Origin: Nitrososphaerales archaeon
Lineage (GTDB): Archaea > Thermoproteota > Nitrososphaeria > Nitrososphaerales > Gagatemarchaeaceae
DNA: 64,000 bases
Direction of reading: 5' to 3'
Assembly (NCBI GenBank): GCA_032906765.1
Contig: JAJTZB010000002.1
Span: 62,001-126,000 of the forward strand
Below are positions 1 through 64,000 of the stretch, in pieces. The translations under genes were made by a program, and so were the position numbers. Numbering within the stretch: the first letter of the stretch is position 1; every line of letters begins with the position of its first letter. Below the pieces are notes generated by a model. It had not been told where the DNA came from. It ran no database searches and saw nothing but the letters and a program-made list of their open reading frames with translations.

Positions 1-1247
1 CATCTGAACCTCTCGTACCATTCCTTGCTTCTCCTCGCGAGCACCTTTGTCTGTCTCTTCGTAGCCTGCTTGTGCGACGCCAGCCGGGCCGAGAGCTTCT
101 CTGCCGCCGCGCCTGCGTCCATGGCCTTCTTTTCGAACGCTTTTGCCCTCTCGAAGACTGCGGAAGCTGCTGCTTCTCTCGAGGTGGGAGCTTCCCGTTG
201 CCGGCGCCCGTCCCTTGGAATCGTCTCGACTAGGTCGAGCGCCTCCTCCAGGGACGAGGCCGTCTTGACTCTCGCAGCCAGGTCCCGAAACTGCTTCGCC
301 ATCTGTTTCAGCTCCTGCTCCTGTGCCCTAAGCTTCTGCACTGTTGCCTCGACCTCTCTGCGCTTCGCGTCCTCAGGGCTCTCCTGCTCCCCGCCTTCAC
401 CCATCACCAGCGGCAGCAACAGGTCGTCGCAGATGTCGCAGAGAGATGACACCTCCTTGCTGGTCGTGTCGACTGAGGATGACACAACGAAGATCTCGTC
501 GCCCTCGGGCGTACCCAAGACAGACAGCCTCGGCCTCTCTCTCGCCTCCTCGACTAGGCCGCGCAGTTTCGAGGCCGCTTCGCTCTCTCTGCCCTTCAGG
601 TCCGCCGAAGGCGTCGACTCATCCAGCCCGAGTCTCGCGAGGACCTCCTGCACGTACTTCCTCGGCAGGGCCACGTTTCTGCCTATCGCTTTGCCGACAG
701 TCTTCTCCTTGCCGAGCATCACCTCCACGTCTTCCGCTGTGACCTCGGCCGGGCTCTTCCTCGTCTGGGGCGGTGGTGCGTAGGAACCTCCTTTCACCAG
801 CCTCCTCCTCTCAGACTTGACTTCGTGCATGAGCAACCGTATCCTCCCGTCCCTTTCCGTCACCGCGATGTTCCCTGGCGGCATCATCTCGACAATCAGG
901 TGTCTCAGAAACTCCCCTTCGCCAAGTTCCAGGTCGAACACCCTGTCAATGTCGGCCTGACCGGCGACAACGAAACGAGCCCTCTCAACCTCCCCCCTGA
1001 GCTTGGAAGTGAAATCGGTCGTGACTGCCCTTTCTGCAACCTTCTGGGAGACCCAGACTCCATGGCGAGGTGAGACGACAAGCCACTCATCTGCGCCCCC
1101 AGGATGCCTGAACCGCAGGACTTGGTTGCCGCCGACAGAGTAGACGCCTGCGACATAGGTTCCGCTGAGCTTTGACCCTATTTCGCGGGCAAGTATCATG
1201 ACCTCAAGCCCAGAGAGCTCCGTCATCGCGACCCCTGCGCGCGTCAT
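1..1247 (-). CDS. RqcH/NEMF family (NFACT) ribosome quality control protein, 3' end outside window
   Basis: My reading of the reverse strand gives 415 uninterrupted codons from ATG 1247 that run off the window start. The N-terminus reads MTRAGVAMTELSGLEVMILA, an NFACT-N-type domain. A Lys/Glu/Arg-rich helical, coiled-coil-like segment follows, and the visible end is KEWYERFR, the usual entry into the NFACT-R domain. In this family the protein binds the 50S subunit with peptidyl-tRNA on stalled ribosomes and recruits tRNA to extend the nascent chain. Several plus-strand ORFs here are antisense shadows. An in-frame ATG at 1226 is an alternative start, preceded by AGGGG, whereas the GGAGG before 1247 is very close to that codon. 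The C-terminal part is not visible. Confidence 0.82.
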   Translation of the reverse strand, partial: MTRAGVAMTELSGLEVMILAREIGSKLSGTYVAGVYSVGGNQVLRFRHPGGADEWLVVSPRHGVWVSQKVAERAVTTDFTSKLRGEVERARFVVAGQADIDRVFDLELGEGEFLRHLIVEMMPPGNIAVTERDGRIRLLMHEVKSERRRLVKGGSYAPPPQTRKSPAEVTAEDVEVMLGKEKTVGKAIGRNVALPRKYVQEVLARLGLDESTPSADLKGRESEAASKLRGLVEEARERPRLSVLGTPEGDEIFVVSSSVDTTSKEVSSLCDICDDLLLPLVMGEGGEQESPEDAKRREVEATVQKLRAQEQELKQMAKQFRDLAARVKTASSLEEALDLVETIPRDGRRQREAPTSREAAASAVFERAKAFEKKAMDAGAAAEKLSARLASHKQATKRQTKVLARRSKEWYERFR

Positions 1248-1414
1248 CGTCCTCCAAGTAAGTATACGTTTTCCAGACTAGCCCAACCAATCGGGCTAGA
1301 GTCGCATCGCTTGAGCGACTTTCGGCCGGCATGCGGTCACACCCTCGAAGTGCCGTTCCAGCCCCCTGTTCTCCCGACCTGCCGTCCGTGGATTGACAGA
1401 TTTTTCAAATCAGG

Positions 1415-1422
1415 CTTATAAA
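1415..1422 (+). promoter_or_regulatory. TATA box of the EMC6-like gene
   Basis: CTTATAAA lies 30 bases before the ATG at 1452, in the 204-base gap between divergent genes. This spacing predicts a transcript with a leader of only a few bases. Confidence 0.6.
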
Positions 1423-1451
1423 CTGAGGCAAGAGGCAGACCAGAGAAGCGA

Positions 1452-1799
1452 ATGGCTTCGGGTAAGCCGACAGGCAAAACACAGGCGAAACAACCGGCAC
1501 AGGCTCAGCCGTCATTCGGGAAGCTGTATTGGCTGAGGAATGGGACTGGCGTCCTTGCTGGGCTCGTCGCGTACGTCTTCTTCTCCCAGACGCCTGTGCG
1601 TTTCGACAGCACCTCGAACGGAGTACTCGTGGGCATCGTCGTCTACCTTCTCACTTACTACTTGGCGCGATACGTCTGGTACAGGAAGATAGACAGCCAG
1701 TTCTTCTCGAAGCTCTACACCACGGGCATCGGAGGGTACATAATGCTCTTCCTCTTCACTTGGATACTGCTCTTCACTTTCCTTTCTGGTTCAATTTAG
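1452..1799 (+). CDS. EMC6-like small membrane protein
   Basis: This is a 115-residue protein with a basic, Gln/Pro-rich cytosolic N-terminus (about residues 1-22) and three hydrophobic segments (about 32-46, 58-75 and 92-113). The charged stretch RYVWYRKIDSQFF separates the second and third segments. The topology and the final YIMLFLFTWILLFT helix resemble the EMC6/Rab5-interacting family, a membrane-insertion chaperone component with archaeal homologues. The match rests on recalled family features and is moderate. Its end overlaps the convergent downstream gene by 26 bases. Confidence 0.5.
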   Translation: MASGKPTGKTQAKQPAQAQPSFGKLYWLRNGTGVLAGLVAYVFFSQTPVRFDSTSNGVLVGIVVYLLTYYLARYVWYRKIDSQFFSKLYTTGIGGYIMLFLFTWILLFTFLSGSI

Positions 1800-2067
1800 C
1801 GTAGTTCGAAAGTACGTCAGCGTAGCCGATATCCCACTCGTCCGCCATCTGGCTCTTCCTTATCGTCGTCGCTGCTCTGGCGATCTTCTCGCGCTCCCAG
1901 GTCTGCATCGTCCCCTCCTTCCCTTTCGAGATGCTCGCAAGGATCCCGGTAAGTGCCATGAGGCTCCCCTTGTCTCTGTCAGACTTGACCGTCTGAGCCA
2001 GGCTCTCTACCTGTTTCTTGGCTCCTTCCATGTCGGAGGCTATGAGGGACTCGAGGACAGAAGCCAT
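1774..2067 (-). CDS. Conserved-looking small helical protein, unknown function
   Basis: From ATG 2067 it encodes 97 residues, predicted all-helical and rich in Lys, Glu and Ala, with no membrane segment or recognised motif. A TTG at 2079 would add four residues. A TATA-like CTTAAATA on this strand (2111-2118) predicts initiation near 2089. It converges with, and overlaps, the EMC6-like gene. I do not recognise the family. Confidence 0.6.
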   Translation of the reverse strand: MASVLESLIASDMEGAKKQVESLAQTVKSDRDKGSLMALTGILASISKGKEGTMQTWEREKIARAATTIRKSQMADEWDIGYADVLSNYAKLNQKGK

Positions 2068-2204
2068 CTTTTCTTTCAATTCTCAGTTCGCCGACTGGAG
2101 ACCCCTACGATATTTAAGCCTCCAATCATTCGGTTCTGGTGCGTCTTAGGGAGATAGGCCGTTTGGGAGATTAGGTGGTGCATCTCTGGAGATACGTGTG
2201 GTGA

Positions 2205-2495
2205 TTACAGGAGAATGAATGGTAAGGCAAGCGAAGCGATAGTCCCACCAAATAGTATGATCTTCCCCGTCTCTGCTCTCCCTCCTTTCCTTATGAGCAA
2301 CAACCCGAGGCCAATGTTTATGGCCAGCGGAATGAGGATAAGCAAAAACGGTGTGGGTCGTGGGAAGAATTGGGAAAGCCAAGCGCCAACAAGTAAGCCC
2401 GCAAAAGCCAGAAGCAACGACCCTAGCACCCCAATGATCAGGACTGAAACCCTTGATTCAGCCAATCTCTCGATTATCTGGGACGCGCGTAGCAT
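2205..2495 (-). CDS. Small three-helix membrane protein, unknown
   Basis: This 96-residue protein has an amphipathic N-terminus followed by three hydrophobic stretches (about residues 17-40, 48-68 and 78-96). It ends in a hydrophobic residue with no cytosolic tail. The plus-strand ORF over the same bases lacks such organisation and looks like a shadow. Function unknown. Confidence 0.5.
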   Translation of the reverse strand: MLRASQIIERLAESRVSVLIIGVLGSLLLAFAGLLVGAWLSQFFPRPTPFLLILIPLAINIGLGLLLIRKGGRAETGKIILFGGTIASLALPFILL

Positions 2496-2597
2496 TACTT
2501 AGGTTTTTGAAATGGCCTGCTTGATGAGGGCCTTCCATCTTATTCTATCCAATCCCAAGTCTGACCACGCTATCTCCCTAAGACGCACCAGAGCCAA

Positions 2598-3317
2598 TCA
2601 TTCGAATCCGCTGTCGGTGAGCCTACAGGTCACCCTTTCCCGGGGCTTGTCCGTTCTCGAGGCCCTTACCGCATCTCCTTCCCTGGTCAGATGAAGGGAG
2701 GTGTGAACCAACTGTTCCAGGGTGCTGCCTCCTATTCTGATGTCGCCGCCTGCCTGGGCAAAGGTGACCCTGTTGGTGAGCAGGTAGGCCCTCCCGTGCA
2801 GCACGGCGTCGCGCGCCATGTCGCTCAGGTGGACGTCCAACGCGCCTTGCCTCTTGATCAGATTCGAGCCCCCCGGGTAGTCGAGAGTGAAGTTCCTCGT
2901 GAGCGTATCCACCACAACCATTCTACAATCAGACGTCGCGGCCTTTCCCCTGATGGCCCGCACGATGTCCATCTGTTGGGCTGCAGTCGTGACCCTCACG
3001 TAGACGATTCGGCGGAGCAGACCCCGGGTCTCCCATCCCCTTGCTCCAGCCATCCTCTCGATGCGCTCTGGCCTGAAGGTCCCCTCCGTGTCGATGAAGA
3101 GAGCGCGCTCTCCGCTCCTTGCAGCGACTAGCGCAGCCTGCATCGCCAGCTGAGTCTTCCCTGTGTTGCTCTTGCCAAAGACCTCCACCAGCTTCCCTGC
3201 CTTGTACCCGCCTCCCAGCAGGGTATCGACGGAGTTCGAGCCAGAGCCGAACGTGCGAAACGACGCGAGCCTGGCCGCAATTTCCTCACCTGTCACCTTC
3301 TCATCCAATCGAGTCAC
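2598..3317 (-). CDS. radB: DNA repair and recombination protein RadB
   Basis: At 239 residues this is a RecA-fold ATPase without the helix-hairpin-helix domain of RadA, which is the size and form of RadB. Walker A is GKSNTGKT (48-55) and Walker B ends in VVVD (134-137). The segment FIDTEGTFRPERI is typical of RadA/RadB. RadB is a recombinase paralogue thought to help RadA and interact with the Hjc resolvase. The start is GTG 3317 and the gene appears monocistronic. Confidence 0.9.
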   Translation of the reverse strand: MTRLDEKVTGEEIAARLASFRTFGSGSNSVDTLLGGGYKAGKLVEVFGKSNTGKTQLAMQAALVAARSGERALFIDTEGTFRPERIERMAGARGWETRGLLRRIVYVRVTTAAQQMDIVRAIRGKAATSDCRMVVVDTLTRNFTLDYPGGSNLIKRQGALDVHLSDMARDAVLHGRAYLLTNRVTFAQAGGDIRIGGSTLEQLVHTSLHLTREGDAVRASRTDKPRERVTCRLTDSGFE

Positions 3318-3394
3318 TATTCCTTTGCTATTGTTTTATTACAAACACCCATATCCTTTTAACTGTGAGAGAAAGCCCGCGAGAAAGTTACGAA

Positions 3395-3643
3395 GTGAGT
3401 TCCCCACCACCGCAGGCAAAGAGACCTCTCAACGTACTTCAGAAGGCCACCAACAAGCAAGTCTCCGTCAGGCTGAAAAGTGAACTCGAGTACAAGGGGA
3501 AGATGTCCAACGTCGACCCGTACATGAACGTCATTCTCGTCGACGCTGAGGAGTCGGAGAACGGTTCGAAGAAGGCGAACTACGGAAAGGTCGTCATCAG
3601 GGGGAACAACGTCCTCTACATCAGGATAGAGGACAGACTCTAG
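3395..3643 (+). CDS. Sm-like (LSm) RNA-binding protein
   Basis: The start is GTG 3395, giving 82 residues; upstream in-frame codons are not part of the fold. It reads RPLNVLQKATNKQVSVRLK, then YMNVILVDAEE (Sm1) and VVIRGNNVLYI (Sm2 with the RGxxV signature), so the complete Sm fold is present. Archaeal LSm proteins form heptameric rings that bind U-rich RNA. A TATA-like CTTTTAAC lies about 40 bases upstream. MAT follows after 16 bases, suggesting one transcript. Confidence 0.9.
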   Translation: MSSPPPQAKRPLNVLQKATNKQVSVRLKSELEYKGKMSNVDPYMNVILVDAEESENGSKKANYGKVVIRGNNVLYIRIEDRL

Positions 3644-3659
3644 GGAGGACCCTCCAGTC

Positions 3660-4868
3660 TTGCGACGCTCTCTTCACGTAGAGCAGATCAAAGGCTACGG
3701 GGTCCAAGATTTCGAGGTGGAGATAGTAGAGAGGAAGGGGAAAGGCCACCCGGACAGCCTCATCGACGGGGCAGCAGAGGCGGTCTCTCAGGGCCTGAGC
3801 GAGTACTACATAGAGAAGTTCGGGGCCATTCTGCACCACAACGTAGACAAGGGGATATTGGTTGGAGGGAAGGCCGAGGCGAAATTCGGAGGTGGCCGCG
3901 TAATCAAGCCAATCTACCTGATGGTCGCCGGGAGAGCCACGGAGCTTGTCCCTTTCAAGGGAAGGAACGTCAAGGTTCCGGTCGAGAAGATTGCGGTTCA
4001 ATCGATCAGGGGCTTCATCAGGGAGACGATGCGCTTCCTCGACCCAGTGAAACACGTCAGGGTGGATACCATGATCAAGCAAGGCTCGCCCGACCTCATC
4101 TCCGTCTTCATGAGGAAGGGGATGCCGAGATCCAACGACACCTCCATCGGTGTGGGATACGCTCCACTCACGCCCACGGAGCGCGAGACGCTCGGCATCG
4201 AGACGCTCCTGAACTCCAAGTCGTTCAAGAAGAAATATCCTGAGGTGGGAGAGGACGTGAAGGTGATGTCAATGAGGAGGGGGAAGAAGCTGAACATCAC
4301 CGTGGCTGCTGCAATGGCGTGCGGCAAGATACCTGACGCAAGCCATTACGCCAGCGTCGTCCATGATGTCACCGAGGAGATAGAAAGGCGGACCGCGAAA
4401 TCGCCGCTCGACGTGACGGTCAAGCTCAACGCAGCTGACGACCTCAAGAGGGGCAGCTACTACCTGACCGTCACCGGCACATCGGCCGAACAGGGCGACG
4501 ATGGCAACACAGGCAGGGGCAACAGGGTGAACGGCCTAATCTCGCCCATGAGACAATACTCAATGGAGGCGACGGCGGGCAAGAACCCCGTCAACCACAC
4601 TGGGAAGCTCTACAACGCGCTTGCGATTCTGGCTGCGGAGCGGATTGTTGACGAGGTACCTGCGGTGAAGGAATGCTACGTACGCGTGCTGAGCCGCATC
4701 GGCGCACCGATCGACGAGCCGTTGATAGCCAGCGCTGCCCTCGTACTCGACAAGGGTGCGACGCTGTCGGGTGTGAGAGGGGACGTTGTGTCGATACTGG
4801 ACGAGTCTCTCAGAGACATCAGGCGAGTGACCAAGCTCATCCTACAGAAGAAAGTGGTCCTATTCTAG
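3660..4868 (+). CDS. mat: Archaeal-type S-adenosylmethionine synthetase
   Basis: This 402-residue protein belongs to the archaeal MAT family, which is distinct from bacterial MetK. It makes S-adenosylmethionine from ATP and methionine. Landmarks are [10 protein letters not shown] (27-36), the [17 protein letters not shown] segment and [14 protein letters not shown] near residue 280. The start is TTG 3660 after GGAGG (3645-3649). The length matches the family. Its end overlaps the convergent RIO kinase gene by 9 bases. Confidence 0.95.
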
Positions 4869-5801
4869 CGAGTCTCTGCCACCTGAAACATACGCGAGCG
4901 CCACTGCCCCAGAGAGCTCGACATTGTATGCTTTCCAAAAGAACCTGACCACTGTGAGGACGTCGTGGGCCAGAAGCTCGAGGGCGTTGGGGTGCGTGCG
5001 GTCCACCGCCTGCGGCCAGTCTATCAGCCAGAATCTGCTGCCGTCGGTGAGTATGTTGTACTCGCTCAGGTCTCCGTTGACCAGGCCTGCTTCCTTGAAG
5101 GCTGTTCTCGCAGCCTCGAGTATTGAGAACAGGCCCGTCCGAGCATCGACGAGCTCGGGCCGCCCGGAGAGCCTTACCCCAGACAGCTCTTCAAGCAGGA
5201 CTGTGCTCCTGTGCCACGCTATTGCCCTCGGGAAAGACGGCGACAGGCCCTGGAGCTTCTTCAGGGCTGTGAACTCCCTCTTGGCCGCCTCGTAATTGAC
5301 AGTCATCCAAGTCTTCATCTCCGACTTGTCTAGGAACCTCTTCTTTCTTACACGCGTGAAGCTCGTCCTCCCGAGCTTGAAGAACTTGAGGGCGTAGAGT
5401 TCCCCCTCGTCGTTGAAGACCTCGTAGACGTCCGACTCCTTCCCCTTCGCTATCACCGCCCCAAGCGCTGAGATCAGGTCCTTGCTCACGTACTCCCTCA
5501 GAGCCATGGCCTCCACTGCCCGAGTAGTCAGGGCGTGGGTCCCGCCTCTGCGCACGACAAACCCCTTCTTGCCGAGCTGGTCGAATGCGAATGTTACCCT
5601 ATCCACCGGGAGCCTGGCAAGCCTTCCAACCTTCCCGTCTTCAGGCGCCCCGTGTCCAAGCGACGCCTTCTCGAGTGCGAAGAGGGTCCTCCACTCCTCG
5701 TCCTTCAGGGACTTCAGGGCCCTCGCCGCCGTCTCTGTTGATGACGCTGCCTGGCACCTCCGACCACATTCGGCTTGGGCGCTTATTTGAAATGAACGCA
5801 C
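4860..5801 (-). CDS. RIO2-type atypical serine/threonine kinase
   Basis: An N-terminal winged-helix region (about residues 28-100) precedes a RIO kinase domain. The ATP-binding GKESDVY is at 120-126, the lysine of YALKFF at 139, the catalytic GDLSEYN at 243-249 and the metal-binding IDWPQ at 260-264. RIO2 proteins act in late small-subunit maturation. The start is unclear: the frame opens at GTG 5801, but the family usually begins around ARALKSLKDEE (residue 26), where no ATG, GTG or TTG occurs. The first 25 residues may therefore be untranslated. It is divergent from the nucleoside hydrolase. Confidence 0.88.
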   Translation of the reverse strand: MRSFQISAQAECGRRCQAASSTETAARALKSLKDEEWRTLFALEKASLGHGAPEDGKVGRLARLPVDRVTFAFDQLGKKGFVVRRGGTHALTTRAVEAMALREYVSKDLISALGAVIAKGKESDVYEVFNDEGELYALKFFKLGRTSFTRVRKKRFLDKSEMKTWMTVNYEAAKREFTALKKLQGLSPSFPRAIAWHRSTVLLEELSGVRLSGRPELVDARTGLFSILEAARTAFKEAGLVNGDLSEYNILTDGSRFWLIDWPQAVDRTHPNALELLAHDVLTVVRFFWKAYNVELSGAVALAYVSGGRDSLE

Positions 5802-5844
5802 GGCCCCTACTCTGCTTATTACGAGGCGTCATCCCGTCGCTACT

Positions 5845-6789
5845 GTGCTCAGGATACTCCTCGACACAGACACGGCGGGCGACGACACGATAGCCATCAT
5901 GATGGCGTTGAAGGCCACGAATGCCAGACTGGAGGGCATAACAATCAACTGCGGCAATGTCGACTTCGACCAGGAGGTCGAGAACGCTCTCTACACGGTT
6001 CAGGTCGCCGGGATGTCGGGCAAGGTTCCCGTCTACCCGGGCGCGAGGCACCCGCTCGTGAGGGACTGGCGCACGGTCGAGAATATCCACGGCAGGGACG
6101 GCATGGGCAACTCGCAGTTTCCGAGGGCGAAGCAGAGGCCCGAGCGGACGTACGCCGCGGACGGGATAGTCGACACAATCAACTCCAATCCCGGCGAGAT
6201 AACGCTCGTCGAGATAGCGCCCATGACAAACCTTGCACTCGCGATTCGGAAGGACCCTTCAATAGTCAAGAAGGTGAAGGCATTCTACTTCATGGGCGGC
6301 ACTAACCAGTACCTGGGCAATGTCACCCCTGCAGCAGAGTTCAACATCTGGGTCGACCCAGAAGCTGCGAAGGTGGTCTTGCACTCTGGGTTGCCGACGA
6401 CGATGGTCGGCTGGGAGATCTGTATGCGCCACGGCCTCATTGGCCCTCGTGAATACGCGGAGATTGAGGGGATGGCCACGAGGGAGTCGACCTTCTTCGT
6501 TGCAGTGAACAGGCAGGTGAGGAGGTTCATGAAGCGCGAGAGAGGGATCGACGCGACCAGCTGCCCGGACAGCATGACCATGTCAATCGTACTGAACTCG
6601 AAAGTGGCAACTGATGTGAGGAGGAAGTTCGTGGACGTTGAGATGACGGGCGAACTCACGAGGGGGGCGACCATAGTCGACGAACTGAACGTCTTGGGCA
6701 GAAAGGCAAACGCGAGCGTTGTCTACGCAGCTTCGCAAGGGCTCTTCAGGGAGATGCTCTTCAGGATGCTCAGGGGAGAGAGGGTGTGA
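5845..6789 (+). CDS. Inosine/uridine-preferring nucleoside hydrolase family protein
   Basis: This 314-residue protein cleaves the N-glycosidic bond of ribonucleosides in nucleoside salvage. The calcium- and ribose-binding DTDTAGDD is at residues 7-14, APMTNLA lies near 130, and AEFNIWVDPEAA carries the C-terminal catalytic Asp. Full length. The GTG start at 5845 follows a TATA-like TGCTTATTA about 30 bases upstream, so the transcript may be leaderless. The base preference cannot be read from sequence. Confidence 0.88.
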   Translation: MLRILLDTDTAGDDTIAIMMALKATNARLEGITINCGNVDFDQEVENALYTVQVAGMSGKVPVYPGARHPLVRDWRTVENIHGRDGMGNSQFPRAKQRPERTYAADGIVDTINSNPGEITLVEIAPMTNLALAIRKDPSIVKKVKAFYFMGGTNQYLGNVTPAAEFNIWVDPEAAKVVLHSGLPTTMVGWEICMRHGLIGPREYAEIEGMATRESTFFVAVNRQVRRFMKRERGIDATSCPDSMTMSIVLNSKVATDVRRKFVDVEMTGELTRGATIVDELNVLGRKANASVVYAASQGLFREMLFRMLRGERV

Positions 6790-6790
6790 C

Positions 6791-7864
6791 CTACTCCAGT
6801 TCCGACTCCACAGACTTTCGGTAGGCTTTCCAGTAGCCGTCGCCTCTGGGTTTTGTCCTCCTCGCAGATCCTCCGTGTTCGGAGACCCATAACCCATTCC
6901 CGTCCGTCACGTGACCAATCCCGTAAGTGGCGATTCCTTCCCTCCTCATCGCCTTCAACAGGTCGTCCGCCCTTGATGGATTGCACGTGATCAAGAGCGT
7001 CCCTTCGCTCAACGCGTTTAGCGGGTCGATTCCGAACGCACCGCAGACCGCCTCGCACTCTTCTGGGACGTGTATCATCTCCCTCTCGATGACAGCCGCC
7101 TTACCGCAAGCCGACATCATCTCGTCCAGCCCGCCGAGGACTCCGCCCTCGGTTGCATCGTGCATCGATGTCACGCCGTCCCTCCCCAACCCGATGGAAC
7201 TCGCAGTGAGGGCGTCGGCGACAGTCGAACATCTGCGGACGAGGGCCTTCGCCCTGCCCGCAATTGCACTACCCACTTTCCTCTCGATATACTTCGGGAA
7301 TGAGAGGGCGAGATATGCGGTCGCTTCTATTGCAGCCCCCTTGGTCATCAGTATGGCGTCTCCTGTGCGTGCCATGGAAGGGTCCACGTAATCGCCCTCC
7401 CTGCAGAACCCGAACATCGTCCCCCCGCCCACGACAGTGAACGCGCCTCCTGGGTAGGTTCCGGTGTGCCCCGCCACTATCGACATCCGTAGCTTACGGC
7501 ACTCCTTTCCGATAGCCCTCAGATAGACTGCGGCATCCTCATTCTTCAGCTCTCCAGGAAGGTTGAAGGTGAATGTGGCGAATTGAGGCCTGAGGCCGGA
7601 TGTAGCGTAATCAGATGCGACCAGGTGGACGCTGAGCCAAGCAGACGTCTCCATTCCCAGCGATGGGATTATAGAGACTGGGTCCGAAGTAAGAATCATC
7701 CTTCTCGTCTTCCCGATGGAAATTACCGCATTGTCGAGGCCTCTCCCCGGCCCGAGTAGGACCCGCGCCGAGACCGCACCCAGGTTCCTCAGGATGACCT
7801 TCTCAAGGAACGAAGGACTCACCTTGCCCAGTCCTCCTCCTCTTCGACGCGTGGCGCACTCCAC
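6791..7864 (-). CDS. AIR synthase-related (PurM/HypE/ThiL fold) protein
   Basis: This 357-residue protein has the two-domain PurM-like fold. The N-terminal half has GLDNAVISIG and a TSDPVSIIPSLG metal/phosphate region; the C-terminal half has the glycine-rich HDATEGGVLGGLDEM. It resembles archaeal AIR-synthase-like proteins of unknown reaction more than classical ThiL, because the GDDAA motif is missing. The GTG at 7864 directly abuts the thiT stop codon, so the two are co-transcribed. That position suggests a thiamine-related ATP-dependent step, which is inference. An alternative GTG at 7822 has a purine-rich upstream stretch. Confidence 0.75.
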   Translation of the reverse strand: MECATRRRGGGLGKVSPSFLEKVILRNLGAVSARVLLGPGRGLDNAVISIGKTRRMILTSDPVSIIPSLGMETSAWLSVHLVASDYATSGLRPQFATFTFNLPGELKNEDAAVYLRAIGKECRKLRMSIVAGHTGTYPGGAFTVVGGGTMFGFCREGDYVDPSMARTGDAILMTKGAAIEATAYLALSFPKYIERKVGSAIAGRAKALVRRCSTVADALTASSIGLGRDGVTSMHDATEGGVLGGLDEMMSACGKAAVIEREMIHVPEECEAVCGAFGIDPLNALSEGTLLITCNPSRADDLLKAMRREGIATYGIGHVTDGNGLWVSEHGGSARRTKPRGDGYWKAYRKSVESELE

Positions 7865-8416
7865 CTAACTCGCCATAGAGTGGATTCCTGCCTTCAGAGC
7901 TCCCCTGTTTGCCAGAACCAAGATGACAACTGCGCTTATCACGAACTCTGGTAATAGGTAGCTCCCGTTGTAGAGCGCCGAGTACACCGCTGGGCTCTCT
8001 CCTGCAGGAGCGAAGCTCGCGAAGAAGATGAGGCCAGAAAGGAAGTGGCAGGTGAATCGTCCCGCGATGCCGGCAGCGACGGCGAGCAGAGGTCTTGCCC
8101 TAAAGTTGCCTGCCAATCCAAGAGCTCCGAAGGCGAGCGGGTAATCGAGGAGGAACTGGATTGGGTTGTAGACGAAGGGCTCGAAGTACAAGTCAATCAC
8201 TCCGAATATCATCCCCGCAACGACCCCGGCCTTCGTCCCCCTTCTCAAGGCAAAGAGCAGGAGTGGCACCATCGCCCCCAAGGTCACGGAGCCGCCTTCA
8301 GGCAAAGTGAGGACCTTTACCGTGTTCAATACTGCTGCAAGAGCAATCATTACGGACATCTCTGCGATAATGGCAACTCGGTTTCTCCCGACCTTCTGGG
8401 GTTGCGCACTCGCCAT
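7865..8416 (-). CDS. thiT: ThiT-like thiamine transporter, ECF S component
   Basis: From ATG 8416 it is a 183-residue membrane protein with about six helices. The segment GGSVTLGAMVPLLLFALRRG is the ThiT signature for substrate-specific subunits of energy-coupling-factor thiamine transporters. Upstream Met codons (8437, 8479) extend the frame into the promoter. The shared TATA at 8439-8447 sits about 25 bases before 8416, which favours this start. No ECF ATPase or T subunit is nearby. It heads an operon with the AIR-synthase-like gene and lies opposite thiR, consistent with repression by ThiR when thiamine phosphate is plentiful. Confidence 0.82.
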   Translation of the reverse strand: MASAQPQKVGRNRVAIIAEMSVMIALAAVLNTVKVLTLPEGGSVTLGAMVPLLLFALRRGTKAGVVAGMIFGVIDLYFEPFVYNPIQFLLDYPLAFGALGLAGNFRARPLLAVAAGIAGRFTCHFLSGLIFFASFAPAGESPAVYSALYNGSYLLPEFVISAVVILVLANRGALKAGIHSMAS

Positions 8417-8438
8417 GGCGTTCCCATTCGTCAACATT

Positions 8439-8447
8439 CTTATAAAT
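8439..8447. promoter_or_regulatory. Palindromic TATA element shared by divergent thiT and thiR
   Basis: CTTATAAAT reads as a TATA box on both strands. It lies about 25 bases from thiT ATG 8416 on the minus strand and about 25 bases from thiR ATG 8467 on the plus strand, so both transcripts would be leaderless or nearly so. TGACT occurs twice, 12 bases apart, between the element and thiR, and is a candidate half-site for the regulator. Confidence 0.55.
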
Positions 8448-8466
8448 GACTCAATAACTGACTTAT

Positions 8467-9405
8467 ATGATGCACCCACCCGACGAGCTGATGGTGGGGA
8501 CCTTCCTCCCCGCCATGAGGCTGCTTGTCTCGCGCGTACTTCGTTCCCAGGGCTACTCGCAGAACAGGATATCTTCGATGATCGGAATCACCCAGGCCTC
8601 AGTCAGCCTATACCTCTCATCGTCTCCGTCAAAGGCACACGCCTCGCTTGCTTCCCTCTCGCTCACGAGCGAGGATGCGGAAAGGTACGCGGCTCTCCTC
8701 GCAGAGGACGTAAAGCGTAGCCCTGTCTACGGCGTCGACACACTGAGCTCGTTGTGGACAAGCCTGCTCGGCAGGGGCCTTGTCTGCGACGCCCACAGGA
8801 AGCTGTACCCTTCCCTTTCCGAGTGTGATGTCTGCATCAAGGAGTACGGCCAGAGGCACGATGACAGGTCTGGCGCCCTCGCGCACGTGGCAGAGGCGGT
8901 CAGGATAGTGGAGTCTACGCCGGGATTCGTCTCCGTGATGCCCGAGGTCTCAGTGAATATTGCTTACCTCGCTGGCGACTCGGCAACGACGAGTGACGTC
9001 GTCGCAGTCCCGGGCAGGATAGTGAAGGTACGGAATTCCGCCAAGGCGCTTCTGCAACCCGAGTTCGGCGCATCAGGGCACATGGCCCGCATGCTTCTGC
9101 TCGTAAGGCAGAGGAGAAAGGAGGTCCGAGCTGCGATAAACCTGAGATATGACGAGAAGATGGCAAGGGTGCTGAAGAGGATGGGCCTGAAGTGCTTCCA
9201 GATCGGTGGCTACTCGCCTTCCGGGCGGGAGGACCCGACCGTCGGGGCGCTCGCTTCAGTCTTTCTCAAGGACAGGAAGCCCTTTGATGCAGTCGTGGAT
9301 TCTGGTGGAAGGGGAACGGAACCCGACGTCTACATGTTCGGCCGTGACGCCGTAGAGGTTGCGCGCATGGCGGTCAAAGCGGCAGAGCTCTACTCAGCGC
9401 GCTAG
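8467..9405 (+). CDS. thiR: ThiR-like transcriptional regulator: HTH plus C-terminal ThiN domain
   Basis: In this 312-residue protein, residues about 10-50 form a helix-turn-helix (YSQNRISSMIGITQASVSLY). Residues about 140-310 match the ThiN domain, which binds thiamine phosphate in archaeal ThiDN and ThiR. A middle segment with CDAHRKLYPSLSECDVC could bind metal. ThiR proteins repress thiamine genes with thiamine phosphate as ligand. The location opposite thiT supports this. ATG 8467 is followed at once by a second ATG (8470). The 3' end overlaps convergent pyrG by 12 bases. Confidence 0.85.
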   Translation: MMHPPDELMVGTFLPAMRLLVSRVLRSQGYSQNRISSMIGITQASVSLYLSSSPSKAHASLASLSLTSEDAERYAALLAEDVKRSPVYGVDTLSSLWTSLLGRGLVCDAHRKLYPSLSECDVCIKEYGQRHDDRSGALAHVAEAVRIVESTPGFVSVMPEVSVNIAYLAGDSATTSDVVAVPGRIVKVRNSAKALLQPEFGASGHMARMLLLVRQRRKEVRAAINLRYDEKMARVLKRMGLKCFQIGGYSPSGREDPTVGALASVFLKDRKPFDAVVDSGGRGTEPDVYMFGRDAVEVARMAVKAAELYSAR

Positions 9406-11037
9406 GCTCCTAACCTCTTCCTTCTCTTGTCCAGTCTTATGGGCCCGTTTTGTACACGCGGCCACGAAGGCGACGTAGATCGGCTCGGGCCTCTCCGGCC
9501 TGCTGATGTACTCTGGATGGAACTGCGTACCCATGTAGAAGGGGTGCCCCTCCAGCTCCAGGATCTCTGCCCTCCTGCCGCCGTCGCTGAATGCCGTGTA
9601 CTTTAGGCCCTTCTTCTCAAGCATGGGCAGGTACTTCTGGTTGAGCTCGAACCTGTGCCTGTGCCTCTCCCTGATCTTGGTCCGTCCGTATATCTCGAAA
9701 GCGCGGCTCGGCCTCTTGACGAAGACGTCATGTCCGCCGAGCCTCATAGTCCCGCCCATTTCCGTGACACTCCGCTGCTCCGGTAAGAGGTCGATGACCG
9801 GGTGCGGGGTGCTGGGGTCAATCTCTACGCTGTTCGCCCCTTTCAGCCCGAGGACATGCCTTGCGAACGAGATGCTGGCGAGTTGGAACCCGAAGCATAG
9901 ACCCAGGTATGGCAGCCCGGTGATCCTAGCGTAATTTGCGGCCGCTATCTTTCCCTCGCTTCCCCTGCTTCCGAATCCCTGGGGGACTATCACTCCGTCG
10001 TAAGAATCGAGGAGCCTAAGCCTGTCCTGGTCCGCCTCTATCTCCTCCGACTCTATCCACGAGATCCGCGCCCTGACTCTATTCGCTGCAGCCGCCTGCA
10101 TCAGCGCCTGGTTCACGCTGACGTAGCTGTCCGCGAGGGAGGCGTACTTCCCGACCAGGGCTATCCTGACCTCTCCGCGGGCGTCTGTGAACCTCTCGGC
10201 CACGCGGTTCCATTCGCCCATCTTCAGCCTTGACTTCAAATGCAGCTGTTTCATGACAGGGTTGAGCAGGCCCTCCCTCTGCAGCACCCTTGGGACTTGG
10301 TAGATCGAGTCCACGTCAGGGTTCGAGATGACGCTCTCGACTGGTACGCTCGTGAAGAGAGACATCTTCGCCTTGGCTTCTTCGGGCAGCCTTCTCGTCC
10401 CCCTGACCACGATGATGTCCGGTTGCAGCCCTATCCGCCTCATCTCCTGTACGCTGTGCTGTGTTGGCTTGGTCTTCATCTCCCCGACCACTGCGAGTTC
10501 CGGCGCAAGGCTGACATGCATGAAGAGAGTCTTGCCCAGCCCCTCCTCCATCCTCATCTGCCTGAACGCCTCCAGGAAGGGGAGGCTCTCGATGTCCCCT
10601 ACAGTCCCTCCGCACTCTACCACAAGGACCTCTGCAGCCGAATCCTTCGCGACCTGCCTTATCCTTCTCTTAATCTCGTCAGTCACGTGTGGGATTATCT
10701 GGACCGACTTGCCCAGGAACCTCCCCTTCCTTTCATCCTCAATCACCTTCTTGTAGACCTGGCCCGTGGTGATGTTGTTCTCCTTCGTGAGGTCGCGGTT
10801 AAGGAACCTCTCGTATGTCCCCAGGTCCATGTCCGTCTCCCCCCCGTCGTCCGTCACGAACACCTCGCCGTGGATGACCGGGTTCATTGTTCCAGCGTCG
10901 AAGTTCAGGTACGGGTCTATCTTGAGGCAGCTGACTGTGCATCCAGAGAGTTGGAGGAGCTTCGCCACGGACGCAGTCGTGATTCCTTTCCCGAGGCCCG
11001 ACATCACGCCTCCGGTCACGAAAAGATACTTCGGCAC
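9394..11037 (-). CDS. pyrG: CTP synthase
   Basis: This 547-residue enzyme converts UTP to CTP with ATP and glutamine. The synthase domain starts MPKYLFVTGGVMSGLGKG (P-loop) and contains YLNFDAGTMNP and ECGGTVGDIES. The class I glutamine amidotransferase domain has its nucleophile in GLCFGFQ (Cys381) and the His/Glu pair in QFHPEY. The oxyanion segment reads GSRG. Full length. Confidence 0.97.
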   Translation of the reverse strand: MPKYLFVTGGVMSGLGKGITTASVAKLLQLSGCTVSCLKIDPYLNFDAGTMNPVIHGEVFVTDDGGETDMDLGTYERFLNRDLTKENNITTGQVYKKVIEDERKGRFLGKSVQIIPHVTDEIKRRIRQVAKDSAAEVLVVECGGTVGDIESLPFLEAFRQMRMEEGLGKTLFMHVSLAPELAVVGEMKTKPTQHSVQEMRRIGLQPDIIVVRGTRRLPEEAKAKMSLFTSVPVESVISNPDVDSIYQVPRVLQREGLLNPVMKQLHLKSRLKMGEWNRVAERFTDARGEVRIALVGKYASLADSYVSVNQALMQAAAANRVRARISWIESEEIEADQDRLRLLDSYDGVIVPQGFGSRGSEGKIAAANYARITGLPYLGLCFGFQLASISFARHVLGLKGANSVEIDPSTPHPVIDLLPEQRSVTEMGGTMRLGGHDVFVKRPSRAFEIYGRTKIRERHRHRFELNQKYLPMLEKKGLKYTAFSDGGRRAEILELEGHPFYMGTQFHPEYISRPERPEPIYVAFVAACTKRAHKTGQEKEEVRSLAR

Positions 11038-11183
11038 ATTCGAGTTACGAGCATTCCGTAATTAAGGATTTGGGACTGACTCCGCGCGCCTTGCGTGGAA
11101 GCCCCGTCCGCCTGCGCTGAGGGCGGTTTTCATGCGTGAGAATCGCCAATCCGCTTAAGTGTGCGCTCGGATGCAGCAGTCTC

Positions 11184-11603
11184 ATGAGCGGCGAAGAGAG
11201 GGAGATCAGGGTCAGCGGCAAGGCTTTCCAGAGGCTGTCCCGAGCGAAGCGTGAAGGAGAAGACTTCTCGGACGTCATAATCAGGCTTTCAGCGGCTACC
11301 CTTGAGGGACTGCAGCGCAGGGGGGAGCAGGAGGTGTTGACCTCAGATGGCCGCAGGCTCATTCTATCCATCGACCAGGACAAGTGTCTGGGCGCAATGA
11401 GTTGCGTCTCCGAAGCTCCGTCTGTCTTCTCCTATGACACGACGCAACAAGGTCATTGGCGAAAGCATGCAGAACCGCTGGGGATGAAGGAGGTCGGCGA
11501 AGGCGAAGTGAACAGCGAAACGCTTTCGCGAGCTGCGGAGTCCTGCCCGTATCAGGCAATCAAAATGAGGGACGCGGAGACAGGCGAGGTTCTGTTCCCG
11601 TAA
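11184..11603 (+). CDS. Antitoxin-like domain fused to a three-cysteine ferredoxin domain
   Basis: From ATG 11184 it encodes 139 residues. Residues 6-45 (EIRVSGKAFQRLSRAKREGE, then DFSDVIIRL) look like archaeal VapB/DUF217-type antitoxins. Residues 60-130 form a small ferredoxin with C68-x5-C74 and C121-P, the three-cysteine pattern of [3Fe-4S] ferredoxins such as those serving P450s. No PIN toxin is adjacent. A TATA-like GCTTAAGT (11153-11160) supports this start rather than the upstream in-frame one. The partner and role are unknown, and the fusion is unusual. Confidence 0.7.
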   Translation: MSGEEREIRVSGKAFQRLSRAKREGEDFSDVIIRLSAATLEGLQRRGEQEVLTSDGRRLILSIDQDKCLGAMSCVSEAPSVFSYDTTQQGHWRKHAEPLGMKEVGEGEVNSETLSRAAESCPYQAIKMRDAETGEVLFP

Positions 11604-11612
11604 CCGCGGCCC

Positions 11613-12623
11613 TCATCTGTCGCCCGCAGGCTCTCCCTGAAGAATCCTGGTGGGGACGGCCAGGTCTGAGATATCCACAAGTAGCTTGTTGACCCTGTCG
11701 ACTGCGCCGAGCGACTCCACGAAGGCCGGGCTATTAGCTCCCGCCGTCCGTGCTATCTCCAGGAGGTCAGCGCTTACGCCCCTCGACAGCTCGCTGACCC
11801 TGGTGTATGCTCCTCTCGCGCGTGTGCCGCCCCTGGTAAGGAACGACTGGATCGAGAGTCCTTCCATCTCCCGCAGCTTCAGAATGCAGTTCGAGAACTT
11901 CCTGGCGAGTTGCTTCGTCGGCTTGATTGCGTGCAGCTTCTTGGAGAGTTCTGCCATCGCGTCGCCCGCGCTCTCCAGGAAGCTCGCAAGCACTCTGAAA
12001 TCAAGGACGTCCACAGGGGCCAGCCTGTACCTCTCAGCCACCTCCTGGTGTATTATTGCGGTCCTTATTGTCCTGACTAGCAGAAAGTAGAGCCTGTCGA
12101 CCTCGTCGTCGCGCTCCCCGACAAGCGAGAGGAGCCTGCCGTCGGCATCCGACAGGCCTTCGGCCGTGTCCTTGATCATCCCTTCCAGAATGTTCGACAT
12201 CCTCCTTACAATCTTTTCAGGGTCTATGGCAGAAGGTTCGAGGAGGAACTGAATTGTAATCTGTCTCGAATCCTCGCCCATTATCTCAAGGCCGATGAGC
12301 CTGCTGATCGTCGACTTGAGCCTGTCCCTGTCCTCCCTAGCTATCACCTTCTTCCCCAAAACGCGAATTACGTCGTAGCCGAGGAGGTAGGCTCCGGTGA
12401 TGTCATTTGCCACGAGCGTCAGGTCTTCCTTGGGATACTCCACGTCCACTTCCTTCGGTTTCTCAGCTACGTCTTCGATCGGCCTGACAATCAGCTTGCG
12501 GCCGGAGAGCTCGTCCACCGCTACGGTGGAACCCTTTACGACGCCGTTCTTCCTCGCCCACGCCTTCGGCAGAGAGATGAGTAGAGTCCCTCCCCCCATT
12601 TCCAGCACCTTCCTTGCATCCAT
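11613..12623 (-). CDS. PhoU-domain phosphate regulator with N-terminal AbrB-like domain
   Basis: In this 336-residue protein, residues 1-50 are a SpoVT/AbrB-type DNA-binding fold (GGGTLLISLPKAWARKNGV). Two PhoU-like three-helix repeats follow. This architecture is common in archaea and is thought to couple phosphate status to transcription or to Pst/Pit transport. No phosphate transporter is adjacent. A TATA-like CTATATAG lies just upstream of ATG 12623. Confidence 0.85.
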   Translation of the reverse strand: MDARKVLEMGGGTLLISLPKAWARKNGVVKGSTVAVDELSGRKLIVRPIEDVAEKPKEVDVEYPKEDLTLVANDITGAYLLGYDVIRVLGKKVIAREDRDRLKSTISRLIGLEIMGEDSRQITIQFLLEPSAIDPEKIVRRMSNILEGMIKDTAEGLSDADGRLLSLVGERDDEVDRLYFLLVRTIRTAIIHQEVAERYRLAPVDVLDFRVLASFLESAGDAMAELSKKLHAIKPTKQLARKFSNCILKLREMEGLSIQSFLTRGGTRARGAYTRVSELSRGVSADLLEIARTAGANSPAFVESLGAVDRVNKLLVDISDLAVPTRILQGEPAGDR

Positions 12624-12647
12624 ACCTCTATAGAGAGACTACAGGTT

Positions 12648-13124
12648 CTATATGTGTTCGGGAACTGCCGCAACCGCCACAGAGGTCCCACCCACAGCCT
12701 TCAGGAGGTCTTCTGTCCGTATCCGGAAGACCGCGTTTGGCGCCCCTCCCGCAGTCCACACCCACTCGAACCTGAGTAGGGACGAGTCTGCGAGCACCGT
12801 GATCTCCTTTCGGTGTGGGAAAGGAGGAACTCCGCCAATCGGGTAGCCTGTCTCCTCCCTGACTTCGTCCGGCGTGGCCACAGCAACATCACCGCCCTTT
12901 AGTTGCGAGAGTTTCACTGCGTCAACTCTTCTGTCTCCAGAAATGACGACTACGACCGTTCCTCTGCCCTTGAATACTACGCTCTTCGCAATCTCTGCGA
13001 CTGTGCACCCCAACGCCTGAGCTGCCAATGCAGAGCTCTTGGTGCTCATGCTCAATTCCCTGAACTCTACGTCGATGCCCAAGGATTCCAGGTGGAGCCT
13101 GACCCTCTCGACGCTCCCGCCCAT
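12648..13124 (-). CDS. YbaK/ProX-type aminoacyl-tRNA deacylase domain protein
   Basis: This free-standing 158-residue YbaK/EbsC-fold protein has the conserved AAQALGCTVAEIAKSVVFKG, ISGDRRVDAVKLSQL and YPIGGVPPF segments. Family members hydrolyse mischarged tRNAs such as Ala- or Cys-tRNA(Pro); the specificity here is unknown. The MIP18-like gene lies upstream on the same strand after 15 bases, so the two may be co-transcribed. Confidence 0.85.
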   Translation of the reverse strand: MGGSVERVRLHLESLGIDVEFRELSMSTKSSALAAQALGCTVAEIAKSVVFKGRGTVVVVISGDRRVDAVKLSQLKGGDVAVATPDEVREETGYPIGGVPPFPHRKEITVLADSSLLRFEWVWTAGGAPNAVFRIRTEDLLKAVGGTSVAVAAVPEHI

Positions 13125-13139
13125 GTGGTTCTCCCTAAA

Positions 13140-13454
13140 TCAGCCGACGGGCTGAGGCGGTTTGTTTACCTGCTTGTTCACCGCTTCGGCAAGATAGTGT
13201 CCCCTCAGCGTGACCTTCGCCTCAGTGACCCCCTTAGTCGTAAGGGCGGCTGATTTGATGTCGCTTGCTATCTTCAGAGCGAAAACTGGAGGGCAGAACG
13301 GGGTGGTCAGGTGAAAATCAATCTCGACCGACCCGCCGTTGACGCCCAGCCTGTCAATCAGCTTCATCTCGGTTATGGGCCTGCCGAGCTCTGGGTCGAT
13401 TATCTTTGAAAGCTTCTCTTGCAGCTCTGCGTTGTCAACCTGCGCCTGGGCCAC
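13140..13454 (-). CDS. MIP18/DUF59 family iron-sulfur assembly protein
   Basis: This 104-residue single-domain protein has DPELGRPITEMKLID near the start and TTPFCPPVFAL around residue 50, whose Cys is the conserved residue of DUF59/SufT-like proteins. Homologues help mature Fe-S proteins. It is transcribed divergently from marC. Confidence 0.82.
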   Translation of the reverse strand: MAQAQVDNAELQEKLSKIIDPELGRPITEMKLIDRLGVNGGSVEIDFHLTTPFCPPVFALKIASDIKSAALTTKGVTEAKVTLRGHYLAEAVNKQVNKPPQPVG

Positions 13455-13514
13455 AGGAGTTTTGGTGCTCGGAGCGTATTTATCCCTTTGTCGCCAACGT
13501 GCAGGCGGGAAGGA

Positions 13515-14135
13515 ATGTCCCTCATCTCATCCTTCTTTGCCTTCGACATCGTACTGTTCGCACAGTCGGTCGTCCTCCTCTTCGCTATCCTAGACCCGAT
13601 TGGCACCGTGCCCATCTTCTTCGCTCTAACTAACCAAACCTCCGGCCAGAGGAGGCAGATAGTGAGACAGTCGGTCATCTTCGCTGCGATAATCCTCTAC
13701 GTCTTCGCCTATGTGGGATGGTTAATCTTTCAGGCGCTCGGAATAACCATCAACGACTTCCGCATAGCTGGAGGCGTAGTCCTCTTCGCTGTTGCCTTCG
13801 ACCACCTCAGAGGCAGGGAGGACGGTGAGCCGAGGAGCGCCAACGTGGCCGAAATAGCGGCGTTTCCGCTTGCCACGCCACTCTTGGCTGGACCGGGGGC
13901 GATCTCCACTGTGATCATACTCGCCAACCCACCCTACGGGCCGCTGCTAGTCTTCCTCGTCATCACGCTCAACATAGTTCTCGCGTATTTCATACTCTCA
14001 AGAAGCGAGTGGATCCTAAAGATCCTCGGAGACAACGGCAGCAGAGCGCTTACGAGGATAACGGCGCTCCTCATCGCTGCACTCGCAGTCTCCTTCATAA
14101 GGCAGGGAATCATCAACATATTCGTGCCGGGGTGA
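13515..14135 (+). CDS. MarC family integral membrane protein
   Basis: The start is ATG 13515, giving 206 residues with six hydrophobic segments. The motifs FAILDPIGTVPIFFALT and PLATPLLAGPGAISTVII are hallmarks of the MarC (UPF0056) family, whose transport function is not established. A TATA-like GTATTTATC lies about 35 bases upstream. The stop codon overlaps the acylphosphatase start (GTGA at 14132-14135). Confidence 0.88.
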   Translation: MSLISSFFAFDIVLFAQSVVLLFAILDPIGTVPIFFALTNQTSGQRRQIVRQSVIFAAIILYVFAYVGWLIFQALGITINDFRIAGGVVLFAVAFDHLRGREDGEPRSANVAEIAAFPLATPLLAGPGAISTVIILANPPYGPLLVFLVITLNIVLAYFILSRSEWILKILGDNGSRALTRITALLIAALAVSFIRQGIINIFVPG

Positions 14136-14413
14136 GACAGTCGAAGGTCGCGGTCAAGGTTAGGATTAGTGGCCTCGTCCACGGCGTCTTCTTCAGGGCC
14201 TCGATGGCCGAAGTCGCCAAGCTTTCCGGGGTCAACGGCTGGGTCACGAACATGACCGACGGGTCGGTGGAGGCAATCCTCGAGGGAGAGCAGGATTCTG
14301 TCAACAAGGTGGTGGAATGGGCGAGACTAGGGCCACCGAAGGCAAGGGTGGACTCGGTAGCAGTCGAGCCGGTGAAGGTCAGGAACCTGAGAGGTTTCAG
14401 GATATCTGGATGA
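14132..14413 (+). CDS. acyP: Acylphosphatase
   Basis: This 93-residue protein starts at GTG 14132, overlapping the marC stop. It has the signature GLVHGVFFRASM with catalytic Arg22 and GWVTNMTDGSVEA with Asn40. It hydrolyses acyl phosphates such as carbamoyl phosphate or 1,3-bisphosphoglycerate. Confidence 0.93.
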   Translation: MRQSKVAVKVRISGLVHGVFFRASMAEVAKLSGVNGWVTNMTDGSVEAILEGEQDSVNKVVEWARLGPPKARVDSVAVEPVKVRNLRGFRISG

Positions 14414-14473
14414 ACCGGTTCTTTCCGCTGATGGGGGTATCCTTTAATGTCCTTACAGGGCGCTCGAAATGAC

Positions 14474-15688
14474 ATGGGCTCTCAGGAGACCTCCTACGAT
14501 GATGCAGTGAGCCATTTCAGCAAGCTGTTGCATGAGCAGGTTGAAAGGGTCAAGAAACTCAAAGAGCAAGTTGAATGGCTGGACTACTCCAAACTCAGCA
14601 AGGTTGTAGTCGGAGTCATTGGCGGGGACGGGATAGGCCCCATCATCGCACAGGAGACGACGAGGGTCCTGCAGAATCTGCTGAAGGATGAACTCGCTTC
14701 CGGCCGGATCGAGCTCAGGGAGGTTAGCGGCCTAACGATAGAGAACAGAATCAGACAGATGAAGGCCGTGCCTGACGACGTCCTGACTGAACTGCGGAAG
14801 TGTCATGTCCTGCTGAAGGGCCCCACTACGACCCCCGAGGAGGGCAGCGGGATGCCCAACATAGAGAGCGCGAACATCTTTCTCAGGCGGGCCTTCGACC
14901 TGTTCGCCAACGTGCGACCGGTCCGGGTCACCGAGAAGGGCATCGACTGGGTCTTCTTCAGGGAGAACACCGAGGGAGAGTATATGCTAGGCAGCAAGGG
15001 GCTGATGGTGACGCCAGACCTTGCCGTCGATTTCAAGGTCATCACGAGGCCTGGCGCAGAAAGAATCATCCGTCTTTCCTTCGAATTCGCGAGGAAGACG
15101 AGGAGGAGAAGGGTCACTGTTGTCACAAAGGCGAACGTAATCAAGACGACCGACGGACTCTTTCTGGAAACCGCACGGCGGGTGGCCAAGGACTTTCCTG
15201 AGATTTCGTGGGACGCCTGGTATATCGACGCGTTCACGGCCAAACTAATCGACGAGAAGAGGAGGGGAGAATTCGAGGTGGTCGTTCTTCCGAACCTCTA
15301 CGGAGACATTGTCACCGACGAGGCCGCAGAGATACAAGGGGGGGTCGGGACGGCCGGGTCGGCCAACATCGGGGCAAGATACGCCATGTTCGAAGCGATA
15401 CACGGCTCAGCCCCGAGGATGATTACCGAAGGCAGAGGTCCGTATGCCGACCCACTGAGCCTCCTCAGAGCGGCCGCCATGATGCTGGAGCACATAGGAT
15501 GGATGGAGAAGAGTCGAAGACTCAGCTGGGCACTGGACGTCTGTTCGCAGTACGAAAGCAGGTTGAAGATGACGGGGAGGCCTGACGGTGCCACCGCTCG
15601 TGAATTTGGCGACTACGTGATAGCCACGCTCGCCGACCCCAAACTGGAATCCAGATGGAAGTCATACCGGCCCAACAAAGGAAGTTAG
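14474..15688 (+). CDS. Isocitrate dehydrogenase-like enzyme (isocitrate/isopropylmalate family)
   Basis: From ATG 14474 it is 404 residues. After a helical extension of about 40 residues come GVIGGDGIGP, the substrate loop ESANIFLRR, FFRENTEGEYM, KANVIKTTDGLF, YIDAFTAKLI and NLYGDIVTDEAAEIQGG. Ser and Asn in the substrate loop favour isocitrate over isopropylmalate. NAD versus NADP use is not clear. A TATA-like CCTTTAATG (14440-14448) supports 14474 as a leaderless start over ATG 14447. It could also be a homoisocitrate-type enzyme. Confidence 0.8.
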   Translation: MGSQETSYDDAVSHFSKLLHEQVERVKKLKEQVEWLDYSKLSKVVVGVIGGDGIGPIIAQETTRVLQNLLKDELASGRIELREVSGLTIENRIRQMKAVPDDVLTELRKCHVLLKGPTTTPEEGSGMPNIESANIFLRRAFDLFANVRPVRVTEKGIDWVFFRENTEGEYMLGSKGLMVTPDLAVDFKVITRPGAERIIRLSFEFARKTRRRRVTVVTKANVIKTTDGLFLETARRVAKDFPEISWDAWYIDAFTAKLIDEKRRGEFEVVVLPNLYGDIVTDEAAEIQGGVGTAGSANIGARYAMFEAIHGSAPRMITEGRGPYADPLSLLRAAAMMLEHIGWMEKSRRLSWALDVCSQYESRLKMTGRPDGATAREFGDYVIATLADPKLESRWKSYRPNKGS

Positions 15689-15730
15689 GGGCGCACCAAT
15701 CGGCGCTTCTTTGTCTCGCACGGGGAATCG

Positions 15731-16465
15731 CTAAGCAACTGTAGGCTGAGCCCTCCTCGCCCGCGACAGCGACCTCAGAACTGGTACCGACACCGCCGTT
15801 CCCAAAACAGTGAAGAGGATTCTTTCGGCCGGGTAGACGTAGAAGATGAACGGCCAAGCAGCCTGCACCACCTGTGGGCTGATTGCGTGGTTCACCCTGA
15901 CCAGGATGTTCTCGTAGAGCAGGCTACCGGCCACGTGCCCGCACATCGTAGACGCGAAGACAGTGGCGGCAACGAAGGGTAGGCCGAGCTTCCCAATCTT
16001 CCCGTTCCTCTGCAGCAGAAGAGCGACTGAGAGAACCAAGACAGACGCTGCGTGCATCCAGACGAACGGCACCTCGACTCCGACCACACTGACAAACGGC
16101 GCTGAGAGAGGGTCGACTGAATAGACTGCCATAAGGAGGACCGGGAGCGCAACAGCCGCCTTTCTTCTCCCGGTGAAGCAGAGGCCTGCTGTGACGGCGG
16201 CCGCGAGGTCCGGCACGAAGTCCAGGAAGTCGAAGATGACCGGTTTCCCAAGGCCGAAGTCGATGAACCCACCGAGTATCATTGAAAAGCCTCCGACGAC
16301 TGGCCCGAAGAGCATCCCGGCTAGCGGGCTGAGAATCTCCCTGAACGTCAGGAAACTGCTCACACCCACATACGGCGAGACGGGGATCAGCCCGAGGACC
16401 GAGTAGATTGCTGCGAAGAGAGACGCACCAGCGACGAGGTACGTCCTCCTCCTGACGCTGAGCAA
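15731..16465 (-). CDS. ECF transporter S component-like membrane protein
   Basis: This 244-residue protein has 6-8 hydrophobic segments. FLTFREILSPLAGMLFGPVV, followed by GGFSMILGGFIDF, resembles S components of energy-coupling-factor transporters. The substrate is unknown. The start is TTG 16465, with a TATA-like CTATTAAGC about 25 bases upstream on this strand. No ATPase or T component is adjacent. Confidence 0.65.
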   Translation of the reverse strand: MLSVRRRTYLVAGASLFAAIYSVLGLIPVSPYVGVSSFLTFREILSPLAGMLFGPVVGGFSMILGGFIDFGLGKPVIFDFLDFVPDLAAAVTAGLCFTGRRKAAVALPVLLMAVYSVDPLSAPFVSVVGVEVPFVWMHAASVLVLSVALLLQRNGKIGKLGLPFVAATVFASTMCGHVAGSLLYENILVRVNHAISPQVVQAAWPFIFYVYPAERILFTVLGTAVSVPVLRSLSRARRAQPTVA

Positions 16466-16568
16466 CCCGCGCCAGTCGCAAGTTGGGGCTTAATAGTTTC
16501 AGCCTGGTCCGAGGGAGGCGCGTTCAGTCCGACGAAAGCTTTTAGCGAGTGTCGGGGACCGTGCCCTC

Positions 16569-17099
16569 ATGGCTGCTACAGACGACGGCGTGAAGAAGGC
16601 GGCAGAGCTGAAGCTCTGGCTCGAGAACAGGATTGCTGAGCTCCAGGAGGAGATGGAGCGGTTGGAGGAGACTCTGGGCTACGTCGACACGACGCTCCGT
16701 GCCTCGACATTCCGTCCCGCCATCGAGATGATTGAGGAGGCCAGGGAGATTCCTGAGATACGCGAACTCAAAAGGGACAAGGGCGGCCAAGTGGTGGCAA
16801 CAGCTTCCGTAACCGTTGACAGTGTGACGATCGAGCCGAAGGAGGGGATGAATCTACGTCAGGGGACGCCGCCCTTCAAGACGTTCCTTCTCGGGAAGAT
16901 TCTTCAGGGGATGAAGACCAAGGACGAGGAACTTGTCTCCGCGCGGAAGCTTGGCAAGGGACAGGAGCTGAGGTTCGACGTGGAAGAGGCAGACGGCGCC
17001 ATCAGCAAGCTGATCATCGAGAACTACAGGGAGAAGGCGAGGCTGAACGAGATACTGAACACTGTTGCGTGGACCTTCTCTCGGATGCTCGAGAAGTAG
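16569..17099 (+). CDS. Coiled-coil protein of unknown function
   Basis: This 176-residue protein opens with a heptad-rich helix (KLWLENRIAELQEEMERLEE). A mixed region with EIPEIRELKRDKGGQVVATA follows, then a compact alpha/beta C-terminal half. It has no signal peptide, membrane helix or catalytic motif I recognise. A TATA-like GCTTTTAGC (16536-16544) sits about 28 bases before the ATG, so expression is likely. It converges with the sugar kinase gene with no gap. Confidence 0.65.
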   Translation: MAATDDGVKKAAELKLWLENRIAELQEEMERLEETLGYVDTTLRASTFRPAIEMIEEAREIPEIRELKRDKGGQVVATASVTVDSVTIEPKEGMNLRQGTPPFKTFLLGKILQGMKTKDEELVSARKLGKGQELRFDVEEADGAISKLIIENYREKARLNEILNTVAWTFSRMLEK

Positions 17100-18065
17100 T
17101 CAGCCGAGCGCGTCGCGGACCTCTTTCAGGGTGGGGGGCCTTAGCGGCTCGGCCTGGACGTAGAGCCTGGCCGCGGTGTTGGCGAACTCCAGCCTGTCCC
17201 CGTCGTCCATCCCGCGGAGGTTTGCAAAGATTGAAGCTGCGTCCCAGACATCGCCAGCTCCAGTCAACCTCCTAGGTCTCACGTGGTGGGTCTTCCGCTC
17301 GACAACGCTCCCGTCGGTGCTAGTGTAGGAAGAGTACTCAGTGTGCAAGTCCACCATGATCCCGAGCTCTCTCGATATCATCCCGCACATCTTTTTGGTG
17401 GTTCCCGGGCTCAGCCCGAGAGCCCTGGCTGTGGCGCCTGCCTCAAACTCGTTGACACTCAGCCAGTCGGCGAGCCGTTTCCTCTTCATTAGGTCGACGA
17501 GCTTCCTGTACCTCGCCTCCCTGTCCGTCACGTCTGCTGTCCCAAGATGCACAGTCGCCCGCTCTCCGAGGTTCTCCCTGAGCGCGACGAGCAGTTCTGT
17601 GCCTTGGTCGTTCGCTGCCCAGTTCGCGGAGCAGACGATTCTGGACGACCGCAGGGCCCGCCAGTCGCCCTCGGTCAACAGCGCAGGAGAGAACTTGGCC
17701 GCCCCTCCCGAGTAGCTGACCATAACGTTGACCCTCTCTTCGAACGAGACGGTGAGCCCCGCGGGCAGTGGTTTGACCCTCGCTTCGACTTTCAGACCCC
17801 TGAACGCCTTCTGCAGTTGCGGGCGATGCTCCTCGTCGCTGTGAGTCACAATGAGGACCTTCGCACCGAGCGTCCCAAGTGCGTGGGCCAGGTTCACGGC
17901 GTTCCCTCCGCTGACGTCTTCTTCTGCAATGTCGTGGATGCTGCCTCCTCCACGCTTCCACTTCCTCCAAGCCAGTTCGAACAACCTCGGCAGGTCGCGA
18001 GTATGCACGAGCCTGTCGACAAAGAAGTCGTGCATGACGGCTGCGTCGTACCTTCGCTTTGCCAA
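17100..18065 (-). CDS. PfkB family carbohydrate/nucleoside kinase
   Basis: This 321-residue ribokinase-fold protein has the substrate motif SGGNAVNLAHALG (52-64), SVNEFEA (203-209) and the anion-hole/catalytic RLTGAGDVWDAA (266-277, catalytic Asp272). Substrate unknown. The TTG start lies one base after the stop of the upstream ACT-domain gene, so the two form an operon. Confidence 0.85.
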   Translation of the reverse strand: MAKRRYDAAVMHDFFVDRLVHTRDLPRLFELAWRKWKRGGGSIHDIAEEDVSGGNAVNLAHALGTLGAKVLIVTHSDEEHRPQLQKAFRGLKVEARVKPLPAGLTVSFEERVNVMVSYSGGAAKFSPALLTEGDWRALRSSRIVCSANWAANDQGTELLVALRENLGERATVHLGTADVTDREARYRKLVDLMKRKRLADWLSVNEFEAGATARALGLSPGTTKKMCGMISRELGIMVDLHTEYSSYTSTDGSVVERKTHHVRPRRLTGAGDVWDAASIFANLRGMDDGDRLEFANTAARLYVQAEPLRPPTLKEVRDALG

Positions 18066-18066
18066 G

Positions 18067-18579
18067 CTACTTCAGAATCTTTATGCTCTTGACGTTCTTG
18101 AGCTGGTTGAGCTCCTCCATCGCCTCTCCGGGCAAGTGTCCCTCGACCACGAGCGTCATCTTCGCGTCGGGCACCATGTCCGGGTCGTCGGCTAGCGCCT
18201 GTCTCACAACAAGCCCATGGTTTGACAGCACTGCTGTGACCGCTGACATCACCCCAGGCGAGCGCGGGTCGGCCTCGATAATGATAGCAGTGTAGCCGAG
18301 GGCGGAGACAGCGTTGACCACGCTCGAGCCGAGCGGGGTTGTCTTGGAGAAAATCGAGTACAGGAAGGCGTTCTTCTTAATCTGCTCCACAGTCTGCTTG
18401 ACCACTCTTCTGTCAACATCGAGCGCATTTGCCACGGCCGAGTAGTCCACTTCTACGTCCCCAACGTAGATCTTCGTGTCGCCCCCCTCAGAGACTCGCA
18501 TCCCACACTCTATCATCTTCTTGACTATGTCTGCTCGGACGATTTGCCTGTCGAACTGCTTCCTTATCGCCGGCCACAC
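18067..18579 (-). CDS. ACT-domain regulator (COG2150-like)
   Basis: This 170-residue protein has an N-terminal helical/HTH-like part (residues 1-75, DVEVDYSAVANALDVDRRVV) and a C-terminal ACT domain (about 95-170, AIIIEADPRSPGVMSAVTAV). It matches predicted archaeal amino-acid-metabolism regulators. The start is GTG 18579. The sequence just upstream contains one copy of the 17-base repeat also found at 22875. Confidence 0.75.
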   Translation of the reverse strand: MWPAIRKQFDRQIVRADIVKKMIECGMRVSEGGDTKIYVGDVEVDYSAVANALDVDRRVVKQTVEQIKKNAFLYSIFSKTTPLGSSVVNAVSALGYTAIIIEADPRSPGVMSAVTAVLSNHGLVVRQALADDPDMVPDAKMTLVVEGHLPGEAMEELNQLKNVKSIKILK

Positions 18580-18824
18580 GTTCTCGCGGGTACCGATGTG
18601 CGTTATTGAGCTTTGGGACTACGGTGTGGGGAGCTCGGACGAGTCATGAATGGGGTCGTCCAGGCTGAGCCTGACCTCGTACGAAAGTGACGGTGCAGGC
18701 TATTGTACACAGCCTGCTGGCCGTGCTCTACTTCGGTTCGTTGATAGCGGTGTGGAGTTTGGATTAGGGACTGACGAGACTCGGCGCGCGCCCACACGTT
18801 TGTCTTTGTCATTCAAATCAGCGA
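18580..18824. other. Gene-free island edge with an inverted repeat
   Basis: No convincing gene is present. The left copy of the direct repeat (18603-18619) lies here. A perfect 7-base inverted repeat, GCAGGCT / AGCCTGC (18695-18701 and 18711-18717, 9-base loop), could form a hairpin. Confidence 0.4.
18603..18619 (+). repeat. 17-base direct repeat, left copy
   Basis: TTATTGAGCTTTGGGAC is identical at 22875-22891. About 39 bases further on, GTCCAGGCTGAGCCTGAC matches GTCCAAACTGATCCTGAC, 41 bases after the other copy, at 15 of 18 positions. A GGCCAC lies about 30 bases before both copies. The two loci therefore look like diverged copies of a segment of roughly 90 bases. Confidence 0.5.
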
Positions 18825-19580
18825 TTATTTCGATTCCACTGGTACTAACGACAGTCGATTCCCTGTCCTCCTGTCTATCCAGTCGCCTAGGAAGAGCGTG
18901 ATTGCCACAACGAAACTCAACACCTTTGACACGTCGTTGAGTACCGTAGGTATCGGGTCGGACGGATAGGAGAAACCAAGCGAAGCCCATACAGCGAAGA
19001 TGAAGAACATGCCCGCCAAAGAAAACAGGGTGTACCTAGAGAGCTTGGCCAGAGGAGACAGTGTGACCAACGACATCGTTGAGATTTCCACTAGAAACAG
19101 AGGCAAGAAGAAGAGCAGCCTGAACAGAATCGGCGAAGGAGGAATGGGAGGGTATATCCTGTTCAAGACGATCAGGTCGAAAGGAAGCTCGAATATCATC
19201 GGACCTACGGCCGCACCGACGAATGCGCTGACCAAGGCAATCTTGAGTCCGTGACTCCGGGCTAGGTACAAAATGACGACGAAAGATATCGCTGCGGATA
19301 TGTCAGTAAGCGGGCTGACTGGATTGGGTGCCAGATAAGATTGGTAGACGGCGACCAGGTTCGCTTGCTCCAGTGCCAAACCATAGGTTATCGCGTCGAC
19401 GAAGAAAGCTACCAATGAAAGAACCCAGATTGTTATCATGAGGACGACAGCCGTCCTTCCGGGCCTATTGGTCCCGAGCGTGCTCCTCAGCCTCGTCCCG
19501 AGATATGTGAAGAAGAATCCAACGACAAGAAGTACGACCGCCAATGCTATCGCGTCTGTACCTACGTAGGGGCGCGTCAC
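18825..19580 (-). CDS. Seven-helix membrane protein, unknown
   Basis: From GTG 19580 it encodes 251 residues with about seven membrane segments. Segments such as YLARSHGLKIALVSAFVGAA and MIFELPFDLIVL resemble uncharacterised thaumarchaeal membrane proteins, as far as I can recall. The frame extends upstream to TTG 19628, but those 16 codons enter the structured region. No enzymatic motif is seen. Confidence 0.6.
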   Translation of the reverse strand: MTRPYVGTDAIALAVVLLVVGFFFTYLGTRLRSTLGTNRPGRTAVVLMITIWVLSLVAFFVDAITYGLALEQANLVAVYQSYLAPNPVSPLTDISAAISFVVILYLARSHGLKIALVSAFVGAAVGPMIFELPFDLIVLNRIYPPIPPSPILFRLLFFLPLFLVEISTMSLVTLSPLAKLSRYTLFSLAGMFFIFAVWASLGFSYPSDPIPTVLNDVSKVLSFVVAITLFLGDWIDRRTGNRLSLVPVESK

Positions 19581-19629
19581 GAAAGCCTCGGTTGCTGAAA
19601 GGCAGCCAAGGCCCGCTGTATGGAGCAAT

Positions 19630-19980
19630 GCCCGAAGGACTGCGCAAGCAGTAGGTAGGGCTGGGCGTCCTCGACCGCGAGGTTGGGACTCCCGAAGGTG
19701 AAAGCCGTCTGGCGTGTTGGGTTCTGAGCAGAGCCCAGCATGGGGCTAGCCCCAGACATAGACAGCCGATAAGGACGAAGCCTAGTCGTTCGAGTCGGCG
19801 ACCTTAGGACGGACATGGCAACGATAAGAAATCCACAACAGGTAGTAGGAGCGTCACGCGATGAGCTAGGATAGGAGGTGCGCGTGACATAGAGAGCCAA
19901 CACACTTGTTCCCTATGAAGTGTGTCAAATCCCCTTCTTTGAGGAAGGCGAGAACCGACCAGCGTGTCGGGGTTCTCTCG
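19630..19980. ncRNA. Candidate structured RNA: run of consecutive stable hairpins
   Basis: No coding frame is convincing, but hairpins follow one another: CTGC-GCAA-GCAG (19640-19651), CCTCG-ACCG-CGAGG (19669-19682), GGGTTCT/AGAGCCC (19719-19736), GGGG-CTAG-CCCC (19742-19753), GCCGA/TCGGC (19765-19799), ACACACTT/AAGTGTGT (19900-19925), CCTTC/GAAGG (19933-19948), and GAGAACCGAC paired with GTCGG-GG-TTCTC (19950-19977). I checked from memory for RNase P, SRP, 5S and tRNA consensus elements and found none. It may be a displaced domain I of the nearby group II intron or an unrelated RNA. The strand is undetermined. Confidence 0.45.
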
Positions 19981-20125
19981 ATAACTGGTGGATGCCTAAA
20001 TCCGTCCGCAGATGTGCTCCTTACAGAACGTGAGACCCAATTCAGTCTGTCATCAACTCAATAAAACAAGCATACACTAACCCAACAAGCTTAACTATCA
20101 AACCTCAAAACAACAGGGAAAGGGC

Positions 20126-20635
20126 TTGCAAGCACCAACACCACCAATAAAGAAGCAATCGCACCGCTTCAGAAATATTGCAGCCCTCGTGGTAGTCCTC
20201 ATCGTTGGAATACTGATAGGAGCCGCTGGGTCGGGGGGTTCTCGTGGAGAAACTTCGACTCAAACGCAGACAGTCACTTCGACTCAAGTCAGTAGCTTTC
20301 TTTCAACAACTACAGTGACAGTGACGAGCTTGAGGGCTGGTGCAGCCTTGGTCAACTACAGCGGTTCAGGAATCGCCAACACCCCTCCATTTACTGCAAC
20401 TACGCCTGCCGTGATGGTCACTGTGCGAGTCTCCGCCAATGACCCTTCATTAGCTAGCGTTGCGTGGATACTATACGCAACCAATTCCTCAATCCTAACC
20501 TCGGAGGGTCAGGTCAGCGGCAAGGTTGGAACATTCGTCCTCTATGCATACAACCTTACTCCCGGGACGAACTACTATCTTTCCGTCCTCTCCGTAGGTG
20601 CGAACTGGCAAATCACGGTCAACGCAACGACATAG
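20126..20635 (+). CDS. Small N-terminally anchored extracellular protein
   Basis: This 169-residue protein has a basic N-terminus, one membrane helix (about residues 20-37, ALVVVLIVGILIGAAG), a Thr/Ser-rich stalk and a beta-rich domain with N-glycosylation sequons (NYSG, NSSI, NATT). It is probably anchored in the membrane and faces outward. The start is TTG 20126. A TATA-like GCTTAACTAT lies about 30 bases upstream. It sits between the structured region and the intron. Confidence 0.6.
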   Translation: MQAPTPPIKKQSHRFRNIAALVVVLIVGILIGAAGSGGSRGETSTQTQTVTSTQVSSFLSTTTVTVTSLRAGAALVNYSGSGIANTPPFTATTPAVMVTVRVSANDPSLASVAWILYATNSSILTSEGQVSGKVGTFVLYAYNLTPGTNYYLSVLSVGANWQITVNATT

Positions 20636-20865
20636 GCCCAAGGCCCAACCCAAACCATCCAACAGCATTGAGGCCCACCTTGCTACTCCCAGTTACTAGA
20701 TGACTAGGGCAGCTGCGCCCGATTCGACTGGATTGGCTCCGAGGAGTCATAGTACCCTGAAAGTCGGCTAATGACCGACCTGTGGGGAAGGACTCTAGTC
20801 CGAAATCCGAAGTCCGAACTGTGCAAAGGATGGATGCAGTCCACGAAACACAAGGAGGTGAGAGA

Positions 20866-22608
20866 ATGGGCTCAAACGATAAGCTCGGTGAGCAATCACC
20901 GAATCCAGTAGTCCGCAAGGACGAAGGCAGAGCCATTCTCCGCATCCAGAGTGGGCTCGCCATAGCAGCAACAAGACGACCGAACAAGCAATTCCATAAT
21001 CTGCATTCGCTACTCTGGAAGCGAGAGTGGCTCAACTCGGCTCTTGATGCAGTCCTAGACAACTCTGGCGCGAAGACCTCAGGCGTGGACGGGATGTGCG
21101 GGGCAGACCTGCGCGAACCATCCGCGAGAGCCAGATTTATCGATGAACCGCGGGCGGGGCTGAAACAACTGACCTACCACCCCTCACCGGTGCTTAGGAA
21201 ATGTATTCCGAAGGCAAGCGGAGGGGAGCGACCGATAGGCATTCCGACGATAAGGGACAGGGTGGTGCAGATGGTCTTGAAGATGGCATTAGAACCAATC
21301 TTCGAGGCCGACTTCCTACCCAATTCCAACGGCTTCAGACCTGAGAGGAGCACGCTGGAGTGCATATTGCCCATGTATCGGTATGGGGACGATAGTCGTC
21401 TGTATGAGTGGGTCATAGAGGGAGACATTGAAGGGTGTTTCGACAACATCGACCACGGAATCCTAATGGAAGCTATCCAGAAAAGGATAGCCGACCCAAA
21501 AATTCTGTGGCTGATTCGTCGGTTCCTCAAGGCACCCGTCATCGATAAGGGCATTCGACTTCAAATCCAGAAGGGAACGCCTCAGGGCGGTGTCCTTTCG
21601 CCATTACTAGCCAATATCTATCTCAATGGGTTCGACCAGTTCTGGTATGAGAACTGGGGCAAACCTACAAAGCGAGAGCACCAACGAAAACACGAACAGG
21701 CCAGATGTGTGCTGTTCAGGTATGCGGATGACTTCATCCTGAGCGTGAAAGGCACGCAGGAGCAGGCCACCGCCATCATGGACAGCATACGGAGCTTCTT
21801 CTTGGAGAAGCTCAGGCTAAACCTGTCCACAGACAAGACACGCGTAGTGCGGCTGGAAGATGGATTCAACTTCCTCGGATTCTATATCCGTCGGGTTCGA
21901 TTCGAGCACTACAACTGCGTCAGGATACGACCAACACAAAAGAACCTGCTCCGCCTCAAAGGCAAGCTGCAATCGATGCTAGGGTCAAGCGCACGCCACG
22001 ATGACCCTCAAATGAAAATTGCAGCAATGAACCGTGTTCTGAGAGGATGGGGCAACTATTACAGGGCGGTCAACTCAGTCCAGCAATTCGAGACAGGAGA
22101 CTTTCTGGCAGAACGCCTATTTCGTAAATGGTATTGCAGGAAATACCAGATAGGTGTCAGGAAATACCTATCGCAAGTGCGTCCGAATGGTGAGGTAGTC
22201 CTCCAGAGGGGGCCTGTAAAGGCCGAACTCTTCAGGATGTCCTCCCTCGGAAGCATGCACTCCACGTTGAACCATCGACTTGTCTGGAGATACAGGTCAA
22301 TCAGCAATCCATACATCGGCGGCACTCATGCAACCAGTGCCTCAGAGGAGAATGGCCCAATCATAGATGCGCCCAATGTCCGACCGATTGCGCCCGAATA
22401 CAACGACGAAACCTATCTGTCCAATCGCCTTTTGGCGTTCGAGAGGGATGGATGGAGGTGTGTTTGGTGCGGCGGTCAGGATAACCTTCAGGCGCATCAT
22501 ATCGAACCTGTCCCCGTAGGAACGGTCTTCGACCCGACCGTCGTGCACCGAGTCGAAAACCTTCAGACATTGTGCGCGACATGCCACAGTAAGCTGCCTA
22601 GAAACTAG
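20866..22608 (+). CDS. Group II intron reverse transcriptase/maturase with HNH endonuclease
   Basis: From ATG 20866, after a strong GGAGGTGA ribosome-binding site (20854-20861), it encodes 580 residues. RT motifs are present: IPKASGGERPIGIPTIRDR, NGFRPERSTLECI, EGDIEGCFDNID, GTPQGGVLSPLLANIYL and the active-site YADD (286-289). A maturase X domain follows (LRGWGNYYR). The C-terminus is an HNH domain (CVWCGGQDNLQAHHIEP, then LCATCHSK). The frame is intact and it could still act in trans. The upstream in-frame extension to 20782 lacks a ribosome-binding site. Confidence 0.93.
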   Translation: MGSNDKLGEQSPNPVVRKDEGRAILRIQSGLAIAATRRPNKQFHNLHSLLWKREWLNSALDAVLDNSGAKTSGVDGMCGADLREPSARARFIDEPRAGLKQLTYHPSPVLRKCIPKASGGERPIGIPTIRDRVVQMVLKMALEPIFEADFLPNSNGFRPERSTLECILPMYRYGDDSRLYEWVIEGDIEGCFDNIDHGILMEAIQKRIADPKILWLIRRFLKAPVIDKGIRLQIQKGTPQGGVLSPLLANIYLNGFDQFWYENWGKPTKREHQRKHEQARCVLFRYADDFILSVKGTQEQATAIMDSIRSFFLEKLRLNLSTDKTRVVRLEDGFNFLGFYIRRVRFEHYNCVRIRPTQKNLLRLKGKLQSMLGSSARHDDPQMKIAAMNRVLRGWGNYYRAVNSVQQFETGDFLAERLFRKWYCRKYQIGVRKYLSQVRPNGEVVLQRGPVKAELFRMSSLGSMHSTLNHRLVWRYRSISNPYIGGTHATSASEENGPIIDAPNVRPIAPEYNDETYLSNRLLAFERDGWRCVWCGGQDNLQAHHIEPVPVGTVFDPTVVHRVENLQTLCATCHSKLPRN

Positions 22609-22665
22609 GCGGCCGAAATCAATCCATCCAATGCACAAGAAGAGGACGGAGGACGTAGGAGTGAA

Positions 22666-22697
22666 AGCCCAGTGATGCGAAAGTATCACGCTGGGTT
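22666..22697 (+). ncRNA. Group II intron domain V
   Basis: AGCCCAG pairs with CTGGGTT and TGATGC with GTATCA around a GAAA tetraloop, with a two-base CG bulge on the 3' side and the AGC triad at the 5' base. This is the canonical catalytic domain V. It begins 57 bases after the ORF stop. An 11-base stem with mismatches (about 22700-22757) follows as domain VI. Confidence 0.8.
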
Positions 22698-22757
22698 TGG
22701 GAGGGAGAGTGCGTGTTTCCTGTCCGAAGTGATTCGGGCGTGGCAGCGCACCCTTAC

Positions 22758-23110
22758 CTCAGAGCCCAAGTACCAGCCAAGGTGCATTCACTTCCATTTC
22801 GTCAGTATCCCTTCCCTGCGAAGTGCGACGGCTGCGACTTTGGATTGGCCACGGGGTTCGGCGGAACGTGTCCATTATTGAGCTTTGGGACCAAGGATGC
22901 GGAACGTGGACCAGCTTGCGGAACAAGGGGCGTCCAAACTGATCCTGACTCCCAATCAAGGGCAAAGTGTACAGAGATGAGCAGAAAGTGGCCATCTCCA
23001 CGAGGACCTGCTGCTCAACAGCAGTGTCGCGAGCGCGAACCGCAGGTCGATGTCAATGTACAGAAGTGGCTAGGAATGTCTATCTACCCTAGAGAGTGTA
23101 GGTTTGTGTC
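22758..23110. other. Gene-free stretch between intron and trpB
   Basis: No convincing gene is seen. It contains the right copy of the 17-base repeat at 22875 and a CTGCTG/CAGCAG inverted repeat near 23010. I see no clear TATA box for trpB. Confidence 0.4.
22875..22891 (+). repeat. 17-base direct repeat, right copy
   Basis: Identical to 18603-18619 (TTATTGAGCTTTGGGAC). It lies about 220 bases before trpB and outside the intron's 3' end. Together the copies bracket about 4.3 kb of accessory sequence. Confidence 0.5.
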
Positions 23111-24478
23111 ATGAGCCAGCAGCAACTGAGGTCCATCCTCTCCGCCGACAACCTCCCGAAAAGCTACTACAACATTCAACACGACTTGCCAGAGCCCCTT
23201 GCGCCTCCCCTCGACCCCAAGACGCTGAAACCCGTTTCTCCGGAGGCCTTGCTCCGCCTCTTCGCCAAGGAGTGCGTGATGCAGGAGGTTTCCTCGGAGG
23301 AGTTCATCCCCATCCCCGAGGAGGTCCGCGAGGCCTACATCAGGCTCGGCAGGCCCACCCCGCTCTACCGTGCGACAAGGCTCGAGCAGAAGCTCAAGAC
23401 GCCGGCGAAGATCTTCTTCAAGCGAGAGGACCTCAACCCCGTCGGCAGTCACAAGCCCAACACCGCCATAGCTCAGGCGTACTATCACAAGAAGGAGGGC
23501 ACGGAGCGACTCACGACCGAGACAGGCGCAGGACAGTGGGGGAGCGCCCTCGCGCTCGCGTGCGCGCTCTTCGACATCGACCTCACGGTCTACATGACGC
23601 GAAGCAGCTTCGACCAGAAACCCTACAGGCGCATCCTGATGGAAGTGTACGGGGCCGAGGTCCACTCGTCTCCGAGCGACAAGACGAACGTCGGCAAGGG
23701 CTTCCTCGCAAAGGACAAGCGACACCCTGGGAGTCTCGGGATAGCGATTAGCGAGGCAATCGAGGACTGCGTCACCCACGATAACACAAAGTACTCTCTG
23801 GGCAGCGTCCTCAACCACGTCCTGACCCACCAGTCGGTCATCGGCCAGGAGGCGAAGGTGCAACTCGAGGACTTCGACCTCGAGCCGGACTATATCGTCG
23901 GATGCATTGGGGGCGGGAGTAACTACGCGGGCCTCTCCTATCCGTTCATGCGCGACAAGCTCCGCGGGAAGAGCGAAGCCGAGTTCGTGGCTGTGGAGCC
24001 GAAGGCCGTGCCCTCCACAACGAAGGGGGAGTACAGGTACGACTACGCAGACACCGGGGAGATGACACCGCTGATCAAGATGTACACCGTTGGCCACAGC
24101 TATCAGTGCCCACCCATCCACGCCGGCGGTCTCAGGTACCATGGGAAGGCCCCGTCGATGTGCATGCTAATCGACAAGGGCTACATGAGGAGCGTTGCAT
24201 ACTCCCAAAACGAAATAATGGAGGCGGGAATGCTGTTCGCCCAGACTGAAGGCATAGTGCCAGCACCCGAGACCAATCACGCCGTGAAGGCGACCATAGA
24301 CTTGGCGTTGCAGTGCAAGCATAGGAACGAGGAGAAGGTCATCCTCTTCAACCTGAGCGGCCACGGCCTTCTCGACCTGAAGGCGTACGACGACAAGCTG
24401 AGCAACAGCCTGTCGGACTACGAGCCCGACCCTGCCACAATCAGGAGTGCGCTGCAGTCTGTTCCGCTCGTGAAGTAG
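23111..24478 (+). CDS. trpB: Tryptophan synthase beta chain, TrpB2 type
   Basis: This 455-residue protein condenses indole and serine to tryptophan using PLP. The PLP lysine lies in [11 protein letters not shown] (Lys115), the phosphate loop is [10 protein letters not shown], and ETGAGQWG carries the catalytic Glu. The long N-terminus with [14 protein letters not shown] identifies the TrpB2 subfamily, which often lacks a partner TrpA. No other trp genes are nearby. Confidence 0.95.
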
Positions 24479-24768
24479 CCATTCACGCGCCTTCGTTTCC
24501 CCTCATCCACTCGCTGACCTCGCTTCCTTGCCTACTCTCCTCGGCCAAAAGCTTGTCAAAGACTTCTCAACTGGTTGGCTTTCGTCTGCACGTTCTATTC
24601 TGGCCATGATTCTTGCTCTACTCTAGAAGCCAGTTGGGAGTCCCGGACTTGTGTCTCGCTTGCCGACATTGATACTTGGTTGCACTCGAATAGATTCCGA
24701 ACGAACAGTCCTCAGACGAGTGAGTACCTCAGTCAACAAGATTCATTGGGTGTGAACAAAAAGAGAAT
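24479..24768. other. Gene-free stretch after trpB
   Basis: I see no supported gene, RNA or repeat here. Short open frames on both strands lack coding character. Confidence 0.4.
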
Positions 24769-25035
24769 TCACTTTGTCCTGTATATCTTGTCGTGGTGCT
24801 CGTAGTCTTCAAGAATGACCGTCATTCTCTGCTCGTCGATTGAAAACAGGAGGACGAAGTTGCCGAAATGCACCCTTCTCATGCCCGCTAGAGGAAAATG
24901 CATCGGCTTGAACCTGTGTGGGTCTTCCAGTATCTCCTGAATCTTCTTTGTTATCATCCCCATCTGCTCCGGATTTTTTCTGGCTAACTTTCTGAAAACC
25001 CTGTCAACGTGCTCCCTCGTCTCGAGAGCATACAT
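24769..25035 (-). CDS. RelE/ParE-family toxin
   Basis: This 88-residue protein has the RelE-fold pattern: an N-terminal helical hairpin (HVDRVFRKLARKNPEQMGMI), then LAGMRRVHFGNFVLLFSID and a C-terminal EDYEHHDKIY segment. RelE-like toxins cleave mRNA on the ribosome. The ATG overlaps the antitoxin stop region (TGAATG), so translation is coupled. Confidence 0.78.
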   Translation of the reverse strand: MYALETREHVDRVFRKLARKNPEQMGMITKKIQEILEDPHRFKPMHFPLAGMRRVHFGNFVLLFSIDEQRMTVILEDYEHHDKIYRTK

Positions 25036-25278
25036 TCACTTCGAACCGTATCTCTTCTTGAAATCGTCGATGCCGCCGACTCTTATTATCGGTTCTTCTC
25101 GGATCTTCTTCAGCCTCTTGAGGTACTCCGGCCTGACTCCGGATTCAAGCACGAGCTCCTTGTATTGCTTGGCCATCTCGTTTATCGCCTGGGACTTGTC
25201 CTTCAAGCCGTACTGAGCCTTGAGAACGTTGATCACTTTGTTCGCTTCAATGTCTATCTCGACTATAGCCTTGACCAT
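25036..25278 (-). CDS. Antitoxin partner (DUF2683-like)
   Basis: This 80-residue protein starts with a short beta strand (KAIVEIDIEANKVINVLKAQ), followed by a helix-turn-helix-like KDKSQAINEMAKQYKELVLE and a charged tail suited to neutralising the toxin. It is the first gene of the pair. A palindrome covers its start codon, consistent with autorepression. Confidence 0.72.
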   Translation of the reverse strand: MVKAIVEIDIEANKVINVLKAQYGLKDKSQAINEMAKQYKELVLESGVRPEYLKRLKKIREEPIIRVGGIDDFKKRYGSK

Positions 25279-25297
25279 ATTAATACCGTGTTAATAT
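25277..25297. promoter_or_regulatory. Palindromic operator of the toxin-antitoxin pair
   Basis: ATATTAA-N7-TTAATAT is a perfect inverted repeat that overlaps the antitoxin ATG. It lies immediately downstream of the TATA-like CCTTATATG (25301-25309, minus strand). The TATA-to-ATG distance predicts a leaderless transcript, so binding here would block initiation. Confidence 0.6.
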
Positions 25298-25309
25298 TGA
25301 CATATAAGG

Positions 25310-26641
25310 CTACTCGTACGCCCTTGTGATCTTCGTCCCTTCGACGAGTATCCACGGGCAGAGCGTAGGCGTGCCTACCTCCCACCACTCCACCCATTCC
25401 CTGTTGCGCGAGAGCATCCTGGCAGAGGAGAACATCCTCAGCAGGTCGTCGCTGAGCCGCATCCCCTTTAGCGACTTCACCACCTCACCACCTTCAACAA
25501 GGTAGGCTCCGTCTCTAGGGACGGTGGAGAACTCTCCAGTCCTGTAGTTCTTGAACCTGGTGTACCAGTTGCTCGTCAGTACTATCCCCCTCTTCATCTC
25601 CCTCACCATCTCGGCGTACTTGGCGTCACCCCTTCCGACCTCGAGGTTCCAGGCGTGGGGGGTCACGAATCCGGCGTTCCCCGTCGTCTCGGTCTTCCAC
25701 TTCTTCGCTGTCGTCAGGTTGTGGAGGTAGCCTTTGAGCACGCCCGAGTCGATCAGTTTCGTCGACCGCGTCGGCATACCCTCGTCGTCGAACGACCTTC
25801 CTCCGAGAGCTCCCCTGGTGTGCCCGTGGTCCGTCAGAGAGAGATGCTCCGATGCGACCGTCTTGCCGACCTTGTCCGCAAGATACGAGATTCCCGCGTC
25901 AACGGAGAAGGCGGACGCAGCCGAGGCGACAGACTCGATGAGGTTGGACGCCACTGCGGGGCTCAGGAGCACGTCGTACGTTCCCGGCTCTGGCTCGGAG
26001 GCGTCGACCATCTCCTTGGCCGCCTCGCCAGCCCTCTTGCCCGCCTCCTCTGGGTCGAACCCCGCCATGTCTGCGGAGCACGAAAGGCCGTGTCCACTTG
26101 CGTCGTTCTCAGAGAATGACCTGATGTTCAGGGTGATCGAAGTCCTGGCGTCTGCACCTTGGGTCCCCGTAGATGTCAGAATGTGATAGGCCACTGCCGA
26201 AGCCTCTATCACTCCAGCTGACCTCTTCGCCCCTGCCTTGAGGGAGGCATTGATCGCGCGCGCTGCGAGGTCGGGCAGCTTCTCGCCCAGGTTCTGTATC
26301 TTCCTGTCGTACCTCTCGCGGTTCGGCCTGTACTTCATTGCCTTGCTCGGCAGCGGGACGTAGTCGGAGACCGTTAGCCCCTTCAGGGAGGCGAACAGGT
26401 CTCCCACGAACCTCTTGACGTTGGACTCTAGGGGGTTGGAGGTGGAGGCTATCGCCCTCCTCTTTCCCTTCGCCAGGTAGACCGTCAGCTCCATTTCGTC
26501 TATCCCCTTGATCACCGTGGCTGAGTTGTTCGCGAACCTCACCATCTTCTCCAAGTTGTTGACCGTGAGGGCCACGGCGTCGTCAGCGCCCAGCCTCTTC
26601 GCCGCCGCGACGGCGACCTCGTTCAGCCTTGCAGGGTCCAT
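25310..26641 (-). CDS. tldE: TldE/PmbA family protein
   Basis: From ATG 26641, two bases after the tldD stop, it encodes 443 residues. In-frame codons further upstream overlap tldD and are not needed. TldE is the partner of the TldD metalloprotease; the complex degrades peptides and processes some modified peptides. The segments NNSATVIKGI, GGRSFDDEGMPTRSTKLID and GVLKGYLHN are typical. It lacks the metal-binding HExxxH, as expected for TldE. Confidence 0.9.
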   Translation of the reverse strand: MDPARLNEVAVAAAKRLGADDAVALTVNNLEKMVRFANNSATVIKGIDEMELTVYLAKGKRRAIASTSNPLESNVKRFVGDLFASLKGLTVSDYVPLPSKAMKYRPNRERYDRKIQNLGEKLPDLAARAINASLKAGAKRSAGVIEASAVAYHILTSTGTQGADARTSITLNIRSFSENDASGHGLSCSADMAGFDPEEAGKRAGEAAKEMVDASEPEPGTYDVLLSPAVASNLIESVASAASAFSVDAGISYLADKVGKTVASEHLSLTDHGHTRGALGGRSFDDEGMPTRSTKLIDSGVLKGYLHNLTTAKKWKTETTGNAGFVTPHAWNLEVGRGDAKYAEMVREMKRGIVLTSNWYTRFKNYRTGEFSTVPRDGAYLVEGGEVVKSLKGMRLSDDLLRMFSSARMLSRNREWVEWWEVGTPTLCPWILVEGTKITRAYE

Positions 26642-26643
26642 TC

Positions 26644-28083
26644 CTACCTCGCCCCCAGCTTGATTCCGGCTAGCAGCGTCTCCGGGCCACCAGTCCATAC
26701 CGGTGCTCCCTGCTGTGGGTCTCCCTTGCCACAGGTTGCTGCCTCGAAGTCCATGTTCCTGCTCCGTGCTTTCACGCTACTCCACAGTCTTGGAGTGGTT
26801 ATCTCAAGGACAGGCGCCTTCACCAAGCCCTTCATCTCGCCAGCCACTATGAGGTACGCCTCCAGCGCCACGTATCTCTGGTTGAGCCTCTTGTCGTCTA
26901 TGTTCCATTCGGTGAACGACTTGAAGAAGATGCCGTGCTTCACCTCCTTGACAAGCTCCTCAAACGAGTAGTTCCCGGGTTCCACGAAGGTATTCGACAT
27001 CCTGATTATCGGCTCCCTGTCGAAGGCCACGGACCTAGACGCTCCGTTGCTGCTCAATCCGAACTCGGCCGCAGTGTACCTGTTGTGAAGGTACTCGTTG
27101 ATCACTCCATCCTTGATTAGCATCCGCTTCTTCGCCTCCACTCCCTCGTCGTCGACCGGCGTGAACCCGTTAGAGTGCAGGAGCGTCGGGTCGTCGCTGA
27201 TGTTCGCCTCCTTGCTGCCGACCCTCATTCCTAGGCTGTCCCGCTTCAGGTACGACTCTCCCGCCTGCGCACCCTCCCTGCCCAGGACCCGGTCCGCTTC
27301 CTGGGGATGACCCACCGATTCGTGAGCCGCAATCCCGGACAGTTCGGAGCTCAGTATCACGTCTATCGTGTCGGTCGGAGGCTTCGCGGTAGTCCTGATG
27401 ACCTTGCCCAGGACCTTCGCCTCCTCCTCGACCCTCTCCACCAACCCGACCCGTTTCACCACCTCGAGGCCACCGCTCTCACCTTCCTGGATGGACCTCT
27501 GGGCCATCTCGCCTCCTTCCGAGGCCGTGAGCGAACCGAAGAACGAGACTCGCGGCAGTCTGCTCTGGACCCTCGCGCCGTCGCTGTTCACGTAGTACCT
27601 CTCTTCTAGGTCGACGCCGAGCCCGAGAATTCTCCCGGGAATCGCCACTCCTGCCCTGCCGTCTGCGATCCTTGACTCTATCTCCTCGAGGACCCCCCTG
27701 AGCCACGCTGCGTTTCCGTTCTCCACCTTTTCTTTCTCCTCCGCAGCCCACTTTCTCTTGACTGCCTTGGATGAGTCGAAGACTATCGGCTTCTTCAGGA
27801 TTGAGGCGGAGGCGCGCGCCAGCTTCACCGCCTTCAGGCTCATCTCGTTCACGGATGCCCTGTCGAACCTGTTCGTGGCCGTGAAGCCGAGTGCGCCCTT
27901 GCACAGCACCCTCAGGCCAATGCCGAAGCTTTCAGCGAAGTAAGAAGGCTGAGGCTCTCCGTTCTTGAGTAGGAACTCCCGCCCACGGGTCTCTTGGACC
28001 CTCGCCTCTGCGTAGGACGCGCCTGCCGACGCGGCACGCGAGACAGCCTTCTCGGCCAGCTGCTTCGCTTCTTCGAGCTTCAA
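26644..28083 (-). CDS. tldD: TldD metalloprotease
   Basis: This 479-residue protein has the zinc motif HESVGH within SGIAAHESVGHPQEAD (near residue 255), and GFTPVDDEGVEAKKRMLIKD matches the family. It forms a heterodimeric protease with TldE, encoded directly downstream. Confidence 0.93.
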   Translation of the reverse strand: MKLEEAKQLAEKAVSRAASAGASYAEARVQETRGREFLLKNGEPQPSYFAESFGIGLRVLCKGALGFTATNRFDRASVNEMSLKAVKLARASASILKKPIVFDSSKAVKRKWAAEEKEKVENGNAAWLRGVLEEIESRIADGRAGVAIPGRILGLGVDLEERYYVNSDGARVQSRLPRVSFFGSLTASEGGEMAQRSIQEGESGGLEVVKRVGLVERVEEEAKVLGKVIRTTAKPPTDTIDVILSSELSGIAAHESVGHPQEADRVLGREGAQAGESYLKRDSLGMRVGSKEANISDDPTLLHSNGFTPVDDEGVEAKKRMLIKDGVINEYLHNRYTAAEFGLSSNGASRSVAFDREPIIRMSNTFVEPGNYSFEELVKEVKHGIFFKSFTEWNIDDKRLNQRYVALEAYLIVAGEMKGLVKAPVLEITTPRLWSSVKARSRNMDFEAATCGKGDPQQGAPVWTGGPETLLAGIKLGAR

Positions 28084-28151
28084 CGCGGCGTGTGCTCGTC
28101 GGTAGTTATTTCTGCGTTTTCCCCTCCCCGGGCCTCGGCTTCTTTGGCGCG

Positions 28152-29513
28152 TTAGTTCCCGCTGACTGCTAGGGGTTTCCCGAGTACTGGAAGCTCAACC
28201 CTGCCACCGCGGAAGCCTCGGAACATCTCGGGGTGCTCTGTGTGGATCGGGACCACCTTCCTGGCTCCGATTTCGACCACCAGCTCCTTGACTCCGGTCA
28301 TCGGCGCGTGTCCCGACGCGTGAATCTGATGGTAGCTGAAGCCGAGATGGTCCACCCAGTTCTTGACCAGGTCTTCCTCCCTTTCTCCTTCCTCGTTGAA
28401 GGCTTCAGTCGAAGAATGGACATAGACGCCTCCCCTCTCTGGCTTGATATCGATTACCTCAGGAAGGTTCCACGTTTCGAGATGAAGGAAGAGCTTCCCT
28501 TGCTCGCGGTGGACGTCCTCCGCCGTGGAGCCGTGGTTGAGGAAGGGCCTCTCCCACTTCAAGTAGTCCTTATCGTCTATCTTTCCGCTCCTCTTCCTCT
28601 TAACGTAGACCAGCACGTCCTTTCCCACCTTCGGCACTTCTATGCCGCTGTCTCTGCTCAGCATCTCCAAGAGGAGAGCAGTCTTCATCGAGACCAACAG
28701 TCGCCTGCCCGTCTTCTCTGCAGCCTCGCTGAACGTGTTTATCCTGTCGACGTCGTTCCCCTTGAACGAGGAGAGGACGAGCCTCCTGCTCGACCCGACC
28801 ACATTCAGCGTCTCGTTCAGCACGTCCTCCTCGCTCATCGCTCTCTTAGTGTCGTCTTCGTTGACCCTCGTCCCCTCGCTGAGCAGCACTTGGGGCTCGG
28901 CCTCCTTTGCCGCCTTCACGAAGTCACCTGTCATTGAGCCTGCGCGGCCGTGAAATCGGAAGTCGCCGGTGTAGGCGACGGCGCCCTCGGATGTATGAAT
29001 CACGAACCCATACGCGCCTGGTATCGAGTGGTCCACATGGACTGGGACGAACTCCATCGGCCCTACTCGGAACCTGTCGCCCGTTCTGAATGTCTTCAGC
29101 TTGTGTCCGTCGAGCGGAGAACCTCCGGCCCTGCTGTACGCCTCCGCGATGAGTTCAGTGGTCTCGCCGCAGTAAACAGGTATCTCCCGGTCAATGTGCG
29201 GTATTCTGCCCATGTGGTCCCAGTGGTAGTGACTGAGGATTACCGCGGCCACGTCGGGTTCCTTGTGCTTCAGCTCAGTGTTCTGGAGCGCTTCCTCGGA
29301 GTAAAGGCCCTGAATCTCGGGTAAGAGCCCGAACTCGAAGAGGTCCCCCGCCCCGTTCACACCTCTAGGCTTGATCATGCCGTTGAAGTATTCGGAGCCC
29401 TCGGAGAAACCCGTGCCGAAGTCGAGCAGGACCTTGGTGTCCTTGTCCTCAAGCAGGAACTTGTTGCCGCCGATTTCGGCCACCCCGCCGTAGCAAGTTA
29501 TTCGGACAGCCAT
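28152..29513 (-). CDS. RNase J-like beta-CASP/metallo-beta-lactamase ribonuclease
   Basis: This 453-residue protein has the MBL core (HYHWDH at 95-100; AYTGDFRFHG), a beta-CASP insert and a C-terminal HASGHAPMTG region with the RMMBL motif (HTEHPEMF). Family members act as 5'-3' exonucleases or endonucleases in RNA turnover. The N-terminal insert (residues 35-80, FNGMIKPRGV...) distinguishes it from aCPSF. A TATA-like CGTTAAGTA lies about 35 bases upstream. Confidence 0.85.
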   Translation of the reverse strand: MAVRITCYGGVAEIGGNKFLLEDKDTKVLLDFGTGFSEGSEYFNGMIKPRGVNGAGDLFEFGLLPEIQGLYSEEALQNTELKHKEPDVAAVILSHYHWDHMGRIPHIDREIPVYCGETTELIAEAYSRAGGSPLDGHKLKTFRTGDRFRVGPMEFVPVHVDHSIPGAYGFVIHTSEGAVAYTGDFRFHGRAGSMTGDFVKAAKEAEPQVLLSEGTRVNEDDTKRAMSEEDVLNETLNVVGSSRRLVLSSFKGNDVDRINTFSEAAEKTGRRLLVSMKTALLLEMLSRDSGIEVPKVGKDVLVYVKRKRSGKIDDKDYLKWERPFLNHGSTAEDVHREQGKLFLHLETWNLPEVIDIKPERGGVYVHSSTEAFNEEGEREEDLVKNWVDHLGFSYHQIHASGHAPMTGVKELVVEIGARKVVPIHTEHPEMFRGFRGGRVELPVLGKPLAVSGN

Positions 29514-29623
29514 CCATATGAAAGAAGCTGGTCAACTTACTTAACGGTTTCAATTGCCATGACTTTTCGCTACAATGGATAAATACGAAGGCGAAGCCCG
29601 GCATTCCAAACTTGTCCATCCTG

Positions 29624-29725
29624 ATGCTCCCACCAGATACTCTCGACGCATTCGCAATCCTCGCTGTTGCCGTCGGGATAGCGGGCGTCGCCATTCTGAT
29701 TCTCTTCTCGAAGAGAAAGGTCTAG
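29624..29725 (+). CDS. 33-residue single-helix membrane peptide
   Basis: The reading ATG 29624 to TAG 29723-29725 gives a short polar head (MLPPDTLDAF), one hydrophobic helix (AILAVAVGIAGVAILILF) and a basic tail (SKRKV). A TTG at 29612 is an alternative start. It sits 6 bases before the HAD gene on the same strand. It may be a real small protein or the remains of a C-terminal membrane anchor. Confidence 0.4.
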   Translation: MLPPDTLDAFAILAVAVGIAGVAILILFSKRKV

Positions 29726-29731
29726 ACCGAA

Positions 29732-30394
29732 ATGTCCCTCGGCCTCATCTTCGACATCGATGGTACGCTAGTGACGTTCAGGTTCGACGTCCGAGGCACG
29801 AGGCGGGAGCTGATTGCAGAGCTCACCAAGGATGGGTTCGATACTTCGGACCTCACGCTGTCCTCTCCCACTCAGCGAATAATGGACGCGGCAAGGGGCC
29901 AGGTCGTCGCGGGGAAGGTCAGGACCGACTACCCGTCCCTCAAGCAGAGGCTCTACTCCATCCTCGACAGGTTCGAGATGGAGAGCAGCATGAATGCTTC
30001 CCTTTTTCCGGGCACGGTTGAGACGCTTAGGTTTCTGAGGAGCCGATCTGCGAAGCTCGGTGTTCTCACAAACAGCGGAAGGAAGTCAGCCGAGGAGGTC
30101 CTGAATCGATACTCCCTAGCAGAGTTCTTCGACTTCGTCCTCACTAGGGAGGACGTCGACGAAATGAAGCCGAGTCCTGAAGGCATACACAGGGCCGTCT
30201 CCATGTTCTCGTTGCCCAAGGAGAGCCTGTACTATGTTGGCGACAGCTTGTACGACATCATTGCAGCGAAGGAGGCGGGCCTCAAGGTTGTGTCCGTGGC
30301 AACTGGCAACTACACGGCCCAGAAGCTCAGGGAAGAGGGTGCCGACATCGTGATAGACTCGCTCCCGTCGCTGCCAAGAGTCCTTCGCTTGTAG
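29732..30394 (+). CDS. HAD superfamily hydrolase (phosphoglycolate phosphatase-like)
   Basis: This 220-residue protein has motif I DIDGTL (8-13), motif II LTNSG, motif III Lys in KPSPEGI and motif IV GDSLYDIIAA. The helical cap is of the Gph/PpaX type. Substrate unknown. Confidence 0.85.
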   Translation: MSLGLIFDIDGTLVTFRFDVRGTRRELIAELTKDGFDTSDLTLSSPTQRIMDAARGQVVAGKVRTDYPSLKQRLYSILDRFEMESSMNASLFPGTVETLRFLRSRSAKLGVLTNSGRKSAEEVLNRYSLAEFFDFVLTREDVDEMKPSPEGIHRAVSMFSLPKESLYYVGDSLYDIIAAKEAGLKVVSVATGNYTAQKLREEGADIVIDSLPSLPRVLRL

Positions 30395-30427
30395 GCCTTA
30401 ATTAGAACCATAGCCAAACTGGCACCG

Positions 30428-32467
30428 ATGAAGCTGACACCGGAAGAGCGCACGACCCTCCGCGCGGTCTGCGACACGATCTTCCCTCAGATAGACGACC
30501 CTGACCCGTTCTACAGGCGAAAGGCATCTGACCTTGGCATCGACCAGGTCCTCGCCGACACCATCGAACACACCCTTCAGCCTGGCAACGCAGAAGACTT
30601 CGCGAGGATGCTGAGGACGTTTGAAAGCACAGTGAACAACCTCTTCCTCACGGGGTCGAGGTCAAAGTTCTCGGAGTTGGACGCAGCAGAACGGCAGAGC
30701 TACCTCCAGTCATGGAGGGATAGCCGCATCGGGCTGAAGAGGACGGCATTTCAAGCGCTCAAGCGCCTAACCTGCTTCCTCGCATACAGCATGTCAGACG
30801 CGAACGGGGTCAATCCCAATTGGGCAGACATCGGTTATCCTTTGCCGAGCGACTCACCCGCTGTTCCTACGCCCGACGATCTTCGGATCACGCCCCTGAG
30901 GCTTGAGGACGAAACGAGGTTGGAGTGCGATGTCTGCATCGTCGGGTCGGGTGCGGGTGGAAGCGTAATCGCCGACAGACTATCCGAGGCGGGCTTGTCC
31001 GTACTTGTCATCGAACAGGGGCCCTACGAGACTTCGGAGACGTACAAGCGGAGCGAGTTCACGATGATGCAGAAGCTGTTCCAGCAGAGCGGCACTGCCG
31101 CGACCAAGGACCTCTCGTTCGTGCTGCTGGCGGGTCGGGGCGTAGGAGGTGGCACGGCCGTCAACTGGAACACATGCCTGAAGCCCCCCTGGACCGTCCT
31201 TCAGGAGTGGGAATCGGCATTCGGGATTCACGGGCTGATGGGCAAGCGCTTCGCGGCCTATGTCTCCGACGTCTGGTCAGCTCTCAAGGTCAACGATGCG
31301 GAGAGTCAAAGGAACGGGAACAACCAAGCCCTCTGGGACGGATGCAAGGCGTTGGGATTCAGGGAGGGGGTTGATTACGAGGTCATCCAGAGAAACGCTG
31401 TCGGCTGCCAGCAAAGGTGCGACTACTGCACCTACGGTTGCACATACGCATGCAAGCAGTCGACCTCCATGAACTACCTGCCGTCCGCCTTCAGGAGAGG
31501 GGCGAGGTTCCTCTTCGACACCCGGGTCGACCGCGTGGTAGTCGAGGCAGGGGCGGCGAAAGGCGTCGTCGCGACGTGCACATCGGGCGGGAAGAGCTTG
31601 AACGTCGAAGTGAATGCCAGAGCGGTCGTGGCGGCGTGTGGCGGAATAGAGACGCCCGCCCTGCTCCTTCGTTCGGGGGTGAAGGACGGGAACGTTGGCA
31701 AGTACCTGCGGCTCGACCCGACCGTCGCGGTGTCAGGGCTGTATCCGAAGGCGGTCTCCGCTTGGGCTGGTCCCCCCCAGACCGTCGCTGTGTGGAGGTT
31801 CATCAACCTGGACGGGGCGTACCATGGTTTCTGGGTGGAGGCCGCCCCAGCACACCCCGGCCTCTTCGCACTGGGGACCCCTTGGGTCGACGGCAGGCAG
31901 CACAAGGACTTCATGAGGCAGTACTACGCCAGGTCCGCGGACTCGATCGTCCTTCTGAGGGAGCGAAGCTGGGGCGTCGTGTCTGTGGACGGTGCAGGGT
32001 ATCCGGTCGTGGACTACCAGCTCGAGCAGAAGGACAAGGACATGCTTGTGCGCGGCATGGAAGAGACGGCGAGGATACTCGCTGCTGCTGGCGCGCTGCA
32101 GGTCTGGACGACGCACAACAAGCCTGTGACTGCAGGAAACGGGACGAAGCCGGTCACCCCCCAGGAGCTGGACAGGTTCTGCGACGGGGTCAAGGCGGAG
32201 GGAATCGATTCCAACAGACTGATGCTATTCAGCGCCCACCTGATGGGGTCATGCAGGATGAGCTCCGACCCTTCTAAAGGACCGACATCCCCCAGCGGGG
32301 AGTTGCATTCCGTCAAGAGCCTCTACATCGGAGACGCGTGCGTCTTCCCCACGACCCCTGCAGTCAACCCCATGATCACGATAATGGCGATGGCGCGAAG
32401 GACCGCAGAATCCATAATAACCGCGCTCAACGGGCCCGACTCTAGTCGAGTTGGCACCCAAAGATAG
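30428..32467 (+). CDS. GMC-family oxidoreductase (long-chain alcohol oxidase-like)
   Basis: In this 679-residue protein, residues 1-120 resemble the small gluconate-2-dehydrogenase subunit 3 domain (LTPEERTTLRAVCDTIFPQI). The FAD Rossmann motif follows near 170 (CIVGSGAGGSVIADRL), then RGVGGGTAVNW and the C-terminal HLMGSCRMSSDP with TPAVNPMITIMA. A cysteine-rich loop (CQQRCDYCTYGCTYACK, near 330) replaces the simpler loop of plant and bacterial fatty-alcohol oxidases. It oxidises an alcohol, possibly a lipid; the acceptor is unknown. There is no signal peptide. Confidence 0.85.
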   Translation: MKLTPEERTTLRAVCDTIFPQIDDPDPFYRRKASDLGIDQVLADTIEHTLQPGNAEDFARMLRTFESTVNNLFLTGSRSKFSELDAAERQSYLQSWRDSRIGLKRTAFQALKRLTCFLAYSMSDANGVNPNWADIGYPLPSDSPAVPTPDDLRITPLRLEDETRLECDVCIVGSGAGGSVIADRLSEAGLSVLVIEQGPYETSETYKRSEFTMMQKLFQQSGTAATKDLSFVLLAGRGVGGGTAVNWNTCLKPPWTVLQEWESAFGIHGLMGKRFAAYVSDVWSALKVNDAESQRNGNNQALWDGCKALGFREGVDYEVIQRNAVGCQQRCDYCTYGCTYACKQSTSMNYLPSAFRRGARFLFDTRVDRVVVEAGAAKGVVATCTSGGKSLNVEVNARAVVAACGGIETPALLLRSGVKDGNVGKYLRLDPTVAVSGLYPKAVSAWAGPPQTVAVWRFINLDGAYHGFWVEAAPAHPGLFALGTPWVDGRQHKDFMRQYYARSADSIVLLRERSWGVVSVDGAGYPVVDYQLEQKDKDMLVRGMEETARILAAAGALQVWTTHNKPVTAGNGTKPVTPQELDRFCDGVKAEGIDSNRLMLFSAHLMGSCRMSSDPSKGPTSPSGELHSVKSLYIGDACVFPTTPAVNPMITIMAMARRTAESIITALNGPDSSRVGTQR

Positions 32468-32810
32468 GGAGACCCCTCCTTTCTACATCGTTGGGCTTCC
32501 CGAAGAGCCAATCGAGGCATCCGAGGCAAAGCTGAAGTTCGAGAGGCTCTCGGGCGAGCTGGCCAAGGCATTCCCCTACGTTGAGGAGATCAGGGCTGTC
32601 GTGAAGTCCAAGAAGCCCGCAAAGTCCCACGCCCGCTACGAAGTCTCCGTGGAGGTCTACACTCCCAAGGACAGGCACTCATTCACCGAGACTGGCTACA
32701 ACCTCGCTTCTGTCTCCGACGCAATGGGCCCAAAGATGAAGAGGATGCTCTCCTCCAAGCAGTCCAGGGTCACAGCTTCATCTGGCGGCAGCAGAAGGAA
32801 GCACGACTAG
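32451..32810 (+). CDS. Small basic protein, HPF-like size, unknown
   Basis: The start is TTG 32451, overlapping the end of the GMC gene by 17 bases. This 119-residue protein has an alpha/beta region with RYEVSVEVYTPKDRHSFTET and a basic Ser/Lys-rich tail. The alternating beta-alpha pattern and size recall ribosome-hibernation (HPF-like) domains, but this is a weak guess. It is probably co-transcribed with the GMC gene. Confidence 0.6.
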   Translation: MAPKDRETPPFYIVGLPEEPIEASEAKLKFERLSGELAKAFPYVEEIRAVVKSKKPAKSHARYEVSVEVYTPKDRHSFTETGYNLASVSDAMGPKMKRMLSSKQSRVTASSGGSRRKHD

Positions 32811-32869
32811 GGGACTCACAATCCGAAACTGTCGGCAGCGACAGCCTGTCGAATACTCTCATATAGGAC

Positions 32870-33253
32870 ATGAACTGGCGCAGTTTCATGCCCGCCACGG
32901 GCCGTATTGTCCAGTACCTTGTCATCTTCTCGACAGTCCTCGGGGTTGTGTTCTTGGCGCAGGTCTACGGAGTCCTTCCCGCGAACGTCTTCGACTTCGT
33001 TGCGATAGGATGGGTCCTCTTCGTTATCGACAGCATTCTGACATTCACGAACCCGAAGGTTTCCTACTACATGGCCTTCGTGCTCGCAATCCTCGCCCTA
33101 TTTTCCTCGCTCCCCGAATCAGCCCACTACACTTTCATCGAGAACGGAGTCCTGCTGCCCTCAGCGACTTTCATCCTTGGCACGCTCGCCCAGGTCCTGC
33201 TGCTCATCTTCGTCCCCTATCACTTCATCAAAGAACGGAGGACTGCCAGATAG
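32870..33253 (+). CDS. Four-helix membrane protein, unknown
   Basis: This 127-residue protein has four hydrophobic segments (about 12-32, 40-57, 64-80 and 97-118) and a basic cytosolic tail (KERRTAR). There are no functional motifs. A TATA-like element lies directly upstream (CTCATATAGG). Confidence 0.55.
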   Translation: MNWRSFMPATGRIVQYLVIFSTVLGVVFLAQVYGVLPANVFDFVAIGWVLFVIDSILTFTNPKVSYYMAFVLAILALFSSLPESAHYTFIENGVLLPSATFILGTLAQVLLLIFVPYHFIKERRTAR

Positions 33254-33270
33254 CTTTGGCTTGGTGCAAG

Positions 33271-33480
33271 GTGAGCAGCCTCACAGCCGCGGTCTCGAGC
33301 TCCCTGAATGAGGTTGCCTATCCGGCGAGCAGGTCGAGGATCCTTTCTGCTGTAAACGGAAAGAAAGTCGAGGGATGGGAGCTGTCATTCTTCCTCGACC
33401 AGGCTCTGGGACGCAGGACGTACAACGACCTACGTGACGTCATGAAAGACCTCGAAGCTTGGCTCGAAGTCCAAGGCTAG
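33271..33480 (+). CDS. Small helical protein, unknown
   Basis: From GTG 33271 it encodes 69 residues, of the pattern YPASRSRILSAVNGKKVEGW followed by two helices ending DLEAWLEVQG. It resembles small DUF2795-like helical proteins, with low certainty. It overlaps the convergent ATP-grasp gene by 4 bases. Confidence 0.5.
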   Translation: MSSLTAAVSSSLNEVAYPASRSRILSAVNGKKVEGWELSFFLDQALGRRTYNDLRDVMKDLEAWLEVQG

Positions 33481-35804
33481 AGATAGCCCCAGCTCAGCAG
33501 CTTGTCGCTGTCGTGTGTCCAGCGTTGGCCTATGTCCGTCCTGTAGAACATGTTCGGTATCATCACATTCCTCACGTTCTGATACGCCTGCCTGATCGCG
33601 TCCGACATCGTCGCGCCAGACCCGGTGACAACCAAGGCATACCCCGAGTTTCCTGCTATGTGCCAGTCCCCTTCCTCCAGCTTCACCTCTCCGATGTGGA
33701 TGCCGTCAAGACTCTGTCTGCGGAAGAGTATCGTCGCGCCCTCAGAGTACTTCCTGAACGCCTTGTCGTCCTGGAAAGGCCAGGGGGGAATGCAGACCAC
33801 CACCCCGACCTGGTAACCCTTCTTCGTCTTCAGCTGTGCCTCCTTGCCTTGTGCCAGGTCAAACAGGAACGCCCCCCATTCGCTCGTGATGCCTTCCATG
33901 TGGATGCTGATGGTAGGGTACCCGAACCTCGATGTAAATTCGAGGGGCCAGATTCCCTTGGTGTTCACTATGCAGTTGATGTCGATGTAACCTACATACC
34001 TGCTCGCTGCGAGCTTGTCCTTCATCTTGAGGAGCGTGCTCTCGAAGACTGGGTTGCTCCGCGCCCAGTAGATCGAGGTGTTGCCGCACCAGTAGGGCTT
34101 CCCGTTCCTTCGCACGTACATCACATGATTCTCAACAGTTGCACAGTGGACGGTTCCGGCGTAGCTAACGACTGTGACATCCCTCGCGTCTATCCAGGAA
34201 TTAGCTTTCTTGACTCTTTCAATGACCTCATACTGGGCTCGCGACGCATCCGCATAGTGGTCAACAATCCATCTCCTTCCGGGTCGCTGTCGTGTCTTGA
34301 CGATGCCAAGCCTCCCGACTTTCAATAATGTCTCTTGGATATCGTCAGCGAGCCGCTTTGACGACGTGTAGAAGATCCGATAGCCGTTTCTCATATTCGT
34401 GCCATCTCCCAGTGAGAACCATTCGAGGAAGGTAGCAATCTGTCGCGGGCTCAGTTGCTTGATGAAATCGGGGACGAACTTCTCCAGTGCGCCGCCGAAT
34501 TGCGCGAGGTAGGAACCGAGTTGTTTGCTGTAACACAGGAATTCACCCTTCCTAGCGGCGAAATCCAACGGGAAACGGGTCAGCAAACGAGCAATCTTCT
34601 CGGACTTGTAGCCTTGCTTCTGAGCGATTCCTATTCTGAAGCTTCCAGTCCTGTCCGAAGCATACCCGTCAGCCAGCCATACGCCGAAGAACGCCAGCCA
34701 CGTGTCCATGGGGATTTCGAGGGGTCCCGTCTCTTGGAGAACCACCTGCCTTCCCTCGTAATGGCCCAAAGCTACTGACGGGAGGGTGAAAGTCGCACGT
34801 TCCACGCCGACCCACGTTCCCGTTCTCTTGATGAGGGATTGTGACTGGAGGTCCCTCGCCTTGACAAACTTGAATCTGTTTCTCTTCTTCTTGGCATCTT
34901 GCTGAGATTCTACGTACATGTTGTGGTCGAGCGTGACCATTATGTCTATGGACCTATTGCTGATTGAGACTAGCCTTTTGTGATGGTTGAATGAAACGAT
35001 GGCAGAAGGCCTCTGGTATTCGATGACATGCGTTGATGGGTTCAGTGTGCAGATCTCGTCCGATGCCGAAAGGTCCCTAAAGAGTTTCCAGCCATTGTTC
35101 GTAAGAACCTCGGTCTCGTCGTCGTAGCATCCCATCTCTCCGGTGCTCGGCCCGAGCTCCGTCGGGAAGAGCCTCTTGTGCTCGAAGTTCACGTTGATTG
35201 GCCGGACGAAGTCCTTCCCGTTGAAGAAAGCCCCCACCGCTACCTCCACGCCCTCGGCGAACTTCTGGATCTGAAACTCTTTGATCTTCTTCGACCAGTT
35301 CGCCTCGTAATGCTCGAGCACCTGAATCACGTCCTTTCCGTCCTCCTCCTGGCCGATGAAGAGCAGCTCCTTCTCGTCCTGGGCACTGCCGCTCGGCTTG
35401 ATGACGTACCTCTCGGGGTTTGCCTTCACGAACGCCACGGCCTCGTCGAACGACGTGAAGTCCCAGCTCGGGAGCGTGTTGACCCCTGCCTGCTTCAATT
35501 CAGCCTGGCCGAACTCCCTGTCGAGCTCGAGCTTGTCTGTGTAGGCGGAACCTCCAATGACGTGCCTCCCCTCGTTCCTGAGCTGCTCCGCCTTCGAGCC
35601 GAAGCCGATGTCGTCGAGGACTATCACGTCCGCCCAGTCCTTGTGAGGTTCCCATTCGTCCACCTTGTCGAAGAAACCATTGCCGACATCCTTCTCCGGT
35701 AGGTCGTGGCAGTAGAACTTCACATCGTGCCCTTCCTTCTTCAATTGCCATGCAAGGTCCGCAGAGAGAGCTTCGTACGTTACGAAGAGGAACTTCATCT
35801 TCAT
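33477..35804 (-). CDS. Phosphoribosylamine-glycine ligase-like ATP-grasp enzyme containing an intein
   Basis: The 775-residue precursor becomes about 425 residues after removal of residues 226-575. The host N-part has a pre-ATP-grasp fold (MKFLFVTYEALSADLAWQL) and ATP-binding YVIKPSGSAQDEKELLFIG. The C-part carries GYIDINCIVNTKGIWPLEF and RFGYPT. The junction GPSTGEMG / TSIYW equals the TGxMG motif of GAR synthetase (PurD). It ligates an amine and a carboxylate with ATP. Its divergent N-terminus means it may not be the main PurD. The start is ATG 35804. Confidence 0.75.
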   Translation of the reverse strand: MKMKFLFVTYEALSADLAWQLKKEGHDVKFYCHDLPEKDVGNGFFDKVDEWEPHKDWADVIVLDDIGFGSKAEQLRNEGRHVIGGSAYTDKLELDREFGQAELKQAGVNTLPSWDFTSFDEAVAFVKANPERYVIKPSGSAQDEKELLFIGQEEDGKDVIQVLEHYEANWSKKIKEFQIQKFAEGVEVAVGAFFNGKDFVRPINVNFEHKRLFPTELGPSTGEMGCYDDETEVLTNNGWKLFRDLSASDEICTLNPSTHVIEYQRPSAIVSFNHHKRLVSISNRSIDIMVTLDHNMYVESQQDAKKKRNRFKFVKARDLQSQSLIKRTGTWVGVERATFTLPSVALGHYEGRQVVLQETGPLEIPMDTWLAFFGVWLADGYASDRTGSFRIGIAQKQGYKSEKIARLLTRFPLDFAARKGEFLCYSKQLGSYLAQFGGALEKFVPDFIKQLSPRQIATFLEWFSLGDGTNMRNGYRIFYTSSKRLADDIQETLLKVGRLGIVKTRQRPGRRWIVDHYADASRAQYEVIERVKKANSWIDARDVTVVSYAGTVHCATVENHVMYVRRNGKPYWCGNTSIYWARSNPVFESTLLKMKDKLAASRYVGYIDINCIVNTKGIWPLEFTSRFGYPTISIHMEGITSEWGAFLFDLAQGKEAQLKTKKGYQVGVVVCIPPWPFQDDKAFRKYSEGATILFRRQSLDGIHIGEVKLEEGDWHIAGNSGYALVVTGSGATMSDAIRQAYQNVRNVMIPNMFYRTDIGQRWTHDSDKLLSWGYL
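34080..35129 (-). mobile_element. Intein with LAGLIDADG homing endonuclease
   Basis: The insert runs from Cys226 to Asn575 (350 residues). Block A is CYDDETEVLTNNGWK and block B VTLDHNMYV. Two LAGLIDADG-like helices are LAFFGVWLADG and TFLEWFSLGDG. Block F is HCATVENHVMYVRRNGKPYW, then CGN. The residue before the terminal Asn is Gly instead of the usual His, a variant seen in some inteins. The +1 extein residue is Thr. It sits in the catalytic GEMG/T motif, so splicing is needed for activity. Confidence 0.9.
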
Positions 35805-36369
35805 CGAAAAATGATTTTCACGACTTATTAATCATTCGCAAATCTCGTGTAAAGCGCGTTCCGTGGACGAAATGAATCCGGTTGTTTGCTGAACAACAGA
35901 GATGGGTCCTCCATCGCGTAGCGAGCAAATCCAAGATGAAGGACGTCTTGAGGATGGGTTGAAGATGATCATCACTCCTCCGATTCGGCTGGGAGGCCAT
36001 GCAGCATGAATCGCGGACCTTGTACAGAGGAAGCAGCCTCGATGAGTGCCAAGAATCCTGAATCCCACGCTGGGCCAGTGTATCGCGCACGGAGTGCCGG
36101 CCCAGAGGGATCGGCCCCCGGATGGGATGGAAAAGCCGCTGCCTCCACTCCGACTTCGAATTCCTCAACGCAGCTTATTGTGCCATGATCCCGGCGATCG
36201 CACCCTGTTCGAGGCCCCCAGAGCCCGCTAGTCACTCTCAACGGTCGGCCTCAGAAGAAGCGAGGCGTCCGTGATCAATGCCGAGCCACGAACTGCAGTG
36301 AAGATAGGCTGACCACACCCCGTGTGAAGCCAGTTCACTCCCCGGCAGCCGAAGGAGCGCGCCAGTCGG
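35805..36369. other. Gene-free accessory stretch
   Basis: About 565 bases with no frame that looks like protein on either strand, and no tRNA. It may be decayed sequence at the edge of the MBL/peptidase segment. Confidence 0.4.
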
Positions 36370-37710
36370 TCAGACTTGAACCAGATAGTCGAACCAGAAG
36401 TCACCCTTGCTGAATCCTTTGGGAAGTTTAGGGGGAATAGGCGGGGTAGCGTCAGCCATGGGCTTGGGGAGACCACTGGGTTTGACCCAATCGCTCCGCA
36501 CAATATTCGACTTGGATTTCTTGCCAATTGCCGTCATCAGTGGAACGCAAGGAATCGATGGCCATGGCACGCTTTGGGTAGAGACCATCGAGGCGAACTT
36601 CCCGGCGCTCATATTCTCAAGGGCTTTCTTGGGTGTCGCGTTGACACTGCCATGGTGGGCAACCTTGAAGAAGGTAATTCCAGGCAAGATGCTTTCCGGG
36701 TGCAAGTTCTCCAACCACCACAACCAGTTGCCGTATTGGGCGTCGCCGGGAAAGAGGAGATACTGACCTCGGAAGACAAACAGGACGACCAGGCTCTCGT
36801 TGTTCCTCACCTGGTCGAGGGCAAACGCCAACTCGTTGAGGGGCGAGGTGGCGACCCTTTGGAGCAGCTCTCTGTCGTCTTCGGCGAATAGTGATCGAAT
36901 CAGCTCGTCCGGGGGCTTTTCGAGCCTCCATTTTTTCGTGAAGGGTTGGAGGGCGCCAGAGGTCTGTTGGTCGGGGCCCAATCGCAAGTAGTGCTCGCTT
37001 GCTGGAGGGTCCATCTTCGCCAGGAACTCTTCCGATTGGGGCGGTCCTAAGATCTTGACTGAAAGGTCGGGAATTGGGACGTCTTTGGGACCAGTCAGTG
37101 CTTGGCCGGCTTTCATGTACGAAACTTTCGCCTTACCTTCAAATCCGGACTTCAGCAGCGCGATCGCGTGCTCGTTCCCCTTCAAGTTCTCGACTGCGTT
37201 TACTGCGTTCGGGTCGGCGGCGGCAGCAGCTTGCAAGTCCTGAGCTAGTCGCGCTGTCAGCGCTTGGTGCTTTTCCTGGAGACCTGCCGCCTGAGGGTTG
37301 TTCGGATCCCAGGTCCACGGCAGCCAGACACTACGCACGTCGAATGCCTTGAATTTGCTCGCGAACCTGTCGAAGCCCGCGACATGGTCTTGATGCGCAT
37401 GGGTGACGACGACTAGCTCTAGCTTCTTGTTCGTGACAGTGGCAACGTCATCCACAACCTTGCCTAGGGTTCCGATATCGCCGCTTGAATGGACTCCGCA
37501 GTCCACCAGAACGTGCGCGTATGGCTCTCCGGCCATGCTTCCCTTGGTCAGGGGAAAAGAAATCAGGAAGCAGTCGCCGAAACCTACGCGGTACATCCTG
37601 ATTCTGAGGGTCCCCCTGCTCGTCCCGACGATGCTTCCCTTGAGGGCGAGAGAGGAAACGGATCCCGTGGCCACCGGGGAAGTTTTCAGAGCCGTACTAC
37701 TGCCTGCCAT
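36370..37710 (-). CDS. ComEC/Rec2-like metallo-beta-lactamase-fold hydrolase
   Basis: This 446-residue soluble protein has VTHAHQDHVAGFDRF (His104, His106, Asp108, His109), LVDCGVHSSGDIG, LFPGDAQYGNW and KVAHHGSVNATPKKAL, the motifs of ComEC-type MBL domains, several of which cleave nucleic acids. An insert of about 150 residues lies between the motifs. It has no membrane domain. Its ATG begins one base after the stop of the upstream peptidase gene (TAG-C-ATG), so the two are coupled. The substrate is unknown. Confidence 0.8.
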   Translation of the reverse strand: MAGSSTALKTSPVATGSVSSLALKGSIVGTSRGTLRIRMYRVGFGDCFLISFPLTKGSMAGEPYAHVLVDCGVHSSGDIGTLGKVVDDVATVTNKKLELVVVTHAHQDHVAGFDRFASKFKAFDVRSVWLPWTWDPNNPQAAGLQEKHQALTARLAQDLQAAAAADPNAVNAVENLKGNEHAIALLKSGFEGKAKVSYMKAGQALTGPKDVPIPDLSVKILGPPQSEEFLAKMDPPASEHYLRLGPDQQTSGALQPFTKKWRLEKPPDELIRSLFAEDDRELLQRVATSPLNELAFALDQVRNNESLVVLFVFRGQYLLFPGDAQYGNWLWWLENLHPESILPGITFFKVAHHGSVNATPKKALENMSAGKFASMVSTQSVPWPSIPCVPLMTAIGKKSKSNIVRSDWVKPSGLPKPMADATPPIPPKLPKGFSKGDFWFDYLVQV

Positions 37711-37711
37711 G

Positions 37712-39538
37712 CTAATACCCTCTGTGAATCGCAGCGAAATTCTTTAGACGCTGCTGCAATTCCTCGGGAGTTGCATAGGCGGCCGAGCTGATGTCGGCCT
37801 CGCTACTAGTTAGATAATCACGTTGTCGCTTGAGCCGCGCGTTATCGGCATCGTCTTTTTCTTCGCCCACAGGTTTGTAGACCGCGTAACGTAGTTCGCC
37901 ACTCTTGGCCAAGATTAGCGTCGTGCCACCAAGGAAATTGAACTTCGGCGAGTCCGGGTCATCTGGGTCGGTCAGGACGGCTCTTCGCTGTATCAGCTCC
38001 GTCACAACATCAGCGAGAATCTTGCCATCGACACTGACGCGATTCACCACGTGGAAAGTGTGTGTTTCAATCGGTAAGCTTGGCGAGAGATGGAGCAGGG
38101 TGCGGTTGTCATCTGCAAACGAGTGGAGCACTTTGGCGTTGTTCTCTTCGCGAGCCTGCTCTTGACCTGCGCTTTCGGATTTCCAGACGTCGAAATCCAA
38201 GCCCGAGCACACGGGGGGGACTCGATTAGCGCCTACTTCTGGAGGCTGCCACAGCAATGATTCCTCTGAGTACGAGGCGGCTCCTCCAGGAACAATCCCT
38301 CGGGAGCGGAATGCATGGATAACGGCGGTTCGATACTCGTGCTCATCATCAGGTACCATGTCGTAGTCAGCCGTGATCATGGCGCGGAGGAAGTCTCCGA
38401 ACGTGATATCCACTGGCGGACAATAGTCCAGTGCTCTAATGCAGATGTTGAGGAAGTGCCCGGCGGTCTTCGCCGCCGTTTCCGCCAGTCTGTTCGCCAA
38501 GTCAGGGTGCAAATTACCCGACGACAGCTGCATTCCGGCCGCCTGCGAGATTCGCATCAAGTCCGAGATTCGTCGAACATAGGCGCTGAAATACGCGTCG
38601 AAGATCGCTGCCACAAGGATGGACCCTCGTCTGTGAGGTTCGGAGTACTTTTCAAGCTCCCTCGTGTTCGGTGGCGTACCTAGAGCGGCGCGCAAGCTCT
38701 TCCTGAGGCCCACTGCGTAGCCGAATTGTCGTGCGAGTCCTACGATTGGATTATCACCCGTAAGTTCGGACTGTAGCAGAGGTCCTCCGGGACCAGACGT
38801 GCTTTCCGCGGGGAGGTCCGTTCGATAAATCCTCCCGCCTGTCCGCTGGATCGTCTCGAGAAGAGCGTCTTTGTAGGAAAAATGCTGGAAGAGAGCGACC
38901 ATGTCAGCGAACGCCTCGTGAAACGCGGGGGCGTCGGGCCCTGTTGGCTCGGTCAAGAAACTACGCTGACTGTGAACAAGTGCATGCGTCGTTTCGTGAG
39001 CAATTATGTCGTGAGACAGGCAGGTGAACACGGTCTGACCAGGGAGGTTGAGTCCTTCGTCCTCCTCTGTCGCTGCGAAATAGCCGAAGACGAGGGCGGC
39101 CAGCTCTTCGGAGTAAAATGCGTTCGCTTCCAGCATCGCGTGCGGGAGGATTCGCAGTCGCTTGTGCTTGGAGTGTCTGCCGAAGGCCCACCTAACTCGA
39201 CGACCAAGCGCATGTTCAAAGCGCCTTATTGTCTCGCTTGCCACTGCGTAGACCATTTGCTGATGGAACTGCGGGTTCGACTCGTCCGGGGCTAGGCCGT
39301 CCTCGAGCAGAATGCTCCGCTGATTCAAGTCGACGGGTGGATAGTAGCAATCGTTGCTAGCGTCGTAGTCGATGATCTCCAGGTATTGGCCGATCGGCCC
39401 TTTGTCCAGATCTTCGAAGGGAACATTGACAGTCATGTAGTTTCCCAGGGTGCGACCTAGAGTTGGGTCGAAGGCATAGACTCTGAGGGGCCTGTACAAC
39501 GGCTGGTCGGATCTCGACACTCTGCCCTGGCTTCTCAA
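37712..39538 (-). CDS. Gluzincin-type zinc metallopeptidase, large
   Basis: In this 608-residue protein, the zinc motif IIAHETTHALVHS (His181, Glu182, His185) is followed at 207-212 by HEAFAD, giving the Glu208 and Asp212 of M4/gluzincin peptidases. There is no signal peptide or membrane segment, so it is intracellular, unlike thermolysin. The C-terminal 150 residues form a separate beta-rich domain (LILAKSGELRYAVYKP). The start is TTG 39538, and a TATA-like GCTTAAATATTAC lies about 35 bases upstream. It is the first gene of a two-gene operon with the MBL hydrolase. Confidence 0.8.
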   Translation of the reverse strand: MRSQGRVSRSDQPLYRPLRVYAFDPTLGRTLGNYMTVNVPFEDLDKGPIGQYLEIIDYDASNDCYYPPVDLNQRSILLEDGLAPDESNPQFHQQMVYAVASETIRRFEHALGRRVRWAFGRHSKHKRLRILPHAMLEANAFYSEELAALVFGYFAATEEDEGLNLPGQTVFTCLSHDIIAHETTHALVHSQRSFLTEPTGPDAPAFHEAFADMVALFQHFSYKDALLETIQRTGGRIYRTDLPAESTSGPGGPLLQSELTGDNPIVGLARQFGYAVGLRKSLRAALGTPPNTRELEKYSEPHRRGSILVAAIFDAYFSAYVRRISDLMRISQAAGMQLSSGNLHPDLANRLAETAAKTAGHFLNICIRALDYCPPVDITFGDFLRAMITADYDMVPDDEHEYRTAVIHAFRSRGIVPGGAASYSEESLLWQPPEVGANRVPPVCSGLDFDVWKSESAGQEQAREENNAKVLHSFADDNRTLLHLSPSLPIETHTFHVVNRVSVDGKILADVVTELIQRRAVLTDPDDPDSPKFNFLGGTTLILAKSGELRYAVYKPVGEEKDDADNARLKRQRDYLTSSEADISSAAYATPEELQQRLKNFAAIHRGY

Positions 39539-40151
39539 GCCTTGTCTAGATTGTTAAGCATATTTGTAATATTTAAGCAATAGAATTATGCGAATTCTGA
39601 CTTCCCGCCCAACGATTGTCGTCTTCGCTGGCCCGTTCGTGCAGGGGGCTCAAGTCGCCCACCCAAAACCTTCGAGTTCGAACCCGTTTCGGGCTGCGGC
39701 CAACTTGGGCCACACTTCAGGAGGGAAGCCGGAGGGGACGGCATCTGATCCCATGTCAATCAGGCGAGACTCGGATGACCATTTCAAAACAAGAAGATAC
39801 CCCTAGGGGTTCGAATCCCTTCCGCCCGCACCCACGGCCTCGTCCGTGGTTTGGGGACTAGAAACGGGGCGTACTTGCAGGCCAACGTTAGGCCTGTTAC
39901 AATGGAACCCAATGAATCTGCTGATGCTAGGGTCGAGACGCCCCCGAGTTCCGACTCCCCCGGTCCATACCCGCTTACCCTTCGTGGACTTGTAGGGCGT
40001 AGATCTATGAAGCGCTGTCGAGCCAAGACGAACCCAAGTCCAACATTGTTCTCGTTAGTGTCTATGTCGTGTGGCGACAATACAAGATTGTATTAACGAG
40101 CGGACGGAGGCAGGTCCGAAGGGGGACAGGGGAATTGAACCCGAAAGGATG
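39539..40151. other. Largely gene-free stretch with tRNA-like fragment
   Basis: No supported protein gene is seen. It holds the peptidase promoter, a tRNA 3'-end-like segment (39805-39830) and a CCACGG/CCGTGG hairpin (39832-39849). Confidence 0.4.
39805..39830 (+). pseudogene. tRNA 3'-fragment (T-arm plus acceptor strand), possible attachment site
   Basis: AGGGG-TTCGAAT-CCCTT has T-arm form and is followed by CCGCCCG and CA, like an acceptor 3' strand. No matching 5' half (CGGGCGG followed by D- and anticodon arms) lies upstream. Such orphan 3' halves are often left by elements that integrate into tRNA genes. The segment is short, so this could be chance. Confidence 0.3.
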
Positions 40152-40278
40152 CGGGCCCGGAGGGACTCGAACCCTCGATCTTCAGCTTCGGAGGCTGATG
40201 CCCTGATCCGTGTCTGGCGTGAGCACGCTACGAGGAGACGACGCTCGTTTCCCCTACGAATGTCTAGGCTACGGGCCC
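40152..40278 (-). tRNA. tRNA-Arg (CCG) with an intron in the D-loop
   Basis: Acceptor GGGCCCG (40278-40272) pairs with CGGGCCC next to discriminator G at 40152. The anticodon arm is TCAGC-CTCCGAA-GCTGA (anticodon CCG) and the T-arm is GAGGG-TTCGAGT-CCCTC. D-arm halves GCCTAGAC and GGATCAGGGC are separated by about 52 extra bases (about 40210-40261), so an intron sits near position 17/18, not the canonical 37/38. AGACA occurs at both intron borders. CCA is not encoded. It is divergent from argS. Confidence 0.85.
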
Positions 40279-40466
40279 GTTTTCGTCCTGCAGGCTTCGG
40301 TAGATAATGCTTTACGTCGCTCCTCGATGCAGGACGACTACGTGTACTGCGTTGGCGGATATGACGGCTCGACATCCCCACTGGCTTCCCTAAGTTGCTC
40401 TGGAGCCGCTCTCCATCGCAGGGGCAACACAACAGCTTTTATCAGCTCTCACGAGAAGCGACCCGA

Positions 40467-42371
40467 TTGAAGTTCCGCGAGTTCGAAGAGGAGGTCGGAA
40501 AGCTAGTGGTCGGCGCGTGCAAGTCCCTCGGCCACCCAGAGGTCGAACCGGACCTCTCGGGACCTCCCAACCAGTCCTACGGAGACCTCGCGAGCGCAGC
40601 TCCGCTCAGGCTGGCAAAGGCGCTAGGGCAGAAGCCAGGCGAGGTGGCCATCAGGATGGCAGACTGGGTAATGAGACAGTCCAAGAGTTACACGTATGTC
40701 GCGTCTGTCACCGCTCACCCAGGAGGGTACCTGAACTTCACCCTCAACTACCCGAAGTTCACGCTCGACGCAATCACGGAGGGGATGGCCGAGGGTCCGA
40801 TCGGGGGGTCCGAGTCTGGAAGTGGGAAGAGGGTAGCAATAGAGCATACCAACGTGAACCCGAACAAGGCCCTCCACATCGGACACGCCAGGAACTTGGT
40901 GCTCGGTGACTCGCTCGTCCGGGTGATGCGCCACCTAGGTTACGACGTGCAGGCCCTGAACTACATCGACGACTCCGGCGCGCAGGTCGCCGACATGATA
41001 GTGGGGTACAAGTTCTTGGGGATGAGCGACGTTGCACCCCCCGGCTCGAAGTTCGACTCCTACAGTGGAGAAAGCGTCTACATCAGGGTCACCCAGGAGT
41101 ACTCCTCGAACCCGGCCCTGAAGGAAAAGCAATCTCTTGTCCTGCGCGAGATAGAGAAAGGCGAAGGCGAGATGGCCCAGTACGCCCGCTCGATCGTGGA
41201 CAGGATCCTCGCAGCCCAACTGCTCACCTGCTGGCGCTTGGGCGCGACCTACGACCTCCTGAACTGGGAGTCTCAGATCGTCCACTCTGGGATGTGGTCG
41301 AAGCTCTTCGAGACTCTCAAGAAGAAAGGAACGGTCAGGTACGAGTCAGAGGGAGAGAACAAGGGCTGCTGGGTGATTCCTGACCCCGAGACAGGTGAGC
41401 AGAAGGTCGTGGTGCGCTCCGATGGGACTGTGGTCTACATTGCGAAGGACATACCGTATGCCGCTTGGAAGATAGGCCTGGTGGACGACCCCTTCGGGTA
41501 TGTGAAGTACGGCGGGGCACAGCCTGGAGGGAGGACTCTCTACACCACCACTCTGAAGGGTGGGAGCAAGGAGCCAAGGTTCGGGGCGGTTGACCTCGCC
41601 GTCTCTGTCATCGACGCGAGGCAGAGCTACCTGCAGAGAATCGTGGCCAAGGTCTTGGAGGGGATGGAACCCGGTTCAGCGAAGAGGTACCTCCACAGGG
41701 GCTATGAGGTAGTCGCTGTCTCGAAGAAGACTGCGAAACAGCTCGGCTTCGAGATAGAGGGAGAGTTCGCGCACATGTCGGGGAGGAAGGGGCTCTACGT
41801 GAACGTGGACGCCATGCTGGAGGCGCTCAAGAAGAAGGCGAGGGAAGAGACAAGGAAGCGGAACCCGACAGAGAGCGACGGATGGGTGGAAGACGTGGCG
41901 GAGGCCGTTGCTGTCGCAGCGCTTCGGTACGAGCTGCTGAAGCAAGACCCTGACAAGATGATAGTCTTTGACATCGAGGAGTCGCTCCGCTTCGAGGGAG
42001 ACACAGGTCCGTACCTACTGTACACATACGCAAGAGCAAGGCGCATCCTCGACAAGACAGCGGGACATCCGAAGATTGACGCAGAGTCTGCAGCCAAGCT
42101 CTCGAAACCTGTGGAAAGGGCGCTGGTGAAGCGACTATCGATGCTAGACAAGGCCGTTGTTTCAGCGGGCGAGTACCTGTCGCCCAAGGAGGTAGCCCGA
42201 TACTCCCACGACCTCGCGGTCGCCTTCAACGAGTTCTATGAGAAGGTCCAGGTGAACAGGGAGGAGGATTCCAGTCTCAGGGACGCAAGGGTGGCGCTGG
42301 TGGAGTCCGCGAGCAGGGTGCTCGCGCAGTCACTTCAGCTCATGGGTCTGCCCTACAAGGCGAGGATATGA
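40467..42371 (+). CDS. argS: Arginyl-tRNA synthetase
   Basis: From TTG 40467 it encodes 634 residues. The N-terminal Add-1 domain, the class I signature NPNKALHIGHARN, the INRDDSG-like NYIDDSGAQ, and the C-terminal anticodon-binding DALRB domain (YARARRIL, then YEKVQV) are present. It charges tRNA-Arg. A TATA-like CTTTTATC about 30 bases upstream supports the TTG over the upstream extension. Its stop overlaps the next gene (ATGA). Confidence 0.95.
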   Translation: MKFREFEEEVGKLVVGACKSLGHPEVEPDLSGPPNQSYGDLASAAPLRLAKALGQKPGEVAIRMADWVMRQSKSYTYVASVTAHPGGYLNFTLNYPKFTLDAITEGMAEGPIGGSESGSGKRVAIEHTNVNPNKALHIGHARNLVLGDSLVRVMRHLGYDVQALNYIDDSGAQVADMIVGYKFLGMSDVAPPGSKFDSYSGESVYIRVTQEYSSNPALKEKQSLVLREIEKGEGEMAQYARSIVDRILAAQLLTCWRLGATYDLLNWESQIVHSGMWSKLFETLKKKGTVRYESEGENKGCWVIPDPETGEQKVVVRSDGTVVYIAKDIPYAAWKIGLVDDPFGYVKYGGAQPGGRTLYTTTLKGGSKEPRFGAVDLAVSVIDARQSYLQRIVAKVLEGMEPGSAKRYLHRGYEVVAVSKKTAKQLGFEIEGEFAHMSGRKGLYVNVDAMLEALKKKAREETRKRNPTESDGWVEDVAEAVAVAALRYELLKQDPDKMIVFDIEESLRFEGDTGPYLLYTYARARRILDKTAGHPKIDAESAAKLSKPVERALVKRLSMLDKAVVSAGEYLSPKEVARYSHDLAVAFNEFYEKVQVNREEDSSLRDARVALVESASRVLAQSLQLMGLPYKARI

Positions 42372-43003
42372 CTGAACACGGGCTGAGGCTCGCATCATTT
42401 GACATGGACGGCACAGTCCTGGAGGAGGACAGCAGCTGGGTGGCGCTCCACAAGTTCTTCGGAACTTCACACATGGGCAAGGAGTCGCTGAAGCTGTACA
42501 CCGAAGGCAAGATTGACTACCAGGAGTTCATGCGTCGAGACATAGCAGCGTGGCCCAAGGGGGTGACGCAGGCAGAGGTAGAAGCCATCCTCTCAGGATA
42601 CAAGGTCAGGAGGGAGGCGCCAGCGACCCTCCGCGAGTTGCGCAGGAGGGGAATCGAGCTTGCGCTCGTCACGTCAGGCATAGACATCCTGGCCAAGAAG
42701 GTGGCCGAAGAGCTGGGCATCAAACACTGGGTGGCAAACGGCCTGCGATTCGACGGCCAGGGGCGAATCCTGCCTGAAGGCATCCCTAGGGTGGACCCGA
42801 CGAGGAAGGATGTGGCCTATCTGGCCATGCTTCGATCTCTCCGAATCCCACGCGAAGCCACGATAGCCGTGGGCGACACAATCTACGACCTTGCGTTCCT
42901 AAGGACTGCCAGGCTGGGGTTCATGCTTGCGCACACAACAAGAGTCGACGACCCGAAGATAATCCACATCGAAAAGCTCTCTGACATCTTCGAACACATA
43001 TAG
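42368..43003 (+). CDS. HAD-IB phosphatase, phosphoserine phosphatase-like
   Basis: In this 211-residue protein, motif I is DMDGTVLEEDSSW, motif II is VTSGID and motif IV is GDTIYDLAF. The small helical cap is as in SerB. It may dephosphorylate phosphoserine; the divergence makes the substrate uncertain. The ATG overlaps the argS stop, and the next gene is a serine/alanine-type aminotransferase, which fits serine metabolism. Confidence 0.8.
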   Translation: MTEHGLRLASFDMDGTVLEEDSSWVALHKFFGTSHMGKESLKLYTEGKIDYQEFMRRDIAAWPKGVTQAEVEAILSGYKVRREAPATLRELRRRGIELALVTSGIDILAKKVAEELGIKHWVANGLRFDGQGRILPEGIPRVDPTRKDVAYLAMLRSLRIPREATIAVGDTIYDLAFLRTARLGFMLAHTTRVDDPKIIHIEKLSDIFEHI

Positions 43004-43040
43004 GGAGAACTTTTAATTTCGCTTGCCAGCTCGCGCCGCC

Positions 43041-44180
43041 GTGGACTCGTCCAGCGAGAGCCTCCTGCTTATTCCAGGGCCTACCAACCTTTCCCGGCGC
43101 GTGAGGGAGGCCATGGCCAGACCGCAGATATCCCACATAGGGCCGGAATTCTATTCAGCCTTCAAGGAGACTGTGGCGCTCGCGCGGTATGCGTTCAAGA
43201 ACGAGAAAGGGTTCCAATTCGTCTTCACCGGCTCCGGGACAGTAGGCATGGAGTCCTCTGTCGTCAGCCTGGTCGGCCACGGCGACAGGACCCTCACCGT
43301 GAGCAACGGCTACTTCGGCAAGCGAATGTTGATGCTGAACCAGGTCCACGGTGCGAAGGCGGACGTGCTGGACTACGCCGACGGCCGTCCCGCCGACCCT
43401 GACGACCTCAGGAAGCAGCTCAAGGCGGCCAAGTACAAAGCTGTCTTCGTAACCCACGTCGACACTTCAACCTCCGTCGTCAACCCAATCGGAGAGCTCG
43501 TTGGTGAATGCAAGAAAGCGGGGATCTTCTCCGTGGTTGACTCCGTTTGCGGAGTGGGCGGCGAGGAGCTCGACTTCGACAGGCTGGGCGCGGACATCGC
43601 TTTCACGGCGTCCCAGAAGGCGCTGGCTGGGCCACCTGGGGCGGTGATGGTCGCAGTGTCGGGCCGCGTCCTTGACCACCTCGAGAAGAGAAAGGATTCG
43701 ATCGAGGCTTACTACATGAACCTCCTCAGGTGGAAGCCCATCATGGACGACCCCCGGATGTACCTCGCCACCCCTGCTGTGCAGGTCCTGCTCGCCCTGA
43801 GGGAGGCTCTGAAGGAGACGAAGGAGGAAGGGTTGGAGAACCGTTGGGAGCGCCACAGGGCTCTCGGTCGGGAGACGAGGCAGAGGCTTTCGGCACTCGG
43901 GCTCAACCTAGTCGCTGAAGAGGGATTCAGGTCCGATACGGTCACCTCGTTCTGGGTCAAAGAAGGGACTGCCGGTGGGATTCAGAAAGATCTCGAGGAA
44001 CGGCACAGTATTGTCGTCGCAAGGGGCATATCCGAAGCCCGCGACAAGATGATTCGCATCGGTCACTTCGGCATCCTCACGGTCCAGAGGCTGAAGGCTG
44101 CGCTCGACTCGGTTGAGGAGGTGCTTGTCGAGCATGATGCAGCCAAGTTGAGGGGCGCCCCGCTTGCTAAGCAGCGATAG
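43041..44180 (+). CDS. Class V aminotransferase (serine-pyruvate / alanine-glyoxylate type)
   Basis: From GTG 43041 it encodes 379 residues. It begins LLLIPGPTNLSRRVREAM, and the PLP lysine lies in FTASQKALAGPPG. GSGTVGMESSV is the cofactor-binding loop. It transfers amino groups among alanine, serine and glyoxylate/pyruvate; phosphoserine is possible. A TATA-like CTTTTAAT (43010-43017) places initiation at this GTG rather than TTG 43023. Confidence 0.87.
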   Translation: MDSSSESLLLIPGPTNLSRRVREAMARPQISHIGPEFYSAFKETVALARYAFKNEKGFQFVFTGSGTVGMESSVVSLVGHGDRTLTVSNGYFGKRMLMLNQVHGAKADVLDYADGRPADPDDLRKQLKAAKYKAVFVTHVDTSTSVVNPIGELVGECKKAGIFSVVDSVCGVGGEELDFDRLGADIAFTASQKALAGPPGAVMVAVSGRVLDHLEKRKDSIEAYYMNLLRWKPIMDDPRMYLATPAVQVLLALREALKETKEEGLENRWERHRALGRETRQRLSALGLNLVAEEGFRSDTVTSFWVKEGTAGGIQKDLEERHSIVVARGISEARDKMIRIGHFGILTVQRLKAALDSVEEVLVEHDAAKLRGAPLAKQR

Positions 44181-44247
44181 CCGCAAACGACCGATTTCCC
44201 TTAAACACTTTTAACCAGTCGATGGCTGGTGCGCCCCAGCCCGCTGA

Positions 44248-44320
44248 AGCCCGGTCGTCTAGTGGTCAAGGATGGGGGCCTCTGGAGCCTTCGACCTAGG
44301 TTCGAATCCTAGCCGGGCTA
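44248..44320 (+). tRNA. tRNA-Gln (CTG)
   Basis: A 73-base cloverleaf with acceptor AGCCCGG/CCGGGCT and discriminator A. The anticodon loop is CTCTGGA (anticodon CTG), and the T-arm is CTAGG-TTCGAAT-CCTAG. CCA is not encoded. TATA-like sequence (TTTTAA) lies about 40 bases upstream. Confidence 0.93.
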
Positions 44321-44437
44321 CCTTTTCTGTCGCCAATCCCCGTTCACTCTCATTGCTCTTCCATGAGACATTATCCCACATCTCAAACATGCTCCTGTTC
44401 TCCAACGCTTAAATCCCATTTGAGAGTCCGCGTCGCA

Positions 44438-45379
44438 ATGTCAAACGGCGCTCCGCGCCCGTCTACCGGCATGAACAAGGAACGCGCGAGGTCGGGCCTC
44501 AGCAGGCTGCAGGCTTTCACAGGCGTACTCCTTTTGGCTTCCACGCTGTCTGGGGCGTACCTCCTCTACACTGATGGCTCTCTCTGGCTCCTTGCTGTCT
44601 CGCACGCCCTGGGGCTCGTCTTGATTGTGGCTATTGACGCCGTCCTTGGCCTCATGAATCTCCTTTCTTCGAGGCGCGTCTACCTTCCGACGATCGCTGC
44701 GGCTGTGCTCGCAATCGTCCTCCAACTGGGCGATATCGCGACAGCCCCCCAGTACAACATGACCGTTGCATACTTCGCCTCCTACCTCTTTGGACTCTGG
44801 GCATTCGACCTTCTCTTGGGTCTGCAGGCGGCGATTCTAGTTCTTGGCGCAGTGGGGAGACCGTACGCGGTCTACCTTGCAAGGCGCAAGTCCAGGCGCG
44901 GCAGGGAACTTGACTACAGCCGGCGCGGCTTCTTGAAATCCGTCGTCGCCCTTGCCGGACTAATCGGTGTCGGGGTTGTGCTCGGGTCGGTCAAGCTCCC
45001 TACGGCCACCGGCACTCCAACAACCTCTCAAACGCAGTCCGGTCTTCCGAGCGGCGCAATCGCCAACGTCAACGCGATGAAGCCTGGCTCGCCCGTCTAC
45101 TTTGAGTACCCCGCGGGTTACCCGAACATCTTGACGATCAAGGCTGACGGCTCGCTCGCGGCTCTCAGCATCCTCTGCACGCACGTGTGCTGCGAGTGCG
45201 AATACGTCCAGTCCAACAGCGTCATAGCGTGTCCATGCCACGGCTCTGTCTTCGACCTGGATGGGAACGTACTGACCGGCCCCGCGATCGTGCCGCTACC
45301 ATCCATAAGCTTGAGGACGGACGGGAGCGGAAACGTGTTCCCGACCGGCGTGAGCTCGGCCGGGCCCTGCCAGGTGTGA
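44438..45379 (+). CDS. Membrane-anchored Rieske iron-sulfur protein
   Basis: From ATG 44438 it encodes 313 residues. Four membrane helices (about 25-44, 50-75, 82-100 and 108-140) come first. Residues 161-167, SRRGFLK, are a twin-arginine motif, followed by a fifth hydrophobic stretch. The Rieske domain has CTH (Cys247, His249) and CPCH (Cys265, His268) as [2Fe-2S] ligands. The Fe-S domain is probably outside the cell. Four helices fused ahead of a Tat-like signal is unusual; the protein may dock to a cytochrome b or a terminal oxidase. A TATA-like GCTTAAATC supports a leaderless start. Confidence 0.85.
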   Translation: MSNGAPRPSTGMNKERARSGLSRLQAFTGVLLLASTLSGAYLLYTDGSLWLLAVSHALGLVLIVAIDAVLGLMNLLSSRRVYLPTIAAAVLAIVLQLGDIATAPQYNMTVAYFASYLFGLWAFDLLLGLQAAILVLGAVGRPYAVYLARRKSRRGRELDYSRRGFLKSVVALAGLIGVGVVLGSVKLPTATGTPTTSQTQSGLPSGAIANVNAMKPGSPVYFEYPAGYPNILTIKADGSLAALSILCTHVCCECEYVQSNSVIACPCHGSVFDLDGNVLTGPAIVPLPSISLRTDGSGNVFPTGVSSAGPCQV

Positions 45380-45574
45380 CGCGGACCTGACGAGACCCTT
45401 TCGCTAGTCTGAGGCGAAATTCCTTCTAGGGTCAATCAATGAACTCGGCACAGGCTGGTTGTCTGACGGGCAATCTCGTCTAGGTCCGTGAGCTTCCCCT
45501 TCGGTAGGGAACGGGAGAGAAATATTCAAATAGTGGTTCATATCGGGTTTTCGATTATCGGAGAATAGATATCG
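45380..45574. promoter_or_regulatory. Promoter region of the PadR/ABC operon
   Basis: No gene is seen. The last 80 bases become AT-rich, with TATA-like AGAAATATTCAAATAG. Repeated CGAT/TATCG elements around 45554-45577 end at the padR ATG and may be operator sequence for the regulator. Confidence 0.35.
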
Positions 45575-46024
45575 ATGTGGCTTGATTGGTCGAAGCGGGC
45601 ACACAGAGGCCTTCGGACGTGGATACTCTACATCCTGAAGGACTCCCCCAAGAGCGGCGCAGAGATAATGGACTCGATGGAAGCGATGAGTCAAGGATGG
45701 TGGAGGCCGTCACCGGGCTCGGTCTACCCAATGCTCGAGTCGATGGCCAAGGAAGGCCTAATCAAAGAAGCGGCCGAGAAGGCTGGCGAGAAGAAGAGTG
45801 CTGAGAAGAAATACGAGCTCACCGAAGCTGGGAGTCAAGAGACAGAGTGGCCGTCGCACTTCCGCAGAAGCGAGCCGAGGACGGTGGAGGAGGTCCTTAC
45901 TACGATGTCGAGCTACGTCTCATATCTCGAAGACCTTTCAGGTTCACAGAAGGCGAAGCTGGAGCAGAACGCGGACAGAATCAGGCAGCTCGGCTCTCGC
46001 CTGGCGAAGCTAGGAGTGGACTAG
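45575..46024 (+). CDS. PadR family transcriptional regulator
   Basis: This 149-residue protein has an N-terminal winged helix (TWILYILKDSPKSGAEIMDS, PGSVYPMLESMAKEGLIKEA, KKYELTEAGSQ) and a C-terminal helical dimerisation region. PadR proteins commonly repress the exporters encoded next to them. The ABC ATPase begins one base after its stop. Confidence 0.9.
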   Translation: MWLDWSKRAHRGLRTWILYILKDSPKSGAEIMDSMEAMSQGWWRPSPGSVYPMLESMAKEGLIKEAAEKAGEKKSAEKKYELTEAGSQETEWPSHFRRSEPRTVEEVLTTMSSYVSYLEDLSGSQKAKLEQNADRIRQLGSRLAKLGVD

Positions 46025-46025
46025 G

Positions 46026-47036
46026 ATGAGCGGCAACGGTTCAATCATAGAGGTCAAAGACCTGACTAGGGTGTTCAACGAGCACCTGAAGGCAGTGGAC
46101 GGCGTCTCGTTCGAAGTCAAGGAGAGGGAAATCTTCGGATTCCTCGGCCCCAACGGCGCGGGCAAGACAACGACAATCAAAATGCTCACAACGTTGCTCA
46201 AGCCTACATCCGGCACTGCGACAGTCTGCGGTTACGACGTCTCCCACCACTCGAGCGACGTCAGGGCCTCTGTCGGGATTGTTCCCCAAGAGTACACCGC
46301 CGACGAGGACATGACCGGGAGGCAGAACATCACCTTCGCGGCCGACCTCTACGGCATTCCGAAGGGTGTCTCCAAGGACCGGGCGGTGGAGCTGCTGACT
46401 ATGGTCGGACTGACCGAAGCGGCCGACAGAAAGGTCATGACCTACTCTGGAGGCATGAGGAGAAGGCTGGAGATCGCCACCGGGCTGGTCAACCATCCGA
46501 AGCTGCTCTTCCTGGACGAGCCTACGCTGGGGCTCGATGTGCAGACCAGGACTGCTGTATGGGAGTACATTCAGAAGCTGAAGAAAGACTACGGGATGAC
46601 GCTATTCATGACAACGCACTACTTGGAGGAGGCTGACGGCGTCTGCGATAGGATCGCGATAATCGACCACGGCAAGATAATCAAGATCGGGACCCCCGTG
46701 GAATTGAAGGCGAGCCTCGGTGGAGACGTCATCGAGCTCGGAATCAAAGAGGCAGGTGAGGATCTGACACCGATGATAATGCAGACCAGCGGAGTCAAGG
46801 AGGTCAAGAAAACGAATAGCGACTACAGGATCAAGGCCAAGCTTGGCGAGGAGACCGCACCGAGGATAATCGACGCCATCAGGGCGAAGGGATACCACGT
46901 GTCGAAGATTTCCGTCACCAAGCCGAGCATGGACCAAGTCTATCTCGAGTACACAGGCAAGTCAATAAGGGACGAGGAAGCCAGCAGGGCAGAGATGTTC
47001 ACCCAGCGGGTAACCATGCGGAGGGCGAGGTCATAG
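46026..47036 (+). CDS. ABC transporter ATPase (DrrA-like drug exporter type)
   Basis: This 336-residue protein has Walker A GPNGAGKTTT, Q-loop VGIVPQE, signature YSGGMRRRLEIA, Walker B LLFLDEP and the H-loop in TTHYLEEAD. The C-terminal extension (about 230-336) is typical of DrrA/CcmA-like exporters. It is coupled to the permease through a TAGTG overlap. Confidence 0.93.
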   Translation: MSGNGSIIEVKDLTRVFNEHLKAVDGVSFEVKEREIFGFLGPNGAGKTTTIKMLTTLLKPTSGTATVCGYDVSHHSSDVRASVGIVPQEYTADEDMTGRQNITFAADLYGIPKGVSKDRAVELLTMVGLTEAADRKVMTYSGGMRRRLEIATGLVNHPKLLFLDEPTLGLDVQTRTAVWEYIQKLKKDYGMTLFMTTHYLEEADGVCDRIAIIDHGKIIKIGTPVELKASLGGDVIELGIKEAGEDLTPMIMQTSGVKEVKKTNSDYRIKAKLGEETAPRIIDAIRAKGYHVSKISVTKPSMDQVYLEYTGKSIRDEEASRAEMFTQRVTMRRARS

Positions 47037-47995
47037 TGGCGGACGAGCTGGGTGAGAAGACAGCCGCCGAGCGTCGCTCGAGGGCGACCGCCGCGGGCAC
47101 TGAAGGGTCGCAGCCGACCCAATGGGGCAGCGAGCGCGTCAACCGAAGCACGATGCACGGTCTCTGGGCGCTCACAAACAGGGAGCTCCAGAAGTGGTAC
47201 AAGGTTCCGGTGCTGCTCCTCATGTCTCTCATCCAGCCGATCATCTGGCTTGGGCTATTCGGCAAGGCGATGAACTTCGGCGCCATCTTCTCAGGCGGGT
47301 CCTTCAACATACCCGGGCTCAACATCCCGAAGCAGGTCCTCGACAGCCTCTCCAGCACAATCATGCAGAGCACTTTCGGGACGACCGACTACTTCTCGTT
47401 CCTGGCCGTTGGAATGCTAGCCTTCGTGTGTCTCTTCACTGCAATGTTCAGCGGAATGTCAATACTCTGGGACAGGAGGCTTGGCTTTCTAGACAAGGTA
47501 CTCAGCACTCCTGTGTCCCGAGGAACCATCATCATGGGCAAGGTGCTCTCGAGCGTCGTCCGCTCTCTCGCGCAGGCGGCTGTCGTGCTTCTGATAGCAA
47601 TCCCTCTGGGACTGGACCTCGGCAAGATCACACTCTTCGGTGTTCTGGGAACCTTCGCAGCCATGTTCCTCATGACCCTCGGCTTCTCCGCTCTCTTCCT
47701 CACTCTCGCGCTGAGGTCGACCGACTGGCAGTCACAGATGGCAATCATGAACCTACTGAACCTGCCTCTCCTGTTCGGGAGCAACGCACTCTTCCCTTCC
47801 AAGCTCATGCCCGACTGGTTGCAGGCGTTCGTAAGCATCAACCCAATCAGTTACGCCACGGATGCCGGGAGGCAGCTGCTCCTCGGCACAACAGGATTCG
47901 CTTCTCTAGGTTTCGACTTCGCCTACCTCGCTGGCTTCGCCATCCTGTTGTCAGCACTAGGCGTGTTCCTATCCTGGAAGCTTCTGACAAAGTAG
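47036..47995 (+). CDS. ABC-2 type transporter permease (DrrB-like)
   Basis: From GTG 47036 it encodes 319 residues. After a charged N-terminus of about 40 residues, six membrane helices follow the ABC-2 layout, including VNRSTMHGLWALTNRELQKW before the first helix and MNLLNLPLLFGSNALFP. It works with the preceding ATPase to export an unknown compound. Confidence 0.9.
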   Translation: MADELGEKTAAERRSRATAAGTEGSQPTQWGSERVNRSTMHGLWALTNRELQKWYKVPVLLLMSLIQPIIWLGLFGKAMNFGAIFSGGSFNIPGLNIPKQVLDSLSSTIMQSTFGTTDYFSFLAVGMLAFVCLFTAMFSGMSILWDRRLGFLDKVLSTPVSRGTIIMGKVLSSVVRSLAQAAVVLLIAIPLGLDLGKITLFGVLGTFAAMFLMTLGFSALFLTLALRSTDWQSQMAIMNLLNLPLLFGSNALFPSKLMPDWLQAFVSINPISYATDAGRQLLLGTTGFASLGFDFAYLAGFAILLSALGVFLSWKLLTK

Positions 47996-48072
47996 TAGCT
48001 CTCTTATCCCGTGAAGCAGGGGTCATTTCATTCAAGGCAACTCTTTGCGCAGGCGGCGCGGACGCGACCGAG

Positions 48073-48825
48073 TCACTTTTGGAAGATTATGCGCTTCAGT
48101 TGTTCCGCCATCTTCAGCGGATCGCTGTTCTGCCAGACGTTCCTTCCCACTGCAAGTCCGGTCGCACCAGCTTCCATTACACCCTTCACCTGCTGCAGGA
48201 ACGCATCGTCCGTGGGCGCCTTGGGGCCCCCTGACATGAAGACATGCACCCCGGCCGCGGACTTCACGGCCCATGCGAATGTGGCGCTTTCCCCGGTGTA
48301 CTTGATCTTCACAGCGTCTGCACCGAGCTCCAACCCCGTCCTGGCGGCGTAAGCAACTATCTCCTTCGACGTGTCGTTCTGCACAGCCGCTCCCCTGGGA
48401 TAAATCCAAGCGATAGCTGCGATGCCCCTCTTGTGGGCATCCTCCTGAATCCTGCCGAACTCTGAGAGCATCTCAGCCTCAAATCCGCTCCCGAGATAGA
48501 TGGTATAGCCGACAGCCTTGGCCCCGAGGGAAACGGCGTGCTCCACAGAGCAGACCTGCCTTGAAATCGGTTCTCCCTTCGGGAGACTCGTCTTGCCGTT
48601 CACCTTGACTATCAGCGGGACCTTTCCGTCGTAGAACCTTTCGGCGACTCCCTTCTGGAAGACGACACCGTTGAACCCGCCCTTCGCCGCGATCTCCATG
48701 ATGGAGGAGGGGTCCACGTTCCTGTCGTCGAAGTCTGTCGAGGGACCATGTTCGAGGCCTTGGTCGTACGCGAGTAGGATGCTCTTCCCTCCCTTGAGGA
48801 ATGGGGCCATCCTGTCCTGTTTCAT
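48073..48825 (-). CDS. Archaeal class I fructose-bisphosphate aldolase (DhnA family)
   Basis: This 250-residue TIM barrel begins KSILLAYDQGLEHGP, with the Schiff-base lysine in ADAVKIKYTG and the phosphate loop FMSGGPKAPT. It cleaves or forms fructose 1,6-bisphosphate. It is divergent from the FBPase gene, indicating gluconeogenic use. Other DhnA-family aldolases are possible. Confidence 0.88.
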   Translation of the reverse strand: MKQDRMAPFLKGGKSILLAYDQGLEHGPSTDFDDRNVDPSSIMEIAAKGGFNGVVFQKGVAERFYDGKVPLIVKVNGKTSLPKGEPISRQVCSVEHAVSLGAKAVGYTIYLGSGFEAEMLSEFGRIQEDAHKRGIAAIAWIYPRGAAVQNDTSKEIVAYAARTGLELGADAVKIKYTGESATFAWAVKSAAGVHVFMSGGPKAPTDDAFLQQVKGVMEAGATGLAVGRNVWQNSDPLKMAEQLKRIIFQK

Positions 48826-48919
48826 CTGCGGCGCAACGAAGCCCTTCCGTATTTAACGGTGTCCCGTTCCTGAGCATCACGCCTAAAAGCTGCCCATCTG
48901 CAACCGAAACTCGGCGCCA

Positions 48920-49816
48920 TTGAAGCTCGAGGAATTCCTTCTGTTGAACGCGTCTGAACCGCTCTCGAAGATCACATCTGCCGTGGCAGCTTCAAGCGTC
49001 AAGGTCTGGGAGGGCATCCCGTCCAACTTGGGGTTGCTCGCGGCGGTCAACCCGTCGGGCGAGAAGCAGAAAGAAATAGACGTCTTCTCAAACGGCGTCT
49101 TCACGGAATCACTCCTCGCCTCGGGCGCAGTCTCCGAGGTTGCGTCCGAGGAGATGGCTGAGCCCGCGAAGGGGGACGGGGAGGTGAGCGTTGCGATGGA
49201 CCCACTCGACGGCAGCTCGAACGTGGGGACGAACAACCCAGTCGGCAGCATCTTCGGTTTCTACTCGCGCGCTCTACCCTGCTCCGGTCGGTTCCTCCTG
49301 GGAGCGTTGTTCGTGACCTACGGAGGGATGCTGACTCTCACTCTGTCCTTCGGGAAGGGAACCCACAGATTCGTTGCGGTCAGACACGGGTCGGCATTCT
49401 CTTACGAGCTTCTTGACTCGAAGATTCGCATCCCAGAGGAGGGTGGCGTTTACGGGTTCGGCGGCCGACGGAGGGATTGGGTCCCTTCTGTCCAGAGATT
49501 CGTCGACTCGCTCGAAGAAAGGGGCCTGAAGATGAGATACTGCGGGACCTTCGTCGGCGACTACAATCAGGTCCTCGCCCACGGCGGTATCTTCGCTTAC
49601 CCTGCCCTCAGAGGTAGGCCGCAGGGCAAGCTGAGGGTCCTCTACGAAACCGCGCCTATGGCCTTCATCACCCAGCAAGCGGGGGGTTATGCGACGGACG
49701 GCCGAAGGGACCTCCTTGACGTCGAGCCCAAGTCCCTTTCAGAGCCCTCTCCTGTCTACCTCGGAAGTGCCCCACTGGCACGTGAGGTGGAACGCATGTT
49801 GTCGGCCGCGATGTGA
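48920..49816 (+). CDS. fbp: Class I fructose-1,6-bisphosphatase
   Basis: This 298-residue protein has the metal-binding DPLDGSSNVGTNNPVG, GTFVGDYNQVL, and the C-terminal KLRVLYETAPMAFITQQAGG of class I FBPases. It releases fructose 6-phosphate in gluconeogenesis. Most archaea use the bifunctional FBP aldolase/phosphatase, so this class suggests bacterial-type ancestry. The start is TTG 48920, with a TATA-like GCCTAAAAG about 35 bases upstream. Confidence 0.92.
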   Translation: MKLEEFLLLNASEPLSKITSAVAASSVKVWEGIPSNLGLLAAVNPSGEKQKEIDVFSNGVFTESLLASGAVSEVASEEMAEPAKGDGEVSVAMDPLDGSSNVGTNNPVGSIFGFYSRALPCSGRFLLGALFVTYGGMLTLTLSFGKGTHRFVAVRHGSAFSYELLDSKIRIPEEGGVYGFGGRRRDWVPSVQRFVDSLEERGLKMRYCGTFVGDYNQVLAHGGIFAYPALRGRPQGKLRVLYETAPMAFITQQAGGYATDGRRDLLDVEPKSLSEPSPVYLGSAPLAREVERMLSAAM

Positions 49817-49823
49817 ATGCGCC

Positions 49824-51077
49824 CTACGGCCAGATGCCGAGAGTCCTTATCGCGTCTGCCACTCTGCCAACGCCGACGACAAGCGCGCCCGTCCTCATGG
49901 TTGTGCTGTGCTTGTTGGCCGTGGCATGGACGTCTCTGAAGGCTCCTGTAATCTTGGCCTCTAGCTTCGTGTTGACCTCCTCCTCGGTCCACCTGACTCT
50001 GTCCAAGTTCTGGACCCACTCCAGGTAGCTCACGATCACTCCGCCCGAGTTCGCGAGCACGTCCGGGATGAGGAAGACGCCGTTCTTCTCGAAGACCTTG
50101 TCTGCCTCCGGGGTGGTTGGGCCGTTTGCGCACTCCGCTATCATCTTCGCCTTGATGCCCTTCGCCACGTCCGGCGTGATGGTGTTCTCGAGAGCGGCTG
50201 GGCAGAGGATGTCCACGTCGAACTGCAGTAGCTCGCGGTCGGAGATCTGCTGCGTTCCCGGCATCCCGACCACGGAGCCGTTCTTCTCCTTGAACTGCAG
50301 GAGTTTCTTCGCGTCAATCCCCGCCTTGCTCATGACTCCCCCCCTGGAGTCGCTAGCGGCGACCATCTTTGCCCCGTATCCTTGCAGGATGTCTGCGTAG
50401 TTGGCGCCTGCGTTCCCGTACCCTTCCACCGCGAATGTTGACCTCTTGAGGTCCATCTTCTTCACCTTGGCGGCCTCCACGGTGCAGAACACTGCCCCCC
50501 TGCCGGTGGCTGTGTCCCTCCCCAGAGACCCTCCGATGGCAACTGGCTTGCCCGTGACCACTTCGGGCACCATGTATCCCTTCAAAGCGCTGTAGGTGTC
50601 GACTATCCAGGCCATGATCTGAGCGTTCGTGTAGACGTCAGGAGCCGGGATGTCCCTGTAGGGTCCGATGAAGTCCGCGATCGCGGCCGTGTAGCGCCTG
50701 GTCATCCTCTCGATCTCTCCCTGTGACATGTGCTTCGGGTCGCAAATGATTCCGCCCTTTGCGCCGCCGAATGGTATGTCAGCGATGCTGCACTTCCAGG
50801 TCATCCAGGCGGCTAGCGCCTTGACCTCGTCGAGCGAGACGTTCGGGTGGTACCTGATTCCGCCCTTCGATGGCCCCCTGGCGTCGCTGTACTGCACTCT
50901 GTACCCAGTGAAGACCTTCGTTTCGCCGCCGTCCATCCTAACGGGTAAGGAAACGGTGACCTCGCGCTTCGGGTGCGCGAGCATCTGATGGATTCCGTCT
51001 TCAAGCTTCAGATACTCGGCAGCAATCCTAAGCTGCTCGAGAGCATTATCGAACGCGCTAGTCTCCAAGTGACTCAT
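49824..51077 (-). CDS. gdhA: Glutamate dehydrogenase
   Basis: This 417-residue protein has the catalytic lysine region GGAKGGIICDP, PAPDVYTNAQIMAW, the nucleotide motif VEGYGNAGANYADIL and NSGGVIVSYLEWVQN. It interconverts glutamate with 2-oxoglutarate and ammonium. NAD versus NADP preference is not resolved. Confidence 0.96.
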   Translation of the reverse strand: MSHLETSAFDNALEQLRIAAEYLKLEDGIHQMLAHPKREVTVSLPVRMDGGETKVFTGYRVQYSDARGPSKGGIRYHPNVSLDEVKALAAWMTWKCSIADIPFGGAKGGIICDPKHMSQGEIERMTRRYTAAIADFIGPYRDIPAPDVYTNAQIMAWIVDTYSALKGYMVPEVVTGKPVAIGGSLGRDTATGRGAVFCTVEAAKVKKMDLKRSTFAVEGYGNAGANYADILQGYGAKMVAASDSRGGVMSKAGIDAKKLLQFKEKNGSVVGMPGTQQISDRELLQFDVDILCPAALENTITPDVAKGIKAKMIAECANGPTTPEADKVFEKNGVFLIPDVLANSGGVIVSYLEWVQNLDRVRWTEEEVNTKLEAKITGAFRDVHATANKHSTTMRTGALVVGVGRVADAIRTLGIWP

Positions 51078-51121
51078 GTGACCGCCCGCTTTCGTAGTTT
51101 ATTTACGGGTTTCCGTATTTC

Positions 51122-51787
51122 TCAACATAGAGAACGAGCAAGTTCTCGAATCTTGGCCGCCCAGTTGAGGTCCTTCACGACGCTGCTTGCGACGAGGACA
51201 CCGTCGGCTCCGAGTTCCACGGCCCTCCTCACATCGTCCCCGCTCACTATCCCGGCGCCACACAGGATCTTCCCCCTGTAGCCAGCGCTCCTGGCGGCTG
51301 CGACCGTGTTGCTTACTAGCCGGGGCTTCGCTGTCGAGACCGCCACTCCTGACCCGATGAGGGCGGGCGGTTCAACTGCAATGTACTCCGTCTTCAGCCC
51401 CGCAAGCGACGCGGCCTCAGTGCTGCTCCTCGCGCAGAGGCAAACATCGAGGCGCAGTTTCTTTAGTCGAGGGACGAGAGTCTCTATCGCTATACGCGGC
51501 AGCCGAGATTCACTGTGGTTGAGTATCGTTCCTGTCGCGCCCGCCCCCTTCACGGCCTCGGGCAGGACTGACCCAGTGGTCTTGTCTCCGACAACGCTTG
51601 CGACCGATTGACTGAACACTCCTATCTCGACTTTCGAGGCTACTAGCGCGAGCATCGGGTTTGGCGGAGCCACGATGACCTCAACATCGAGGTCAGCGGC
51701 CACCTTTGCGGCAGTCTTCGCAAGCTTCACGGAGCCGGCGCCGAGCGCTTGGGGATAGTTCTTGAAGTTGATTATCAGAGTCCTCAT
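51122..51787 (-). CDS. tpiA: Triosephosphate isomerase (archaeal short form)
   Basis: This 221-residue protein has NFKNYPQA with catalytic Lys, LNHSESR with His, AVEPPALIGSG with Glu and GAGIVSGDDVRRAVELGADG as the phosphate loop. It completes the lower gluconeogenic steps with the aldolase and FBPase nearby. Confidence 0.95.
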   Translation of the reverse strand: MRTLIINFKNYPQALGAGSVKLAKTAAKVAADLDVEVIVAPPNPMLALVASKVEIGVFSQSVASVVGDKTTGSVLPEAVKGAGATGTILNHSESRLPRIAIETLVPRLKKLRLDVCLCARSSTEAASLAGLKTEYIAVEPPALIGSGVAVSTAKPRLVSNTVAAARSAGYRGKILCGAGIVSGDDVRRAVELGADGVLVASSVVKDLNWAAKIRELARSLC

Positions 51788-51871
51788 GGGTAGTGCGCGT
51801 AGGGGAGGCGCGTAACTGACTTAAAGAGTGGGCTGGACTTGTCTCCGGCGAAGAAGCGTCAGTGGCGACTT

Positions 51872-51964
51872 CTAGAGAGTTTCTTCGTCCGAGTCCTCTT
51901 CCCAACCGTCTTCGTCGAGGTCTTCGTCGAGTTCTTCGTCGAGTTCTTGGTCCTCTTCGGACAT
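51872..51964 (-). CDS. Very acidic 30-residue protein
   Basis: The ATG at 51964 to TAG frame encodes MSEEDQELDEELDEDLDEDG, then WEEDSDEETL; about two thirds of residues are Asp or Glu. The middle is built from imperfect 12-base repeats. A TATA-like GCTTTAATAGG lies about 25 bases upstream, predicting a leaderless transcript. Small acidic proteins of this kind may bind basic partners; the function here is unknown. Confidence 0.5.
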   Translation of the reverse strand: MSEEDQELDEELDEDLDEDGWEEDSDEETL

Positions 51965-51988
51965 TTTGACGGCCAGCGCGATTTCTGT

Positions 51989-52001
51989 TAACCTATTAAA
52001 G
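51989..52001. promoter_or_regulatory. Shared TATA region for the acidic peptide and tsaC
   Basis: ACCTATTAAAGCT reads as a TATA element on both strands, with GCTTTAATAGG facing the acidic ORF and CTATTAAAG facing tsaC. It implies that tsaC may start at TTG 52022 instead of GTG 52013. Confidence 0.4.
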
Positions 52002-52012
52002 CTCTCGGTGAC

Positions 52013-52636
52013 GTGACGAAATTGGAGTTGACCGCCCGACTGGTTCTGTTCACGCGCTCTGGCGTGGAAGATGCTGCAGCAGTTGTGAAGGCTGCAGGAC
52101 TCGTTGTGTACCCCACGGACACCGTCTATGGGCTCGGGGTAGATCCTATGGACAGTGATGCGGTAAGGCGTCTCTTCGCTGTCAAGAGGAGGGAGGCGAG
52201 ACCGATACCAATCCTCTGTGACAGCCTCGAGTCAGCCCTCAGGCTAGTCTGGTTGAACTCCCGGTCAGTCGACCTTGCTAAGAGGCATTGGCCTGGCGCG
52301 CTGACGATTGTGGCCCCCCTGAAGGAGGAGCTTCCCTTCCAAGTACACCAAGGGAGCGGGACGGTCGGCGTGAGAGTCCCTGCTTCGAAGCTGTGTGCAC
52401 AGCTGATCAGGCTCTGCGGAGGTTACCTGACGGGCACCAGCGCCAACATCTCGGGGAGGCCGCCGTGCAGGTCTGCCGGGGAGGCTATGAAGGAGCTGGG
52501 TGGCGCGGTCGACCTGATTCTCGACGGAGGCTGCCTCGAAGGAAAGGCCTCCACGGTGGTCCGCGTGCTGGGGGAGGGTATTGAGGTTTTAAGGAAGGGA
52601 CCAGTCGGGGTCAACGACGAGGTCAAGACGAGATGA
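52013..52636 (+). CDS. tsaC: Threonylcarbamoyl-AMP synthase (YrdC/Sua5 family)
   Basis: This 207-residue protein has VVYPTDTVYGLGVDP, KRREARPIPILC, WPGALTIVAPL, VGVRVPASK and GTSANISGRPPC. It makes threonylcarbamoyl-adenylate for tRNA t6A37. It lacks the extra Sua5 domain. The KEOPS subunit Cgi121, which acts in the same pathway, is encoded close by. The stop overlaps the next start (ATGA). Confidence 0.93.
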   Translation: MTKLELTARLVLFTRSGVEDAAAVVKAAGLVVYPTDTVYGLGVDPMDSDAVRRLFAVKRREARPIPILCDSLESALRLVWLNSRSVDLAKRHWPGALTIVAPLKEELPFQVHQGSGTVGVRVPASKLCAQLIRLCGGYLTGTSANISGRPPCRSAGEAMKELGGAVDLILDGGCLEGKASTVVRVLGEGIEVLRKGPVGVNDEVKTR

Positions 52637-53145
52637 ACCTGGTTGTCACCTCTGCCAAAGGTCTGGAAGCAAAGGCCTCGGCCGAGTTCAAGGAGATTGC
52701 TCTCCTTTCAGGCATCAGGAAGGTGACCATCGAACGCTCACCCTACGACGGCGTAGTCGAAGTAGACGCTGAGAACTCAAAGACCTTGCTCGCCTTTCTT
52801 GCGGATTTCGTGAAGTCGGAGCCATTCAAGGTTAGGTACATCATGCGTGTGCTTCCCGTCGACAGGGTCATCGACACAAAGCTTGACGATATAGTGAAGG
52901 CGGTGAAGGACCTCGCAGCGCACATCGGACAGGGCGAGACCTTCAGAATCACAATCGAGGCGAGGGACTCGCCCTACTCGGACAAGCAGCTCATAGACGC
53001 CATAGCAGATGTGGTAGACAGAAAGGTCAGCCTCAACGCACCGGACAAGATCGTTTTCATCCAAGTATTCGGAGAGTACACCGGCGTTTCGGTCGTCGCA
53101 CCTCAGGACATCCTCAGCATAATGAGGCTGAAGAGGGCCGTCTAG
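52633..53145 (+). CDS. THUMP-domain RNA-binding protein (Tan1-like)
   Basis: In this 170-residue protein, residues about 60-165 form a THUMP domain (FKVRYIMRVLPVDRVIDTKL, FRITIEARDSPYSDKQLIDA, VFGEYTGVSVV). Tan1-type proteins assist tRNA ac4C formation. No catalytic domain is attached. It is coupled to tsaC and overlaps convergent cgi121 by 4 bases. Confidence 0.85.
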   Translation: MNLVVTSAKGLEAKASAEFKEIALLSGIRKVTIERSPYDGVVEVDAENSKTLLAFLADFVKSEPFKVRYIMRVLPVDRVIDTKLDDIVKAVKDLAAHIGQGETFRITIEARDSPYSDKQLIDAIADVVDRKVSLNAPDKIVFIQVFGEYTGVSVVAPQDILSIMRLKRAV

Positions 53146-53573
53146 GTTCTTTGGGCGTTAAGGAGGGCCGACTCCTCGACGCGCATCATCTCGCCCCTTC
53201 CGAGTGTCCCCCTAGGGAGCCGCTCCGCTCCGAGCACGCCCAAACTCTCAGCTGCGTTGAGTTCCTCTCCCTCTCCAGCGGCCACGAAGATGAAGTCCTC
53301 GCCCGCTCTCGCGCCGACTGACCGGATTGCCTCCGTGATCTGCGTGGTTCCAGCCAGTCGAAGTAGCAGGTCGATCTCAAGCTTCTTCGCCAACAGGTTC
53401 TGGGCGAGGGAGGCTCTCAGCGTCTGCGCCACAATCATCTCAGCCAGGGACTCGTTGGAGAGCGCGGACGTCCTGACGGTCTGGACCAGGAGCTTCGGAG
53501 CCGCCCCCCGGACAGACTCCCTCAGCCTTTCAGGGTCTGCGCCGCCAGCTACTACGTAGCAGCGGACCTCCAT
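53142..53573 (-). CDS. cgi121: KEOPS complex subunit Cgi121
   Basis: This 143-residue protein has the characteristic LAKKLEIDLLLRLAGTTQIT, followed by EAI and GARAGEDFIFVA. Cgi121 recruits tRNA to KEOPS, which finishes t6A37 using the product of TsaC. It is the last gene of the eS17 - ParB-like - SAMP-like - cgi121 run. Confidence 0.88.
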   Translation of the reverse strand: MEVRCYVVAGGADPERLRESVRGAAPKLLVQTVRTSALSNESLAEMIVAQTLRASLAQNLLAKKLEIDLLLRLAGTTQITEAIRSVGARAGEDFIFVAAGEGEELNAAESLGVLGAERLPRGTLGRGEMMRVEESALLNAQRT

Positions 53574-53577
53574 TGGC

Positions 53578-53835
53578 TCACCCGCCGTGCGAGAAGGGAA
53601 TCAGGACGACCCGCTCCCCGCTCCTAATAGTCCTCTTGGTCGACGCTGGGACGAATGCTTCCCCGTCCTCGATCAACGCAAGTGTGTTGTACCTGTCGAA
53701 GCCTGGGTCCCAGTCCTTGCACATATTCCTCAGTTTCTCCACCAACTCTCCAGTCTCCAGTTCATCGGCGCTCAGCTCCACCTCTTCCGCACCGACGCTC
53801 GTCTTGATGTGGCCCAGACATCTCACTTTGATCAT
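53578..53835 (-). CDS. Ubiquitin-like MoaD/ThiS/SAMP family protein
   Basis: This 85-residue beta-grasp protein ends in FSHGG with the diglycine needed for adenylation and conjugation or sulfur transfer. The core strands are IKVRCLGHIK, ERVVLIPF and the helix ETGELVEKLRNMC. It may serve molybdopterin synthesis, tRNA thiolation or protein modification; which one cannot be told. It overlaps the upstream ParB-like gene by 4 bases. Confidence 0.82.
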   Translation of the reverse strand: MIKVRCLGHIKTSVGAEEVELSADELETGELVEKLRNMCKDWDPGFDRYNTLALIEDGEAFVPASTKRTIRSGERVVLIPFSHGG

Positions 53836-54650
53836 TGGCCGCCCAGCACTAGGAGTCTTTCCTTATACCTTCTGCCGCCGTATGCGGAGTTCGGTGGAAG
53901 CAGAGTGTGAGGAGCCCTCAAGCGGGCGTCGAGGGTCTTCCTTGAGCCTTCCCTGAGCTCGGCGAGAGGGACGTTCGCTGATACAGGCCTCAGGTCGATC
54001 ACGTGCATCGATGTCTTGCATGGGAAGAGATGCTTCGTCCTCGCGGCCGTGATGACGTCCTGCTTGGTCAGCCTTTGCGAGAGGAGAATCAAGTTACCTC
54101 TTTTCTGGAGCGGAACGTCAATGTCGTCCTCGGGCAGGAACCTTCGCGTCCATCCTGCAGCAGCCGCCATCTCGTCTATTTTTCTCATGATGTCGAATCC
54201 GCCCTCCAGCTCCAGTTTCCCGCTGGGCACATAACCTCCAGTCTCCGTCATAGCAGCCACGGCGAAGTGCCTGTCCTCGAGCTTCTCGATTGCTTCGGAG
54301 GTGGGACATCTTTCGGAGAGGCCTGCTTCGCCAAGTGTATTCTTGATCTGATCTGCGCTCCTTGCACCGTAGACCCTCGCCCATCTCTTCACCATGATCG
54401 CCCTGGAGCTGTAGTCGACTGTGAAACACACTGCATAGCCGATTCCCATGCTGGCTAGGGCGCTGAGCCTGTGCATTCCGTCCAGTACTGCGCCTGTATC
54501 ATGGTCGACGATGATTGGATCCTTCTGCATTCCGTCCCGTTTCAGCTCGCCCGCAAGCCTCTCGACCTGCGACTGGATTGTCTCCTCGTGCGGAAGGAGG
54601 GCGGAGACGGGTCGGAGGTCTACTCGAGCCTCACCGCCTTCCAGGGACAA
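53832..54650 (-). CDS. ParB/sulfiredoxin-fold protein, possible serine kinase SerK relative
   Basis: In this 272-residue protein, residues 1-110 show the ParB-like pattern VSALLPHEETIQSQVERLAG, DPIIVDHDTGAVLDGMHRLS. There is no HTH or centromere-binding part. Archaeal SerK, which phosphorylates free serine, has the same fold, the early Glu (here Glu22/23) and an LDGxHR motif (56-61). Assignment as a serine kinase is inference. Confidence 0.65.
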   Translation of the reverse strand: MSLEGGEARVDLRPVSALLPHEETIQSQVERLAGELKRDGMQKDPIIVDHDTGAVLDGMHRLSALASMGIGYAVCFTVDYSSRAIMVKRWARVYGARSADQIKNTLGEAGLSERCPTSEAIEKLEDRHFAVAAMTETGGYVPSGKLELEGGFDIMRKIDEMAAAAGWTRRFLPEDDIDVPLQKRGNLILLSQRLTKQDVITAARTKHLFPCKTSMHVIDLRPVSANVPLAELREGSRKTLDARLRAPHTLLPPNSAYGGRRYKERLLVLGGQ

Positions 54651-54653
54651 GGC

Positions 54654-54863
54654 CTACTCTGCCTTCGGTTCCCCTGGTGCCTCTTCCTCTGTTTCGTCGC
54701 TCTTCAGGGCCTTGGAAATGTAGCCTGCGATGTGGTTCCTCAGCTGCTTCGAGGGGATGATCGCGAGCTCCACCAACGCCTTCTTGTTCTTCTCGTAGTC
54801 TGAACTGAACGCTTCTGGGTGCCTCTGTAGGATCATCTCGGATAGCCGCCTGGTCTTATCCAA
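54654..54863 (-). CDS. Small-subunit ribosomal protein eS17
   Basis: This 69-residue protein reads DKTRRLSEMILQRHPEAFS, NKKALVELAIIPSKQLRNHI and AGYISKAL, the eS17 signature, with an acidic tail. The start is TTG 54863. A TATA-like GGTTAAGCA lies about 30 bases upstream. It is the first gene of the four-gene run toward cgi121 (3-base gap to the ParB-like gene). Confidence 0.93.
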   Translation of the reverse strand: MDKTRRLSEMILQRHPEAFSSDYEKNKKALVELAIIPSKQLRNHIAGYISKALKSDETEEEAPGEPKAE

Positions 54864-54894
54864 TCTTCCTCTTCAACCCCAAACTGGCGAGTGC

Positions 54895-55641
54895 TTAACC
54901 TTTCCCACGGGCAGCAAGGTAGGCCGTGCCATTTTTCACGAGGAGCTCGACAGTTTCCCCAAAGGACCTGCGCCATAGTTCAGCGAGCTTGTGTACTACG
55001 GACGGGACTAGCCAGGGTCCGCCAGCGCCTCCCAGGGAGGCAAAGCTGACCGGGCCGTCGCTCTCTGTAAGGATAAGCCCCTCGGCGTAGTTCGAGGCCA
55101 TCTTCTGCAGCTTCTTCGAGTGCAGGAGAGCTGGGCCGAAGGAGACGAAGTAGCCACGGTTGGAGGCCTCGGCCGCGAACACATCCCCTTGGAACCAGTG
55201 GAGTAATACCGCACTGGGCGAGAACGACGGCAGTAGCCGCAGGCACTCTGCCTCAGCACCCCTAGAGTGGACTTGGACAGGCTTTCCAAGACGACCGGCA
55301 AGGCTGAGCTGCTCCTTGAACACCCTCATCTGGGCGCTCCTCTCCCCGATTTCGGAGTACTTCGGGTCCAAGCCTATCTCGCCCACCCCGGCGGCTCGCC
55401 GAGCCGCTTTGTCGAGCCAGTCGAGGCTGGGCTCCTCGGTTGCCTCTGAGGGGTGGACTCCGACGAATGGCCTCACAAACAGCCCGTTTTCGCTTGCAAA
55501 CTTGAGTGTTATCATCGAAGTGTCTCTGCTCGTGCTGGACGAGAGGAGCAATGTTTCCGATGAGGATGCGAACCGCAAGACGCCACTAGGATCAACGTAG
55601 TCGCTCAAGTGCACATGCGAATCGATGAATCGCACGTTCAA
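54895..55641 (-). CDS. TatD family metal-dependent hydrolase
   Basis: This 248-residue TIM barrel has the metal ligands HVH (9-11), a Glu in GVGEIGLDPKY, and later His (VHSRG, LLHWFQG) and Asp (TESDGP). TatD proteins act as 3'-5' DNA or RNA exonucleases or D-aminoacyl deacylases. The start is uncertain by a few codons. Confidence 0.88.
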   Translation of the reverse strand: MNVRFIDSHVHLSDYVDPSGVLRFASSSETLLLSSSTSRDTSMITLKFASENGLFVRPFVGVHPSEATEEPSLDWLDKAARRAAGVGEIGLDPKYSEIGERSAQMRVFKEQLSLAGRLGKPVQVHSRGAEAECLRLLPSFSPSAVLLHWFQGDVFAAEASNRGYFVSFGPALLHSKKLQKMASNYAEGLILTESDGPVSFASLGGAGGPWLVPSVVHKLAELWRRSFGETVELLVKNGTAYLAARGKG

Positions 55642-55834
55642 CCTTGTCCTCGGGTGATATTTAGCCCACTCCTAACACTCACGGCGCAAAGAGCGTCGTT
55701 CGGCCTCTATGGTGCGTTATTCCCCCTTATTTCCAGAAGAGGGGTGATTGGACGCTCCGCAAGGCCAAAAGAGGACGAAGACGCTCGCCTTTGGTGCCAA
55801 AGGTTTTTAACGTCGCCGTCCCAACTGTAGTCTA

Positions 55835-56065
55835 ATGTCGGACAGTTCGGAGTTCGGCCTCGCAGCGGTGTACAGGGTGATCAAGAAGGCCGGAGCGGAT
55901 AGAGTTGGGGACGACGCGGCCATCGAGCTCAGGGCAGAGTTGGAATCGCTCGGTTTGCAGATATCGAAACAAGCGGTGGAGCTTGCGGCGCACGCGGGTC
56001 GGAAGACAGTCAAGCCTTCGGACATAAAACTGGCTGCGAAGGCGATTCTGAAGCAGAATTTGTAG
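55835..56065 (+). CDS. Archaeal histone
   Basis: This 76-residue histone fold has [60 protein letters not shown]. It has no tails and would wrap DNA as dimers and multimers. A strong TATA-like GGTTTTTAACG lies about 30 bases upstream of a short leader. Confidence 0.95.
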
Positions 56066-56185
56066 CTTCTGAACTGACAGACCTCAATCTGACCTCGGTC
56101 TAGGCGATGAGGGCAGGTGGCCCTGCCCAAAACGCTTTACTAGCCTCCTCGTGAAAGTAGGTGTCGAAAAGGTAATGTCCCGCCA

Positions 56186-56479
56186 ATATCCGAAGACGGC
56201 AGGGCAGGAATCGCACGCCTTCTAGCGAAGGCTATCAACAGAAACCAGCAACTCATCCTGGAACACCTCTCGTCCATAGACGGAAGGTCGCTCACATCAC
56301 ACGTACTGGAGATCTCCGAGACGACCGGGGTACCGCTGTCGACACTGAAACTAAACGCCAAGGTGCTCCGCGAACTCCAACTCATCTCCACATCTGAACA
56401 CACGGCCTCTCTCACGCCATCGGGCGCCGAGGCTCTATCGCTGCTGCGGGAGCACTTCACAGGGGGCAGGACTGAATGA
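56186..56479 (+). CDS. Winged-helix transcriptional regulator without a standard start codon
   Basis: The frame open from 56144 encodes GIARLLAKAINRNQQLILEH, SETTGVPLSTLKLNAKVLRE and LISTSEHTASLTPSGAEALS, a clear winged-helix domain. It ends in TGA overlapping the next ATG (ATGA, 56476-56479). The open frame has no ATG, GTG or TTG before the domain; ATA 56186 is shown only as a nominal start. ATG 56175 upstream is in another frame, so a one-base indel near 56190-56220 or a rare start codon is needed. Confidence 0.6.
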   Translation: MSEDGRAGIARLLAKAINRNQQLILEHLSSIDGRSLTSHVLEISETTGVPLSTLKLNAKVLRELQLISTSEHTASLTPSGAEALSLLREHFTGGRTE

Positions 56480-57144
56480 GCCTTCACAGCAGGATGAGAG
56501 AAATCGTGCTGGCGCACCCGGCCATTCACAACGACTTCCTGACAAGGTTCTCCGAGGCCAAGGTCTCAGACACAGAATTCAAGCAATTCGCGACGGAGTT
56601 CTTCCACTTCTCAAGGACCTTCCCAGCAATCCTCGCCAACCTCTTGGTCAACACGCCTGATGAAGCCGAGGCATTTGAGCTGACCAAGGTGCTTACCTCA
56701 GAGCTTGGGGACGGGGACCCGAGCAAGCGCCACGAGTTGCTCTTCAGGAGGTTCCTCGCTTCCGTAGGGATAGACTCCAGGCAAGTAATCACCAAGCCAA
56801 TGAAGCCAACCACCAAAGCCTACCTCGACGGCCTCTGGGAGCTCTACGGCGGTAGCGACCACGCCAGAGCACTCGGGGCCTCGTTCGGGCTCGAGAACAT
56901 GGCCATACCAATGTGGGACCAACTCATTCCTGGTCTGAGCCAGATCAAGAAGCGAAAGATTCCCCAGATGGACATGGAGTACTTCACCTTCCACCGCGAG
57001 CTTGAGACCCAGCACGAGGACGCGATGGAGGAGGTGGCCGAAATCGTGGGGAACGACCCTGCCGTCCAGAAATCCTTCGAGAGTGGCATCAGGGAAGCAC
57101 TAGGGCTGCTTCACGGCTTCTGGACTGGCCTAGCAGCCAGCTGA
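56476..57144 (+). CDS. Heme-oxygenase-like diiron oxidase family protein (CADD/TenA-like)
   Basis: This 222-residue all-helical protein carries Glu in TSELGDGD, His in SKRHELLFRRF, Glu in FGLENMAIPM and ELETQHEDAM (Glu/His), the spacing of metal ligands in heme-oxygenase-like diiron enzymes such as CADD and UndA. TenA and PqqC share the fold. The reaction is unknown; a CADD-like role in p-aminobenzoate synthesis is one possibility. It is coupled to the upstream regulator. Confidence 0.78.
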   Translation: MSLHSRMREIVLAHPAIHNDFLTRFSEAKVSDTEFKQFATEFFHFSRTFPAILANLLVNTPDEAEAFELTKVLTSELGDGDPSKRHELLFRRFLASVGIDSRQVITKPMKPTTKAYLDGLWELYGGSDHARALGASFGLENMAIPMWDQLIPGLSQIKKRKIPQMDMEYFTFHRELETQHEDAMEEVAEIVGNDPAVQKSFESGIREALGLLHGFWTGLAAS

Positions 57145-57367
57145 CCACTCTCCCCCTTTTTTTCTCGGAGCAACAGCACTCAAGTTCTGGGCAGCAGTCA
57201 AATACACTTCCTTCTTGGGCTTCTTTTGCCAAATCATTAGAAGAAGATTCGAGGCAGTCGTGTCATGGCGCACCTGCCTCAAGGCAAGCAGCAGGAGGAG
57301 TACCTGAGCGCGGTGGCCCAACTTTCGGCAAAGCTTAATCTGGCTTCCTCCTCGGCGGCTGCTACCT
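57145..57367 (+). terminator. T-rich terminator and spacer before tRNA-Glu
   Basis: CCCCC followed by TTTTTTT (57157-57163) lies 13 bases after the diiron gene stop, a typical archaeal oligo-T terminator. The rest of the gap holds no supported gene; an open frame here runs through the tRNA and is not credible. Confidence 0.55.
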
Positions 57368-57442
57368 GCCCCGGTGGTGTAGCCCGGTCAAGCATGCTAG
57401 CCTCTCGAGCTAGCGACGGGGGTCCAAATCCCCCCCGGGGCA
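57368..57442 (+). tRNA. tRNA-Glu (CTC)
   Basis: A 75-base cloverleaf with acceptor GCCCCGG/CCGGGGC, discriminator A, anticodon arm CTAGC-CTCTCGA-GCTAG (anticodon CTC) and T-arm GGGGG-TCCAAAT-CCCCC. CCA is not encoded. No intron. Confidence 0.93.
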
Positions 57443-57485
57443 CTTTGGCTGGGGCGCCAGCCGTTTCTGAAATCGAAGTCGGGTC

Positions 57486-58139
57486 TCAGAGGCCAAGAAT
57501 CCCGCTAAGGATGAAGAAGCTTCCGAACGCAAGAAGCACGGAGCCCGCGAGCAGGTCGAGCCCCCACCTCGGTACGCGCAGCAGGTACTCGTAGGAGACA
57601 GCTGAGATTGTGATGATGAGGGCCAGACTCACCAGAGCACCCACAAGCGTCCACTCGAGGTTGAAAGTCCCAGCCGCTGCAAGGACTAGGCTAGCCTCGA
57701 ATCCCTCGGTGAGCGCTATGCTCAGAACAGGAAGGGAGTTGAATGGGGAGAATGGGATTACAACGGGCCTCTCGCCCTCGTAGCGCTTCATGTCCTTCTC
57801 GACAGCCTCGTCCTCCATCTTCTTCATCTTGTCCCTGAACGACCTCTTCCCGAAGTAGTACCGCTTGAAGCCCCGGAGAAACCTGTAGGAGAAGTACAGT
57901 ATGACGCCCCCTGTCGCGAAGTCAATCAGTAGGGTGGGCAGCAGCAAGAAGACTTGGCGGATGGCGAGGAACAGGAGGACCGATGCTGTTCCGCCGCATA
58001 CAACCCCAAACAGGACGTTGTTCTTCCCCAGTTGCCTGACGGTGGCCACAGACAGAATGGCGACCTCACTTCCCTCCAGAAGGACTGCCTTGAACGAGAG
58101 CAGAAACGAGGCAACAATCACGACGGTGACGTCGCTCAA
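57486..58139 (-). CDS. FTR1-like / COG4280-type membrane protein
   Basis: This 217-residue protein has six membrane segments. The repeated motifs LLEGSEVAILSVATVR (N-half) and ALTEGFEASLVLAA (C-half) place a conserved Glu pair in two pseudo-symmetric helices, like the REGxE motifs of iron permease FTR1. A charged loop (FRDKMKKMEDEAVEKDMKRY) separates the halves. A cation-transport role is inference. The start is TTG 58139, with GGATTAAATCC about 25 bases upstream. Confidence 0.65.
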   Translation of the reverse strand: MSDVTVVIVASFLLSFKAVLLEGSEVAILSVATVRQLGKNNVLFGVVCGGTASVLLFLAIRQVFLLLPTLLIDFATGGVILYFSYRFLRGFKRYYFGKRSFRDKMKKMEDEAVEKDMKRYEGERPVVIPFSPFNSLPVLSIALTEGFEASLVLAAAGTFNLEWTLVGALVSLALIITISAVSYEYLLRVPRWGLDLLAGSVLLAFGSFFILSGILGL

Positions 58140-58220
58140 GGCGGAGGCCCGCCTCCTATCACGGATTTAATCCTTGTCGCCATGGGAAAGCATAAGATTG
58201 CCTCGCGCGGCACTCGGCTC

Positions 58221-60145
58221 ATGTCAAGACCCGTCAAGCCAGCCGACTTCGCGCTATACGGCATGCTCTCCGAGCCGAGCTTCTCTCCAGACGGTAAGAG
58301 AATCGCCTTCTCCGTGAGACGCGCGAACCTGGCAAACGACGAATACGACTCGGAAGTCTACGTCTGCGAAACGAGGGGAGGAAGCCTGACCAAGTTCACG
58401 TCAGGCGGGAAGGATTCCGACCCGGTCTGGTCTCCTGACGGCTCCTCGATTCTCTTCCTCTCAAAGCGAGGATTCGCGAAGGACGAGAAGGGCTCGGCGC
58501 TCTACGTCATCCCAGCTGAAGGTGGTGAGGCAAGGCTTCTTGTGAAGAGCAAGAACGGCATCGAGAACCCGCAATGGTCTCCAGACTCGAAGGCGATCTT
58601 CTACCTCTCGGACATCGTCAAAGAAGAGAAGGGAGACGTGAAGGTGATCAAACGGTTCGGCTACTGGTTCAACGGGAAAGGGTTCACGTACAACAAGCGG
58701 AAGCATCTGTTCAAGATAGACCTCGCGACATCGAAGTCAGACCATATCACGAGCGGTGCGTTCGACGTTACAGACTTCGCGGTCTCCCACGCCGGGAAAG
58801 CGGTTGCTTACCTGGCGGTCGCCGACGACCTGAAACCGTACATCTCAGATCTCGTCGTCTGCAACTTGAAGACCGGGAAGAAGGCCAAGCTGACTCGATC
58901 GAATATGGAGATCTCCACCCTGTCGTGGAGCCCAGACGACAGACGAATCGCTGTCTTGGGCGATGACCTTCCTTTTGGTTTCGCCTCTCATGAAGTAGTT
59001 TGGGTTGTGGACCTCGCCAGACGCAAGCTGTCGCGGCCAGACAGAGTTGACAAGAACAAGGCGAACGGCCTCAACTCAGACGTCAGAGCCAAGGCCCACG
59101 GCCCTCACAAGATTGCTTGGGAGAAGAATGGAATCTACTTCGTGCAAGCGGACGGCGGGTCCGTCGGACTCTACAGGCTCGAGCCTGGCTCGAATTCGGT
59201 GCAGGTCGTGAAGGGCGGTAGGAGCATAGAGGGCTTCGACGTCCGCGACGGAAGGGTCGCTTTCGTGGCGATGGACTCTACGCACCTCGAAGAGCTCTAC
59301 GTGAAGGCAGGTCGAGAGGCGCAACTGACTACGATGAACGCGGCGGTGCCAAGGGAACTCGACATCAGACGCTCAGAGGCGTTCAGCTTCAGGGCTAGCG
59401 ACGGTCAAGTTGTGGAGGGGTGGGTGCTGCTTCCAAAGAAGAAAGGGAAGGTGCCTGCGATACTCTATGTTCACGGCGGGCCGAAGACCGCCTTCGGACA
59501 CTCCTTCATGCACGAGTTCCAGGCCTTCGGAGGCGCGGGCTACGCCGTGTGTACATGAACCCAAGGGGCAGCGACGGTTACTCCGAAAGGTTCGCCGACA
59601 TCAGGGGGATGTACGGGACTCGGGACTACGACGACCTGTTGGAGGGACTGGATTACGTGCTGAAGCGCTACCCGCAGATAGACGGAAGCAGGCTGGGCAT
59701 AGCTGGAGGCTCATACGGCGGTTACATGACCAACTGGGCAATCGGGCACACTGACAGGTTCAAGGCAGCGGTCACGGACCGGAGCATCGCGAGTTGGGTC
59801 AGCATGTGGGGCGTCTCGGATATCGGGCCGCACTTCACATCCGATCAGATTGGCGGAGACCCTTGGAACGCAGAGGAGCGGCTTCTCGCAGACTCCCCCC
59901 TTCGGTACGCGCCCAACGTGAAAACGCCCCTCCTTGTGGTCCACTCGATGGAGGACTATCGCTGTCCCCTCCCGGAGGGGGTCCAGTTTTTCACTGCGCT
60001 GAAGATTCTCGGGAAGGAGGCCGAGATGGTCCTCTTCCCAGGAGAGAACCACGACCTATCCAGGGTCGGGAAGCCTAAACACAGGGTCGCGCGTCTAGAG
60101 CACTACCTGCGCTGGTTCGACATGCATCTGAAGACAAAGAGCTGA
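58221..60145 (+). pseudogene. S9 family acylaminoacyl-peptidase, split by a one-base frameshift
   Basis: The N-part (ATG 58221 to TGA 59556-59558) is a beta-propeller with repeated FSPDGKRIAF, WSPDGSSILF and WSPDSKAIFY. The C-part, read from about 59549 to 60145, holds the alpha/beta hydrolase triad: Ser in GGSYGGYM, Asp in SMEDYRCP, His in ENHDLSR. At 59547-59551, GCCGTGTGTACATG needs one more G to read AVVYMNPRGS. With it, the protein would be about 641 residues. Both halves are otherwise well preserved, so a recent mutation or an assembly error is likely. Confidence 0.88.
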
Positions 60146-60155
60146 ATCTGGAGAG

Positions 60156-60536
60156 ATGGAAGGGACAATCATAGGGGTCTTCGGCTCAGACTCCCAGATG
60201 AAGACGGCGTTCGAGACTTCGCTGGCAAAGAAGGGCGAAGCGAAGGACCTTGAGAAGAGCCACTGGTTGGACGATGGGACGACACAACTCACTGACCGGC
60301 TGCGAATCGACTTTCGAAGGTCGCCGTTCTACAAGCAATCGGTTGTCGGGCGCGACCTCCACCTTCAGCTACCGGGCGAGATGCTCACAGCCGCGATTAC
60401 TCAGGGACAATCTGATGGCGAGATTACGGTGAAGCTGCCAACCCAGGTGCCCGTCTGGCCTGGGATGCGCGTCGCTGTCATCGACCTCAACGGGAAGAAT
60501 CTCAGGGTCGCGGGTGGCGGCTCATGCAAGGCTTAA
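60156..60536 (+). CDS. Small protein resembling translation-factor-like domains, unknown
   Basis: This 126-residue protein starts GTIIGVFGSDSQMKTAFETS LAKKG-like, without a GTPase P-loop. It has a beta-rich C-half with TVKLPTQVPVWPGMRVAVID and ends GGGSCKA. The layout recalls truncated EF-Tu/SelB-like proteins of archaea, which is a weak similarity. It is in the same direction as, and 10 bases after, the peptidase. Confidence 0.5.
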   Translation: MEGTIIGVFGSDSQMKTAFETSLAKKGEAKDLEKSHWLDDGTTQLTDRLRIDFRRSPFYKQSVVGRDLHLQLPGEMLTAAITQGQSDGEITVKLPTQVPVWPGMRVAVIDLNGKNLRVAGGGSCKA

Positions 60537-60562
60537 TTTCCAAAACGCAGGGGGTTGGACAG

Positions 60563-61120
60563 ATGCCGGCGTTTGAGGTTGCGACGTTTGGTTCAGGTTG
60601 CTTCTGGTGCTCTGAGGCCGTGTTCAAGGAACTCGTCGGTGTTGTGAAGGTGGAGCCGGGCTACTCTGGAGGGTCGGTCGTGAATCCTATCTACGAGGAT
60701 GTCTGCACCGACAAGACTGGCCACGCGGAGGTCGCGCAGGTCACCTTTGACCCTGAGGTGGTCTCTTACAGGGAGCTCCTCGAAGTATTCTTCTCAACCC
60801 ATGACCCGACTACGCTAAACCGCCAGGGTCATGACGTTGGAACCCAGTACCGGTCGGTGATCTTCTTCCATAGCGAGGAGCAGAAGGCAGTTGCCGAAGC
60901 AACTATCGAAGAACTAAGGAAAGAAGGCGCCTTCAAGAAACCGATAGTCACAGAGGTGGCGCCTCTCAAGGCGTTCTACCCGGCTGAGGATTATCATCAC
61001 GATTACTACAAGAGAAACAATTTTCGGCCGTATTGCCAAGTCGTGATATCCCCAAAGCTCGCGAAGTTCAGGGAGCACTTCAGGGGCAAGCTGAAGGACT
61101 CGCGGGCAGCTGCTGGATAA
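60563..61120 (+). CDS. msrA: Peptide methionine sulfoxide reductase MsrA
   Basis: From ATG 60563 it encodes 185 residues. The catalytic motif is GSGCFWCSEAVF, followed by GYSGG, GHAEVAQVTFDP and AEDYHHDYY. It reduces methionine-S-sulfoxide in proteins. A TATA-like GCTTAATTTC lies about 28 bases upstream, favouring this ATG over TTG-type starts upstream. Confidence 0.95.
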   Translation: MPAFEVATFGSGCFWCSEAVFKELVGVVKVEPGYSGGSVVNPIYEDVCTDKTGHAEVAQVTFDPEVVSYRELLEVFFSTHDPTTLNRQGHDVGTQYRSVIFFHSEEQKAVAEATIEELRKEGAFKKPIVTEVAPLKAFYPAEDYHHDYYKRNNFRPYCQVVISPKLAKFREHFRGKLKDSRAAAG

Positions 61121-61141
61121 GTTAAATCCACGCCACGGACC

Positions 61142-61411
61142 ATGACGCGCGAGAACGTGATGTCCAGGCTCATCGGCCCGTCGAAGCGGTGGTTAGGATC
61201 GCTGCTCTCATCAATGAAGCGAACAATCTGGGAGCTGGCCGCGGCAGTGAAGCTCCGTAGCGCGAAGAGGCTGATCGCGCTCGTGAGCGAAGGTTCCCCG
61301 CTCGAGTCGTCCATCGAGGGGGTCCTCGGCCTCGCTTTCAGAGTAATCATACTTGCACCCGTGATTCTCATGCCTGCCTACTACCTCATCCTGACCCTAG
61401 TGCGACCATAG
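61142..61411 (+). CDS. Small membrane-associated protein, unknown
   Basis: This 89-residue protein has a basic amphipathic N-terminal 50 residues and one hydrophobic helix near the C-terminus (LAFRVIILAPVILMPAYYLI). It is followed after 1 base by the AK6-like gene, so it is probably co-transcribed. Function unknown. Confidence 0.5.
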   Translation: MTRENVMSRLIGPSKRWLGSLLSSMKRTIWELAAAVKLRSAKRLIALVSEGSPLESSIEGVLGLAFRVIILAPVILMPAYYLILTLVRP

Positions 61412-61412
61412 A

Positions 61413-61997
61413 TTGGGAAGATTTCTCGGGATTACAGGAACTCCGGGCACGGGAAAGAAGAGCGTAGCGCCTCTCGTTTCAGCGAAACTCGGCCTCCCAT
61501 GCCTGTCGCTCAACGAACTGGCTAGCTCGGGTCGCAGCGGCAGGGCAGGCGCCAGGGAATTCGATGTCGACACCGCCCTTCTTCGGCGCGTCCTTCTCAA
61601 GGCTGCGAGGGGACCCTGCGTAGTTCACGGGCACCTCGTCCCAGACGTCCTTCAGAAGAGAGATGTTGACATGGTCGTTGTCCTCCGATGCGACCCGGCA
61701 GTCCTGAAGATGCGACTGCGCGCAAGGGGCTGTCCTCCGGCCAAGGTGGCCGCAAACGTCGAGGCGGAGCTGATTGGGCTTGTCTCAGCTTCTTCAATCA
61801 CGAGGTTCGGACGAAGTACGGTACTCGAATTCGACACGACCTCAACCGATGCGCATGAGGCGGCGCAGAGTGTTGCTAGGCTGCTCAAGAGGACCATCCG
61901 CCCTGCCCCGCCGATAGACTGGATTGGGGACTACGGTTCGGCTGTGAAGCTCAGGTCCTTGCTCTCGGACGAGAGCACCGAGTCTGCTCGCACCTGA
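61413..61997 (+). CDS. AK6/Fap7-like adenylate kinase
   Basis: In this 194-residue protein, the P-loop is GITGTPGTGKKSV, followed by a short NMP-binding region and VHGHLVPDVL, RCDPAVLKMRLRARGCPPAKV. Fap7/AK6 proteins act in small-subunit rRNA maturation. The start is TTG 61413. The 3' end overlaps the convergent herA-like gene by 67 bases, an unusually long overlap that both proteins' C-termini tolerate. Confidence 0.85.
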   Translation: MGRFLGITGTPGTGKKSVAPLVSAKLGLPCLSLNELASSGRSGRAGAREFDVDTALLRRVLLKAARGPCVVHGHLVPDVLQKRDVDMVVVLRCDPAVLKMRLRARGCPPAKVAANVEAELIGLVSASSITRFGRSTVLEFDTTSTDAHEAAQSVARLLKRTIRPAPPIDWIGDYGSAVKLRSLLSDESTESART

Positions 61998-63685
61998 ACG
62001 AGGATTGGTTTCTGCATCCTGCTGAGGCTGACGACAGCCTCGCCCACCTGTAGCGCCCCTATGTGGTCCTTCTGTTCGCGTGTCAGGCTAAGGGCGTCTC
62101 CAATCAGCGCCAGGTCCTCCGGCCACGCCACCCTGTGGATGACCCTAACTCCGGAGTTCTTGATCATCTCTGAGGCGACCTGTGTCGGAAACTGGGCCAC
62201 GAAGAGCATAGCCTCGCCGAACTTCCTCAGCTCAGAGATCATCCTCTCTCCCACGCTCGGCGGGTCTTCCGTCCTCCTCGAAGGGGCAACGTTTCTCGCC
62301 TCCTCCACAACTGTCAGGTGCTCAAGACTGCTTCGTCTCCTGATCCTGTACTCGTAGACCATCTTCAGCATTATGTCAGTGAATACACTCCTTGTTTGCG
62401 CGTCCCTGAGATGGCCCAACTCGATACAGACGACCTTCCCGAGAAGCTCCTCCAAGCTGTACGTCCCGGGCCCGTCAAGCGCCTTCCCCGCCTGTCCCTG
62501 TGTCAGGGGCACTAACCTGCGGAGCAGCGCGACCTTCGTTTCATTGTCGTAGGCAGATCTCAGGGGGTATGCCTCGATTGTCCTGACGAGCGATGCGAGA
62601 CTGGGTATCTCATCCTCACTGCTCTCTGTCACCCGCTTCTGGAGGGCGTTTCTGAACATGTACGCCTGGGGGTGCGTGAAGTGGTAGATGTCGGAGAAGA
62701 TGTCTGTGACCATCGCTATGTGTTCCATCGGGTCTGTGGACTGCGAAGCCTCGACCGGATTGATTGAGAAATCATCCTTGCCAGGTGATAACACCTGCCC
62801 GCCTACCCGGGAAACTATTGGAGCGTACTCGTTATGCCAATCCAGGACCATTACAGGAAGACCCATCTCTGCGACCTGCTGCACTACAGTCGCTGCAGTA
62901 GTCGACTTGCCGCTGCCTGTCATTCCCAATATTGCCACGTGCCTCTTGAGGTCGTCGAGCTGGAGGTGGAAGTCGTGGAACTCTCCGCCGGCAGACTTCA
63001 CGGTGCCGAGGAGAATCCCGGTCTTGCCGGACTCTGCTGCGTTCGGCAAATAGAACTGCGGCGACTGTCCAAGCGAGCCAACGGACGGGCTCCTGCCCTC
63101 GAACGATTCGAGAGTGCTCACAACGGAGGCGCTCCCGACCTGAGGGAGGCGCGGCTCACTGGGAAGGAAGAGCGTCTTCACGAAGTCTCGCAGCTCGTTC
63201 CTGCACAGCCTCCTCACAGTCGCACTCGGCAGGGCGACTGTCAGGGTCGCGGCCAGGACGCTGGCCCGCTGCTCAAGGCTTTGTGCTGCCTCGCCCAACT
63301 CCTTACTTTTTGTGTCAACCCAGGTGCCGACAACGAGGTCGAACTCGAACAACTCCTTCTCCTCTTCCTCCTCTTGAGCGGGTGTCATCATGGAAATGTA
63401 AAGGAAAGGGACGCCCGCCCTGTAGAGACCGTCAAAGAGGCCACGCATTCTTTGCTGTTGAAGGGTGATGCGCATCGTCGCAGCGTAGTCCAGTCTCGAC
63501 TCATCCGAGCTGTCCGAGAGCCTGACACGCATCAGGGCCATCACCCTCTCCTTGGAACCGTTCGAAAGTGACACGAACTTCCCGTCTAGGATTCGTATGG
63601 ACTCTAGCTTCAGTGTCTCCGTCGGTCTGATCTTCCAGGCCAACCTGGATCCGAATCCCTCTCCCTCGCCGCGCAAAGCAGTCAC
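61931..63685 (-). CDS. HerA/VirB4-type ATPase
   Basis: This 584-residue protein has an N-terminal beta-rich domain and about 60 residues of acidic/helical linker (AQEEEEEKELFEFD). The P-loop is ILGMTGSGKSTTAATVVQQ, then VLDWHNEY (HerA signature) and LTVVEEARNVAP (Walker B). HerA pumps DNA with NurA in end resection, while related ATPases serve other machines. No nurA is visible. It overlaps the pilin-like gene by 4 bases. Confidence 0.85.
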   Translation of the reverse strand: MTALRGEGEGFGSRLAWKIRPTETLKLESIRILDGKFVSLSNGSKERVMALMRVRLSDSSDESRLDYAATMRITLQQQRMRGLFDGLYRAGVPFLYISMMTPAQEEEEEKELFEFDLVVGTWVDTKSKELGEAAQSLEQRASVLAATLTVALPSATVRRLCRNELRDFVKTLFLPSEPRLPQVGSASVVSTLESFEGRSPSVGSLGQSPQFYLPNAAESGKTGILLGTVKSAGGEFHDFHLQLDDLKRHVAILGMTGSGKSTTAATVVQQVAEMGLPVMVLDWHNEYAPIVSRVGGQVLSPGKDDFSINPVEASQSTDPMEHIAMVTDIFSDIYHFTHPQAYMFRNALQKRVTESSEDEIPSLASLVRTIEAYPLRSAYDNETKVALLRRLVPLTQGQAGKALDGPGTYSLEELLGKVVCIELGHLRDAQTRSVFTDIMLKMVYEYRIRRRSSLEHLTVVEEARNVAPSRRTEDPPSVGERMISELRKFGEAMLFVAQFPTQVASEMIKNSGVRVIHRVAWPEDLALIGDALSLTREQKDHIGALQVGEAVVSLSRMQKPILVQVRADSVLSSESKDLSFTAEP

Positions 63686-63888
63686 CAGTGGAAGAGAGAG
63701 CCGAACATGTTGCTGATTGCAGATGAGATTGAGCTCCAGATACTGGAGGTGTAGCTCGCGCTCTGCTTCAGTATCGACTCGATCCCTCCCACAAGGAGCG
63801 AGAGTGCGACGAGGGCGACCGACAGGAGCAGAGCCTCCTCGATCAGCTGCGCACCTGACCTCCTTGTGAACCTCTCCCTTCTCTTCAT
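63682..63888 (-). CDS. Small pilin-like protein
   Basis: This 68-residue protein has a basic N-terminus (MKRRERFTRRSGAQ), then LIEEALLLSVALVALSLLVG and a Ser/Ile-rich end. A Gly before a Gln-x2-Glu-Glu stretch and a hydrophobic helix resembles class III (type IV pilin-like) signal peptides. A TATA-like GGAATTAAATAG lies about 28 bases upstream. It is first in a run with the HerA-like ATPase. Confidence 0.5.
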   Translation of the reverse strand: MKRRERFTRRSGAQLIEEALLLSVALVALSLLVGGIESILKQSASYTSSIWSSISSAISNMFGSLFHW

Positions 63889-63908
63889 GCCATGTTGAGT
63901 CTGTTTCG

Positions 63909-64000
63909 CTATTTAATTCCCCACAGGGGAGCGACGGGGACTGCAGCCAGGGGTGAGGCGGCCTCCAGCGCCAGCGCGAAGACCGTCATCGCCACGGCCA
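63909..64000 (-). CDS. C-terminal end of a membrane protein, 5' part outside window
   Basis: The reverse-strand frame ending in TAG at 63909-63911 reads AVAMTVFALALEAASPLAAV, then PVAPLWGIK. It is a hydrophobic tail of a gene that continues beyond the window. Since a pilin-like gene follows, it might belong to a secretion/pilus membrane component, but this is not shown by the sequence. Confidence 0.35.
   Translation of the reverse strand, partial: AVAMTVFALALEAASPLAAVPVAPLWGIK

Follow-up and report, generated by a model that had tools for sequence, protein, structure and literature searches.

The Locus and Its Surroundings

The window that we analyzed is a stretch of 64,000 nucleotides from the genome of a Nitrososphaerales archaeon. 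On its minus strand lie two genes for large zinc enzymes, the first encoding a metallopeptidase and the second a ComEC-type MBL-fold hydrolase (Table 1). By the ORF calls the two are separated by one base, and the coding strand reads TTAGCATGG at the junction, i.e., TAG-C-ATG, the same back-to-back arrangement that the preliminary description had reported. Ahead of the protease start, the element CTTAAATA resembles a TATA box, and its spacing would suit transcription from an archaeal promoter that leaves a short leader.

Table 1. Features of the metallopeptidase–MBL locus, numbered from the first letter of the window
Feature	Coordinates	Strand	Basis
Gluzincin (thermolysin-fold) metallopeptidase gene, putatively cytosolic product; 608 aa, 608 codons, TTG start	37712..39538	-	ORF; fold match; family conservation
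HETTH zinc and catalytic motif, residues 181-185	38984..38998	-	H181, E182, H185 invariant in 49 relatives
HEAFAD, residues 207-212: third zinc ligand E208, plus D212	38903..38920	-	H207, E208, D212 invariant
C-terminal helix plus four-strand domain, residues 457-577	37808..38170	-	Model; weak fold matches
ComEC-type MBL-fold hydrolase gene, 446 aa, ATG start; predicted gated pro-nuclease	36370..37710	-	PF00753; LmuA, RTasMBL, Avs1a profiles; fold match 9ic4
MBL metal-binding motif HAHQDH, residues 104-109	37384..37401	-	H104, H106, D108, H109 invariant
Insertion 1 of MBL core, approximately residues 135-200, helical in model	37111..37308	-	Model; alignment with Avs1a/HamM-type references
Insertion 2 of MBL core, approximately residues 225-300, low confidence	36811..37038	-	Model; between LGPP and NN-S core motifs
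Pro256-Phe257, near-invariant dipeptide of insertion 2; candidate cleavage or plug site	36940..36945	-	Conservation counts
TATA-box-like CTTAAATA, approximately 35 bases upstream of protease start	39570..39577	-	Sequence; putative function
Orphan tRNA 3'-end-like fragment, upstream of module	39808..39830	+	Single match in own genome

A tRNA-like fragment had also been noted nearby. A tRNA 3'-end piece is indeed present upstream of the module, and it is the sole match in its own genome at two mismatches or fewer. Another T-arm-like stretch lies near 39665-39695, and the two are possibly old integration scars. Beyond them, a partial tRNA match on the minus strand (40160-40218; anticodon CCG, tRNA-Arg) adjoins the ArgRS gene (40395-42371). 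It was missed by ARAGORN run without introns and is probably, from its sequence, an intron-containing tRNA-Arg(CCG) gene with a disrupted D-arm. On the other side of the pair, the gene at 33477-35804 (minus strand) encodes a PurD-like ATP-grasp protein (GARS_A, GARS_C) that is interrupted at approximately residues 226-573 by a Hint/LAGLIDADG intein.

We consider contamination unlikely: the pair sits inside a large contig with ordinary genes on both sides and similar GC, and the host genome is archaeal by its 16S rRNA. The 16S rRNA gene itself (L126, G000:C4:189899-192307) spans 2409 bases against a model of 1478 positions, which implies approximately 0.9 kb of inserted sequence.

The Metallopeptidase

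The six motif residues listed for the protease in Table 1 are all invariant in an alignment of 49 relatives; the conservation alignments and structure-model alignments of both proteins were built without plasmid sequences. At E-values up to 1 the protease matches nothing in Pfam (Peptidase_M4 included), NCBIfam, or PADLOC; five of 53 relatives do reach Peptidase_M4, with a best E-value of 0.007. A profile of the protease family reaches thermolysin weakly. The predicted model (mean pLDDT 82), when compared with solved structures using Foldseek, retrieves aureolysin, vibriolysin, and thermolysin with E-values from 5e-5 to 1e-3, all of them gluzincins of the thermolysin type (family M4). The protease thus has the catalytic fold of this family and its HExxH motif with a downstream Glu as zinc ligand, while the Pfam M4 threshold is not reached. 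In contrast to family M4, it has neither a signal peptide nor a recognized propeptide, and it carries a C-terminal domain of its own.

Neither this protein nor the MBL protein shows a hydrophobic N-terminus or a membrane-type segment, so that both look cytosolic. These observations agree with the initial reading of the protease as a cytosolic gluzincin with the motifs HETTH and HEAFAD. The C-terminal domain has weak fold matches, all with E-values above 0.05, to the orange carotenoid protein, the CaMKII hub, and ARC6. These matches tentatively point to an NTF2-like fold, and the domain is a candidate sensor or dimerization domain.

The MBL Protein

In addition to the metal-binding motif, D323 and H352/H353 of the MBL protein are invariant in the family alignment. 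Judging from the residues present, the active sites of both enzymes are intact in the archaeal copy. The MBL protein matches PF00753. Its model has the MBL domain of ComEC (9ic4, E = 7e-13) as the best match among solved structures, followed by an MBL-fold phosphorylcholine esterase. This match and the lack of a membrane-type segment bear out the description of a ComEC-type MBL protein without a membrane domain.

A tie to the nucleases of conflict systems had been proposed as well, and the nearest profiles are in fact those of defense MBL proteins. Among PADLOC profiles LmuA is the best (2.5e-20), followed by RTasMBL (2e-11) and Avs1a (7e-10); the NCBIfam profile of Avs1a matches at 8e-15. LmuA is matched by 58 of 59 family members and RTasMBL by 57 of the same 59, and when reference Avs1a and HamM-type proteins were searched by profile, the E-values lay between 1e-14 and 3e-9. 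The protein is a ComEC-type, nuclease-like enzyme with predicted DNase activity.

A Candidate Gate in the MBL Core

Using the Avs1a model, we retrieved true Avs1a proteins and relatives of the HamM type from Pseudomonas genomes as references and aligned them to the MBL family. Both groups have extra sequence at the same two core places, namely (i) from the HxHxDH/W region to the “LGPP” strand and (ii) from “LGPP” to “NN-S.” According to a recent experimental report, the insertions of HamM and Avs1a block the active site until the partner protease cuts at conserved isoleucines, a role that conserved glycines have in CanC of canu (PMC12799240).

Insertion 2 is disordered in our model (pLDDT about 50-68 over residues 241-290). 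It is also hypervariable, most columns near the dipeptide exceeding 3 bits of entropy, except for Pro256-Phe257, where Pro occurs in 52 and Phe in all of 55 sequences. A PF dipeptide is present in 53 of the 55 insertion-2 sequences, against 9.9 expected by shuffling. A conserved candidate site is found in insertion 2 only; the conserved PG near residue 201, which we considered as a second cut site for insertion 1, looks like ordinary MBL core and not like a gate. The search for a cleavage site in the MBL insert (approximately residues 125-275), as the preliminary description had advised, has therefore yielded one near-invariant candidate.

Thermolysin-type enzymes prefer a bulky hydrophobic residue at P1'. 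This preference fits Phe and makes Pro256-Phe257 a natural candidate for the cut site of the partner gluzincin. Pro at P1 is unusual, however, so the dipeptide might be a plug or a docking motif instead of the scissile bond.

Conservation of the Pair

When the protease alone was used to find relatives, 80 genome loci were recovered. In 76 of them, from many bacterial phyla, the MBL gene lies directly downstream on the same strand, and the pairing is therefore not due to chance; two of the other four loci stop at a contig edge and two are without an MBL gene. The plasmid relatives, many of them on conjugative rhizobial plasmids, show the same pairing. Protease distances correlate with MBL distances at r = 0.77 (matrix comparison, host relatedness not separated out), as compared with a permutation maximum of 0.27, which shows that protease and MBL protein are co-inherited. 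That the two form a coupled module, as first suggested, is well supported by this adjacency; rare adjacency of the homologues, or a place in catabolic operons, would sink the idea, and we saw neither.

Two unusual arrangements deserve mention. Loci L041 and L046 encode subtilase-gluzincin fusions with no detectable MBL gene downstream, possibly through loss of the partner or because the target is different. In a Desulfobulbaceae MAG (L003:1354-9626), two tandem gluzincin-MBL pairs flank a subtilase-like gene.

Distribution and Transfer into Archaea

The protease is absent from 60 relatives, and among 398 sampled genomes of the phylum it occurs in its own genome only, the 397 others being without it. 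In the trees of both proteins the archaeal pair is nearest to bacterial loci (L002; L082, on a Bradyrhizobium plasmid; and L003). Two further archaeal MAGs (L014, L042) group with Anaerolineae, again in both trees; since archaeal members thus stand at two separate places, the module entered archaea at least twice. As judged from these trees, the module is mainly bacterial and was gained horizontally by the archaeal host. For the same reasons we reject an archaeal innovation; the gluzincin version is not an archaeal specialty. We also considered a phage-borne origin. Viral contigs contained a single distant relative, to which one phage record without annotation can be added, so this is not a phage family.

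Comparison with Known Protease-MBL Systems

Activation of MBL nucleases by a protease was demonstrated in late 2025, with partners of the trypsin-like and caspase-like kinds, in a report that also mentions “other diverse families” of partner proteases (PMC12799240). Among open-licence papers we found no gluzincin-MBL system. The other families go unnamed there, so the tree of that report may already include the gluzincin partner class, and priority is uncertain.

In Hachiman (HamM), AVAST type 1 (Avs1a/Avs1b), Lamassu, and DRT, the trypsin-MBL pairs likewise have a separate MBL gene beside the protease gene (PMC12799240), and their ComEC-type MBL protein carries two insertions whose positions in the core are the same as in the protein described here. 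The present pair differs in that the protease is a thermolysin-fold gluzincin whose gene lies upstream of the MBL gene, in that there is no fusion to a HamA, STAND, or LmuA-type core, and in that the candidate gate is Pro-Phe whereas theirs consists of conserved isoleucines. The archaeal locus has no STAND, HamA, LmuA, or RT core gene and hence does not classify as AVAST type 1, Hachiman, Lamassu, or DRT. Nor does the core pair include a recognized sensor ATPase or STAND protein.

Canu (caspase-nuclease; CanABC) is alike in having a stand-alone protease gene upstream, an MBL pro-nuclease downstream, and variable accessory genes (PMC12799240). Here, however, a zinc metallopeptidase (thermolysin fold, HETTH) stands in place of the caspase, the candidate site is Pro-Phe and not glycine, and no CanB or Ig-like domain was recognized.

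The PADLOC candidate PDC-M48 (M48B is its MBL protein) and 6A-MBL of NCBIfam have an MBL partner distantly related to ours. Their models do not contain the protease, as follows from its lack of matches in either collection. For this reason we dropped a reading of PDC-M48 as “peptidase M48 plus MBL”; the M48 in that name is a serial number.

Genomic Context

On plasmids the neighbors of the pair include Hachiman, CBASS cyclase, SIR2, NACHT, restriction, and ubiquitin-like (ThiF, multiubiquitin) genes. In two Rhizobiaceae plasmids (L085:6818-15163 and L118:7818-16090) the genes for patatin, gluzincin, and MBL protein are followed directly by HamA/HamB of Hachiman in one direction, perhaps as a composite operon. 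On chromosomes the picture is different. At 16 loci (276 relatives in all) we compared 126 neighbors of the pair with 118 control genes located on the same contigs, and there was no enrichment of PADLOC families; by Pfam, the chromosomal neighbors are mostly ordinary accessory or housekeeping genes, apart from patatin. Chromosomal defense-island enrichment was thus not found against matched controls, and context supports defense only partly. Of the two checks that the preliminary description had advised, that for adjacency across genomes came out clearly, whereas defense-island context was seen on plasmids and not at the chromosomal loci compared. The proposed defense role itself is favored by the homology of the MBL protein and by the plasmid context and disfavored by the chromosomal result; by analogy, an antiviral role is plausible.

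A Probable Protease-Gated Pro-nuclease

We think that the pair is probably a protease-gated pro-nuclease of the trypsin- or caspase-activated kind, in which the metalloprotease class and the Pro-Phe gate would be the new elements, and it may serve as an antiviral self-destruct switch. The MBL protein would be made as an inactive pro-nuclease, with the insertions in the MBL fold covering the metal site. A danger signal inside the cell, of which virus infection is the most plausible, would lead to an active cytosolic thermolysin-type protease, perhaps switched on via its C-terminal domain. The protease would then cut insertion 2 at or beside the conserved Pro-Phe, and the opened nuclease could degrade DNA indiscriminately, leading to cell death or arrest.

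A hydrolase partner is added in 43 of 94 loci (patatin, 23; S8 subtilase, 15; DUF2235, 3; PLD, 2; alpha/beta hydrolase, 2; S1/P1 nuclease, 1), some loci carrying two partners and the subtilase being mostly fused to the protease N-terminus; these counts rest on seeds chosen from the same loci. The model could be extended to a stand-alone immune switch of two proteins that moved from bacteria to archaea at least twice. In it the protease would sense infection with its C-terminal domain and would also be the activator, which cuts the Pro-Phe gate and, in related loci, arms patatin, subtilase, or phospholipase as well. We regard so broad a version as unlikely. If it is true, one protease would release both DNA-destroying and membrane-destroying effectors.

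The same partners could also be read as a three-part lytic module, in which the core is regulatory and killing, in many genomes, falls mainly to a lipase or another hydrolase, also activated by the protease, the archaeal copy being minimal or having lost its third part. The partner frequency speaks for such a module, and so does the PLD gene that each of the nearest relatives (L002 and L082) carries. However, the remaining 51 loci, including many isolates and the archaeal locus described here, have the two-gene core only, a search of the archaeal genome run without a positive control detected no PLD relative, and the partner counts depend on their seeds as stated. We find this reading improbable.

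Rather doubtful, too, is a role outside defense, as a cytosolic housekeeping or stress pair in which a small phosphoester, phospholipid, or nucleotide is the substrate of the MBL protein, whose level the protease adjusts. The lipid-directed nature of the patatin, DUF2235, and PLD neighbors would suit this role, as would the structural match to phosphorylcholine esterase and the absence of PADLOC enrichment at chromosomal loci. It fits poorly with the very patchy spread within the phylum, with carriage on conjugative plasmids, with insertions that match the Avs1a/HamM gates, and with LmuA, a defense MBL, as the best family profile. Docking motifs are often short, linear, and without conserved flanks, as Pro-Phe is, but that the dipeptide functions as a fixed plug or as a docking element, with the protease hitting a viral or host target and the MBL protein acting independently, seems quite unlikely given that Avs1a/HamM have their homologous insertion cut as a gate (PMC12799240).

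The gated pro-nuclease model offers for testing a prediction that concerns one residue pair, Pro-Phe, and it places a module of the protease-gated MBL kind in archaea. If the model is true, the pair would represent a third class that is widespread and combines an unrelated zinc protease with another gate motif and variable hydrolase partners, and the gated nuclease would be a general acceptor of activating proteases.
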